DNA of 40,001 nucleotides from a virus (IMGVR_UViG_3300047494_000062:1-40001); one strand, 5' to 3'; positions 1-40,001 are shown, numbered from the stretch's first letter. Notes: generated by a model from the letters alone, not told the origin. Numbers and translations: made by a program.

Positions 1-135
1 AGGCCGCGCCCTGATCGCCGGTCGCCGAGGCCGCGCCCTGATCGCCGGTCGCCGAGGCCGCGCCCTGATCGCCGGTCTCCGAGGCCGCGCCCTGATCGCC
101 GGTCTCCGAGGCCGCGCCCTGATAGCCGGTCTCCG
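1..135. repeat. 27-bp tandem repeat, five copies, coding
   Basis: Five head-to-tail 27-bp units begin at 1, 28, 55, 82 and 109 and differ only at one to three bases. A sixth, diverged unit follows at 136. Each unit encodes nine residues of the minus-strand DUF7666-type protein. The array is cut by the window's left edge, so the real copy number is unknown. There are no spacers, so it is not a CRISPR. Confidence 0.93.
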
Positions 136-547
136 AGGCCGCCTCGTTGTCACCGGTAGCGCGCGGACCTTCGGTCCATTTCGCGCGAGCAAACACCCAT
201 GCGATTGCGTTTCGCGTCAGCTCGCCGAGGGAGATTTCCGCGTTGATCGTGATCTTGGCGGACGCCAGTTTGTTATCTGACTTATCGGTCTCACCAGACT
301 GAGAGACAAGCGCGAAACGGCTCGTCGGCGGGTAATAATCGAAGACGGAAAACGGATGTTGATCGACGGGGCAGGCATGAAAACCATTTGAACACGCCTT
401 GATCTTCCCATCAACAGCGTAGGTTTGAGCCACCTCAAATTGGACACCTCGACATTTCAGGTTTTGGTCAAAGCCTTTAATGCTTTCGATCACATCGACC
501 GGAGGCGCGACCGCAGATTCCGTCGCCTTTTCCCTTTTGGAAGCCAT
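1..547 (-). CDS. DUF7666-type protein with repetitive Gly/Ala tail (partial, runs off left end)
   Basis: The gene reads leftward from the ATG at 547-545 and is still open at base 1, so only about 182 codons are visible. The first 110 residues carry a start KGFDQNLKCRGVQFEVAQTY, then a Cys-containing FHAC motif and a DYYPP motif. I recognise these from the DUF7666 family seen in phages and prophages, whose biochemical role is unknown to me. From about residue 130 the protein turns into 9-residue repeats of the type TGDQGAASE, encoded by the 27-bp DNA repeat at 1-135. Its start overlaps the preceding gene's stop in a TGATG, so it is the third gene of a minus-strand operon. It is probably transcribed from the promoter near 888-925 and shares a control box with the early operon. 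Repeats of this kind often vary in copy number. I am sure of the frame and fairly sure of the family. Confidence 0.8.
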   Translation of the reverse strand, partial: MASKREKATESAVAPPVDVIESIKGFDQNLKCRGVQFEVAQTYAVDGKIKACSNGFHACPVDQHPFSVFDYYPPTSRFALVSQSGETDKSDNKLASAKITINAEISLGELTRNAIAWVFARAKWTEGPRATGDNEAASETGYQGAASETGDQGAASETGDQGAASATGDQGAASATGDQGAA

Positions 548-756
548 CACGCGGCCTCCCCGCTGTGAACCTTGCTGCGAAGCAGTTCGCCCGTGATCGG
601 CATCGCGCTGACCGGCCCAGCCCCGCGTGGCGGCGTCTTGATGAAGAACTGCTTCTGCGCCTTGTTCAGCGCCGATAGAATTTCGCTGGTCGCGACCAGA
701 TCAGCGCGGGCCTCGGCGATCAGCAGATTCAGCTTGGTTTGGAAGTCGGGCTGCAT
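547..756 (-). CDS. Small phage protein of unknown function
   Basis: This 69-residue protein begins MQPDFQTKLNLLIAEARADL and its first half looks helical. The central part has Gln/Lys-rich and Pro/Arg-rich stretches. I do not recognise a family. The start at 756 is preferred over an upstream in-frame start because a GGAGG ribosome site lies about eight bases before it and the start overlaps the preceding gene's stop. Its own stop overlaps the start of the DUF7666-type gene. The arrangement suggests translational coupling in a three-gene minus-strand operon. Confidence 0.65.
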   Translation of the reverse strand: MQPDFQTKLNLLIAEARADLVATSEILSALNKAQKQFFIKTPPRGAGPVSAMPITGELLRSKVHSGEAA

Positions 757-854
757 CACGCGGCCTCCGACATCGCGACCGTCGCCAGCGGCCTCGCCGA
801 CAGCGAGCACCCCGGAAACTGGTCCTCAATCAATCGGATTTCGTAGGGTTCCAT
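756..854 (-). CDS. 32-residue protein, first gene of the minus-strand operon
   Basis: A short reading frame starting MEPYEIRLIEDQFPG runs from the ATG at 854 to a TGA at 758-756 that overlaps the next gene's start. A GGAG ribosome site lies about seven bases upstream. An in-frame ATG at 881 lacks such a site. No family is recognisable. The support is the ribosome site and the exact overlap with the downstream gene, so it is plausible but could be a leader peptide. Confidence 0.5.
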   Translation of the reverse strand: MEPYEIRLIEDQFPGCSLSARPLATVAMSEAA

Positions 855-887
855 CTCGTCGCTCCGTGCCGCCTTGGGCATGGAGGG

Positions 888-925
888 AGAATAACGATAA
901 TCAGAAATTCGTCAAGTCAGAAAAT
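888..925 (-). promoter_or_regulatory. Promoter of the minus-strand operon with an 18-bp box shared with the early promoter
   Basis: On the minus strand TTGACG (915-910) is followed after 16 bases by TATTCT (893-888), a reasonable sigma-70-type promoter. The 18 bases at 908-925 are the exact reverse complement of 1751-1768 at the early promoter. Both include the -35 hexamer and the upstream ATTTTCTGAC. It is inferred that the repressor encoded at 1208-1699 controls both operons. Confidence 0.6.
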
Positions 926-1207
926 ACCATAAAACGAAAATGCCGCCTTTTATGGCGCGTGGCGATCCATGAGATTTTGAGGTCCCGGCTTCGCGAGGCT
1001 TGGTGCAGCGTTGTTGCAAAGGTCCGCGCAAGACGGCTCAAGAAAAGCCGCCCCTTCTTTTGCGGAAGAAGCCAGAACATTATTCAGATTCTACTTATGC
1101 CTAAAGTCGCTTTGTCTTGTGCTTAAAAATATAATTGGATGCCTTTTCAACTCAGTCCGGCAAAGGAGGCCGGCAAAAGAGGGTGCGCGCCATGCCTAGA
1201 CAGCTGC
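926..1207. other. Intergenic stretch with no convincing gene
   Basis: The stretch lies downstream of the repressor gene and upstream of the minus-strand operon promoter. It is richer in A and T than its surroundings near 1080-1140. A weak hairpin (CGGCT with AGCCG around 1033-1049) and a second (CCGGC with GCCGG near 1157-1173) are present, but neither is followed by a clean T tract. A 59-codon open frame on the minus strand, ending inside the promoter region near 903, has no ribosome site and an unusual basic composition, so I do not call it. Confidence 0.5.
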
Positions 1208-1699
1208 TTACGTATCTGCATCTTTTGTCTTCGATGTGTGATCTTCAAGGGAAAGAGGAATTCGATCCCGACGGCCTTGATCAAGCATCTCGCGAGCAGC
1301 TTGCAAATCTAAATGAGATTTCAGAGCTTTTTCTGCCACAAAGCGCAGAGCTTTTTCTGACACGTCTTGACGCCCTAATGCATCAGCCGCGTATCGCACA
1401 ACGTCCTGAGCAATCTGTCGGGGATTTATTCCGAGCGGTCTTTCAATGTCGTGATTGTCCTTCAAAAGAGTGCTTAATGAAGAAACGCGCTCCAAAACGA
1501 CACTGATTAAATTGTCGTCGGCTGGCAGCGGTTCCTCCAGATAGATGGCCGCTGCCACCGCTTCACTTAATTTCAACTGGCGCTTACCAGACAGCAGCTC
1601 GCTGATGGCGCTGGGCCGCAAGCCGATAGCCTTTGCTAGCTCGCCCTTTTTTTTGTTAGGCTTGGCGAGCGATCTTTCGAGCCACGTAATTTCATCCAT
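1208..1699 (-). CDS. XRE-family HTH repressor (CI-like)
   Basis: This 163-residue protein has an N-terminal helix-turn-helix at about residues 18-42 (GELAKAIGLRPSAISELLSG). The C-terminal part is helical and lacks the Ser/Lys peptidase domain of LexA-type repressors, so it is not obviously self-cleaving. It is the likely lysogeny repressor. It reads away from the early operon, and an inverted repeat with the early promoter fills the gap between them. The start at 1699 gives a normal XRE N-terminus (MDEITWLERSL). An in-frame ATG at 1735 would place the operator inside the gene and is less likely. No strong ribosome site precedes 1699. Confidence 0.85.
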   Translation of the reverse strand: MDEITWLERSLAKPNKKKGELAKAIGLRPSAISELLSGKRQLKLSEAVAAAIYLEEPLPADDNLISVVLERVSSLSTLLKDNHDIERPLGINPRQIAQDVVRYAADALGRQDVSEKALRFVAEKALKSHLDLQAAREMLDQGRRDRIPLSLEDHTSKTKDADT

Positions 1700-1719
1700 G
1701 ATGAATAATTTGCAGGAAA

Positions 1720-1758
1720 CAGAAAATTGTTCCATCCTGAAGATCGGAACATTTTCTG
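1720..1758. promoter_or_regulatory. Inverted-repeat operator between repressor and early operon
   Basis: CAGAAAATTGTTCC (1720-1733) and GGAACATTTTCTG (1746-1758) are inverted copies that differ by one inserted T and are separated by 12 bases. The element sits directly upstream of the repressor start and next to the -35 region of the early promoter, as expected of a phage operator. That the 1208-1699 repressor binds it is inferred from position. Confidence 0.6.
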
Positions 1759-1787
1759 ACTTGACGAACTAACGAAAAACCGAAATT
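1751..1787 (+). promoter_or_regulatory. Early promoter region
   Basis: TTGACG at 1761-1766 makes a good -35 hexamer, but the -10 is unclear (candidates within AAATTACTA, about 1783-1791). Bases 1751-1768 are an exact inverted copy of 908-925. It drives the rightward early operon that starts at 1798. Confidence 0.5.
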
Positions 1788-1797
1788 ACTAGGCGCC

Positions 1798-2055
1798 ATG
1801 GAAAAGCGCCTTGAACCAGCACGCTCAATCATCGCAAAGCTTGGCGGGGAGGCCAGGGTATCCGAACTCACGGACACCGCCTTTACGGCGCCTTACCGTT
1901 GGCAGTACCCGAAATCCAAAGGTGGATCTGGTGGACGCATTCCACAGAAGCACATTCCAACGCTTTTGGCGCACGCTCGGGACAACGGAATAGATCTTCG
2001 GGCCGACGAGTTTCATGCTGACCCAATTCCCCAAACCGAAGGGGCAGCGGCATGA
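1798..2055 (+). CDS. Cro-like carph-isopro domain protein
   Basis: This 85-residue protein matches the small carph-isopro type: an N-terminal helix ending IIAKLGGEARV, then YRWQYPKSKGGSGGRIPQKH, then a helix with LLAHARDNGIDL. Such proteins occupy the Cro position in many alphaproteobacterial phages and resemble YdaS-like DNA-binding proteins. It is the first gene of the rightward early operon, divergent from the repressor. It probably competes for the operator at 1720-1758 or acts as an early regulator. Its stop overlaps the next start in an ATGA. Confidence 0.8.
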   Translation: MEKRLEPARSIIAKLGGEARVSELTDTAFTAPYRWQYPKSKGGSGGRIPQKHIPTLLAHARDNGIDLRADEFHADPIPQTEGAAA

Positions 2056-2252
2056 CAGGTAGCCCCTACTGCCGCTCGGTGATCTTTACCCAGTGCTCCA
2101 TATGCGAGCGCGGCCGCCTTTCCGTCCCGGCCCTTGTCGAGCTTCGTCCTGGTCGTCTCGTCTGTAGCTACTGCGTGTCCGACGCGGCTTGGTTGCTCAA
2201 CGAGCATTACGCCGTTGCGCCGCGCGTGCCGACCCAGGAAACGCGGCCATGA
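2052..2252 (+). CDS. Small two-CxxC (zinc-ribbon-like) protein
   Basis: The 66-residue protein has two CxxC pairs, CSIC at about residues 17-20 and CSYC at about 38-41. Their spacing suits a small zinc ribbon. The first pair sits in the segment FTQCSICERGRLSVPALVEL. I do not recognise a named family. It overlaps its neighbours on both sides by four bases, so it belongs to the early operon and is probably translated by coupling. A nucleic-acid-binding or protein-binding role is only a guess. Confidence 0.65.
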   Translation: MTGSPYCRSVIFTQCSICERGRLSVPALVELRPGRLVCSYCVSDAAWLLNEHYAVAPRVPTQETRP

Positions 2253-2497
2253 CGGTTCCCGGCGTCGATCCTGAATTTCAGAGCTTGGATGTGGGAGCGC
2301 CGACCCCTCGCGCCTCTCCCACTACCGAACGCGTGGAGGGGTCCGCGTCCAAGAAAGACCCCTCGCATCATTCCCGTTTCGACCGGGGCTTGATCGCCGC
2401 CCTTAGTGGCAGTCGCCTCGGTGTCCCTCGTACCGCGCGCAACGTTGCCTCCAATGCCGCCGCTTGCGCGCGAGGACACCAGCGGGAGGTTTCATGA
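2249..2497 (+). CDS. Hypothetical early protein, low complexity
   Basis: The 82-residue frame begins MTVPGVDPEFQSLDVGAP and is rich in Ser, Ala, Arg and Pro with no recognisable domain. The start at 2249 overlaps the previous stop (ATGA) and the end overlaps the next start in the same way, which favours translation. An earlier in-frame start at 2189 would overlap the previous gene by 60 bases. Composition alone would not convince me, so confidence is moderate. Confidence 0.45.
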   Translation: MTVPGVDPEFQSLDVGAPTPRASPTTERVEGSASKKDPSHHSRFDRGLIAALSGSRLGVPRTARNVASNAAACARGHQREVS

Positions 2498-2616
2498 GCC
2501 GTCGCGTTCACCTCGGGCCGGATCGGCCGTCCATCATCTTTGTCCTGATAGGCCTGCCGATCGCGTCCGCCGTTTTGGTCGGCGCCATCGTCTACTTTTT
2601 CTGTCTGCGTCACTGA
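2494..2616 (+). CDS. 40-residue single-pass membrane protein
   Basis: A short basic N-terminus (MSRRVHLGPDRP) is followed by one clear hydrophobic helix of about 24 residues (roughly 13-36), and the protein ends FFCLRH. The N-terminal Arg and His residues suggest the N-terminus stays in the cytoplasm. It overlaps the previous gene in an ATGA, so it is probably the last gene of this overlapping early set. The role is unknown. Small membrane proteins in this position can act in superinfection control, which is speculation here. Confidence 0.55.
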   Translation: MSRRVHLGPDRPSIIFVLIGLPIASAVLVGAIVYFFCLRH

Positions 2617-2762
2617 TTTTTTGCCCGCGTCGGCCTGCCGTGGCCGCTCGCGGAGCGCTTGCGTAAGTCGCTCGTATGCCAGTCCGAGGGTGGTGAAGGG
2701 TAGAAGTAAGTTTGGTTTGTCGTCTGTCTTCATGCGCCCAATAAGCATGAGGATTTTCCACA

Positions 2763-3158
2763 ATGGCGGACAATCGTTCCGGAGTTACGATCGTGACAGA
2801 TATCGCTATCGAAATGCGTGCTTCCATAATCGCTCTTGCCGGCGAGCGCGCATGGACAGAGACCCGCGCCAGATGGCTCGAGAGAGCAGCGCGAAGCGCA
2901 GGCATTTCGTTCCGGTCAGCAAAGGCGCTGTTCTATTGCGAGGATCGTGAGTCGAGAGCGTCCACCGTCGAAAAAGTTCGCCGCGCCGTAGAAGCGCAAA
3001 AGCAGGAGGAGGCCAATGCTCGTGCAGAAACTAGGGACATCCTTGAACGAATTCGATTTTTGGAGGAGCGGCTGGCGCAGGTCGATCAGGAATTTTTTGA
3101 GCAAGAGGCTCAGGCTCTCCGCTCTGCGGCACATCAATCTCAGCCATCGCAGGATTGA
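2763..3158 (+). CDS. Hypothetical protein with HTH-like and coiled-coil parts
   Basis: The 131-residue protein has an N-terminal helical part in which LERAARSAGISFRSAKALFY resembles a DNA-binding helix-turn-helix. A long charged coiled coil follows (about residues 65-120, rich in Glu, Arg and Gln). I cannot name the family. It is preceded by 146 bases without a gene. A GAGG about 11 bases before the ATG could be the ribosome site. A DNA-binding regulator of the middle operon is possible. Confidence 0.65.
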   Translation: MADNRSGVTIVTDIAIEMRASIIALAGERAWTETRARWLERAARSAGISFRSAKALFYCEDRESRASTVEKVRRAVEAQKQEEANARAETRDILERIRFLEERLAQVDQEFFEQEAQALRSAAHQSQPSQD

Positions 3159-3203
3159 CCAGAGCGTGGCTGTCGCGCCGTGGACTGACCGGAGGAAGTA
3201 GCA

Positions 3204-3491
3204 ATGCCCTACGTCGAAGTAGAGGTCTATGTCGACCCATGCGAAACCTTACGCTCGCTTGATGAAGATGAGCTCCAAGCGGAGCTTGATCGGCGTCGTG
3301 CGAAGAGGAACAGAGGAGCTGATCAGCCCGCTCTCGTTTCCCTTCTTCAAGAAGACCTTGATGAAGGTTGCGACTGTCTCTACCGGGGATGCATTGAAGA
3401 CGCGCTAATCCTGCTTGAGCGCATCCTGCCGCGGCCTTTCTGTCATCTGTCGCAAGACGTCGCCCGGTTCTACGCGGGGGGCCGGCAGTGA
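3204..3491 (+). CDS. Hypothetical phage protein
   Basis: The 95-residue acidic protein begins MPYVEVEVYVDPCETLRSLD, a beta-strand followed by a helical charged segment (DEDELQAELDRRRAKR). Its C-terminal half contains CDCLYRGCIEDALILLERIL. I do not recognise a named family. GGAGG about nine bases upstream supports the start. Its stop overlaps the GTG start of the GapR-like gene, so the two are probably coupled. Confidence 0.7.
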   Translation: MPYVEVEVYVDPCETLRSLDEDELQAELDRRRAKRNRGADQPALVSLLQEDLDEGCDCLYRGCIEDALILLERILPRPFCHLSQDVARFYAGGRQ

Positions 3492-3754
3492 CCCACGATG
3501 GCGCCTATGAGGCTAATTCTGAAGGTGTTGCCGCCGACGAGCTGCAGAGCTTCGTTTATCGTATCGAAGTTCTCGACGAACAGGCGAAGGCCCTGAATGA
3601 AGACCGCAAGGAAATTTACCTTGAGGTGAAGGATCGCGGCTTCGACGTGAAGGCCGTGCGCCAGATCATCCGCATCCGCAAACAGGACCATTCCGAGCGC
3701 CAAGAGCGCGAAGCTATCTTGGAACTCTATATGAGCGCGCTAGGAATGACGTGA
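3488..3754 (+). CDS. GapR-like (DUF2312) DNA-binding domain protein
   Basis: The 88-residue protein contains the full DUF2312/GapR motif: ELQSFVYRIEVLDEQAKAL, then DRKEIYLEVKDRGFDVKAVR, then QIIRIRKQDHSERQ, ending in ELYMSALGM. In Caulobacter GapR is a nucleoid protein that binds overtwisted DNA ahead of replication forks. A phage copy may help replication or displace the host protein, which is inference. The start is a GTG overlapping the upstream stop (GTGA). No other in-frame start would keep the domain. Confidence 0.85.
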   Translation: MTHDGAYEANSEGVAADELQSFVYRIEVLDEQAKALNEDRKEIYLEVKDRGFDVKAVRQIIRIRKQDHSERQEREAILELYMSALGMT

Positions 3755-4125
3755 TGAACCGCGCTGAAGATCGCATCCAGATCGGCATCATTAAGTATTT
3801 GCGCGCCGTTCTGCCGGCGCGCGAATATCGGGTCTGCCACATCCCGAACGGGGGGAAGCGATCAAAGATCGAGGCCGCGATTTTCAAGCGCATGGGCGTC
3901 CTGGCGGGTATCGCTGACATTATCATCGTTGGTCCGATGGGTCGCTGCTGGTTTATCGAATGCAAGTCGGCCAATGGCGTCCTGAGCGAGACGCAGCGCG
4001 ATTTCCAAACCTTCTGCATCGCAATCGGCGTGCCCTACGTGATCGCGCAATCGATTGACCATGTCATGGCCGCTCTCGCGCATTGGGGCATCAAAACTAG
4101 GGTAGCGGAGGCCAGAGTGGCATGA
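3754..4125 (+). CDS. VRR-NUC domain nuclease
   Basis: The 123-residue protein has the VRR-NUC (PD-(D/E)XK superfamily) signature: CHIPNGGKRSK, then GVLAGIADIIIV with the catalytic Asp, then WFIECKSANGVLSETQRDF with the ExK pair and the following Gln. Stand-alone VRR-NUC proteins are common in phages and cut branched DNA such as flaps or Holliday junctions, so a part in replication or recombination is likely. The ATG at 3754 overlaps the previous stop (TGATG). A GTG directly before it at 3751 is a possible alternative start. Confidence 0.88.
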   Translation: MNRAEDRIQIGIIKYLRAVLPAREYRVCHIPNGGKRSKIEAAIFKRMGVLAGIADIIIVGPMGRCWFIECKSANGVLSETQRDFQTFCIAIGVPYVIAQSIDHVMAALAHWGIKTRVAEARVA

Positions 4126-4403
4126 CGGCTCCATCCTTTCCCACGGCCTTCGGAATCGTCAAGGCGATCGATGCTGACCACAAGGCGCAGTGCCGCCGCG
4201 TTCACGAGGCCTACGAAGAGGAAATGCAGCCGCTCCGGGCCGAGTTCCGGCGGCGCGAACATGATGCCTCGCGCCGGATGAAAGCCGCCCTAGCCGAACT
4301 CAACAAGTGGCGTAACACCGCGATCCGCGTCGCTGGCGCCATGCCCGTGAAGGTCGCTCACGTTCAGGATCTACAGCGGCAGGCCAAGGATTCGCAGCTA
4401 TGA
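4122..4403 (+). CDS. Hypothetical helical protein
   Basis: The 93-residue protein is strongly charged and helical, with a probable coiled coil across EAYEEEMQPLRAEFRRREHD and further Ala/Lys/Arg-rich helices. No family is recognised. It overlaps the VRR-NUC gene upstream and the methyltransferase gene downstream by four bases each, so all three are likely translated from one message. Confidence 0.65.
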   Translation: MTAPSFPTAFGIVKAIDADHKAQCRRVHEAYEEEMQPLRAEFRRREHDASRRMKAALAELNKWRNTAIRVAGAMPVKVAHVQDLQRQAKDSQL

Positions 4404-5011
4404 AGGCCGGGCAAGACGAAACTCGCGCCTTGAACGCCAAGCTATGGGCGCGGCATCCCGAAGATTATTACATCGAACCCGATTGGCTTGATGACGCGAT
4501 CTTCGCGGCCGAGAATTTTGAAGGCCCGATCTACGATCCCGCATGCGGGTCGGGCCGGATCGTGCGAGCTGCTGCCCGCGCCGGCTATTATGCCTTGGGG
4601 AGCGATATCGTAAACCGGTGTGCCGAGTGCGCCTTCACCAAGAGTTTCTTGGACTGCGATCAATTCGTTCAAAACATCGTTAGTAACCCTCCCTTCGGGA
4701 TTGCCGACGCCTTCATTCAGCATGCCCTTTGCCACGCTACACGCAAGGTCGTCATGATCCTGCCGGCGAAGTTCACATCAAGCGATCGGCGGTCCCGCTG
4801 GCTTGAGACGACGCCCCTTCGACGCAACCTTGATATCGTTCCGCGCCCATCCATGCCGCCCGGCCCCGTGATCGAGGCCGGCTTTAAGCCAGGCGGCGGC
4901 AAGGAAAACTTCAAGGTTTTGGTTTGGGAGGCCGGCTACGTCGGGGTTCCTGAAAGCGGGTGGCTTCGAAAGCCGGCGAGCGCGAAGCCAGCAGGTTCGG
5001 AGGCGGCATGA
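4400..5011 (+). CDS. DNA N6-adenine-type methyltransferase
   Basis: The 203-residue protein carries the SAM-binding motif I DPACGSGR (residues 46-53) and the catalytic motif IV SNPPFG (95-100), as in N6-adenine and N4-cytosine methyltransferases. NPPF is typical of the adenine class. There is no separate target-recognition domain, so it is a compact solitary enzyme. It may protect phage DNA from host restriction or mark it for regulation. The C-terminal 40 residues (GGGKENFKVLVWEAG and onward) close the fold. The start overlaps the preceding stop (ATGA). Target sequence unknown. Confidence 0.85.
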   Translation: MKAGQDETRALNAKLWARHPEDYYIEPDWLDDAIFAAENFEGPIYDPACGSGRIVRAAARAGYYALGSDIVNRCAECAFTKSFLDCDQFVQNIVSNPPFGIADAFIQHALCHATRKVVMILPAKFTSSDRRSRWLETTPLRRNLDIVPRPSMPPGPVIEAGFKPGGGKENFKVLVWEAGYVGVPESGWLRKPASAKPAGSEAA

Positions 5012-5214
5012 CCGACGAACCCTTCATAGCCCCGTCCGCCGCTCGCGAAGCCTGTGTCGAGATGGCCTTCCTGCTTCGAAGGAGCGGGCCAGACTGTCTC
5101 GGAACAACCGTCGATAAGTACACATCGAAGATCTCGCAGATGGAAGAGATCGCGCGGTGGTTCGTGGAGGTTGAGCGGCGGCGCTTGGCGCGGGAAGCGG
5201 GGGCGCGGTCATGA
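5008..5214 (+). CDS. Small hypothetical protein
   Basis: The 68-residue frame starts MTDEPFIAPSAAREACVEMA and is helical, ending in an Arg-rich segment. The ATG at 5008 overlaps the methyltransferase stop (ATGA) and is preferred over an in-frame start at 4960. The end overlaps the next gene by four bases. No family is recognised. Confidence 0.6.
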   Translation: MTDEPFIAPSAAREACVEMAFLLRRSGPDCLGTTVDKYTSKISQMEEIARWFVEVERRRLAREAGARS

Positions 5215-5447
5215 CCGATCGCGACAAGCTTATCGAAGCGATGGCGCGGGGTATCTGTTCCGACTTTTGCGAACCGGAGGTCCGCGCATGGACGACCTAT
5301 GTTCGCAATGCCGAGGCTACGCTTGGGGCCCTGCATGCCGCTGGCTACGCCGTTGTGCCACGCCATCTCGATTCCTACAGCCGCATAGAAGCTCTCATGG
5401 TGTCGGGGCTTGATCTGTCCGCGCCCGCGAAGGAGGGCGCGGGATGA
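5211..5447 (+). CDS. Small conserved phage protein of unknown function
   Basis: The 78-residue protein has the layout DRDKLIEAMARGICSDFC, then a Trp/Ala-rich helix, then ALHAAGYAVVPRH. I recognise this pattern from many small alphaproteobacterial prophage proteins of unknown role. It overlaps both neighbours by four bases (ATGA) and lies just before the replication protein gene. Confidence 0.65.
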   Translation: MTDRDKLIEAMARGICSDFCEPEVRAWTTYVRNAEATLGALHAAGYAVVPRHLDSYSRIEALMVSGLDLSAPAKEGAG

Positions 5448-6331
5448 GCCAGTGGGTTCGCCTTTGGGAAGACATGCCGAACGATCCAAAATGGCGGGTC
5501 GTCGCTAAACGGTCTCGCAGGCCGGTCTCTGAGGTTTTGGCTGTCTTCGTTCACATGATGACCAATGCCGGTGCGTCGGCTGAGCGAGGCTGTCTAGACG
5601 GCTGGAGCGACGAAGACGTGGCGATCTCTATCGACGCCGAGGTTGAGCACGTAACGGCCATTCGTGAGGCGATGAACGGCAAGACGCTGGACGGCGATCA
5701 TTTGACTGGCTGGGAGAAAAGACAGCCAAAACGCGAAGATGGGTCGGCAGAACGCGCTAAAAACTGGCGAGAACACCAGAAAACAGAAAAACTGAAGAGC
5801 GAACGCAAGCGAACGCAAGCGAACGCCCCAGAAGAGAAGAGATTAGATCAGAATATTTCCGAACTACGTTCGGGCGATGAATCGCCTGCCGACGGTTTGG
5901 ACGAAGACCCCAAAGCGGTCCTCTTCTCGGACGGCTTGAAGTGGTTGGCGAAGAAGCAAGGCAAGTCCGAAAATCAACTTCGTCCCTTGGTCGGCCAGAT
6001 GCTTCGGGACGTAGGCGGGGACGCCTATGCGGCTCAGCTTTTGGGCATATTTCGAGATGTCAAACGCGAGGGCAAAGCCGACCCGGTTTCTTGGATCAAA
6101 GGTGTCATTAGGGCGCGCGGCGGCGCTCGCGCCGGTCCAGCGTCAGTCGACGGGATCGAAGAGGCTAGGCGGATGCTGAGAGAGAGAAATGGGACAGATC
6201 GCGACAAGGCGGATGAGGACCGAGCCGGATTTGCAAAGTCCGGCGATGTTCGACCTCTTGAAGTCTTTGACGAACAAGATGGAAACCGAGGGAAGCCGAT
6301 GCTTGATCTCGTCGCTGTGCGCTCCCACTGA
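5444..6331 (+). CDS. Phage replication protein (initiator-type, O-like)
   Basis: The 295-residue protein begins MSQWVRLWEDMPNDPKWRVV, a winged-helix-like N-terminal domain (about residues 1-95) typical of phage replication proteins of the DUF1376 or O type. A charged linker with repeated Glu, Lys and Arg follows (about 95-150). A C-terminal helical domain (about 160-235) contains LRPLVGQMLRDVGGDAYAAQ and WIKGVIRARGG. The linker DNA holds direct repeats at 5799-5826, as in lambda where the origin lies inside the O gene. Its 3' end overlaps the next gene out of frame. An initiator role is inferred from this resemblance and position. Confidence 0.65.
   Translation: MSQWVRLWEDMPNDPKWRVVAKRSRRPVSEVLAVFVHMMTNAGASAERGCLDGWSDEDVAISIDAEVEHVTAIREAMNGKTLDGDHLTGWEKRQPKREDGSAERAKNWREHQKTEKLKSERKRTQANAPEEKRLDQNISELRSGDESPADGLDEDPKAVLFSDGLKWLAKKQGKSENQLRPLVGQMLRDVGGDAYAAQLLGIFRDVKREGKADPVSWIKGVIRARGGARAGPASVDGIEEARRMLRERNGTDRDKADEDRAGFAKSGDVRPLEVFDEQDGNRGKPMLDLVAVRSH
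5799..5826 (+). repeat. Short direct repeats (iteron candidate) inside the replication gene
   Basis: The 10-bp unit GCGAACGCAA occurs 2.8 times in tandem (5799-5826), preceded by an A-rich stretch (about 5770-5797) and followed by a purine-rich one. This resembles a small origin placed within an initiator gene. The copy number is low, so it may be chance within a Lys/Arg/Gln-coding linker. Confidence 0.4.
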
Positions 6332-6917
6332 AGCGCAGCGGCAGTTTCTCGTCAATCGACGTAACGACTTGGCAGATGCGCTTTGCTCGCTGGACTCGGA
6401 GCGTGAAACGATCGTCGATACGATCTTGGAGATGTTCTATTGTTGGTCGGAGACGCGGCGTACGGAAGCCGACAAGCTCGCTCGCACAGCCTCAAAATAC
6501 GCTGAGCATATTCAGGACAAGCCGCTATGGGCGATCAAGAAAGCTTGTGGCGTATTAGAGCGGATGGATACCGCATGGCCTCCGTCGCCCGGTGAATTGC
6601 GTGCTCAGGTCATCAAAGAAACTCAGCCCTTAATTGACGAGGCTGCGGATCTTCGTCGGCTACTAACAGCGGAAGTCTACACTTCGACCAAGCATGGCGA
6701 TGAAGCCAAGAGAACCGTAAGGCAAATTGCCAACAGCTTTATGGACAAGAGCGGGGTCGGCGCTCCGCTGCGAGCTGGTGACTATCGCAAGAACCCAGAC
6801 GCAGACGCGGAACGGGCTTTAGCTGAGTTCAACGTTCGGCGGAAACTCACGATCAATCATGACCAACCCATTGAAGTCTCGGATCGGCTGAAAGCCATGC
6901 TGAGGAAAGAGGCATGA
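6246..6917 (+). CDS. Hypothetical protein, possible replication partner
   Basis: From the ATG at 6246 the protein has 223 residues. The conserved-looking part begins LCAPTEAQRQFLVNRRNDLA and continues through a region with LWAIKKACGVLERMDTAWPP, followed by charged helices. I see no Walker A motif, so it is not an obvious helicase or helicase loader. Starts at 6189, 6246 and 6279 are all in frame and none has a strong ribosome site, so the N-terminus is uncertain. It overlaps the replication gene out of frame, and its position suggests a replication accessory role (P-like). Confidence 0.6.
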   Translation: MFDLLKSLTNKMETEGSRCLISSLCAPTEAQRQFLVNRRNDLADALCSLDSERETIVDTILEMFYCWSETRRTEADKLARTASKYAEHIQDKPLWAIKKACGVLERMDTAWPPSPGELRAQVIKETQPLIDEAADLRRLLTAEVYTSTKHGDEAKRTVRQIANSFMDKSGVGAPLRAGDYRKNPDADAERALAEFNVRRKLTINHDQPIEVSDRLKAMLRKEA

Positions 6918-7120
6918 TCTTCGCGCTGGTCCTCGTCCTGATCCCCGCCGCTAGCTACGTTGCCAGCCTAAGGTCTCGCCTATCCGCGAAGACCAACACG
7001 ATCATCCGCCTCAACGCCATGCTGCGCCATGAAGTTCGCAAGCGGATGGTCTTGGAAAAGTGCCTCGCGCTCTACGCCGTTCCCATGCCGGAAATGCCGG
7101 ACGAGGATGATTTGCTATGA
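6914..7120 (+). CDS. Small membrane-anchored protein
   Basis: The 68-residue protein starts with a hydrophobic helix (about residues 2-19, FALVLVLIPAASYVASL). A basic helix follows that may form a coiled coil, and the end is acidic (EMPDEDDLL). It overlaps both neighbours by four bases. The layout suggests an inner-membrane anchor with a cytoplasmic tail. The function is unknown. Confidence 0.6.
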   Translation: MIFALVLVLIPAASYVASLRSRLSAKTNTIIRLNAMLRHEVRKRMVLEKCLALYAVPMPEMPDEDDLL

Positions 7121-7476
7121 CGCGGTCCTGTCCTTCTTGCGAGGCCTATCAAGAAAAACTCTCCGATCTGCGCCGGCTGTTCCTCGGCGACGGAATTGAG
7201 TTTCCCATCGAATGGCGCCTGACAGCCAAGGACGAGATCGTGTTGCGCGTTCTGATCGCTAGGGGCGTTGCCAGCCAGGATCAGCTATTCGCAGCTCTAT
7301 ACCGCGACGAAATCGATCCTCCGGTGTCCCTTGTCGTGGCCCAGCGGGTCTCCCGCCTTCGCAAGAAGGTTCGGTCGTTTGGCCTGACGATCTTCACCAA
7401 TCGGTCTCGGGGCTACGCGCTGGAAGATCACCAAGTTTGGAAACGCAGGCTGGGGCAGGGGAACGCGGCTGCATGA
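7117..7476 (+). CDS. Response-regulator-like winged-helix regulator
   Basis: The 119-residue protein begins with a CPSC pair and a short coiled segment. It then has a winged-helix domain (about residues 30-110) of the OmpR C-terminal type: EWRLTAKDEIVLRVLIARG, then QRVSRLRKKVRSFGLTIFTN, then RGYAL. It has no receiver domain. Such proteins near the end of the early operon in alphaproteobacterial phages are probably transcription regulators of late genes. They resemble CtrA-type output domains. Whether it binds host or phage promoters cannot be told. It overlaps both neighbours. Confidence 0.75.
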   Translation: MTRSCPSCEAYQEKLSDLRRLFLGDGIEFPIEWRLTAKDEIVLRVLIARGVASQDQLFAALYRDEIDPPVSLVVAQRVSRLRKKVRSFGLTIFTNRSRGYALEDHQVWKRRLGQGNAAA

Positions 7477-8081
7477 GCATTTTCGATCGCCGCAACGTCG
7501 TCATTATCAAAAGGGGCCACATCATGGGTAAGAGGGGACCGAAACGAAAGGAGGGGTTTGTCAGGGAGCCCAACGGACGAGCGGATCGCCGGACGCAACA
7601 ACAGCGGATCAACGATGCGAATGCGCGCGATATTCAGCGTGAACAGTCCGTTGTTCTTGCCCAACCTCATCGCAGAGGAAATGGTAGCCCGCTGTGCTCA
7701 TCTGCTTTGGGCCGATTCTGTCTTCGCGCCGGCTGTTCCATGGAAACGTATAGCGGTGTTGAGGCCTACGCTATAACGTATCAGCGCTGGCGGGTGGCTA
7801 TCGGTAAACCGCCAGGTTACGACAAGGTGTCGTCGATTGGCTCAGGGGAAGGTCCGAGCCCCGAGCAAATCGCACGTTGGCGTGCCCGTCTTGATGAGGT
7901 TGAGAAGTCGCTGGTCAAGCAATTTCCTGCGCCAATCGTTGGTATGGTTGTCAGACTAGCTATTGATGATGTGGATCTGACCGAATGCCAGTTCGAAACT
8001 CACCATCCTCACGTTCGTCGGGCTTTCGGTGAGGTGGGGATATGCACAGGTTTTTTGGATAAAAACCCCCATCCTTTTTAG
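7473..8081 (+). CDS. Hypothetical phage protein, end of early operon
   Basis: From the ATG overlapping the previous stop (7473) the protein has 202 residues. A basic N-terminus contains KRGPKRKEGFVREPNGRADR. A central part with SSALGRFCLRAGCSMETYSG and GVEAYAITYQRW follows. I recognise this general pattern from alphaproteobacterial prophages, where it often lies shortly before the terminase genes, but I know of no assigned function. The basic GPKRK/GRADR segment suggests nucleic-acid binding. A 145-base stretch without a gene follows it. Confidence 0.65.
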   Translation: MSIFDRRNVVIIKRGHIMGKRGPKRKEGFVREPNGRADRRTQQQRINDANARDIQREQSVVLAQPHRRGNGSPLCSSALGRFCLRAGCSMETYSGVEAYAITYQRWRVAIGKPPGYDKVSSIGSGEGPSPEQIARWRARLDEVEKSLVKQFPAPIVGMVVRLAIDDVDLTECQFETHHPHVRRAFGEVGICTGFLDKNPHPF

Positions 8082-8226
8082 CGTCACTTGACGAATCGGG
8101 ATTATTTTTGCAGTCATCATTTTCAAGATCGAAGTTTGCGCGTCCAAGTAGTGGCGCAGTGGCGATTATCCCGCTGACGTACCAGATCGAAAGTTTTAGG
8201 TAATGCTTCGACAGGCCGGCGCTGAT

Positions 8227-8586
8227 TTATTGAGGAAGGATGGCCTCGACTTTAATGAGGAAGGTCATAGCCCGGTCAGCAAGTTCGGTGATCTCAGTAA
8301 CGAGTCGAATCGCGTCCGCTTGGTTAAAGCTATGATCATGAATAAAGCTTTTCCCGGCTTTGACTTTGATAGCTACAGACTTGAACGAGCCGTCGCTAAG
8401 CTCCCACGCCGCACCATGCATGAGGTCGTGTCTACGATGGCCGATGTCTTTGAAATTGATCGCCAGAAGACGTCCTTCTTGTTGGACGGCTTTAAGCGCC
8501 GGTACGTCACGAACGGCGCGCTTTAGGCACTCAGTTCGACTTTCCAGATTTAGCGGCGTGCAATCCTTGATCGAAGCATGTTGCAC
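8227..8586 (-). pseudogene. C-terminal fragment of a hypothetical RHDLMHG (HEPN-like motif) protein
   Basis: The minus-strand frame carries NLESRTECLKRAVRDVPALK, then HRRHDLMHGAAWE, then a C-terminal helix. In my recollection of this family these make up only the second half of proteins of about 180-200 residues. The R-x4-H motif (RHDLMH) resembles the HEPN signature. There is no proper start: the first in-frame candidate is a GTG at 8586, inside the neighbouring gene and without a ribosome site. The 5' half therefore seems to have been lost, probably by the deletion that also shortened the 8531-8896 gene. It could still be made by coupling. Confidence 0.55.
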
Positions 8587-8896
8587 ACAGATGATGCGTT
8601 GGTTCGGTCGGATTCACTCCTTCCTTCAAGCGATAGCTGAACGAACCCAGTTCCCATTGGTGAAGGTCGTAGCGCTTCTTCTTTGCTTCCCATGCTTCAA
8701 ATCCAGCCACCTGTTTTTTAAGATCGCCTATGGTCTCAACCAGCGTCGTTTGCGCTTGTTGTGCGGCCAAGATGCGCTCTTGCAGTTCAATCACGGCTGC
8801 GTTGCGTCGGGCAGCATCGTCAATGTCCTTCAATCCCTTCGCGAGATCGAACGCGGTCTTAATTGCGCCCAATCCCGCAATTGCTTCTGCGACCAT
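8531..8896 (-). CDS. Hypothetical coiled-coil protein with a single CxxC, C-terminally truncated
   Basis: The 121-residue protein begins MVAEAIAGLGAIKTAFDLAK. A helical and coiled-coil part follows (LQERILAAQQAQTTLVETIG), then a small beta part, then HLCATCF. This is a common bacterial accessory protein type that normally ends in a zinc ribbon with two Cys pairs. Only the first pair is present here, followed by about ten unrelated residues. GGAAGG before the ATG is a good ribosome site, and a TTGACA lies upstream on this strand at 8961-8956. It is opposite to the phage operons, so it is a moron-type gene between the early and late blocks. Confidence 0.65.
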   Translation of the reverse strand: MVAEAIAGLGAIKTAFDLAKGLKDIDDAARRNAAVIELQERILAAQQAQTTLVETIGDLKKQVAGFEAWEAKKKRYDLHQWELGSFSYRLKEGVNPTEPTHHLCATCFDQGLHAAKSGKSN

Positions 8897-8985
8897 AGCC
8901 TTCCTTCTCTTACTTCGATGGCTCCCAAATCTTCTTCTTAGGCTTTTGTCGTCATTGTCAATTCAAACTTAGATAGGAAATAGAA

Positions 8986-9324
8986 ATGGCTCGCCCTAAA
9001 GGCCTGCCTAAAACGGGCGGCCGTACCAAAGGCTCCAGCAACAGGCGCACCAAGGAAATCGCCGACCGCATCATGGCGGAAGGCATCACCATGGCGGAGA
9101 TCATGGTCGAGGCGGCTAGAGCCTTATGGCGTAGCTCTCTCGGTCCTGATGGCCAAGTCATCAATTTAGAATTGGCGACGGAAGCCGGTGAGCTAGCGGT
9201 CAAAGCCGCACCGTACTTCCATCCGAAACTGGCAGCGGTTGAGCATACTGGCAAAGACGGATCGCCCCTTTCGCCCCCCGTGTTCAACGTGAGTTTTGGG
9301 CCTGACATTGGCGAAGACGATTGA
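8986..9324 (+). CDS. Terminase small subunit
   Basis: The 112-residue protein begins MARPKGLPKTGGRTKGSSNR, a basic N-terminus seen in many alphaproteobacterial small terminases. A helical DNA-recognition part follows, then AAPYFHPKLAAVEHTG. It lies directly before the large terminase and is the first gene of the late operon. AGGAAA upstream of the ATG is the ribosome site. A possible promoter (TTGTCG at 8946-8951, then 17 bases to TTAGAT) precedes it but is weak. Confidence 0.8.
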   Translation: MARPKGLPKTGGRTKGSSNRRTKEIADRIMAEGITMAEIMVEAARALWRSSLGPDGQVINLELATEAGELAVKAAPYFHPKLAAVEHTGKDGSPLSPPVFNVSFGPDIGEDD

Positions 9325-9328
9325 GACG

Positions 9329-10573
9329 ATGAAAGCGACGGCAGACCTTCGCTTTCCTCCTAAGTTCGCGTCGCTCTTCAAGCCGGCACCGTACAAGGTT
9401 TTTTACGGGGGGCGTGGTTCCGGCAAGAGTTGGTCGATCGCTCGAGCACTTCTGATTGAGGCAACACAGCGAAAGATGCGGGTGCTTTGCGCTCGTGAAT
9501 TTCAGACGACCATGAAGGACTCGGTCAAGAAGCTTTTGGCAGACCAGATCGAAGAGATTGGTCTCACGCCTTGGTTCGCCGTTCAGCGTGATACAATCTT
9601 AAGCTCAGTCGGCAGCGAGTTTCTGTTCAAGGGGCTTCGTGTTGATCCCCAAGGGGTTCGGTCTATCGAAGGCATTGACCGGTGCTGGATCGAGGAGGCC
9701 CAGGTCGTCAGTGAGGAAAGCTGGCAGGTTCTGATGCCTACGCTCTTCCGCAAGGAAAGATGCGAACTCTGGATCAGCTTCAACCCGGATCAAGACACAG
9801 ACCCGACCTACAAGAATTTTGTTTTACAGCCGCCGCCAAAATCAATCGTTCAGAAAGTCGGGTGGGAAGACAACCCGTGGTTTCCTGAAGGTCTAAACGA
9901 TCAACGTCGGCATATGCTGAACGTTGATCCAGACGCCTACGAGTGGATCTGGGGAGGTCATTGTAGACAGATTTCCGAAGCGGTCATTTTCCGCAATAGG
10001 GTATCGGTCGAAACGTTCGATACACCGGAAGGAGCCCGGTTCTTCTTTGGCGCCGATTGGGGGTTCGCAGACGATCCTGCGGTTCTCATCCGGTGTTGGA
10101 TCAAAGACGACTGCCTGTTCATTGATCACGAGGCGTTTGGGTATCACGTAGAGCTAGACAACCTTTCGGCGGTCTTTGACCAGATCCCCGAAAGCAGGCG
10201 ATGGCCGATCAAGGGCGACAGCGCCCAGCCCATGCAGATCAGCTATATGAAGCGGCAGGGCTTCAATATAACGCCTGCGGACAAATGGCCTGGCAGCGTT
10301 GAGGATGGCATCAACCATCTGAAAGCGTTCAAGCGGATCGTCGTACACGAACGCTGCAAGAATGTGGCGCAAGAGTTTCGGCTGTACAGCTACAAGACGG
10401 ACCGGCTCACGGGCGACATTCTGCCGGTGATTGTCGACAAACATAACCACGGCATCGACTCGCTGCGGTATGCGCTTTCGCAATTCATTCAGGGTCGGCG
10501 GCCCATGAAGATCAGCCCAGATCTTCTGCAACGGGCTTCGAGTCCGGGGGCATTTGCTCGCTCAGGACGATGA
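9329..10573 (+). CDS. terL: Terminase large subunit, PBSX family
   Basis: The 414-residue ATP-driven packaging motor and nuclease has Walker A GGRGSGKS (residues 27-34), Walker B with the catalytic Glu in CWIEEAQ (about 119-125), and a C-terminal RNase-H-like nuclease. The nuclease acidic residues lie in FGADWGFADDP (Asp 244), KGDSAQP (Asp 298) and NHGIDSLRYAL (Asp 378). All key residues are present. The ATG at 9329 is five bases after the small-subunit stop and is preferred over a TTG at 9296. Confidence 0.95.
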   Translation: MKATADLRFPPKFASLFKPAPYKVFYGGRGSGKSWSIARALLIEATQRKMRVLCAREFQTTMKDSVKKLLADQIEEIGLTPWFAVQRDTILSSVGSEFLFKGLRVDPQGVRSIEGIDRCWIEEAQVVSEESWQVLMPTLFRKERCELWISFNPDQDTDPTYKNFVLQPPPKSIVQKVGWEDNPWFPEGLNDQRRHMLNVDPDAYEWIWGGHCRQISEAVIFRNRVSVETFDTPEGARFFFGADWGFADDPAVLIRCWIKDDCLFIDHEAFGYHVELDNLSAVFDQIPESRRWPIKGDSAQPMQISYMKRQGFNITPADKWPGSVEDGINHLKAFKRIVVHERCKNVAQEFRLYSYKTDRLTGDILPVIVDKHNHGIDSLRYALSQFIQGRRPMKISPDLLQRASSPGAFARSGR

Positions 10574-10609
10574 GATGATGAACAGCAAAACAGCAGGAAA
10601 ATATTAGCT

Positions 10610-12178
10610 GTGACCGCTGTTAAAGCCAAGCCTCGCGGGAAGCCTTTTCAGAAAGGGCGAAGCGGAAACCCTGTTGGTCGGCCGAAAGCGGCGAAAGCGT
10701 TCAAGATTACGCCGGAGATGCTGGCCTATGCCAAGCGTTCAGCATCGCCTGCGCCGAACCCGTTTTTTACGACGGTTAAGCCGCCCGAATCCGTTGTGGG
10801 CTCGGCCCCGACGATCGCGCAAGATCAGTGCATCGGCGATGTCGTTAGTTGGGCTGGCGGCGCATATCCGGCCGGTGTCTATGGTAGCATCGGCTACCAA
10901 AGCATCAACTACGCCTATCTGAGCGAACTCGCGCTCATTCCGGAATACCGAAAGGTAAGCGAGATCATCTCAACCGAGATGACGCGGCGCTGGATCAAGA
11001 TTTCCGCCAAGTCCGACGATGACGACAAAACGGATGAGATCAAGCAGATCTACGACGCTCTGGATCATTTCAAGATCCGTGACAAGTTCCGGGAAGCGGC
11101 CCAGATCGATGGGGAATTTGGCCGCGCTCACCTGTTCATAGATCTAGGGGAAATCCAAGGCCCCGAGCTTATCACGCCGATCGGCAACGGTCGCGACGGC
11201 ACGAGCAAAACAAAGGTCACGAAAGGCTCTATCAAGAGCTTCAGGACGCTTGAACCTTATTGGATCTACCCGTCCACCTATAACAGCACGAACCCGCTGG
11301 CGCCCGATTTCTACAAGCCGCAGGCATGGTTGGTGAATGGCCAGCCGGTTCATCGGACCAGGTTGCTGACGTTCGTCGGTCGCGAAGTCCCGGATATCCT
11401 CAAAGCCGCGTACCAGTTCGGTGGCTTATCCCTAACGCAAATCGTTCAGCCGGCGGTCGAGAACTTCCGTCGGACACGCCAGAGCGTTTCGGACCTAGTG
11501 CATTCGTTCTCGGTCAGCGGGCTTTACGGCAACCTCGAGCAAGTGCTCCAGGCCGGCGGCGACGGCCTGTTCAACCGGGTCGCGCTGTTCAATCAGACTC
11601 GCGACAACGGCGGGATGATGGTTCTCGACAAGGACACGGAACAATTTTTCAACGTCACGACCCCTCTTGGAACGCTGGACGCGCTACAGGCTCAGTCGCA
11701 AGAGCAGATTGCGTCGCTCGCGGGCATTCCGCTGGTGAAGCTGACCGGAATCACTCCGTCTGGGCTCAATAATTCGACGGGTGAAGAGATTAGAGTTTAC
11801 TACGATTGGATCGCCGCCTATCAAGAGCACCTGTTTAGCGCCAACCTTGATGCGGTGATGGGCTTCCTCCAGCTCCATCTATTCGGGGAGATCGACCCGG
11901 ACATCGTCTACTCGTTCGAGCCTTTGTGGGCCATGAACGAAAAAGAGATAGCCGAAATCGCCAAGATCAAGGCGGAAACGGCTCAGATCCACATTGATAC
12001 CGGCGTTATTGCTCCCGAGGAAGAGCGCAAGCGGATCGGGAACAACCCTGACACGGATTACCCCGGCCTAGATGTCGAGGACATGCCCAATCTTCAGAGC
12101 GAAGAGGAAAGCGGGCTTGTCATCCGAGGCGAGGAAGGCGAAGCTAATCTTGAAGCTGAGCGCGGGAGTAAAGCGTGA
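10610..12178 (+). CDS. Portal protein, DUF1073 (Phage_portal_3) family
   Basis: The 522-residue protein has the DUF1073 portal core from about residue 65 (DVVSWAGGAYPAGVYGSIGY) onward. This includes ALIPEYRKVSEIISTEMTRR, GEFGRAHLFIDLG and the C-terminal helix region GLNNSTGEEIRVYYDWIA. It forms the ring through which DNA enters the head. The first 30 residues (FQKGRSGNPVGRPKA) look like the DUF5681 motif, which is usually found in other phage proteins and is unexpected on a portal. The start is a GTG with AGGAAA 11 bases upstream. The stop overlaps a possible GTG start of the next gene. Confidence 0.9.
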   Translation: MTAVKAKPRGKPFQKGRSGNPVGRPKAAKAFKITPEMLAYAKRSASPAPNPFFTTVKPPESVVGSAPTIAQDQCIGDVVSWAGGAYPAGVYGSIGYQSINYAYLSELALIPEYRKVSEIISTEMTRRWIKISAKSDDDDKTDEIKQIYDALDHFKIRDKFREAAQIDGEFGRAHLFIDLGEIQGPELITPIGNGRDGTSKTKVTKGSIKSFRTLEPYWIYPSTYNSTNPLAPDFYKPQAWLVNGQPVHRTRLLTFVGREVPDILKAAYQFGGLSLTQIVQPAVENFRRTRQSVSDLVHSFSVSGLYGNLEQVLQAGGDGLFNRVALFNQTRDNGGMMVLDKDTEQFFNVTTPLGTLDALQAQSQEQIASLAGIPLVKLTGITPSGLNNSTGEEIRVYYDWIAAYQEHLFSANLDAVMGFLQLHLFGEIDPDIVYSFEPLWAMNEKEIAEIAKIKAETAQIHIDTGVIAPEEERKRIGNNPDTDYPGLDVEDMPNLQSEEESGLVIRGEEGEANLEAERGSKA

Positions 12179-12216
12179 TCGACATCAACTGGCACGAACT
12201 TTTTGGCGGGGCATCA

Positions 12217-12423
12217 ATGGCTGAAGTAAAGCCGGTCTACCATGTCTTCTCCCCTTTGGAGAAAGGCAAGGTTTTGGAGCGCGTGGTGGCCGATAGCGCC
12301 GCCGAGGCGCTGGAAAAAGCCAAGGGCATCCTATCTGGCGTTGAGGATCTGTTTGTCACCGGCCCGCACGAGCATGTGGTGGTCGAGGCCGTGGCCGATG
12401 CCGCGCCCCATTCGGACGAATAA
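12217..12423 (+). CDS. Small hypothetical head-region protein
   Basis: The 68-residue protein reads MAEVKPVYHVFSPLEKGKVL and then an Ala/Glu helix, ending in a beta strand with EHVVVEAV. The YHVF start and AAEALEKAKGI helix resemble small proteins placed after phage portals. The ATG at 12217 has GGCGGGG before it. A GTG at 12175 overlapping the portal stop is the alternative and would add 14 residues. The 3' end overlaps the MuF gene by 26 bases. Confidence 0.6.
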   Translation: MAEVKPVYHVFSPLEKGKVLERVVADSAAEALEKAKGILSGVEDLFVTGPHEHVVVEAVADAAPHSDE

Positions 12424-13210
12424 AGACAAGATCCTCCCGCCGATCCGACCCAACGTCGGATTGGAAATAGCTTATCGCAAGAAGCTGCTCGCGCTCGTTG
12501 ACGAAATGGCGAACAGCATTGTCTATTGGTTGAGTGCATCCTACCGTCAGAATGAGCCGTTGATCGCTCAGGACGACCTGCCTGCGAACGCGTTACGTGA
12601 CGCGATCCGCAAATTGGTCAAGCGGTGGAACGATCGCTTTGACGAAGCCTCGGAAGAGCTTGCAAAATATTTCGCACAGAGTACGGCGCAACGTAGCGAC
12701 GCCACGTTACGCAACATTCTGAAAAAGGCCGGAATCGCGGTCGATTTCAAAATGACTCGTGCGATGCGAGACGTTGTAAATGCCTCGGTGGCTGAAAACG
12801 TTTCGCTCATTAAGTCGATTCCCCAACAGTACCTAACGCAGGTTGAGGGGATCGTGATGCGGGGCGTCACGACCGGGCGCGATCTTGCCCAGATTACGAA
12901 AGACTTACAAGACCGCCACGGTGTGACCAGGCGCCGGGCTGCGTTTATTGCCAGCGACCAGAACAACAAGATCAACGCAGCGATGACGCGAGCGCGACAC
13001 TTAGAGCTTGGTCTTGAAGAAGCTATATGGGTGCATAGCGGGGGCGGCAAACACCCTCGCGCTAGTCACCTTAAGGCGGGTAAGGACAAGCAACGATACG
13101 ACGTTAAGTCAGGATGGTTTGATCCCGAGGTCGGCAAGCACATTTCGCCCGGCGAGCTGATAAATTGTAAATGTGTGAGCCGGGCCGTAATTCCTGGTTT
13201 TAATTCGTGA
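12398..13210 (+). CDS. MuF-like head morphogenesis protein (SPP1 gp7 type)
   Basis: The 270-residue protein has an N-terminal helical part (LEIAYRKKLLALVDEMANSI, then YWLSASYRQNEP). The C-terminal MuF domain has TRRRAAFIASDQNNKINAAM, then WVHSGGGKHPRASHLKAGKD, and ends ISPGELINCKCVSRAVIP with the usual Cys residues. MuF proteins are minor head proteins bound to the portal. The ATG at 12398 restores the usual N-terminus. Longer in-frame starts read through the neighbour's gene and give a Trp/Arg-rich nonsense leader. Confidence 0.88.
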   Translation: MPRPIRTNKDKILPPIRPNVGLEIAYRKKLLALVDEMANSIVYWLSASYRQNEPLIAQDDLPANALRDAIRKLVKRWNDRFDEASEELAKYFAQSTAQRSDATLRNILKKAGIAVDFKMTRAMRDVVNASVAENVSLIKSIPQQYLTQVEGIVMRGVTTGRDLAQITKDLQDRHGVTRRRAAFIASDQNNKINAAMTRARHLELGLEEAIWVHSGGGKHPRASHLKAGKDKQRYDVKSGWFDPEVGKHISPGELINCKCVSRAVIPGFNS

Positions 13211-13264
13211 AGTTCAACCTGCTTTCGCCATGCAGCGACGTACGCAATCCTAAAAGGAATAGGG

Positions 13265-14731
13265 ATGACACGAACCGCCTCTTCAAGCCTCGCGTTTGAT
13301 AAGGCGACGGTACCCGTTGTCATGAAGCAAGACACTATCGCGCTTGATCGCGCAAGCGTTCGGTCGTTTGATGCTGACGGCCATCTACGCGTCGCGGACA
13401 ATCCTATTTCTAAAGCGGCGATCAATCCTTATCGGGGTTCGGAAATCCCTCGATGGCGAGAGCATGGTTTAGACCCAGACAAGATCTACAAGCTGCTTCG
13501 CGATCCAGTTGAACTTGAAAAGTCGGCGGCTAGCTTTGACGGCAAGCCGCTTTTGTTCGTTCACAAGGAAATGGGTTCTTCGGACCACGACCATTCAATC
13601 GTCGTCGGTTCTGTCAGCGCTCCTTATTGGGACGCTCCTTACCTAAAGGCCAAATGCCTCTCAGTTTGGACCGATGAAGCAAAGCGCGCGATCTCCGATG
13701 AGACGCAGCGGGAGCTTTCAAGCGCCTATCGATACGATCTGGACCCAACGCCAGGCGTGTATCAAGGCGAAAGATACGACGGCGTCATGCGTAACATTTC
13801 GGGGTCGCACGTTGCGATCGTGCCTGAAGGCAGAGCTGGTCCCGACGTTCGGGTCTACGATTCCATGGAAGGACTTATATCAATGGCTAAAACCGCTGCG
13901 CTCTCCCGCACGGCATCCGCTACGCAGGTTGCGCTGGCGGTCTACCTGCGGCCAAAACTGGCAACCGATGCGAAGCCTGTCGACTTCACGCCTACCGTCA
14001 AGGGCCTGACTCACAAGAACTTCAAAGAGAAGTGCCCGTCGATCATCGCTGACATCAAGCGCCAGACGATAGGCAAACTCGCCAACGACGCTTCGATTGA
14101 AGACGTGGCGGAAGTTCTGGAGGCCTTGGCGCCGATCCTCCCGCAGGACGACCCGGAAATGCCGGCCGCCGACGACATGGAAGATGACGACGCCGCCATG
14201 GATGACGACGACGCGGCTCTCAAGGCGGCCCTGAAGGCCAAGGGCTACACAGACGAAGAGATCGAGGCGATCTGCGCCAAGACGGTCGCCGCCATGGATG
14301 CCGACAAGGACGATGAAGACAAGGCCGACGAAAAGCAAGGCAAGGAAGACAAGGGCAAAACCGCAATGGACCAGCTTAAGCACATGGTGTCCAAGGCCGC
14401 CATGGACGCGGCACTGGCCAAGGTCGCCAGCGAGACCGAACGTCGCGTCATTCAGACCCAGCGCGACATTCGCGACGCTGAGCGCGCGGTTGAGCCTCGC
14501 GTAGGTCAGATCAAAATCGCCTGCGATAGCGCCGATGACGTTTATCGCGCTGCTCTGAACGCGATGGGCGTTGATACGAAGGACCTTCCCGCTGGCAGTG
14601 CCCGCGCGGTCTTCAATGCCATCCCGGTCACGCCGGCCGCACCGGCTCGCAACAAAATCGCTCAAGACGCGGCAAGCGCCGAGGGCTTCACGAAGCGCTA
14701 TCCCGGCGCTGCCCGCATCGGTCACGCGTAA
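13265..14731 (+). CDS. DUF2213 prohead protease with C-terminal scaffold region
   Basis: The 488-residue protein starts with the DUF2213 domain (about residues 20-205). Its conserved segments are RSFDADGHLRVADNPISKAA, SFDGKPLLFVHKEMGSSDHD and LSSAYRYDLDPTPG, then MRNISGSHVAIVPEGRAGPD. DUF2213 proteins act as head maturation proteases. The rest is acidic and low complexity (Asp/Glu/Ala/Lys, about 290-360) followed by helices, as expected of a scaffold. AAAAGGAATAGGG before the ATG gives the ribosome site. A strong internal start at 13883 may produce the scaffold alone. Confidence 0.87.
   Translation: MTRTASSSLAFDKATVPVVMKQDTIALDRASVRSFDADGHLRVADNPISKAAINPYRGSEIPRWREHGLDPDKIYKLLRDPVELEKSAASFDGKPLLFVHKEMGSSDHDHSIVVGSVSAPYWDAPYLKAKCLSVWTDEAKRAISDETQRELSSAYRYDLDPTPGVYQGERYDGVMRNISGSHVAIVPEGRAGPDVRVYDSMEGLISMAKTAALSRTASATQVALAVYLRPKLATDAKPVDFTPTVKGLTHKNFKEKCPSIIADIKRQTIGKLANDASIEDVAEVLEALAPILPQDDPEMPAADDMEDDDAAMDDDDAALKAALKAKGYTDEEIEAICAKTVAAMDADKDDEDKADEKQGKEDKGKTAMDQLKHMVSKAAMDAALAKVASETERRVIQTQRDIRDAERAVEPRVGQIKIACDSADDVYRAALNAMGVDTKDLPAGSARAVFNAIPVTPAAPARNKIAQDAASAEGFTKRYPGAARIGHA
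13883..14731 (+). CDS. Nested scaffold protein from an internal start (candidate)
   Basis: Inside the DUF2213 gene and in the same frame, GGAAGGA (about 13867-13873) lies nine bases before an ATG at 13883 (residue 207). This is where the protease domain ends and the scaffold-like part begins (MAKTAALSRTASATQVALAV). The product would have 282 residues. Lambda (C and Nu3) and other phages make scaffold this way. The ribosome site and domain boundary are seen in the sequence. Use of the start is inferred. Confidence 0.55.
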   Translation: MAKTAALSRTASATQVALAVYLRPKLATDAKPVDFTPTVKGLTHKNFKEKCPSIIADIKRQTIGKLANDASIEDVAEVLEALAPILPQDDPEMPAADDMEDDDAAMDDDDAALKAALKAKGYTDEEIEAICAKTVAAMDADKDDEDKADEKQGKEDKGKTAMDQLKHMVSKAAMDAALAKVASETERRVIQTQRDIRDAERAVEPRVGQIKIACDSADDVYRAALNAMGVDTKDLPAGSARAVFNAIPVTPAAPARNKIAQDAASAEGFTKRYPGAARIGHA

Positions 14732-14758
14732 CCCGCGCAATTCAAGGAGCTTACGAAT

Positions 14759-15691
14759 ATGCCTTTTCCCAGCATTATAAATTCCGGGCCGGCACCGGCC
14801 GTAGAAGGCGACTTCTGCGACGCGAACCCGCGCTCGTCTGTCAACGCGGGTCCGTTCGGTCTCGTTGCTGGCACCAACTGCATCATCGGCCGTTTTTGCT
14901 GGACGACCGCGCCCACGGATTTTGACGGCTTTCCCGCTATCGTCAACAGTAACGGCGTGGGGCCGGTGACGGGTTTCCTGCATCGCGAAATGCAAGGCAC
15001 GACGACCGCATTCCTTCAGGAATACGGCATGACCGTTGTGCCCGGCATCGCCGTCACACTGTCGAAGTCGGGCGGCTATTGGGTCAAAAATCGGGGCACC
15101 ACGCAGGCGCTGCCTGGTCAGTACGCCTATGCGAATTACGCCGATGGGTCTGCTTATTTCGCAGCGGCTGGCTCTGGTTTGTCGGCATCTGTCACCGGCG
15201 CCATCGCCGCGTCCACGGCGTCTGTCACCGGGTCGATCAGCAACAACGTCCTGACGGTCACGGCAGTTGGTTCGGGCACGCTGGTTCCCGGCGGCACGCT
15301 GTCTGGCACCAACGTTGCGACCGGCACGCAGATCACCTCTCAGATCAGCGGCACCACGGGCGGCATCGGTGTGTATCTCGTCAGCATTCCCGAACAGACC
15401 GTTGCTTCCACCCCGATCTCCGAGACCTACGGCACCTTCACGGTTTCGGCCGTGTTGTCCGGCGTTCTCGGGATCGGCGATGTCTTGTCCGGCACAGGCG
15501 TTACCACGGGCACGGTGATTACCGCGCTCGGCACGGGGACCGGCGGGGCGGGAACCTATATCGTTTCTCCGACCCAAACGGCCAGCAGCACCACCGTGAC
15601 GGCTGGCACCAGCGTTCAGACCAAATGGGTCTGCATGTCGAGCGGCCTTCCCGGCGAACTCGTCAGGATCAGCTCGACGCCGAACGGCTAA
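14759..15691 (+). CDS. Head cement (decoration) protein with two inserted beta modules
   Basis: The 310-residue protein has an N-terminal fold of the DUF2190/Gp24 structural-cement type: an opening [20 protein letters not shown], then [12 protein letters not shown], then [20 protein letters not shown] and GGYWVKNRG. Cement proteins stabilise the mature capsid surface. From about residue 142 to 283 it holds two tandem Gly/Thr/Ser-rich beta modules that also occur in three other virion proteins here. It closes with [25 protein letters not shown] precedes the ATG. A terminator-like hairpin follows at 15719-15741, before the capsid gene. Confidence 0.75.
15184..15609 (+). repeat. Beta module pair in the cement gene
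   Basis: This stretch encodes two tandem copies of the pattern V-TG-I--N-LTV--V-SGTL--G--LSGT-V--GT-I, then GTGG-GTY-VS--QT--S. Bases 15184-15220 are identical to 20379-20415 in the sheath gene (37 of 37). Related copies lie at 19305-19516 and 29161-29367. Confidence 0.8.
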
Positions 15692-15718
15692 AACTGATCA
15701 TTCCTTAAACCCGAACCG

Positions 15719-15741
15719 GCTCCCTTTTGGGAGCTTTTTTT
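15719..15741 (+). terminator. Rho-independent terminator between cement and capsid genes
   Basis: GCTCCC (15719-15724), a TTTT loop and GGGAGC (15729-15734) form a perfect six-pair stem followed directly by seven T. The capsid frame has an ATG at 15742 whose only ribosome site, GGGAG, is the 3' arm of this stem. It could lower capsid expression or act as a partial terminator. Confidence 0.75.
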
Positions 15742-16944
15742 ATGTCTCCCGGATCATTGCCCGATCCGTCAAAGCTTACTCATTCGGTCCCTTGGGCAAG
15801 GCCGCAGCCAGCGTCGGACGACGTCGGCAACCCTTTGATGGAGCCCTCACAAATGAACCTTCAGGAAGCCCGCAGCAACTGGCTGCAGGACAAGCCTCAG
15901 CTTGAGGCTCTTGGCGTCCACTTCGCGGAAGTGACGACCTACGCAACCCCGGAATCCAAGCGCGACTTCACCCTCGCCTTGGATGCGCAGCCGTCGCTGA
16001 CCACCAGCACCAGCGGTTCGATTCCGTCAATCCTCACCACGTCGATTGACCCGACGGTGTTTGAGGTTCGCTTCGCCCCGACGAAGGCTGTCGAGGCCTT
16101 TGGCGAGATGAAAAAGGGGACTTGGCTCGACGACGTCATCATGTTCCCGACGCTCGAACATGCCGGCGAAGTTTCCAGCTATGGCGATTATGCAAACAAC
16201 GGCACAGCCAACGTCAACATGACGTTCCCGCAGCGCCAGCAGTACCTCTACCAGATCATTGAGGAATACGGCCAGCGCGAGTTGGAGCGTGCCGGGCTCG
16301 CCAAAATCAATCTCGTTGCCGAGAAAGACAAGGCCGCCGCCGATATCATGAATCGGTTTGAGAACTACGCCTACTTCTTCGGAGTGCAGAACCTACAAAA
16401 CTACGGGCTTGTGAACGATCCGGCGCTAGGCGCGTCCTTGACACCCTCCACCAAAGCCGCCGGCGGCACGACCTGGTTCACGGCAGGGGGCGCTCCAAAT
16501 GCGACCTCGATCGAGGTTTACGGCGACGTGCTGGCCACGATCACACAGCTCATCAACCAATCGCAGGGCGTCGTTTCGCCCGACGATCCGATGGTGCTGA
16601 TCCTGTCGCCTGGCTTGGAAATGGCGCTGAAGTTCGTCAACATCTACAATGTGAAGGCCGGCGAAGTCCTTAAGGACAATTTCCCGAACCTCCGCATCGT
16701 GACCGCCATTCAGTACGGCAAGCAGAGCACCCTGAACCCGCAGGGCGTTAACGGCGGCAACTTCATGCAGGTGATCGCCACCCGCGTGCAGGGCCAGGAT
16801 ACGGGCTTCTGCGCCTATTCCGAAAAAATGCGTGCCTTCCCCATTATTCCTGAGATGTCCGCGTTCAAGAAGAAAATCGCTGGCGGCGTCTGGGGTGCCA
16901 TCATCCGTAACCCTTGGGCCATCGCTTCCATGATCGGAATTTAA
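15742..16944 (+). CDS. Major capsid protein, DUF2184 family
   Basis: The protein has 400 residues from the ATG at 15742. The DUF2184 capsid core has QLEALGVHFAEVTTYATPES, then SGSIPSILTTSIDPTVFEVR, then GEVSSYGDYANNGTANVNMT, then YGQRELERAG and NYAYFFGVQNLQNYGL. The C-terminal half ends GGVWGAIIRNPWAI. It forms the capsid shell in an HK97-type fold. The first 35-40 residues (MSPGSLPDPSKL onward) are probably not part of the core, and in-frame ATGs at 15838 and 15853 are alternative starts that would give the usual N-terminus. It lies just after a terminator-like hairpin. Confidence 0.92.
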   Translation: MSPGSLPDPSKLTHSVPWARPQPASDDVGNPLMEPSQMNLQEARSNWLQDKPQLEALGVHFAEVTTYATPESKRDFTLALDAQPSLTTSTSGSIPSILTTSIDPTVFEVRFAPTKAVEAFGEMKKGTWLDDVIMFPTLEHAGEVSSYGDYANNGTANVNMTFPQRQQYLYQIIEEYGQRELERAGLAKINLVAEKDKAAADIMNRFENYAYFFGVQNLQNYGLVNDPALGASLTPSTKAAGGTTWFTAGGAPNATSIEVYGDVLATITQLINQSQGVVSPDDPMVLILSPGLEMALKFVNIYNVKAGEVLKDNFPNLRIVTAIQYGKQSTLNPQGVNGGNFMQVIATRVQGQDTGFCAYSEKMRAFPIIPEMSAFKKKIAGGVWGAIIRNPWAIASMIGI

Positions 16945-16947
16945 CAC

Positions 16948-17445
16948 ATGGGTCAGAACGACATCAGGACAGGCCAGCCGATGCAGAACCGTCAAGAGAC
17001 GCATCGGCATGGCACGCAATCGGGCGACAAGGTTTTCGTCGCGTGCAAGCTTCCCAACGGGATTATCATCCGTGGGATGAAGAAATCCACGGAGCGAGAA
17101 CCTGTCATGGGTGGCGGCACGCGAGAGTTCGAAATCTACCGCCCCGATGGTCGTCAACACACCATCAAGGGACCGGCTGTTCGTTTCGGTGAAGCCCCGC
17201 CTTTTCTTGTCGGCGGCTACGCGTTTACCGACTTTGTCGACAAGGATCTGTATGACAACTGGTTTGAGGCGAACAAAGACCAAGACATCATCACGGATGA
17301 AATCGTCCACGCGGAGAGCACAAAGGAAGGCATCCGTGATTGGGCGGCCAAGCGCGCCACCGTCATGAGCGGCTTCGAGGGGATCGATCCGGCAAATCCC
17401 GGCAAGGTCATTCGCGGGATTTATCAGGGCAGTCGTTCGCTCTAA
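16948..17445 (+). CDS. Hypothetical head protein, first of a paralogous pair
   Basis: The 165-residue protein follows the capsid by three bases. It contains KVFVACKLPNGIIIRG near residue 30 and later FVDKDLYDNWFEANKDQDII. The next gene has the same two blocks in diverged form. The protein is beta-rich with an N-terminal disordered His/Arg/Gln stretch. The position suggests a minor head or head-completion protein, but I cannot name a family. Confidence 0.7.
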   Translation: MGQNDIRTGQPMQNRQETHRHGTQSGDKVFVACKLPNGIIIRGMKKSTEREPVMGGGTREFEIYRPDGRQHTIKGPAVRFGEAPPFLVGGYAFTDFVDKDLYDNWFEANKDQDIITDEIVHAESTKEGIRDWAAKRATVMSGFEGIDPANPGKVIRGIYQGSRSL

Positions 17446-17457
17446 AGGAAAGATAGC

Positions 17458-17838
17458 ATGACGGATCATGAAACTGTCAACGTGGGATGCCGGGTCGGCA
17501 ACGGCGTTCTACTACGCGTTTTCGATTGGATTGACTCAATGGAAGCGCCGGGCCTGAAGGTCGCGCGTGAAATCGGAATCATCCCGCTGTCTGGTCCGGT
17601 TGCGGATCATGGCGAGAAAAGCGGCCCCGCCCCGCTCGAATCCGTCAATGTCGTTGATGCCGATCTGTTCGAAAAATGGTTGGATCAGAATCAGCAAAGC
17701 GACTTGGTGACGGGAGGCTTGGTCTATCAGATCAAGAGCGAGCCGGTTCAGCAAGAGCCGGTTGCCGAAGAGCATCACCCGGAAGAACCGGAGCATGAGG
17801 AAGAAGAACCCGAGCCCCACGAAAAGTCCGAGGACTAA
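17458..17838 (+). CDS. Hypothetical head protein, second of a paralogous pair
   Basis: The 126-residue protein repeats the pattern of the gene before it: VNVGCRVGNGVLLRVFD near the start, then VVDADLFEKWLDQNQQSDLV. The last 35 residues are an acidic Glu/Pro/His-rich tail, probably disordered. GGAAAG before the ATG is the ribosome site. Both genes probably arose by duplication. The role is unknown. Confidence 0.68.
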   Translation: MTDHETVNVGCRVGNGVLLRVFDWIDSMEAPGLKVAREIGIIPLSGPVADHGEKSGPAPLESVNVVDADLFEKWLDQNQQSDLVTGGLVYQIKSEPVQQEPVAEEHHPEEPEHEEEEPEPHEKSED

Positions 17839-17843
17839 TCGCC

Positions 17844-18290
17844 ATGGGAGCAGTGGCTTCGTTCAATTACGCAGCGTGGATCGCCAGATATCCGGAGTTT
17901 GCTTCGGTGTCATCCGGCCAAGCCACGATGCTGTTCAGCGAAGCAACGCTCTACCTCGCCAACGATGGGTCCGGGCCGGTCGCGGACGCAGGGCAGCAGC
18001 TTACCTTGCTGAACATGCTGACGGCTCATATTGCCGCCCTGTACGTTGGCGTAAGCGGCCAACCGCCATCTGGTTTGGTCGGCCGGATTAATAGCGCCAC
18101 GGAAGGCAGCGTCAGCGCAAGCGCGGAAATGCCAGCGCTTCCAGGTTCAGCCGCATGGTTTGCTCAGACGCCATATGGCATGTCGTTCTACGCCGCTACG
18201 GCACCTTATCGCTCCATGAGATACATTCCAAGCGTTCGTCGGGGCCACTACCCAAGCGCGGGCTATGGCGGCTATTTGAGAGGCTGGTAA
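17844..18290 (+). CDS. DUF4054 head-tail connector protein
   Basis: The 148-residue protein has the DUF4054 pattern: FNYAAWIARYPEFASVSSGQ at the start, then a helical middle (LLNMLTAHIAALYVG), and later ASAEMPALPGSAAWFAQTPY followed by YGMSFYAATAPYRSMRYIPS. DUF4054 proteins serve as the first ring under the portal (gp6-like adaptor). The stop shares its last base with the next start (TAATG). Confidence 0.85.
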   Translation: MGAVASFNYAAWIARYPEFASVSSGQATMLFSEATLYLANDGSGPVADAGQQLTLLNMLTAHIAALYVGVSGQPPSGLVGRINSATEGSVSASAEMPALPGSAAWFAQTPYGMSFYAATAPYRSMRYIPSVRRGHYPSAGYGGYLRGW

Positions 18291-18733
18291 TGGTTACGCT
18301 GACGGGTGGCGACAAGTTGCAAGCCCGGCTACGCGAGATAGCCGAAGGGCTGTCTAAATCCTCCACGCTTTCGGTCGGTTTTATGTCCGACGCAACTTAC
18401 CCCGATGGCACGTCTGTTGCCTTGGTGGCTACCGTCAATGAGTTTGGCGCACCTTCGCGAGGACAGCCCCCGCGCCCATTCTTTCGAAACATGATCGCGG
18501 CTAAAAGCGAAGAATGGCCGGATGCGATCGCGGATCTGCTCGTCAAGAATGATTATGACGCGGATCGTACGCTAGGGCAGACGGGCGAGGGCATCAAAGG
18601 GCAGCTTCAGCAATCGATCGCTGACTTCAGTGAGGTTCCTCTGAAGCCCGAAACCGTGGCGCGCAAGGGCTCGGATAAGCAGCTTGTCGAGACGGGAACG
18701 ATGCTAAACTCAGTCACCTACAGTGTTGAGTAG
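18290..18733 (+). CDS. HK97 gp10-like tail completion / neck protein
   Basis: The 147-residue protein starts MVTLTGGDKLQARLREIAEG. It then has a beta strand with STLSVGFMSDATYPDGTSVA, then VATVNEFGAPSRGQPPRPFF. The second half is helical and ends ETGTMLNSVTYSVE. This is the gp10-like or virion-morphogenesis pattern, acting at the head-tail joint. The ATG at 18290 overlaps the preceding stop. Confidence 0.8.
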   Translation: MVTLTGGDKLQARLREIAEGLSKSSTLSVGFMSDATYPDGTSVALVATVNEFGAPSRGQPPRPFFRNMIAAKSEEWPDAIADLLVKNDYDADRTLGQTGEGIKGQLQQSIADFSEVPLKPETVARKGSDKQLVETGTMLNSVTYSVE

Positions 18734-18735
18734 GC

Positions 18736-19110
18736 ATGAACCTACACTCGATCGCATCACGCTCTATCAGTGCCATCAACCCGATGGTCCCGATCACGAT
18801 CCAGACGAGCAATGGCTACACCACAAACCCAGATGGATCGCGCGTTCCTGCCTATAACGCGTACGTCAGCGTTTTGGCGCAATTGCAGCCTTTGGCTTAT
18901 GGCGACTTGGTCAAGATCGAAGGCCTGAACATCACCGCGGAACGGCAGAAGGTCTACGTCTCGGGGGACTATCACGCTATTGTCCGCGTCACCCAGAAGG
19001 GTGGTGACCTCGTGACGCTGCAAGACGGCTCGATCTGGCTTGTCGTCCAGGTTCTGGAAGACTGGCCAAACTGGTGTTCCTTCGCCATTGTCAGGCAGAA
19101 TGGATCGTGA
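18736..19110 (+). CDS. Hypothetical neck protein (stopper position)
   Basis: The 124-residue beta-rich protein has [20 protein letters not shown] in the first half and [20 protein letters not shown], then [17 protein letters not shown]. It lies between the gp10-like gene and the neck terminator, where a head-tail stopper is expected. A stopper role is inferred from position only. The stop overlaps the next gene's GTG start. Confidence 0.72.
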
Positions 19111-19835
19111 CGCCCACCCCGACGCAATCCGATGTGCAAACGGCGCTTCGGGCTTTTCTGATGTCCGTTCTACCTTCTGGCGTGGATGTGGTCGAGGGGC
19201 AGGACAACAGAGTTTCGGAGCCTTCGGATACCGACTTCGTCGTCATGACCACGATCTTGCGCGAAAGGCTCAGCACCAACTTTGACCAATTTCAGGATTG
19301 TTCATTCATTGGGTCGGTCTCTGGCGCGACGCTGACGGTAACGAGCGTCAATTTCGGCACAATCCAAGTCGGCAATACACTGTTTGGTGCTGGCGTGTCC
19401 GCAGGGACGACAATCGCGTCTCTCGGAACCGGTACCGGGGGCACGGGCACCTACACGCTCAGCGCCGCCCAAACCGTCACGTCTTCCAAGATGGCGGCCG
19501 GCACGATCAAATACACGCAATCGTCAAAGTTCACGGTGCAGCTCGATTTTCATAGCGCTAACGTCGGGGATTCGTCCGACATGGCCGAGACGGTTTCCAC
19601 TCTGTTTCGAGACGGCTACGCCACGGATTATTTCGCGAGCGTGAACGCCAACGTCATCCCGCTGCATGCCGACGAGCCGCGTCAGGTCCCGTTTCAGAAT
19701 GCGGAAAGCCAGTGGGAAACGCGCTGGATCGTCGATGCTAAATTGCAGGTCAACCGATCCGTAACGGCGCCTCAGCAATTCGCGGACCAGCTGCAAACAG
19801 GCTTGGTCGCCGTCAACAACGAATACCCGGCTTAG
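19107..19835 (+). CDS. Phage neck/tail terminator protein (LIC_12616-like) with one inserted beta module
   Basis: The 242-residue protein starts with a GTG overlapping the previous stop (GTGA). Its N-terminal half has [20 protein letters not shown] and [17 protein letters not shown]. Its C-terminal half has [20 protein letters not shown], then [16 protein letters not shown] and [15 protein letters not shown]. In this family the two halves are normally joined by a short loop. Here residues 67-136 hold the beta module shared with the cement, sheath and baseplate J proteins. The role is to cap the tail or join it to the head. Confidence 0.75.
19305..19516 (+). repeat. Beta module, single copy, in the neck terminator gene
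   Basis: The encoded segment runs from [15 protein letters not shown] to [14 protein letters not shown]. It interrupts the family core between the LSTN segment and the VQLD strand. It matches the module in the cement, sheath and baseplate J genes. Confidence 0.75.
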
Positions 19836-19908
19836 CGGCCAGTTCTTTCAAGAAGTTCAGAAAATACGCGCGGAATGGCCTTGGCCGTCCGAATGAGGAG
19901 TCTCGGCC

Positions 19909-21885
19909 TTGAGCACGATACCGGCAAGCAATATCGTCCAGATTATCCCCGGCGTCCTTTCGGCCGGCGGCAGCGGCCTCATCTTGGACGGAATCGTGCT
20001 GACAAACAGCACCCGCATTCCGATCGGCGCGGTTCAGGCTTATCCGAACACCTCGACGTCGGTTTCCGCCGTCTTCGGATCGGGGGCCAAGGAAACCAGC
20101 ATTGCAAGCGTCTATTTCTCGGGTTATCTGAATTGCACGCAGCTGCCGCAATCAATTCTTTTCGCGCAATACAATCAGACGGCGGTTCCCGCCTATCTAC
20201 GCGGCGGCCCGATCAACACGCTGACCATCGCTCAGCTTCAAGCCATCTCCGGCACCCTGTCGATCATCATTGATGGTTATACGTATTCCGCAGGTTCCTT
20301 GAGCCTTTCAGGCGCTACGAGCTATTCGTCGGCCGCCGCGCTTATTCAAACCGCCCTGAACAACACGCTTCCGTCCGGGGCATCTGTCACCGGCGCCATC
20401 GCCGCGTCCACGGCGAGCGTTACCGGCACGATCGCCGGCAACGTCATGTACGTGACCGGCGTGACGTCGGGCACGTTGCAGCCTGGCGCGATCATTTCAG
20501 GCACGGGCGTCACGGCCGGCACACAGATCCAATCGCAATTGACCGGCACGACGGGAGGGGTTGGAACCTACGCGGTTTCTATCTCACAAGTCGTGTCCAA
20601 TGCGGTCACGATTTCGGCGACCTATGGAACCCTGACGGTTTCGGCCGTCAGTTCCGGGACGCTTTCGATCGGGCAAACCCTTTCCGGCACAAACGTGACC
20701 GCTGGCACACAGATTTGGGCGCTCGGCACCGGGACGGGACTTGCCGGTACTTACATCGTTTCACCAAGCCAGACAGCTACCAGCACCGCCATCACGGCGA
20801 CCGGCAGTGCTCTTGTGGTGAGCTACGACTCGGTCTCTGGCGGCCTTCTCATCACGTCCGGCAGCATCGGCACTTCTTCCACGGCCGCCTATGCCACGGG
20901 CTCAACGGCGGCTGTGCTGTGCCTGACGCAACAGACGGGCGCGGTCCTTTCTCAAGGCGCCTATGCGCAGACGCCATCATCCTTCATGAACGGCCTGACG
21001 GCCATCACCCAGAATTGGGCAACGTTCATGACGGTCGTCGATCCTGACGGCGGATCGGGGAATGCTCAAAAGCAGCTTTTCGCGGCGTGGACAAATTCTC
21101 AGAACAACCGTTATTGCTATGTGTGCTGGGATGGCGACGTCACGCCGACACTGACGGTCCCGGCCACGACGTCTCTCGGGTATATCCTTCAGCAGGGCAA
21201 TTCTTCGGGAACCTGCCTGATCTACGATCCCGCGAACGCCAACAATATCGCGGCCTTTGTCTGCGGAACGGTCGCCTCGATTAATTTCAATATCGCGAAT
21301 GGGCGCATCACGACGGCGTTCAAATCGCAGACCGGCCTTATCGCCACGGTGACGAACGCGACGGCCGCCGCGAACCTGGCTGGCAATCCGCTCGTGGCTG
21401 GCAGCTACGGCAACGGGTACAACTTCTACGGCGCCTATGCCACGGCCGCTCAGAACTTCGTGTTCTTCAATCGGGGCACGGTCAGCGGTCCATTCCTATG
21501 GCTCGACTCCTACGTCGATCAGATCTGGCTCAACAACGCGTTGCAGCTCGCTCTCATGAACCTGCTCGTGAGTTCAAACTCGATCCCCTACAATCAGGCA
21601 GGCTACGCGATGATCGCCACGGCGGTGCTGGACCCCGTCAACGCAGCGCTCAATTGCGGCGTCATTCGCGCTGGCGTGACGTTGTCCGCCAACCAGATTC
21701 AGCAGGTCAACCTGACCACCAACGTCAACGCGGCGCCGATCCTTCAGCAGCAAGGATGGTACCTGTCGATCCAAGACGCGACACCCCAAGTGCGCCAAGG
21801 TCGAGCTTCGCCCCCCATGGTCTTTTATTACTGTGACGGTGGATCGATCCAAGCAATCAACTTGCCGTCTATTGAGGTCCAGTAA
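19909..21885 (+). CDS. Tail sheath protein, DUF3383 family, with two inserted beta modules
   Basis: The 658-residue protein has a DUF3383 start ([20 protein letters not shown], then [20 protein letters not shown]) and the usual C-terminal half. The latter includes [29 protein letters not shown]-type segments near 505-520 and [20 protein letters not shown]. It forms the contractile sheath. Two tandem beta modules sit at about residues 157-303, after the ALIQTALN helix, which makes the protein longer than usual. The start is a TTG with GAGGAG about eight bases upstream. Confidence 0.88.
20379..20818 (+). repeat. Beta module pair in the sheath gene
   Basis: Two tandem copies of the shared module are encoded here. 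The first 37 bases (20379-20415) are identical to 15184-15220 in the cement gene, and the rest is diverged but clearly related. The pair is in the same order as in the cement gene. Confidence 0.8.
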
Positions 21886-21919
21886 TCGGGTCCATCGAAC
21901 GAATTAGGAGTTTTCAGAA

Positions 21920-22351
21920 ATGGCCTCGGTCACTTCCGCCAACGCAATTCTAACATTGAGCATAGCGGGCTTGTTCAATGCTCCCGTTCAGATCCAAGGC
22001 TTTCAGACCGACGACGTCTATAGCGTCGAGCCTTTGGACGCCGCCGAAGTGATGATGGGCGTCGACGGCGTGCTCACGGGCGGCTTTATCCATGTCCCCG
22101 TGACGGTGGGCTACGCTTTGATGGCCGATTCATCGTCAATTTCTTTCTTCGACACGTGGTGGCTGGCTCAACAGCAGATCAACGATCTGTATTTTGCCAA
22201 CGGTGTAATCCGGCTCAAAAGCATCGGCAGGCTTTACACCCTCACCAAGGGAATTCTCAAGACGTACCCGCCGATCGCCGACGGCGGCAAGACCCTCAAG
22301 GGGCGAAAGTTCACTGTCACATGGCAGTCGATCTCCCCTGCGCCAATTTAA
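21920..22351 (+). CDS. Tail tube protein (DUF3277-like)
   Basis: The 143-residue beta-rich protein begins MASVTSANAILTLSIAGLFN, then QIQGFQTDDVYSVEPLDAAE, then VLTGGFIHVPVTVGYALMAD, and ends ADGGKTLKGRKFTVTWQSIS. It directly follows the sheath gene, as the tube gene does in small myophages. The tube is the inner channel for DNA. TTAGGAG precedes the ATG. Confidence 0.82.
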   Translation: MASVTSANAILTLSIAGLFNAPVQIQGFQTDDVYSVEPLDAAEVMMGVDGVLTGGFIHVPVTVGYALMADSSSISFFDTWWLAQQQINDLYFANGVIRLKSIGRLYTLTKGILKTYPPIADGGKTLKGRKFTVTWQSISPAPI

Positions 22352-22368
22352 GTTAATAGGAGACCCGG

Positions 22369-22845
22369 TTGAGGAAAAGCGCGACTGTCACGATCCGGGA
22401 CGAGGGACGGGACAAGGGTAAGGTTTTCGTCTTGACGGAAATGCCCGCTGGTCAAGTGGAAAGATGGGCATTTCGTGTTTTTTTGGCTTTGAACAAGTCG
22501 GGCGTGGATATTCCAGAAGAGATCGTCGAGTCGGGCCTGGCAGGCCTAGCTTCTTATGGACTTAAAGCCATTTCGGGGCTTCGCTTTGAGGACGCGGAAC
22601 CGCTCCTTGAGGAAATGATGACCTGCATTCAAATCAGGCCAGATCCTAAGCAGCCTGACGTTCTCCGATCTCTTTGGGAAGAAGACATCGAGGAAGTCGC
22701 GACGCGGTTGCGTTTGCGCTCGGAGGTCTTCAAGCTGCACGTGTCTTTTTCCGAACCCGGCGGCGGTTTGACGACTCCCGGATCGACGTCGACGGGGACT
22801 CATTCGAAAAATACCGGAACGTCCCATATTCCATCGGCGCCGTGA
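22369..22845 (+). CDS. Tail assembly chaperone (G-type)
   Basis: The 158-residue protein starts with a TTG (TAGGAG upstream) and reads RKSATVTIRDEGRDKGKVFV, then TEMPAGQVERWAFRVFLALN, then a helical body. The last 30 residues are low-complexity Gly/Ser/Thr. It lies between the tube and tape measure genes, where the G chaperone is found. A second frame, shifted by -1, is open across its 3' end and encodes a T-like product. A T run at 22746-22750 (TTTTTCC) is the best slip site visible. Confidence 0.75.
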   Translation: MRKSATVTIRDEGRDKGKVFVLTEMPAGQVERWAFRVFLALNKSGVDIPEEIVESGLAGLASYGLKAISGLRFEDAEPLLEEMMTCIQIRPDPKQPDVLRSLWEEDIEEVATRLRLRSEVFKLHVSFSEPGGGLTTPGSTSTGTHSKNTGTSHIPSAP

Positions 22846-22979
22846 TTTCATCGGGCAAAGCAAGTCTAGCTGAGATGAACACGGTTTTGTCGATCGAGGA
22901 CGTGTACGATATCCTAGAGGTCATCTCAGTGGACGCCCGCAATCGCGAAACGATGATGAAGAGATCGCCAAGTGGCTAA
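22746..22979 (+). CDS. Tail assembly chaperone T-type region (-1 frame)
   Basis: The -1 frame relative to the G gene continues to a TAA at 22977-22979 and encodes GAVISSGKASLAEMNTVLSI, then EDVYDILEVISVDARN. This is the typical T-type chaperone pattern. It could be made as a G-T fusion by slipping near 22746-22750, although the site is not a canonical X XXY YYZ heptamer. Alternatively it could be a 45-residue protein from the GTG at 22842, which overlaps the G stop in a GTGA. The start given here is the slip position. The end overlaps the tape measure start. Confidence 0.55.
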   Translation, partial: FFRTRRRFDDSRIDVDGDSFEKYRNVPYSIGAVISSGKASLAEMNTVLSIEDVYDILEVISVDARNRETMMKRSPSG

Positions 22980-24780
22980 CGTCATTGACGCCCTTGTGGT
23001 CACGCTCGGGCTAGACCCGAGCGGTTTCTCTAAGGGACAAAAGGCCGTCTCGGAGGGACTTGCAAAAACCCGGGACGAAACGGATAAAAGCAAGAAGAGC
23101 ATCGAGGGCTACGGCAAGTCCGTAAACGAAACCTTCGAAAGTATGACGCGGCGCGCGATCACTTTCTTCGCGGTGCTGGCCGGTGCGAAAAGCATTGAGG
23201 AATTCACGACCAAGATCATATCGCAGGACGCCGCCTTGGGGCGCCTTGCCGTAACGCTTGGCGTGCTGCCGCAAGACCTGTCCGCGATGACCGGCGCGGT
23301 GGAGCGCAACGGCGGATCTGCGGAAGCGGCGGCGTCGTCATTTAAATCGCTCTCGGACTCGTTCGAAGACATCAAGATCAACGGCAATAGCGGCATCCTC
23401 CCGATGCTGTACAAATTGCAGGGTCTGACCGGCGTCAATATCGACCGGATGCACGGGTTCTCCGCTGCGTTGCCGGGAATCGCCGATGCGCTGAAAGCCC
23501 TCAAGGACGCCGGGCGCGACGTTGATGCGGACTATTTTGCCAGGTCCCTAGGTCTTGATGCGGAAACCGCCATCGCCCTAGAGCAAGGCTGGGCAAAATT
23601 CCATGCCGATATCGAACGATACAAGAGGGAAAATCCGCCCGATCCGACTTGGGTCAAGCAAGCTCAGGAACTGACGGAAGGGTGGAACGACGCGAAGAAA
23701 GCGCTTCAGGGTTTTGGTCGCTATTTTGTCGAGACGTTCAGCCCCCTGATGCGGCACGAGATGAGGCTGCTGGTCGATATCCTCCACGGCGATCTGACCA
23801 AGATGCTCGGAGACTACAAGAAAATATTCGGCGATTTGATAGGATATTTGACCGGCGCTTTGGGCGCCATCGGCGACCTGACTAACAACTTCTATCACAA
23901 ACTTTACGGCAAGTGGCTGTTTGACCCGGCCGCACAAGGGCCGGGCGGCCCCGCTGATAACGACGACGCTTCGGGCGGCCCTCGCCTGCCAGGCGCGGGT
24001 GGCACGGGACTCCGGAGCCGGCGCGGCGAGGGGGTTGGAAATGACGCGATCCGTCAGCGCGGCTCGGCCAGGATCGGCAAGCTCGCTCAGTCCGGCAATG
24101 CGAAAGCGGTAATCAATGAGCTGCGTAGCGCCGGCTACAACGATAATGCAATCGCGGCCGTCGTAGGCTCTATGCAGACTGAAAGTGGATTGAATCCTGC
24201 TGTACCAGAAAATGCCTATAATCGCGGCCATCATGGCTTGTGGCAATGGGACAGTACCAGATGGTCTAAGATTTCCGCTTGGATCAGGTCGCGGGGAGGA
24301 AATCCGTGGGATGCGTCGTGGCAGGCAAAAGCATGGATCGCAGAGCACAACGCGAAGCCCGGTGACGCGATCTATGATGGATCAAGCACCGCAGCTGGGG
24401 GCGCGATCCTTAGAGGCAATCCGACCTTGCCACAGGCCGTTCATGGCGTCCGGTTAAGCGAACGTTTCGGCCCTGGCGAAGAGGGCGGCCGTGCCATCAA
24501 AGCCGCGAACTGGTTGCCGCTAATCTCCAAACCTGATGCACCCCTTGTTCATATTGATCCAAAACCAATATCCATTTTTGGTGATCTCAGCGGGGCTGCC
24601 GCCGCCTTTCATCGGACCACGAATAACAACGCAAGCACAGTGACCAATTCGAGTTCAACGAACATCGGCACGGTCAACGTGCACACCCAAGCCACGGACG
24701 GCGACGGAATCGCCAAAAGCATTAAGCCGGCTTTGCAGCGCCATTCGTTTGCTATCCAAGCGAATCATGGCCCTAACTAA
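22972..24780 (+). CDS. Tape measure protein with tail-tip lysozyme domain
   Basis: The 602-residue protein has an N-terminal helical tape measure region (about 1-260) with LVVTLGLDPSGFSKGQKAVS and long coiled segments. Hydrophobic stretches near 60-75 and 280-310 follow. A Phage_lysozyme2-type domain lies at about 385-475, with NDNAIAAVVGSMQTESGLNP and GLWQWDSTRW, and the catalytic Glu is near residue 404. The C-terminus is Asn/Thr/Ser-rich. It sets tail length and helps cross the cell wall. The GTG start overlaps the T-frame end. At 602 residues it predicts a rather short tail. Confidence 0.88.
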   Translation: MANVIDALVVTLGLDPSGFSKGQKAVSEGLAKTRDETDKSKKSIEGYGKSVNETFESMTRRAITFFAVLAGAKSIEEFTTKIISQDAALGRLAVTLGVLPQDLSAMTGAVERNGGSAEAAASSFKSLSDSFEDIKINGNSGILPMLYKLQGLTGVNIDRMHGFSAALPGIADALKALKDAGRDVDADYFARSLGLDAETAIALEQGWAKFHADIERYKRENPPDPTWVKQAQELTEGWNDAKKALQGFGRYFVETFSPLMRHEMRLLVDILHGDLTKMLGDYKKIFGDLIGYLTGALGAIGDLTNNFYHKLYGKWLFDPAAQGPGGPADNDDASGGPRLPGAGGTGLRSRRGEGVGNDAIRQRGSARIGKLAQSGNAKAVINELRSAGYNDNAIAAVVGSMQTESGLNPAVPENAYNRGHHGLWQWDSTRWSKISAWIRSRGGNPWDASWQAKAWIAEHNAKPGDAIYDGSSTAAGGAILRGNPTLPQAVHGVRLSERFGPGEEGGRAIKAANWLPLISKPDAPLVHIDPKPISIFGDLSGAAAAFHRTTNNNASTVTNSSSTNIGTVNVHTQATDGDGIAKSIKPALQRHSFAIQANHGPN

Positions 24781-25124
24781 GCACCACACTGTCGGCTAGG
24801 CATCGGCATCCCAGCGGCTCGACGCCGCCGCAACACTCTCAAGACGGCTTCTGAAACAAAAGAGTTGGGTATGGCCTTGCATGTTTCGGTAACCCAGTAG
24901 TCAACCACGCAAAGGCTCCTAAAGGTATTAGGATCTCCCTCGTCATGCGATTGAATAAAGGCTACTATTTTATCTCGGGCGGCCGTGTTGGAAAACATCT
25001 TAGCGCTGTATTGGCGGCAAGATATTTCGGGTAAAGCTCTGACCGACGCTTATGTTTCAGTCAAAGAACCCGCCGATGCGCTCTGCGCAAGACAAAGCAT
25101 TGACGCAATAGCTAAGAATTTCAT
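24777..25124 (-). pseudogene. Exported HdeA/Rap1a-like protein gene with in-frame TAA after the signal peptide
   Basis: The minus strand has a strong ribosome site (AGGAG) six bases before the ATG at 25124 and a clear signal peptide (MKFLAIASMLCLAQSASAGS). Codon 25 is TAA (25052-25050). The same frame then continues for 90 codons to 24777. The continuation has a secreted, Cys-containing HdeA/Rap1a-like pattern: EISCRQYSAKMFSN, then RDKIVAFIQSHDEGDPNTFR and TETCKAIPNSFVSEAVL. An in-frame ATG at 24998 could restart a 73-residue product without the signal. It is a moron inside the tail block, slightly richer in A and T. The family name is from pattern memory only. Confidence 0.65.
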
Positions 25125-25150
25125 GCTGCGCTCCTATTAAGGCAACCTTA

Positions 25151-25777
25151 ATGGCGTTTCTAGTTTCGGTTCCCAACGTTGCCGGGGTACCTCCTGTCAA
25201 CTTCGCGCCCGACTTTACTTCGGTCGCAACGACGCTCCTGACGGCCGACACCTTCGACATTTTCGGGCTTTTTGGAACCCAGTGGGGCATATACCTTGAT
25301 GGCGTGCCTGTCATCGTGGCCGATACGGTAATCGCTTTCGACTATCGGCAAGATTGGACAATCGCGGATTACCCTCTTGAGGAGGGGTCATTCGAATCCT
25401 ACGATAAGGTAGCGACGCCTTTCGACACGCGTTTTCAGTTTATTGCGGGAGGGGGCGCCGCAAACCGGCAAGCACTCCTTGACTCGATCGCCGCCATCGC
25501 GGGCGATCTCAATATCTACGACGTGGTCACTCCAGATTCCATTTATCCGAGCGTCAACGTCAAACATTACGATTATCGGCGAACCACGACGCGCGGGCTT
25601 GGCCTGATCACAGTGGATGTCTGGTGTACGGAAATCCGAGTCGCGACGGCTTCATTTGGCTCCACCGCATCCCCCACGAGTGCCCCAAACGTGGATGGAG
25701 GCCAGGTTCAGCCGACCGCGCCCACAAGCACCCAGACGACGGTGTTGCCAACGGTCAAATCGGTAGGCTTTCAGTAG
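25151..25777 (+). CDS. Dit-like tail/baseplate protein
   Basis: The 208-residue protein has a Dit-like N-terminal pattern: WGIYLDGVPVIVADTVIAFD, then YRQDWTIADYPLEEGSFESY, then NRQALLDSIAAIAGDLNIYD. The middle strand region is LGLITVDVWCTEIRV, and the Thr/Pro-rich tail is probably disordered. Dit-type proteins link the tail tube to the baseplate. It starts 26 bases after the minus-strand exported-protein gene. Confidence 0.8.
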   Translation: MAFLVSVPNVAGVPPVNFAPDFTSVATTLLTADTFDIFGLFGTQWGIYLDGVPVIVADTVIAFDYRQDWTIADYPLEEGSFESYDKVATPFDTRFQFIAGGGAANRQALLDSIAAIAGDLNIYDVVTPDSIYPSVNVKHYDYRRTTTRGLGLITVDVWCTEIRVATASFGSTASPTSAPNVDGGQVQPTAPTSTQTTVLPTVKSVGFQ

Positions 25778-25789
25778 AGAGTAGCGCCT

Positions 25790-26107
25790 TTGCTGATCAT
25801 CCCCCTAAAAGCCGTCCCGTCACAGTCCCTCACGGCCGTTCTCGAAAATCAAATCTGCCAGATCAACCTTCGAACGACGGCGTTCGGCCTTTTCATGGAT
25901 CTCTACGTTTCGAACGTCCTGATCGTCGGTGGGGTAATCTGTCAAAACCTAAACCTGATCGTTCGGGATGCGTATTTGGGCTTCATCGGCGATTTTACTT
26001 TTATCGACAATCAGGGCGCAACAGACCCGGTCTATACCGGTCTTGGGCTTGCAGGCTCGCGGTATAGCTTGGCTTACCTTTCACCCGCTGATCTAGCGGC
26101 TAGCTGA
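25790..26107 (+). CDS. Baseplate plug-like protein
   Basis: The 105-residue beta-rich protein has PSQSLTAVLENQICQINLRT, then FGLFMDLYVSNVLIVGGVIC and ending SRYSLAYLSP. This is the pattern of small phage baseplate plug proteins (Phage_base_plug type). It starts with a TTG at 25790 and ends just before the hub gene's ATG. Confidence 0.72.
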   Translation: MLIIPLKAVPSQSLTAVLENQICQINLRTTAFGLFMDLYVSNVLIVGGVICQNLNLIVRDAYLGFIGDFTFIDNQGATDPVYTGLGLAGSRYSLAYLSPADLAAS

Positions 26108-26977
26108 ATGGCTTTCGTCCAGCGCCTGATCAATCTTCAAATATCAATGGCGAACGGCGTCTTCGACGGGGGCGGAAATTCGGCAACCCTTGAGGGTCTG
26201 CGGATCGCGGTGGAAATTCAAAATGCGAGCCCTCCTTCTCAAGGGTCTCTCGTCGCCGAAGTATTTGGCCTGCCGCTTCAGATGATGAACCAGCTGACGC
26301 GCGTGGCGACAAGCCAAAACGCGACAGCGAATAACACGATCATCGTCACAGCCGGGGACACTCAGGCTGGCATGATCACGATCTTTCAGGGCTACATCAA
26401 TGTAGCCTTCGTAAACGCTCAGGCGCAACCGCACGTCTCGTTTCACATTGAGGCAACGGCAGCATCTCTTCCCGCCGTAACCCCAATTCCTCCGACCAGT
26501 ACGCAAGGCAGCGGCGATGTCGCGACGATCATGGGGCAACTCGCTCAGAAAATGAGCCTTGCGTTTGAAAACAACAGCGTCTCGGTCAAATTGTCGAATC
26601 CCTATCTCTCAGGTTCGGTTCTGACCCAAGCCCACACGCTTGCTGAACATGCCGGCATCGGCATGGTCATTGAAAACGGAACCTTGGCAATCTGGCCGGC
26701 TGGTGGATCAAGACAAGGTGCGACGCCGACAATCTCGCCTCAGACCGGGATGGTAGGATATCCCGCTTTTACGCAATCCGGGATCATCGTTCGGACCATC
26801 TTTGACCCGACGGCGCCAATAAAAATGGGCGCGAATATTCAGGTTCAAAGCGACCTTACGCCAGCTTGCGGAACTTGGAATGTCGTTCAGCTGGATTACA
26901 GCCTCGAAAGCCAGACGCCACGCGGCGAATGGTTTTGCATCGCGAAATGCACATCCGTGGGGACGGTCCCACCATGA
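26108..26977 (+). CDS. Baseplate hub protein
   Basis: The 289-residue protein has LEGLRIAVEIQNASPPSQGS and LTRVATSQNATANNTIIVTA early, then MITIFQGYINVAFVNAQAQP. Later segments are LAQKMSLAFENNSVSVKLSN, then GTLAIWPAGGSRQG and MVGYPAFTQSGIIVRTIFDP. The pattern fits gp27/gp44-like hub proteins of small myophages. It is followed by the spike gene in a four-base overlap. Confidence 0.78.
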   Translation: MAFVQRLINLQISMANGVFDGGGNSATLEGLRIAVEIQNASPPSQGSLVAEVFGLPLQMMNQLTRVATSQNATANNTIIVTAGDTQAGMITIFQGYINVAFVNAQAQPHVSFHIEATAASLPAVTPIPPTSTQGSGDVATIMGQLAQKMSLAFENNSVSVKLSNPYLSGSVLTQAHTLAEHAGIGMVIENGTLAIWPAGGSRQGATPTISPQTGMVGYPAFTQSGIIVRTIFDPTAPIKMGANIQVQSDLTPACGTWNVVQLDYSLESQTPRGEWFCIAKCTSVGTVPP

Positions 26978-27645
26978 GTGACACCAGCAGCGAGTCGGCA
27001 TCCAGTGGCTTTTTCGGCTTCATGGGAAATGCCGATACAACGAACGAGTTTAATAAGCACTCATTTCTGGTAGACCAGAAGCTGATGCGTGTTCGCACGA
27101 ACATGATGGTCAAGATTGTTGCGGTGCATGCCGATCCGAACGGAGGGCCACCGACAGTCGATGTGATGCCGCTCGTCAATCAGGTCGATGGCATCGGAAA
27201 CAAGACCGATCATGGCGTAATCTATGGGCTTGTCACGCACCGCGCTCAGAGCGGTGACTTCGCGATCATCAATGATCCGGTCGTAAACGATATCGGTTCT
27301 ATCGCGGTTCACGACCGGGATATTTCCTCCCTCAAGGCGAACGGCGGCGACCAATCTAACCCCGGCTCGATGCGGCGTCACGATCCAGCCGATGGAATGT
27401 TTGTCGGACAGACGCTCAACAAAAAACCCAACCATTTTATTCAGGTGACGCGCGACGGAAGCGGAAACGTCACCGGCATAGCGATTACGTCACCGGCCGG
27501 CCTGAATTTCAACGGTGTCAAGATCGACACGAATGGAAACCTCAGCACACCAGGTAGCATCCAAGCCGGAACGGGAACGGGCGACAGCGTGACGCTCCAG
27601 CATCACATTCATCCTGGCACAGCCCAGCCAGTGGCGGGGACATGA
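26974..27645 (+). CDS. Gp138-type membrane-puncturing spike protein
   Basis: The 223-residue protein has an N-terminal Gp138 OB-fold: MMVKIVAVHADPNGGPPTVD, then GVIYGLVTHRAQSGDFAIIN and GSIAVHDRDISS. A beta-helical stretch follows (GVKIDTNGNLSTPGSIQAG), with a His-rich end (LQHHIHPG). It forms the needle that pierces the outer membrane. The ATG overlaps the hub stop. Confidence 0.85.
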   Translation: MSDTSSESASSGFFGFMGNADTTNEFNKHSFLVDQKLMRVRTNMMVKIVAVHADPNGGPPTVDVMPLVNQVDGIGNKTDHGVIYGLVTHRAQSGDFAIINDPVVNDIGSIAVHDRDISSLKANGGDQSNPGSMRRHDPADGMFVGQTLNKKPNHFIQVTRDGSGNVTGIAITSPAGLNFNGVKIDTNGNLSTPGSIQAGTGTGDSVTLQHHIHPGTAQPVAGT

Positions 27646-27648
27646 CGA

Positions 27649-28002
27649 ATGCAGACCCTGCTGCTGGACACTGTTTCCTGGGACCTCGCTCTTGATGTCA
27701 ACGGCAACATCGCTGTTGCCAGCCCTCCCTACGCACTGGCGCAAGACGCGGCGAGCGCGGCTCGAACCTTCTTAAACGAGGTCTATTACGCCACTGCGTT
27801 CGGAATGCCTTATTGGGAGCAAATCCTTGGGCAGCTGCCGCCGCTATCTCTGGTCAAATCAAAATACGTCGCCATTGCAAAGACGGTACCGGGCGTCACC
27901 GGAGCCAAATGCTACCTTAACGCCATTCATAAAAGCCGGCGTCTGACGGGGCAGATTCAGATCACGGACGCAGCCGGAAATCTGTCGGCGATCGGCTTCT
28001 AG
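27649..28002 (+). CDS. gp25/gp46-like baseplate wedge protein
   Basis: The 117-residue protein has LDTVSWDLALDVNGNIAVAS, then LAQDAASAARTFLNEVYYAT, then MPYWEQILGQLPPLSLVKSK and LTGQIQITDAAGN. This is the pattern of gp25- or Mu gp46-like wedge proteins that start sheath assembly. It sits three bases after the spike gene. Confidence 0.8.
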   Translation: MQTLLLDTVSWDLALDVNGNIAVASPPYALAQDAASAARTFLNEVYYATAFGMPYWEQILGQLPPLSLVKSKYVAIAKTVPGVTGAKCYLNAIHKSRRLTGQIQITDAAGNLSAIGF

Positions 28003-28011
28003 GGTTTTTGC

Positions 28012-29454
28012 ATGACATCGACCAACGTTCCTGCTCCTACCTTTGGAGCCACGGGCTTTGTTGCGCCGACGGACGCCGTAATCCTAGATGGGGTGATCGA
28101 GGATATGCAGACCGCCTTTGGGGGCGGTCTGAACCTGGACTCGAATGTCCCCTCATCTCTGACGACGCCGCAAGGCCAGCTGGTTTCCAGCACAGCCGCA
28201 ATCGTAGCGAACACGGATCAGGCGTTTCAGTTTCTGACGCAGATGTTCGACCCAGCTTATGCGTTCGGACGATATCAGGATGCGCTGGCGCGGATCTACT
28301 TTATCGCGCGGGACCCTGCTAAACCCACCGTTTTGCAGATCCAGTGCATCGGACTTCAGGGCGTTGTCATTCCGGTTAACGCGCTCGTCGTTGACCCTTC
28401 CGGCTACAAATATTATTGCACGACCACAGGTACGATCGGTGCCGGCGGTAACATCACGCTGGCCTTTGCCAATCAGACACCTGGGCCAATAGCGGCGCCA
28501 GCTTCGGTTTCGATCTACCAGTCGATTCCCGGCTGGGACAGCGTCACAGTTTCGTCGAGTGTTGTCGGGAACGACGTAGAGTCACGTGACGACTTCGAGC
28601 ACCGTCGCCAACTCTCTGTCGCCCATAACTCTCTTGGCTCTCTTCCTTCAGTCGTTGGGGCGGTCCTCAGCGTGAACAACGTCATTGATGCGTTCGTCAC
28701 AGAGAATGTCTCGAATACGTCGCAGACCATAGGGGGCGTTCTTCTTAATCCCAACTCGATTTATGTTGCTGCGGTTGGAGGCGCGTCGCTCGACATCGCA
28801 ACGGCGATTTGGCAGCACAAAGCGCCGGGGTGCGGCTACAATGGAAACACGAGCGTTACGGTCTACGATACGCAGTCGGGCTACAGCCCACCTTATCCTT
28901 CGTATCAGGTTTCTTTTCAGGTTCCATCGTCGCTTCAGATCGTTTTTGCCGTCGTCATTAAAAACAGCGGTCTCGTTCCAAGCAATGCCGCGACCCTAAT
29001 CCAAAATGCGATCATAGGAGCATTTGCCGGGACGGATGGATTAGGCCGCGTCAGAATTGGCACGACCGTTCTTGCCAGCCGGTTCTATTCTCCTATTGCG
29101 GCCCTGGGATCATGGGCGCAGATCGTCTCAATTGAGATTGGCTCAATCAACGCGTCGAGCGCCAAATTCGCAGGTGCCATCAGCGGAAATACGCTGACTG
29201 TCAGCTCGGTTACATCCGGCACGATTGCGATAGGCCAGAGCCTTTTGGATGCGACCGGTACCGTCGCGGCCGGTACCGTCATTCAGGCATTGGGAACGGG
29301 CACGGGTGGAACGGGCACCTATACGATCAACAATTCTCAGAAAATTTCGACGGAGACTATGTATGGCGTTTCGCCGACCCTTTTTCAGGTCGGCGTCAAC
29401 ATCAACCAGTACCCCGTCGTATCGGCCGCAAATATCAGCGTGACGACGGTTTAG
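28012..29454 (+). CDS. Baseplate J-like protein with one inserted beta module
   Basis: The 480-residue protein has the baseplate_J core: [20 protein letters not shown] early, then [20 protein letters not shown], then [20 protein letters not shown] and [20 protein letters not shown]. Later parts include [20 protein letters not shown] and the closing [20 protein letters not shown] single beta module at residues 384-451 separates the last two segments, where family members usually have a short loop. It is a baseplate wedge component. Confidence 0.88.
29161..29367 (+). repeat. Beta module, single copy, in the baseplate J gene
   Basis: The encoded segment starts [17 protein letters not shown], contains [10 protein letters not shown], and ends near [13 protein letters not shown]. 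It matches the modules in the cement, neck and sheath genes and sits in a loop near the C-terminus. Confidence 0.75.
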
Positions 29455-29457
29455 ATC

Positions 29458-30234
29458 GTGTCGGGACCTCCGTATCCGCATCCTAATCCCGCGCCGGGGT
29501 CAACCGGCATCGGTGAGTTTCAGATCGGGATAAGCCCGATCGGGACGATTCCTCAATTCGATCCATGGGTGACGGTTCTTTCGCAATACGCCAATAGCCC
29601 CATCATCACGTCGCTTATTCTTAATCTGTTTTCCTATGTTGACCAGACACAGAACCTAGACGCCTTTTTCGACCTCATAATGAATTTGGACACCGCTCAA
29701 GGCTATGGGCTAGATGTCTGGGGGCGCATCGTTGGCGTCAACCGGGTGCTCCAAGTCGTCACAAACACATGGTTTGGCTTCGCCGAAGCGGTCCCTGGGG
29801 ACGATGGTTTCAATTACGCGCAAGCCAACCCTTCGACACAGGGCGGCGCGCCGTTCTATTCAGGCACCAACCTGACCAGCAACTATGCGCTGTCGGATGA
29901 ATCCTACCGCACGCTGATCATCGCCAAAGCTCTTGCGAATATCACGACCGGTTCTGTGCCTGCCATCAACAAGCTTCTCCTGACGCTCTTTCCTAATCGC
30001 GGCAATTGCTACGTGACGGACGGTGCGCAGGTTTCAAATTATTTTGGTTTCGCAGAAGCGGTCAACGCAAGTGGCTTCAATCAGGACGCTTTCTACAACA
30101 ACGAACAAGTCTCAACGATGAGCATCCAATACGTTTTTCGTTTTCGCTTGTCGGCCGTCGAGCTGGCAATTGTCCAAAACTCCGGCGTTCTTCCGAAGCC
30201 AACTGGCGTTTCGGCTTCTGTTTTGATGGTCTGA
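29458..30234 (+). CDS. DUF2612 baseplate protein
   Basis: The 258-residue protein has the DUF2612 pattern: LSQYANSPIITSLILNLFSY, then LDAFFDLIMNLDTAQGYGLD, then VWGRIVGVNRVLQV. Later come YRTLIIAKALANITTGSVPA and LLLTLFPNRG. Two FGFAEAV segments flank the middle. It is a myophage baseplate protein that sits just before the fibres. The start is a GTG at 29458 close after the baseplate J stop. Confidence 0.82.
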   Translation: MSGPPYPHPNPAPGSTGIGEFQIGISPIGTIPQFDPWVTVLSQYANSPIITSLILNLFSYVDQTQNLDAFFDLIMNLDTAQGYGLDVWGRIVGVNRVLQVVTNTWFGFAEAVPGDDGFNYAQANPSTQGGAPFYSGTNLTSNYALSDESYRTLIIAKALANITTGSVPAINKLLLTLFPNRGNCYVTDGAQVSNYFGFAEAVNASGFNQDAFYNNEQVSTMSIQYVFRFRLSAVELAIVQNSGVLPKPTGVSASVLMV

Positions 30235-30245
30235 AAGGCCGAAAG

Positions 30246-31361
30246 ATGCTTTCGACAAACATACCTGCAAAGTTTACGATCCCGTGGGCTTATGCCGCTG
30301 GTGGCAGCTACATCCGGCAGATCCCGACCAACTCGCAGATCGGGATTACCAACGGCGCGGCGTCGCTGACGGACGGGTTCGTTCCGCTCAATTTCCAACC
30401 GGTTGGTGCGGGTGGTGTTCCACCGTTCGGTCAGGATGCGAACGGAATTCTAAACTGGGTCACCCTATGGAGTCAGTGGCAGGCGGCCGGCGGACCTGTT
30501 TATTATGACTCGGGTTTCTCGGCATCCATCAGCGGCTATCCAAAGGGTTCCGTTCTTCAGTCCACGACCCTCGGAAAATTCTGGCTGAATACTTCTGACG
30601 GAAATACGACCAACCCAGATAGCGGCGGGTCGAACTGGGTTTCATGGTATGCCGGTGCGCAAGGAATCTTCATCGGGAGCGCGACCGCCGGCACGTCCAC
30701 GGCACTGACCACGACGCTTTCCCCGGCGCCTAATGCTTTGACAAACGGCATGTCGTGGCGCGTTCTTATCGGCACCGTCAACGGCCCGGCCGCAACCATT
30801 AATCCGAATGGCCTTGGGGCCGTTCCAATCGTCATAAACGCCAACGGCAGCACAACGCTCGGAAACGAGCTGGTTGCCGGCGAATTTGCCGACTTTATCT
30901 ATGACGGGATAAGCGCGCGTCTTCTCAATCCCGCGATCCAGGCCTTTCTGGCCACCAAGTCGTCAAATCAAACGATCTCCTTGACCACAATGACCGACGT
31001 GACGTGGACAGGGACAGCGCCAAATTTCGCATCGTGGGATAACACAAACCTTACGTTCACGAAAGCAGGTCTTTATCTCGTCTCAACTTGTATCTCGACA
31101 AACATTTCGACGAACAATACGGGATACGTGGAAAGCGATGTCCATCTTTATGTGAATGGTTCCGACGCGCAGGCGTGCAACTGGGTTGGTTATTATGCAC
31201 CAGGAACGAGCGCCATTGGATCGCCGCGCATTTCCGTTCTCATGACTTTCAATGTCGGTGACGTTCTGAAAGTCAGGTCGATCATGACGGGAACATATGC
31301 GACCAGCTGTAGCATCCTGGGCGAACCGTGGAATTATTTTCAAGTCGCGCCGTACCTATAA
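30246..31361 (+). CDS. Tail fibre protein
   Basis: The 371-residue protein begins with a common fibre-attachment region: FTIPWAYAAGGSYIRQIPTN, then SQIGITNGAASLTDGFVPLN, then GAGGVPPFGQDANGILNW. The C-terminal part is beta-rich, with TWTGTAPNFASWDNTNLTFT, like C1q/TNF-like fibre tips. It is probably a host-recognition or fibre-base protein. GAAAG precedes the ATG. Confidence 0.8.
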   Translation: MLSTNIPAKFTIPWAYAAGGSYIRQIPTNSQIGITNGAASLTDGFVPLNFQPVGAGGVPPFGQDANGILNWVTLWSQWQAAGGPVYYDSGFSASISGYPKGSVLQSTTLGKFWLNTSDGNTTNPDSGGSNWVSWYAGAQGIFIGSATAGTSTALTTTLSPAPNALTNGMSWRVLIGTVNGPAATINPNGLGAVPIVINANGSTTLGNELVAGEFADFIYDGISARLLNPAIQAFLATKSSNQTISLTTMTDVTWTGTAPNFASWDNTNLTFTKAGLYLVSTCISTNISTNNTGYVESDVHLYVNGSDAQACNWVGYYAPGTSAIGSPRISVLMTFNVGDVLKVRSIMTGTYATSCSILGEPWNYFQVAPYL

Positions 31362-31373
31362 ACAGAGACAATC

Positions 31374-32012
31374 ATGGACCTTTCTCTTTACATCGCGGCT
31401 TGTGAAGACAAGACCCTTCCCGAGCTGTTCGGCGGTCAAAATCCGCCGATTAAACTTGAAGCCGCCGCTGGCGGTTTACCGGTGGTCATATCGTGGGATG
31501 AGACACGCGTCGTCATGAAGAAACCGACGACGGAGCAAATTGAGCAGATCGTTGCAGGCACATTGAAACCAGTTCCTCCACTCGCGACTCTGGCCACCTC
31601 GCTCGTTTCGGCCGCGTCTGGTGTCTGTGCCGACATCACCACAAAAGTCAGCCCCGATGTCACGCACCAGAATGCCTATGTCAACGCAAGCGCATGGGTT
31701 GCAGCGAACGGGGGAGCACCGCCATCCGCCGATCCCATGAAGACTGCGTTTAACGCGTTAGCCGATGAATTCGGTCAGACACCGCAGAATTTCGCGTCAA
31801 TGGTGGGGGCGTTGGCAGCGGTCTCCTTGCAGCTCTCAGCGTCCCTCGCGGCGCTTGAAAAGTCGGCTTATGCGGCAAGCTCAGTCGCCGACCTAGCGGT
31901 CGCTGCGACCACGTTCGAAACAACAGTGAGTTCCATCGTCACGGCCGTTGGGGCAACCGGTGTCAAAATCACTCCGCCGGAGGCGATATCAATCACCGGG
32001 ATTAATGCGTAA
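31374..32012 (+). CDS. Hypothetical tail fibre-associated protein
   Basis: The 212-residue protein reads MDLSLYIAACEDKTLPELFG, later QIVAGTLKPVPPLATLATSL, with an Ala/Ser/Thr-rich helical C-terminal half. It lies between two fibre genes, the usual place for a fibre assembly or chaperone protein, and its C-terminal half loosely resembles DUF4376. Its stop overlaps the next start (TAATG). Confidence 0.6.
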   Translation: MDLSLYIAACEDKTLPELFGGQNPPIKLEAAAGGLPVVISWDETRVVMKKPTTEQIEQIVAGTLKPVPPLATLATSLVSAASGVCADITTKVSPDVTHQNAYVNASAWVAANGGAPPSADPMKTAFNALADEFGQTPQNFASMVGALAAVSLQLSASLAALEKSAYAASSVADLAVAATTFETTVSSIVTAVGATGVKITPPEAISITGINA

Positions 32013-33667
32013 TGATGAAATTTAGGCGTCTCGCGCTAGGCTTTGGCGTATCGGCCTTTTCTGTCACGCATGCCCTTGCCCAGTCTTCTCCGAACTGGAC
32101 GTATGGGTTCACGCCGTCCCCGGCGCAGTGGAACCAGGCATTCGCCAATAAGCAAGACGCGCTCAACTACACGCCCGTCAACAAGGGCGGCGATACGATG
32201 GTCGGGCCTCTGAGGCTCTATCCGTCCACCACGGCAGGAGCAAGTCTTTCGATGCCGCCCGGCGCCGCGCCGGCCTCGCCGTCGAATGGGGACATTTGGA
32301 ATACCACCGCGGGATTCTGGCTTTACATCAACAACCAGGCCCTCAACCTGTTCGGGGGGACAAGCGTCGGCAATCCCGGCACGGGTGGCCTAGAGGCCTT
32401 GATGCCGGTGCAGACCGTTTCTGGTGCCAGCAAGACCTTCGCCACAGCTGATCTCTATAAAGAAACACGCCGTTCGAACAGCGGTTCGGCCATGACGGAC
32501 ACGTTTCCAGCCTACGGCGCTGCTGGCCTTATCAACGGTACGCGGATTGTTGTCACGAATTTTGATGCCACGGCGTCGGATACCGTTACTGCGGGTTCAG
32601 GGACGACCATCAATGGCGGATCTACAGATGTGGTCGGCCCCGGTCGAGCCATCCAGTACGTCTACGATCAGCCGAATCTGACATGGCGTCGGTCCCTTAA
32701 CACCGGATCCGCGCTTCTTTCCGCCAACAATCTGAGCGATGTCGCCAGTGCGACAACGGCTCTTGGCAATCTGAACGGCCTGCCGAAGTCTGGCGGCACC
32801 ATGACGGGTGCTTTGATTACCGTGGCCTCTGGCACGGGCGCCGCCGGCTTTAACATTCCCCCCGGAACAGCGCCGACGTCGCCGAACAACGGCGACAGGT
32901 GGACGACAGCAAGCGGTGTCTTCGCGCAATATGGCGCGGCAACGCACCAACTCGCTCCAACGGATTCCCCGGCTCTTACAGGATCGCCTACAGCGCCTAC
33001 GCAAGGGCTGGGAGATAACTCGACCAAACTCGCAACGACCGCCTATGTGGCTACAAACGCGGTTTCTGCGGTTTCGCCAGCCTTTAGCGGGACGCCGACT
33101 GCCCCGACCGCGTCGGTGGGCACCAATACGACGCAGCTCGCGACGACGGGGTTCGTGTTCGCCAACACCCGCGTGCTCCTCTCTACGTTAAGCTGCGCCA
33201 CGACCACCAACTGCAATCTTGGTGGCACGATGACGGACACAACGCATATCACCGCAACCTACAGCGAATACGATCTGGTCGTCGAAAACTGTTTGTCGAA
33301 TGCAGCGACAAATCTGATTATCCAAGTCAAGGTCGGGGGGTCGTTTCAGACGACGGGGTATGTAGGAACCGCGTCCGCTTTTCAGGGACCAACCGCTACG
33401 AGCGGGACGACCTTTACAACGGGCCTACCGCTTTTCTACAACACTAACAGTGCGACAGTTCCCGCATCTTCAACAACCCATTTTAGCAATCCGACTGGGT
33501 CAGGTATTACGACGTTTCAAGGCACGGCGTATATAGTAAACGCGAACTACACCGAGTCGTTCGGTGGATACTACGCAACTGCCGGGGCTTTGCAGGGGTT
33601 TCAAGCCGGCTCTCAAGCTGCCGGATTGTTAAACAGCTGCACGATCAAGTTATATGGGTATAATTAA
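32012..33667 (+). CDS. Tail fibre-like protein with a Sec signal peptide
   Basis: The 551-residue protein begins MMKFRRLALGFGVSAFSVTH and ends the signal at ALAQSSPN, a textbook signal peptide with an Ala-x-Ala site. It is followed by NWTYGFTPSPAQWNQAFANK and QDALNYTPVNKGGDTMVGPL, the standard fibre start. Two GPPGTAP-type turns (NIPPGTAPTSPNNGDRWTTA) and repeated Ser/Thr/Gly strands follow. It may be a fibre exported in the host envelope or an exported decoy. The start overlaps the previous stop. Confidence 0.75.
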   Translation: MMKFRRLALGFGVSAFSVTHALAQSSPNWTYGFTPSPAQWNQAFANKQDALNYTPVNKGGDTMVGPLRLYPSTTAGASLSMPPGAAPASPSNGDIWNTTAGFWLYINNQALNLFGGTSVGNPGTGGLEALMPVQTVSGASKTFATADLYKETRRSNSGSAMTDTFPAYGAAGLINGTRIVVTNFDATASDTVTAGSGTTINGGSTDVVGPGRAIQYVYDQPNLTWRRSLNTGSALLSANNLSDVASATTALGNLNGLPKSGGTMTGALITVASGTGAAGFNIPPGTAPTSPNNGDRWTTASGVFAQYGAATHQLAPTDSPALTGSPTAPTQGLGDNSTKLATTAYVATNAVSAVSPAFSGTPTAPTASVGTNTTQLATTGFVFANTRVLLSTLSCATTTNCNLGGTMTDTTHITATYSEYDLVVENCLSNAATNLIIQVKVGGSFQTTGYVGTASAFQGPTATSGTTFTTGLPLFYNTNSATVPASSTTHFSNPTGSGITTFQGTAYIVNANYTESFGGYYATAGALQGFQAGSQAAGLLNSCTIKLYGYN

Positions 33668-34280
33668 GCGGCATTTTTTCTAAAAGAAACCATGTTGAAT
33701 CATCAATTGGAAAATTTGGGTCTCTTCTGTAGAAAAATCCATAATCCACCAGCCTAAGATCAGGGTAAAGGTCCATCATGTCGCCGGCGAAATCGCGCTT
33801 AAAAAGCTTCCCCGCGTGACCTTGATAAGTAACCTCGATCGGCGTCGGATTGTAATATTCAACCATAAGAATATATCGCTTCGAGGCCGTGTAGATTTGA
33901 GTATAGGCAGTCTGTAACAGCTCGGGTGCGATGTGAATAAGAACCCCGCACGTGAAACAGAGGTCTACCGGGGTCGCATTGACGGGGTCGAGCAAGGAAG
34001 AATGAAACGCTGTCAGCCCTTGAATGGCCGATAGTTGCCCAAAAGCCTGTGCGTTGATTTCGATTGCTTGAAAGTCCGCGTTCGGAAACAACCTTTGAAG
34101 CGCCAGGATGTTCAGTCCGACATTTGCTCCTAGTTCACGAAAAGAACGCACGCCATTAGTTTTACGAAGAGACGTCGCAAAAATTATTGTTTTGGACGCA
34201 AGTATCTCGCTGCCTGTATTTCGTTGAATATATTCATTCCCAAATTCTCCCGCCCAGAACTTTTCCTGATCCGTGATCAT
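33645..34280 (-). CDS. Pseudaminic acid biosynthesis-associated methylase (TIGR03587-like)
   Basis: The 211-residue protein begins MITDQEKFWAGEFGNEYIQR. It has a SAM-binding motif I (FRELGANVGLNILALQ), then ADFQAIEINAQ, then CFTCGVLIHIAPELLQTAYT, YYNPTPIEVTYQGHAGKLFK and RDFAGDMMDLYPDLRLVDYG. These match the methylase family found in sugar and flagellin-modification loci. GGGGGAAGT precedes the ATG at 34280. It reads against the fibre genes and its 3' end overlaps the fibre gene by 23 bases. The base composition is lower in GC than its neighbours. It may alter surface sugars of the lysogen, which is inference. Confidence 0.82.
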   Translation of the reverse strand: MITDQEKFWAGEFGNEYIQRNTGSEILASKTIIFATSLRKTNGVRSFRELGANVGLNILALQRLFPNADFQAIEINAQAFGQLSAIQGLTAFHSSLLDPVNATPVDLCFTCGVLIHIAPELLQTAYTQIYTASKRYILMVEYYNPTPIEVTYQGHAGKLFKRDFAGDMMDLYPDLRLVDYGFFYRRDPNFPIDDSTWFLLEKMPLNYTHIT

Positions 34281-34411
34281 ACTTCCCCCCTCTTGATGCC
34301 GCACTCCGTCGAGGCGGCCGCATGTCGTCGCCCTCATTTTTATAGCCGCTGCTCGCTTGCACGCAACAGCATCTGTTCGGCCCAAAACCCCCTTTCGCTT
34401 GGAGCCCGCCG

Positions 34412-35557
34412 ATGGCATCCCATACTCGCGCGGCTGCCTGCCTGATCGCGGCAAGTGGCATCCTCGCCCAAGCGTCTCCGCCAGTCGGTCTGTCCGGCGC
34501 TTGCCAGACCATTGGTCCCGGCATCTACATCCGCACAAATGGCGGCGCGAACATGTCCGACCAGGTGATGCCGGGGGGCGCCGGATCGGTCATTACGCTG
34601 ATCAACGAGGATGCTACCGGCATCGAGGCTTACAAAGCTGCTTCCGGGAAAATCCTCGGGTCTCAGGCAAATGGATATGACTACCTTTGCCCAGGGCAGA
34701 GCGCGACTTACCAAAGCGACGGGACCAACCTCTATCCGCTCGCCAAGCCGTACAGATGCAAGTTTACGGCCGACGCCGCGTTGCAGATTTCGAGTTCAGC
34801 CGGATCTGCCACCAACGACGGGCTGAACGCTCCTCTCGCCGATCCGACGGCGGCTTATGCGCTCGCCCAACGCGCGTTCGATATCGCGGGCCACCGGCTG
34901 ACCTTCAATATGGCGGATGGAGCGTACGGGCAGATTCTCGTTCACGGCCGCATCGACGGGATGGCCTTTGGAGATCGGTTTTCCTCGAACGTCAACTTTA
35001 TCGGCGACATGACGACATGGGCGAATGTCGCGCTGAATACGACGCAAAAGCTAGGGACGATCTATGCCGACGATGACGCTGTCGTCGGCTTTTCCGGCAT
35101 GAAGGTTTCGAACAGTGCGCCGACAAATGGCAACGATCTTGTCGGTGCTTTCGGGGCCAAGGTTTTCTACGGGAAGATAGAATTCGGTCCGGTCAATGCC
35201 GGGTATAACCACGTCGTCGCAATGAACTTCGGCTTTGCGTCGCAGGTCGACGACATCGTCATCAGTTCCTCTGCCGGATGCCACGCGATTGAAAGCAGCG
35301 GCGCATGGGAGGCCGGAAGCTATACCGCCAATCCCATCCACACGACATTGAGCGGTACGCCGAATTTTAGTTCCGGTTTCCTCTGCGCCCAATACGTCGG
35401 CACTGTCGTCATGCAGTCGCCGGTTCAATTTCTCGGGACTTCCACAGGGCCGCGCGGCGCGGCTTTTCTTGGCGGGATTATCAATACGGGCGGTCAGGGA
35501 CTGCCGGGCACTACAGGTGTCGGCGTGAGTTGGGGCGGCCAATATTTAGGCCCCTGA
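34412..35557 (+). CDS. Tail spike / pectate-lyase-like protein with a Sec signal peptide
   Basis: The 381-residue protein begins MASHTRAAACLIAASGILAQ, a probable signal peptide with a second Ala-rich stretch. It later has CKFTADAALQISSSAGSATN, DGLNAPLADPTAAYALAQRA and FNMADGAYGQILVHGRIDGM, the start of a right-handed beta-helix as in phage spikes. Further strand repeats follow to the end. GGAG lies eight bases before the ATG. It is the last receptor-binding candidate and the second with a signal peptide. Confidence 0.72.
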   Translation: MASHTRAAACLIAASGILAQASPPVGLSGACQTIGPGIYIRTNGGANMSDQVMPGGAGSVITLINEDATGIEAYKAASGKILGSQANGYDYLCPGQSATYQSDGTNLYPLAKPYRCKFTADAALQISSSAGSATNDGLNAPLADPTAAYALAQRAFDIAGHRLTFNMADGAYGQILVHGRIDGMAFGDRFSSNVNFIGDMTTWANVALNTTQKLGTIYADDDAVVGFSGMKVSNSAPTNGNDLVGAFGAKVFYGKIEFGPVNAGYNHVVAMNFGFASQVDDIVISSSAGCHAIESSGAWEAGSYTANPIHTTLSGTPNFSSGFLCAQYVGTVVMQSPVQFLGTSTGPRGAAFLGGIINTGGQGLPGTTGVGVSWGGQYLGP

Positions 35558-35650
35558 GTGCAACCCCCTAGAGCAATCGAATTTTCAACGTTTTGTCTCG
35601 TTCCGCACGTCGGCCGAGCAAAAACCCATCGGAATTAAAAGGGACGGTAA

Positions 35651-36112
35651 ATGTTCGGTCGCACCTACACCGCCGCTCAAATCCAGGAGGCCTTTGACGA
35701 CATCCGTTTCTGGTTGTCGAAGGGCGCACCGATCTGGGTGGCCGCTGCGTGCGCGGGAAGTCATGACGGCGAAGATAGTTTCAACGAAACCCTTCGTGGC
35801 GACAACAAAAGCGCAGGGGGCATGTCGCAATGGCATGCGGCCCGTCAGCAGGCGATCCTAATGAACACGGGAATCGACGTTTGGACCGAGCCTGTCGAAA
35901 AGCAGCGCGAGGCCATGTACGCGGAAATCTCGGAGCCATGGAGCGCGTACCGGCATGTGTGGTCCGCGCTCATGGCCACATCCGACATTGTCGGTGCCGT
36001 CACGATCCTTGTCGAGAAATACGAGCAATCTTCGAGCCAAGCGCGGGACATCGCGCGAAGGACCGATCTCGCGAACGATTGGCTCACCAAGTTTCAGGGG
36101 GCACCGTCATGA
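35651..36112 (+). CDS. Lysozyme-like protein (Phage_lysozyme2 type)
   Basis: The 153-residue protein has IWVAAACAGSHDGEDSFNET, then RGDNKSAGGMSQWHAARQQA, then GIDVWTEPVEKQREAMYAEI. This is the pattern of tail lysozyme/endolysin domains like that in the tape measure protein. The catalytic Glu is probably in the HDGED segment (the family has ES there). AGGGACGG lies before the ATG. It may act in release or as a spike-tip lysin. Confidence 0.72.
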   Translation: MFGRTYTAAQIQEAFDDIRFWLSKGAPIWVAAACAGSHDGEDSFNETLRGDNKSAGGMSQWHAARQQAILMNTGIDVWTEPVEKQREAMYAEISEPWSAYRHVWSALMATSDIVGAVTILVEKYEQSSSQARDIARRTDLANDWLTKFQGAPS

Positions 36113-36222
36113 CCCGCATGCTTCTTGCCGCGACGTTGCTCCTCATCCTCTGCGGGTGCGGCGTTGACCCCTTCGTCTTCGAGGACGGCGGCGCGCCCCA
36201 TCATCAAAAGGCCCGGCCATGA
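36109..36222 (+). CDS. 37-residue lipoprotein
   Basis: A short protein reads MTRMLLAATLLLILCGCGVD, then a charged tail ending KARP. LCGC fits a lipobox with Cys 17 as the likely lipidated residue. It overlaps both neighbours by four bases (ATGA). Its position just before the amidase suggests a lysis role, for example an Rz1-like outer-membrane spanin, but it lacks the Pro-rich tail usual in Rz1. Confidence 0.62.
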   Translation: MTRMLLAATLLLILCGCGVDPFVFEDGGAPHHQKARP

Positions 36223-36857
36223 CGCTCCCTCAGTATCGTGGCAAAGTCTACACGCGCCAGACCTTCCTTGAACGCGTTGCCGCCTTGAAATGGCAGAAGG
36301 GTTGGCGACCGTCCTACATCGTCCAGCACTCGACCGGCGCGCCGACGTTGTCCGACGTGATGAAAGACCCGAACAACCATCTGTCGCGCTTGCTCAACAT
36401 GGAGCTTGATTATGAGCGCCGGCTTCACTGGACCCACACCCCGCATCTTTTCATCTTTCCGCCGTATCCGGGTCAGGATGACGGTCTGATCCTTGAGATG
36501 AACGACCTTGAGGTGCGCGGAACGCATTCGAGTTGCGACAACGCGAATTCCATCGGCGTGGAGCATGTTGGCTACTACAGCCCCGGTCATGACGACTGGA
36601 GTTCGGGAACCGGCGCCAAGGTTCGCGACCTAGGCGTTTTTGCCATGGCCGCGCTTTACAAGCAGATGGGAATCGACCCTGGCGAGCCGTTGGTGCTCCA
36701 CCAGAAGGGGCATCACTTTCATTGCATGTGCAAGGCCGATGGGCACTCGATCTGCCCCGGCCCCGAGATCGATCGCGACGATATCGTCAAGCGACTGCTG
36801 GCCGAAATAGCGGCTCAGAAAACCCCCGTTTCTACCGCACCCCCATCAATATCTTAG
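36219..36857 (+). CDS. Endolysin, N-acetylmuramoyl-L-alanine amidase (Amidase_2)
   Basis: The 212-residue protein has the zinc-amidase pattern: SYIVQHSTGAP with His 37, then SIGVEHVGYY near residue 111-120, then LVLHQKGHHFHCMCKADGHS ending in ICPGPE with Cys 179. It cuts the peptide-glycan link of the cell wall. No signal peptide is visible, so a holin is needed; the next gene is a candidate. The start overlaps the lipoprotein stop. Confidence 0.9.
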   Translation: MTLPQYRGKVYTRQTFLERVAALKWQKGWRPSYIVQHSTGAPTLSDVMKDPNNHLSRLLNMELDYERRLHWTHTPHLFIFPPYPGQDDGLILEMNDLEVRGTHSSCDNANSIGVEHVGYYSPGHDDWSSGTGAKVRDLGVFAMAALYKQMGIDPGEPLVLHQKGHHFHCMCKADGHSICPGPEIDRDDIVKRLLAEIAAQKTPVSTAPPSIS

Positions 36858-36868
36858 GACGATCTGCC

Positions 36869-37282
36869 ATGAACGTCAGTCTTTCACTCCCCTCAAAACA
36901 GATGCTTATCGCGGCGGGTCGCCATGCGGTGTCCTACACGGCCGGCGCCGTTACAGGCGTCGCGGGCCTGTTGCTCTTTGCCACCGCGACCCACATCATC
37001 AGCGCGGATCAGTCCTCGCAGATCACGTCCGGTCTTACAAACGTCGCGAGCGGCACGAAGGCCATTGTCGATGGCATCGGCACTCTGGCCGGCGGTATCA
37101 TGACATTGCTCAGCGTCGCCTCCGGTATCTGGGCAGCGTTCTCCGCGAGTAGTTCGTCGCAGGCCGCGTCGATCATCAGCAATCACCCTGGCACCACGAT
37201 TATTACGGACCCAGCTCTGGCCGCGAAGGTGCCGTCCGATAGCGTCGTTTCGAACACGACAACCGTTGCGGTGCCGAAATGA
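36869..37282 (+). CDS. Two-helix membrane protein, holin candidate
   Basis: The 137-residue protein has two hydrophobic helices, one at about residues 24-46 (TAGAVTGVAGLLLFATATHI) and one at about 72-94 (GIMTLLSVASGIWAAFSAS). It ends in a Ser/Thr-rich tail. It follows the amidase by 11 bases with AGGA upstream. Size, topology and position fit a holin. I do not recognise a specific holin family. Confidence 0.65.
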   Translation: MNVSLSLPSKQMLIAAGRHAVSYTAGAVTGVAGLLLFATATHIISADQSSQITSGLTNVASGTKAIVDGIGTLAGGIMTLLSVASGIWAAFSASSSSQAASIISNHPGTTIITDPALAAKVPSDSVVSNTTTVAVPK

Positions 37283-37527
37283 TGGATATCCTTGGCGCGA
37301 TCCGAGTCGGGGCGGCCGCTCTTCAAATGGGCCTCGACCTTGACGACTGCGAAACACTCTATACCGCCTATACAGCGGTCAAGGGCGGCACGTTCTCAAT
37401 CAAGGACTCCGCGACCCTTACGAAAGAGGTTGCGGCTCTGGGAAGGGTTGCCCCGATCGTCTCGTCGCTCTTGCAGGATAAGACGCAGGGGCCGCGCTTG
37501 CTCGCGTTGCTGGCGTCACTCGCATGA
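37279..37527 (+). CDS. Hypothetical protein downstream of the holin candidate
   Basis: The 82-residue protein begins MMDILGAIRVGAAALQMGLD and is helical throughout, with KGGTFSIKDSATLTKEVAAL in the middle. It overlaps its neighbours by four bases on both sides. No family is recognised. Similar small proteins occur after holins in alphaproteobacterial prophages. Confidence 0.6.
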   Translation: MMDILGAIRVGAAALQMGLDLDDCETLYTAYTAVKGGTFSIKDSATLTKEVAALGRVAPIVSSLLQDKTQGPRLLALLASLA

Positions 37528-37859
37528 GCGCCGTCGCGATTACCGACATCATAGGCGTGCTGAAGGTGCTCTCGGGCTACGACTTTCAGGGCGCCATTGC
37601 CGCCTTCGAAGGCCAAGACGACGAGGTCAAAATCGACGAAGCCCTTCTGACTTTGGAGGATGCCGCGAAGATCGCCGGGCTGTTCGTCCCCGAGGCCGCG
37701 ACGGCTGCGGAATGGATAGAGGTCGTTCGGATCGCGCTGCCCATCCTCGCGACGGCCAACAAGGAACTTCCGGGCCCGCACGTGCTGCGCCCTGGCGAAT
37801 ACGAGGCGTTCGGTCACGTGTTCAACGGCACACTTATTCAAGGGACTTTCACATCATGA
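37524..37859 (+). CDS. Hypothetical protein
   Basis: The 111-residue acidic protein begins MSAVAITDIIGVLKVLSGYD, contains LTLEDAAKIAGLFVPEAATA and ends LRPGEYEAFGHVFNGTLIQG. It is mainly helical. It overlaps both neighbours by four bases. No signal peptide or family is seen. Confidence 0.62.
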   Translation: MSAVAITDIIGVLKVLSGYDFQGAIAAFEGQDDEVKIDEALLTLEDAAKIAGLFVPEAATAAEWIEVVRIALPILATANKELPGPHVLRPGEYEAFGHVFNGTLIQGTFTS

Positions 37860-38182
37860 AACACATCGCAGCTTCACTCGTTATCGCCGGCTCTCTCTCC
37901 ATGGGAGCATGTGCGCAGGTTGATCAATTCGAAACGTTCGTGACCTCGCCAAAAACACAGGCGACGGTGGCTATCTTGTCTCAGGCAGCGGTCGCGATCA
38001 TTTGCGATATCTCAGCCGTCGCTTCCGTGGCCTCTACGGTTGAGTCAGCGGCCCAAGCCGACGCTTCGGTCACGGGCACGACCGGCAAGGTGCTAGCGGC
38101 TTCCGGCGCGGCTTGTACGGGCCTTGGCGGCCTCGTTGGCAAGACGATCACGGCTCCGGCCGGCGCGGCCGTCGTCCAATGA
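37856..38182 (+). CDS. Lipoprotein of unknown function
   Basis: The 108-residue protein has a signal region MKHIAASLVIAGSLSMGACA with lipobox LSMGAC (Cys 19). The mature part is Ala/Ser/Val-rich, with two more Cys (IICDI and GAACTG) that may pair. It is chained to its neighbours by four-base overlaps. It is the second lipoprotein gene in this cluster. Confidence 0.7.
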   Translation: MKHIAASLVIAGSLSMGACAQVDQFETFVTSPKTQATVAILSQAAVAIICDISAVASVASTVESAAQADASVTGTTGKVLAASGAACTGLGGLVGKTITAPAGAAVVQ

Positions 38183-38343
38183 GCGGCTATGTCGTGGCAA
38201 CCCTCATGTGGTGCGTGGCCGGTCTCGTCTGTCACAGCGAGCCGTCCATGACGCACCGTCGCGATTGTGGGAAGTCGATCGCCGGCCTCGTGCAAAGGGA
38301 TGGGCAGTGGCTTCAGGCCACCGCTCGAATCGTCTGTCGATAG
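38179..38343 (+). CDS. 54-residue exported or membrane protein
   Basis: The protein begins MSGYVVATLMWCVAGLVCHS, a hydrophobic N-terminal stretch, and has four Cys in all (WC, VC, DC and a final VC). The second half is RRDCGKSIAGLVQRDGQW, ending TARIVCR. It is probably exported or anchored, with disulfides in the periplasm. The ATG overlaps the previous stop. Confidence 0.58.
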   Translation: MSGYVVATLMWCVAGLVCHSEPSMTHRRDCGKSIAGLVQRDGQWLQATARIVCR

Positions 38344-38354
38344 GGGCGAAAACC

Positions 38355-38579
38355 ATGCTGAAGATCGTCATCCTGATTTGCGCCGCGTCTCTCAATCATT
38401 CGGCATGCACCATGGAAACGGCGCTGGACATCGTGCAATCCATGAAGGTCTCGACGCCTCAGCAGTGTGGCTTCATGAGCCAGGCGATGCTCGCGCCGAC
38501 CGCGATCATCCCAGATCCAGACAAGCAATACGTCAAGGTGATGTGCGTGCATGTCCCTGAACAATTCGCGGGAGGTTAG
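38355..38579 (+). CDS. Small exported Cys-containing protein
   Basis: The 74-residue protein has a likely signal peptide (MLKIVILICAASLNHSACT) and a mature part with METALDIVQSMKVSTPQQCG and KQYVKVMCVHVPEQ. Three Cys lie outside the hydrophobic core, the first at the signal end (SAC). The layout with one Cys in the middle and one near the end resembles its upstream neighbour. AGGGG lies before the ATG. Confidence 0.6.
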   Translation: MLKIVILICAASLNHSACTMETALDIVQSMKVSTPQQCGFMSQAMLAPTAIIPDPDKQYVKVMCVHVPEQFAGG

Positions 38580-38620
38580 GACGCGATGCGTTTTGATCTT
38601 CCATTGGAGTTTTATCGAAG

Positions 38621-39121
38621 ATGAAGAACCTCGGCACCCGGATTATCTCTGGAATCGTCGATCATTTGCGCACGCGAGCGGCGGAATGGGTCATGGCGGC
38701 TTTCAGCGATCTTGCCGTGGGAATCCAGCTCCTACAAAGCAGGGCGAGCGTTCTCGATTCCACCCATGCTTACACTCCGCTGAAAATCGTGGCGACTGAA
38801 GACGCGTGGGGCTTCGCGGCCGTAGGCATAGGCGTAGCGTGGGGTATCGCACTTTTTCTGAACGGAACCTTCGCGTCATTTCGGCGCGCTTCACCGTGGA
38901 CGCGCGCCGGATGCGCATTGTTGACGGCCTCATATCATACGATGTTCGCGGTCGGGATGCGGATCGGCAATCCGGACGGTGACGGTTTCATCATGCACGG
39001 CGGATGGGCGGCAATGGCGATAATTTACTGCGCCATCATCGCTCGCGAGCTTAAAGCTGTAGATAAGGAAGCACAGATATGGCGCCGGAACCGGCTGCAG
39101 CCCACGACTGGTACACGATAG
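38621..39121 (+). CDS. Three-helix membrane protein
   Basis: The 166-residue protein has three probable helices: about 63-85 (WGFAAVGIGVAWGIALFLNG), 98-118 (CALLTASYHTMFAVGMRIGN) and 127-143 (GGWAAMAIIYCAIIA). A basic C-terminal tail follows. The general layout (EDAWG then three helices) resembles prophage membrane proteins near lysis genes, of unknown role. It overlaps the next gene by 43 bases. Confidence 0.65.
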   Translation: MKNLGTRIISGIVDHLRTRAAEWVMAAFSDLAVGIQLLQSRASVLDSTHAYTPLKIVATEDAWGFAAVGIGVAWGIALFLNGTFASFRRASPWTRAGCALLTASYHTMFAVGMRIGNPDGDGFIMHGGWAAMAIIYCAIIARELKAVDKEAQIWRRNRLQPTTGTR

Positions 39122-39393
39122 TGAGCCCGGCGATCGGCGCGGCCTTGGTGGCGCTGTTGGGCGCCGTTGTGGTCTACGCGCGAACATCTGGATTTAGACT
39201 CGCCGATGCCGACGATCTCTCCATGTTTTCGCGAGGATCATCACTCATGGAAATCTTGCTCCGCATCGACGCGAACGTGGCCGAGATCGTGAAGATCAAC
39301 CTCACCAGGGAACGCCTCGCCCAAGAGGTAGACCTTGAGGAGAGAATCGCCACTCGGCTTAGGCAGGAACTCGCGCGGCCCGGTCCGAAGTAG
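39079..39393 (+). CDS. Membrane-anchored coiled-coil protein, possible inner-membrane spanin
   Basis: The 104-residue protein has one hydrophobic helix at about 13-33 (YTIVSPAIGAALVALLGAVV). A charged helical part follows, with RIDANVAEIVKINLTRERLA and a Glu/Arg-rich end. AAGGAAG lies before the ATG. The topology is like an Rz-type inner-membrane spanin, but the N-terminal stretch before the helix is longer than usual, so this is only a suggestion. Confidence 0.65.
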   Translation: MAPEPAAAHDWYTIVSPAIGAALVALLGAVVVYARTSGFRLADADDLSMFSRGSSLMEILLRIDANVAEIVKINLTRERLAQEVDLEERIATRLRQELARPGPK

Positions 39394-39436
39394 AGCAAAT
39401 CGTGTCGTTCAACCTTGAACCAAAAAGGCCGTCCTG

Positions 39437-39544
39437 ATGACCGCGACCACAACCATCACCGTATCGGCCGGCACATGGACCGACTTGGGCGCTGGGCCGC
39501 TACAGATTCAAACGAACGGCCTGGGAGGGAGCAGAGCTTGGTGA
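39437..39544 (+). pseudogene. Truncated small phage protein at a sequence junction
   Basis: The 35-codon frame reads MTATTTITVSAGTWTDLGAG, then PLQIQTNG, a pattern that opens phage structural-type proteins of about 90-100 residues. After QTNG it runs into LGGSRAW and stops, because the sequence changes into a DUF3800 gene in another frame. It appears to be cut by a rearrangement near 39520. Confidence 0.55.
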
Positions 39545-40001
39545 GTACTTCCACGCGACCTGCGACGCTCAGGCGACCCGAGATAGGGTTTTTGAGACCA
39601 TTTTAGGCAAATCATTCACGGTGCAAGCCACCATTATGGAGAAGTCCAAAGCACAGCCGCAATGCAAGCTCTCAAAGCCATGCTTCTATAAGTACGGCTA
39701 CTATTATCATTTCAAACATGGTGTAGCTAAGCGGCTTAGCTCATCTAGCGAAACACTTGTTACCACGGCTTCTCTAGGCACTAGAAAAGAAAGAATTGCT
39801 TTTGAGGCTGCCGTCAAAGTCGTGATGACTCAGACGAAAAGAGGCGCGTGGAAAGCTGATTTCATGCCCTGTCATGCTGACCCTTGTTTGCAGGTCGCTG
39901 ATTACTGTGCTTGGGCAATACAGCGCAAATGGGAAAGAGGCGACACGCGATCATATGACCTCATCGCCGACCGTATCGACTACGAATTCGACCTGTGGCA
40001 G
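39525..40001 (+). pseudogene. DUF3800 protein gene, 5' end missing (runs off right end)
   Basis: The frame is open for 159 codons to the window end, with no start codon at its head. It reads EYFHATCDAQATRDRVFETI, then TVQATIMEKSKAQPQCKLS, then YYYHFKHGVAKRL, LVTTASLGTRKERIAFEAAV and CLQVADYCAWAIQRKWERGD. This is the C-terminal two-thirds of DUF3800 (RNase-H-like, found near mobile and defence genes). The N-terminal Asp-Glu-Ser part is absent. Base composition is richer in A and T than the phage. The 5' end coincides with the truncated phage gene, so this is a junction. Confidence 0.75.

Follow-up and report, generated by a model that had tools for sequence, protein, structure and literature searches.

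The window, a viral record of 40,001 bases with the head-neck-tail-baseplate gene order of a tailed phage, contained exactly six copies of one module of about 65-70 residues, of which a cement protein and the tail sheath have two each, and the neck terminator and a baseplate J-like protein one each. It appears rather likely that this module is an optional inserted surface domain that turns over as a whole unit and is displayed on the virion as a low-affinity adhesive coat. The initial annotation had reported one module in six copies and four virion proteins, and a profile search retrieved precisely these six (E-values of 1e-25 to 8e-29; no internal stop codons). The coordinates given at that time were right as well, 15184 being the first base, in the cement gene, of the leader that it shares with the sheath gene, and 29367 being the end of the J copy. 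The genes of the window are ordered as terminase, portal, head morphogenesis, protease, cement, major capsid, connectors, neck terminator, and sheath, followed by chaperone, tape measure, hub, wedge, J, and fibres. The features concerned are the following.

14759-15691, + strand: minor head/capsid cement protein, 310 aa, with two tandem modules before the last core strand
15184-15220, + strand: cement leader, 37 nt, encoding 12 residues, identical to the sheath leader
15221-15433, + strand: cement module A (profile match 15221-15427; profile E 8e-29; leave-one-out score 64.8 bits)
15422-15613, + strand: cement module B (profile match 15419-15613; profile E 1.4e-25; leave-one-out score 68.1 bits)
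19074-19835, + strand: neck (tail) terminator protein, with one module in a loop
19299-19505, + strand: neck module (profile match 19302-19505; profile E 9.9e-29)
19909-21885, + strand: contractile tail sheath protein, 658 aa, with two tandem modules
20379-20415, + strand: sheath leader, 37 nt, exact match of 15184-15220 (0 expected by chance)
20416-20628, + strand: sheath module A (profile match 20416-20622; profile E 1.9e-28; modelled with AlphaFold2)
20614-20805, + strand: sheath module B (profile match 20605-20802; profile E 1.3e-27; modelled with AlphaFold2)
28012-29454, + strand: baseplate J-like protein, with one module between the last core strands
29161-29367, + strand: J module (profile match 29164-29364; profile E 8.3e-28; leave-one-out score 64.0 bits)

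Alignment of the six copies revealed a protein identity of 39-58% to the first copy and a partial likeness at the DNA level. In a leave-one-out comparison, with profiles built from the five remaining copies, the real copies reached 63.5-71.7 bits, as opposed to 6.5-10.9 bits for the best of 1000 composition-preserving shuffles, indicating that the likeness of the copies exceeds shared composition. These scores, together with the predicted fold described below, speak against the view that the copies have only their composition in common. Half of the module residues are Ser, Thr, or Gly, and Lys, Arg, Asp, and Glu together account for 2.7% of the modules versus 11.3% of the host cores. A consensus of 65 residues was derived over 391 modules. 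In the alignment of the copies, the conserved positions were mostly Gly, Val, and Thr, plus one Tyr, and no conserved ligand site was obvious.

The four host proteins could be assigned to known virion protein families. Residues 1-157 of the cement protein match phrog_2122 (9e-28), and its relatives without the module (162-168 aa) match PF23982, the XM1 gp53 cement family, or PF22758, the E217 gp24/Pam3 gp6 cement family, at 5e-15 to 7e-36. The window protein itself has no direct Pfam match; with its alignment to these module-free relatives and its phrog_2122 match, its core can be placed by homology in the capsid cement family. The neck terminator matches PF23961 (1.2e-21, in two stretches around the insert) and NF047498 (4.2e-19), and has relatives of 168-183 aa without the module. 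Similarly, the sheath matches PF11863/DUF3383 in two stretches (4.4e-112), and the AlphaFold2 model of the full protein (pLDDT 86.1) has the E217 sheath (8env) as best PDB match (Foldseek E 2.4e-23), so that both sequence and predicted fold point to a DUF3383/E217-type tail sheath. The baseplate J-like protein matches PF04865 (2.5e-8, above the curated cutoff) and phrog_6 (1.9e-42), with relatives of 404-410 aa lacking the module.

The module had been described initially as dropped into loops and splitting recognisable family cores, and indeed the loops of all four proteins show clean insertion. In comparisons with Amjad_SA, PA-1, and Bcep1 (for J, the first two only), both flanks align and the module corresponds to a gap, so that repeat-free relatives can be aligned over these regions only with clean gaps. 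The gap is located before the last strand in the cement protein, in one loop in the neck protein, after AALIQTAL and before the VVSYD hairpin in the sheath, and before the last core strand in J. Among relatives, the sheath site is nearly always at core columns 149/154, whereas two sites are used in the neck protein (63/71 and 27/30) and at least two well-supported ones in J (381/387 and 236/242). The lengths of the linkers are consistent with whole units: the medians for zero, one, and two modules are 6, 80, and 152 residues in the sheath, in which the longest linkers counted as having zero modules reflect misalignment that draws part of a module into the linker, and 8, 73, and 155 residues in the neck protein, in which a linker with a module measures 69-81 aa.

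Structure prediction with AlphaFold2, based on an alignment of 59 related tandem pairs, returned the sheath pair confidently as a folded, all-beta domain (mean pLDDT 96.1, pTM 0.87). In the full sheath model, the insert occupies approximately residues 156-298, between a helix (139-150) and a pair of strands (303-316). The models thus support the module as a real domain that would fold independently. Among solved structures, Foldseek found no match to the sheath-pair model at E<0.001; the best one was the Arthrobacter phage Bridgette chain 8eci_1 (probability 0.99, E 0.21), followed by ubiquitin E1 (probably the FCCH region) and elongation-factor-type barrels. The 8eci chain and ubiquitin E1 enzymes are the nearest solved folds, but E-values of 0.2-3 give no homology support, and in E1 the domain is part of an enzyme. 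PF16190, the E1 FCCH domain, was also considered as the family of the module by sequence and rejected, as its matches in two module proteins, one weak (0.002) and one at threshold (6e-07), fall outside the module (PF16190 at 127-182 and module at 497-564 in L056; PF16190 at 859-918 and module at 932-997 in L228). A sequence comparison with PDB chains gave no credible match to the module. In a search of predicted viral structures, 18 entries match the model at E<0.001: a collagen-repeat protein from the giant virus Indivirus ranks first (TM 0.91, 48% identity), and phage proteins bearing the annotations P22 gp10-like, HK97 capsid, and side tail fibre come next.

The module is optional among homologues of its four host proteins, being present in 98 of 106 cement, 91 of 145 sheath, 68 of 138 neck, and 38 of 60 J homologues, counts that are inflated because some loci were picked for having the module. 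Among loci picked by their sheath core or capsid gene (L255-L336; the capsid-gene scan gave two loci and a neck-gene scan none), it was found in 27/33 cement, 51/83 sheath, 34/79 neck, and 24/43 J proteins. Cement and sheath are also the proteins in which two to three tandem units are commonest. The module was absent from all 59 portal, 139 major capsid, 132 tube-position, 105 tape measure, 123 protease, 123 chaperone, 74 hub, and 61 wedge homologues, and none of these eight classes carried it in the L255-L336 set either; for a few other genes, one to five homologues did. The profile search beyond the window, which the initial annotation had proposed, revealed the module in many relatives as well as in unrelated virion proteins. 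Other phages have it in head-closure proteins, in a different cement family, in collar proteins and major capsid-like proteins, in fibres, and in a GDSL esterase, which indicates that its absence from the capsid protein holds for the lineage of the window only. The host open reading frames form at least 48 clusters among the matches listed, and the module is widespread in viral contigs (at least the matches listed in two scans). Furthermore, a secreted surface protein of Bacteroidota combines five tandem modules with fn3, a secretion sorting domain, and repeats of the GEVED type. It is conceivable, albeit somewhat doubtful, that the module represents an unnamed non-Ig superfamily moving whole among virion loops of tailed phages and present also in collagen-like proteins of giant viruses and in secreted proteins of the cell surface, as a sticky unit common to particle and cell surfaces for which certain loops would be hotspots, serving as ports for this and other beta domains.

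Pfam and NCBIfam contain no model for the module, nor does any of the libraries tested contain a model of the module itself. All four window proteins match phrog_21413 (annotated as unknown) and phrog_38233 (annotated as tail fiber protein) because both profiles contain the module (at approximately positions 400-467 and 550-625), both being whole-protein clusters, unlike the module. Proteins bearing the module are therefore mislabelled, since the tail fiber profile matches them. When one module was compared with phage records by tblastn, no match was returned, probably through the low-complexity filter, and profiles and degenerate patterns were therefore used to find modules. The module is probably hidden from routine searches because of its low complexity. 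No prior description was found in the open-access literature, a result that does not prove absence; together with the lack of a model in the libraries tested, it suggests that the module is undescribed so far.

Concerning its history, the presence of the module is inherited but labile. On a quick tree of the sheath (111 rows, contig-end genes left out, and modules below threshold counted as absent), at least 12 sheath, at least 11 neck, at least six cement, and at least four J changes between presence and absence are required, counts that do not separate gain from loss, versus averages of 32, 37, 10, and 12, respectively, for shuffled labels. Intact close pairs differing by one module were the J proteins of L300 and L274 and the neck proteins of L154 and L268; the J pairs L256/L257 and L283/L287 were excluded, as their genes are cut at contig ends. 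Mean module identity was 0.554 at the same site in different phages, whereas across different proteins it was 0.456 within the same phage and 0.460 between different phages. As copies at the same site are most alike, each copy is mostly old, inherited with its site, and repeatedly gained and lost. In addition, cement A is closer to sheath A (0.51), and cement B to sheath B (0.47), than A and B are to each other within a protein family (0.42-0.43), indicating that the tandem pair of cement and sheath moved as a unit, long ago; cement and sheath copies of the same genome are not significantly closer than those of different genomes. In some neck pairs, the module has diverged far more than the core (in the pair L139/L145, dS is 0.54 in the module versus 0.11 in the core), which suggests that these neck modules were replaced by recombination.

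At the DNA level, the cement and sheath genes of the window are about 71-72% identical over two stretches of 180-190 nt each. The leaders in front of these modules are identical over 37 nt, an identity that is unique to the window among the gene pairs tested. The only other DNA repeat listed among the modules is a 37-nt stretch that recurs with 65-81% identity in the copies of cement, neck, and J. The leader was also considered as a mobile DNA signature and rejected, since its core has no exact match in viral contigs and relatives keep the peptide only; its identity is best read as a recent, private local conversion. The spread of the module within one genome, as initially proposed, was thus mostly unsupported by the identities between proteins of the same phage, and what stands of it is the single ancestry of the cement and sheath pairs and the 37-nt patch.

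External decoration of most of the virion had also been proposed, and this stands for the cement protein, as an exterior protein, and by comparison with E217 for the sheath. The cement homologue E217 gp24 makes surface protrusions on the head (PMC10329688), extra domains of tail sheath proteins sit away from the tube (PMC9230969), and domain A of the E217 sheath is absent from the smaller pyocin sheath (PMC10329688). By sequence, the part of the window sheath ahead of the insert corresponds to residues 4-162 of the E217 sheath and the part behind it to residues 174-465; the insertion point thus lies around E217 residues 160-174, which would put it at the periphery of the sheath. The neck and J copies are likely exposed as well, judging from homologous positions. 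The module may thus be pictured as a nearly uncharged Thr/Gly/Ser-rich beta domain, optionally inserted into exposed loops of virion proteins in many phage lineages. Its units come and go whole, and duplicate in tandem, at a small number of loop sites that tolerate them, leaving the core fold undisturbed. In the phage of the window, it is borne by the cement protein, the neck terminator, the probable periphery of the sheath, and baseplate J, with probably hundreds displayed per particle and pointing outward in the assembled virion. Such a many-copy, low-affinity sticky coat may prolong contact with the cell surface or the surrounding matrix before receptor binding. An adhesive role resembling that proposed for phage Ig-like domains (PMC9022992, PMC9230969) would be the most likely mechanism, and a rigid, uncharged, Thr-rich beta unit that recurs on exposed proteins is in keeping with it. 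Binding of host sugars by the module is plausible as a putative activity. It is probable that the module serves as an exchangeable decoration of the particle surface, comparable to the Ig-like domains known from phages, with weak attachment to cells as a possible use.

Ser/Thr-rich beta domains can also serve as spacers or lattice stabilisers, and lattice stabilisation is the main rival to adhesion. Modules on adjacent cement or sheath subunits would then touch and stabilise head and tail without binding an external ligand. The abundance of tandem units in cement and sheath, the lattice proteins with the highest copy number, fits this, as does the proposal that an extra sheath domain of phage 812 stabilises the sheath disc (PMC9230969). 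However, the module is also found in the neck and J proteins, which are present in few copies, as well as in tail fibres, in collar proteins, and in an esterase, and many close relatives lack it in at least one of the four host proteins, which makes such a glue rather unlikely. A neutral or selfish insert, in the form of a recombination-prone sequence that lands in harmless loops, is less probable still. It would account for the recurrent turnover of the module at the same sites, for the 37-nt patch as local copying between two genes, and for the acceptance of an unrelated domain of about 80 residues at the neck site in two necks (L186 and L286). Yet, the median dN/dS over 221 partly overlapping pairs from close relatives was 0.18 for modules, near the 0.15 of the cores, indicating that the module is maintained by purifying selection. 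Moreover, no recent copying of whole modules between proteins was found at the DNA level, cross-family identity of whole modules peaking near 74-78%, copies within a genome are no more alike than others, and the internal proteins are without the module.

Ig-like domains are the standard example of promiscuous phage surface domains and are often, although not always, added by programmed frameshift. The six modules, unlike those added in that way, are in frame within their open reading frames without stops, as internal loop inserts, some of them in tandem. As relayed in PMC9022992, Fraser et al. (2006) described phage Ig-like domains (Big_1/Big_2, I-set, FN3) as optional, independently folding, present in many classes of virion proteins, often on the outside, and thought to aid weak surface binding. 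The module is similarly promiscuous across classes of virion proteins and optional in relatives, but its sequence family differs and its model does not show an Ig sandwich. This common lifestyle of optional beta domains across many virion proteins (PMC9022992) is what could suggest an Ig-like variant (Big_2, I-set, or FN3) missed by sequence models. That is very improbable, as no Ig family of Pfam or NCBIfam was hit in the four window proteins at E-values up to 0.1, and the good Foldseek matches of the model with pLDDT 96 include no Ig structure, antibody chains appearing at probability 0.02 only. Hence, according to the sequence and predicted-fold searches, the module is not Ig-like, yet it behaves like Ig-like domains. 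A survey of sheath proteins found extra beta domains that are mostly Ig-like and proposed to help adhesion or stability (PMC9230969). The module resembles these as a beta domain added to the sheath core, but differs in belonging to another family, in occurring in whole multiples, and in being common to cement, neck, and baseplate proteins.

Some of the close relatives are prophages of culturable soil bacteria, candidate loci in soil or water bacteria being those of Paraburkholderia elongata 5N (L211), Rhodovarius crocodyli (L243), and Mesorhizobium WSM3860 (L246). The natural series of zero, one, and two modules at fixed sites in such relatives makes the function of these decorations, a long-standing question, directly testable.

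In a comparison of the neck genes of L139 and L145, two of the loci carrying relatives of the window genes or module proteins, the dS was 0.54 in the module and 0.11 in the core (outside the module) of the same gene, and the module therefore seems to have been swapped through recombination. Module insertion sites were also found to hold other sequence, namely:

L283:18826-20946, baseplate J protein, containing the module and ~190 extra residues, both at the same C-terminal site
L186:8721-9467, neck terminator, containing an ~80-residue domain unrelated to the module, at the module site of other phages
L286:8123-8866, neck terminator, likewise containing an ~80-residue domain unrelated to the module, at that same site

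The ~190 extra residues of the baseplate J protein look like a separate beta domain.

The module is also present outside viruses, as five tandem units were retrieved from a Bacteroidota protein:

L238:3913-10800, 2296 aa, which besides these five units has fn3, GEVED (four stretches), and Por_Secre_tail, a sorting domain

Furthermore, the predicted viral structures matched by the AlphaFold2 model of the sheath module pair included two proteins with collagen repeats from Indivirus ILV1, a giant virus (BFVD A0A1V0SDM6 and A0A1V0SCQ2; 48% and 33% identity, respectively), which may reflect contamination. In the isolate Sphingopyxis flava R11H, module proteins on three contigs (L230, L234, and L236) differed in length and were equally identical to the query (67%), which suggests paralogues or an origin from several prophages. 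Module-bearing proteins matched phrog_21413 (unknown function) and the 'tail fiber protein' profile phrog_38233, and therefore cement, neck, and sheath proteins may be mislabelled during automatic annotation.

Elsewhere in the window, three further ORFs matched PHROG profiles:

16948-17445 and 17458-17838, two neighbouring ORFs that follow the major capsid gene, each matching phrog_2085
35651-36112, ORF downstream of the fibres, matching the C-terminal part of the tape-measure PHROG phrog_9570 (3.6e-13)

The former two are apparently tandem paralogues. The latter is separate from the tape measure gene (22972-24780).
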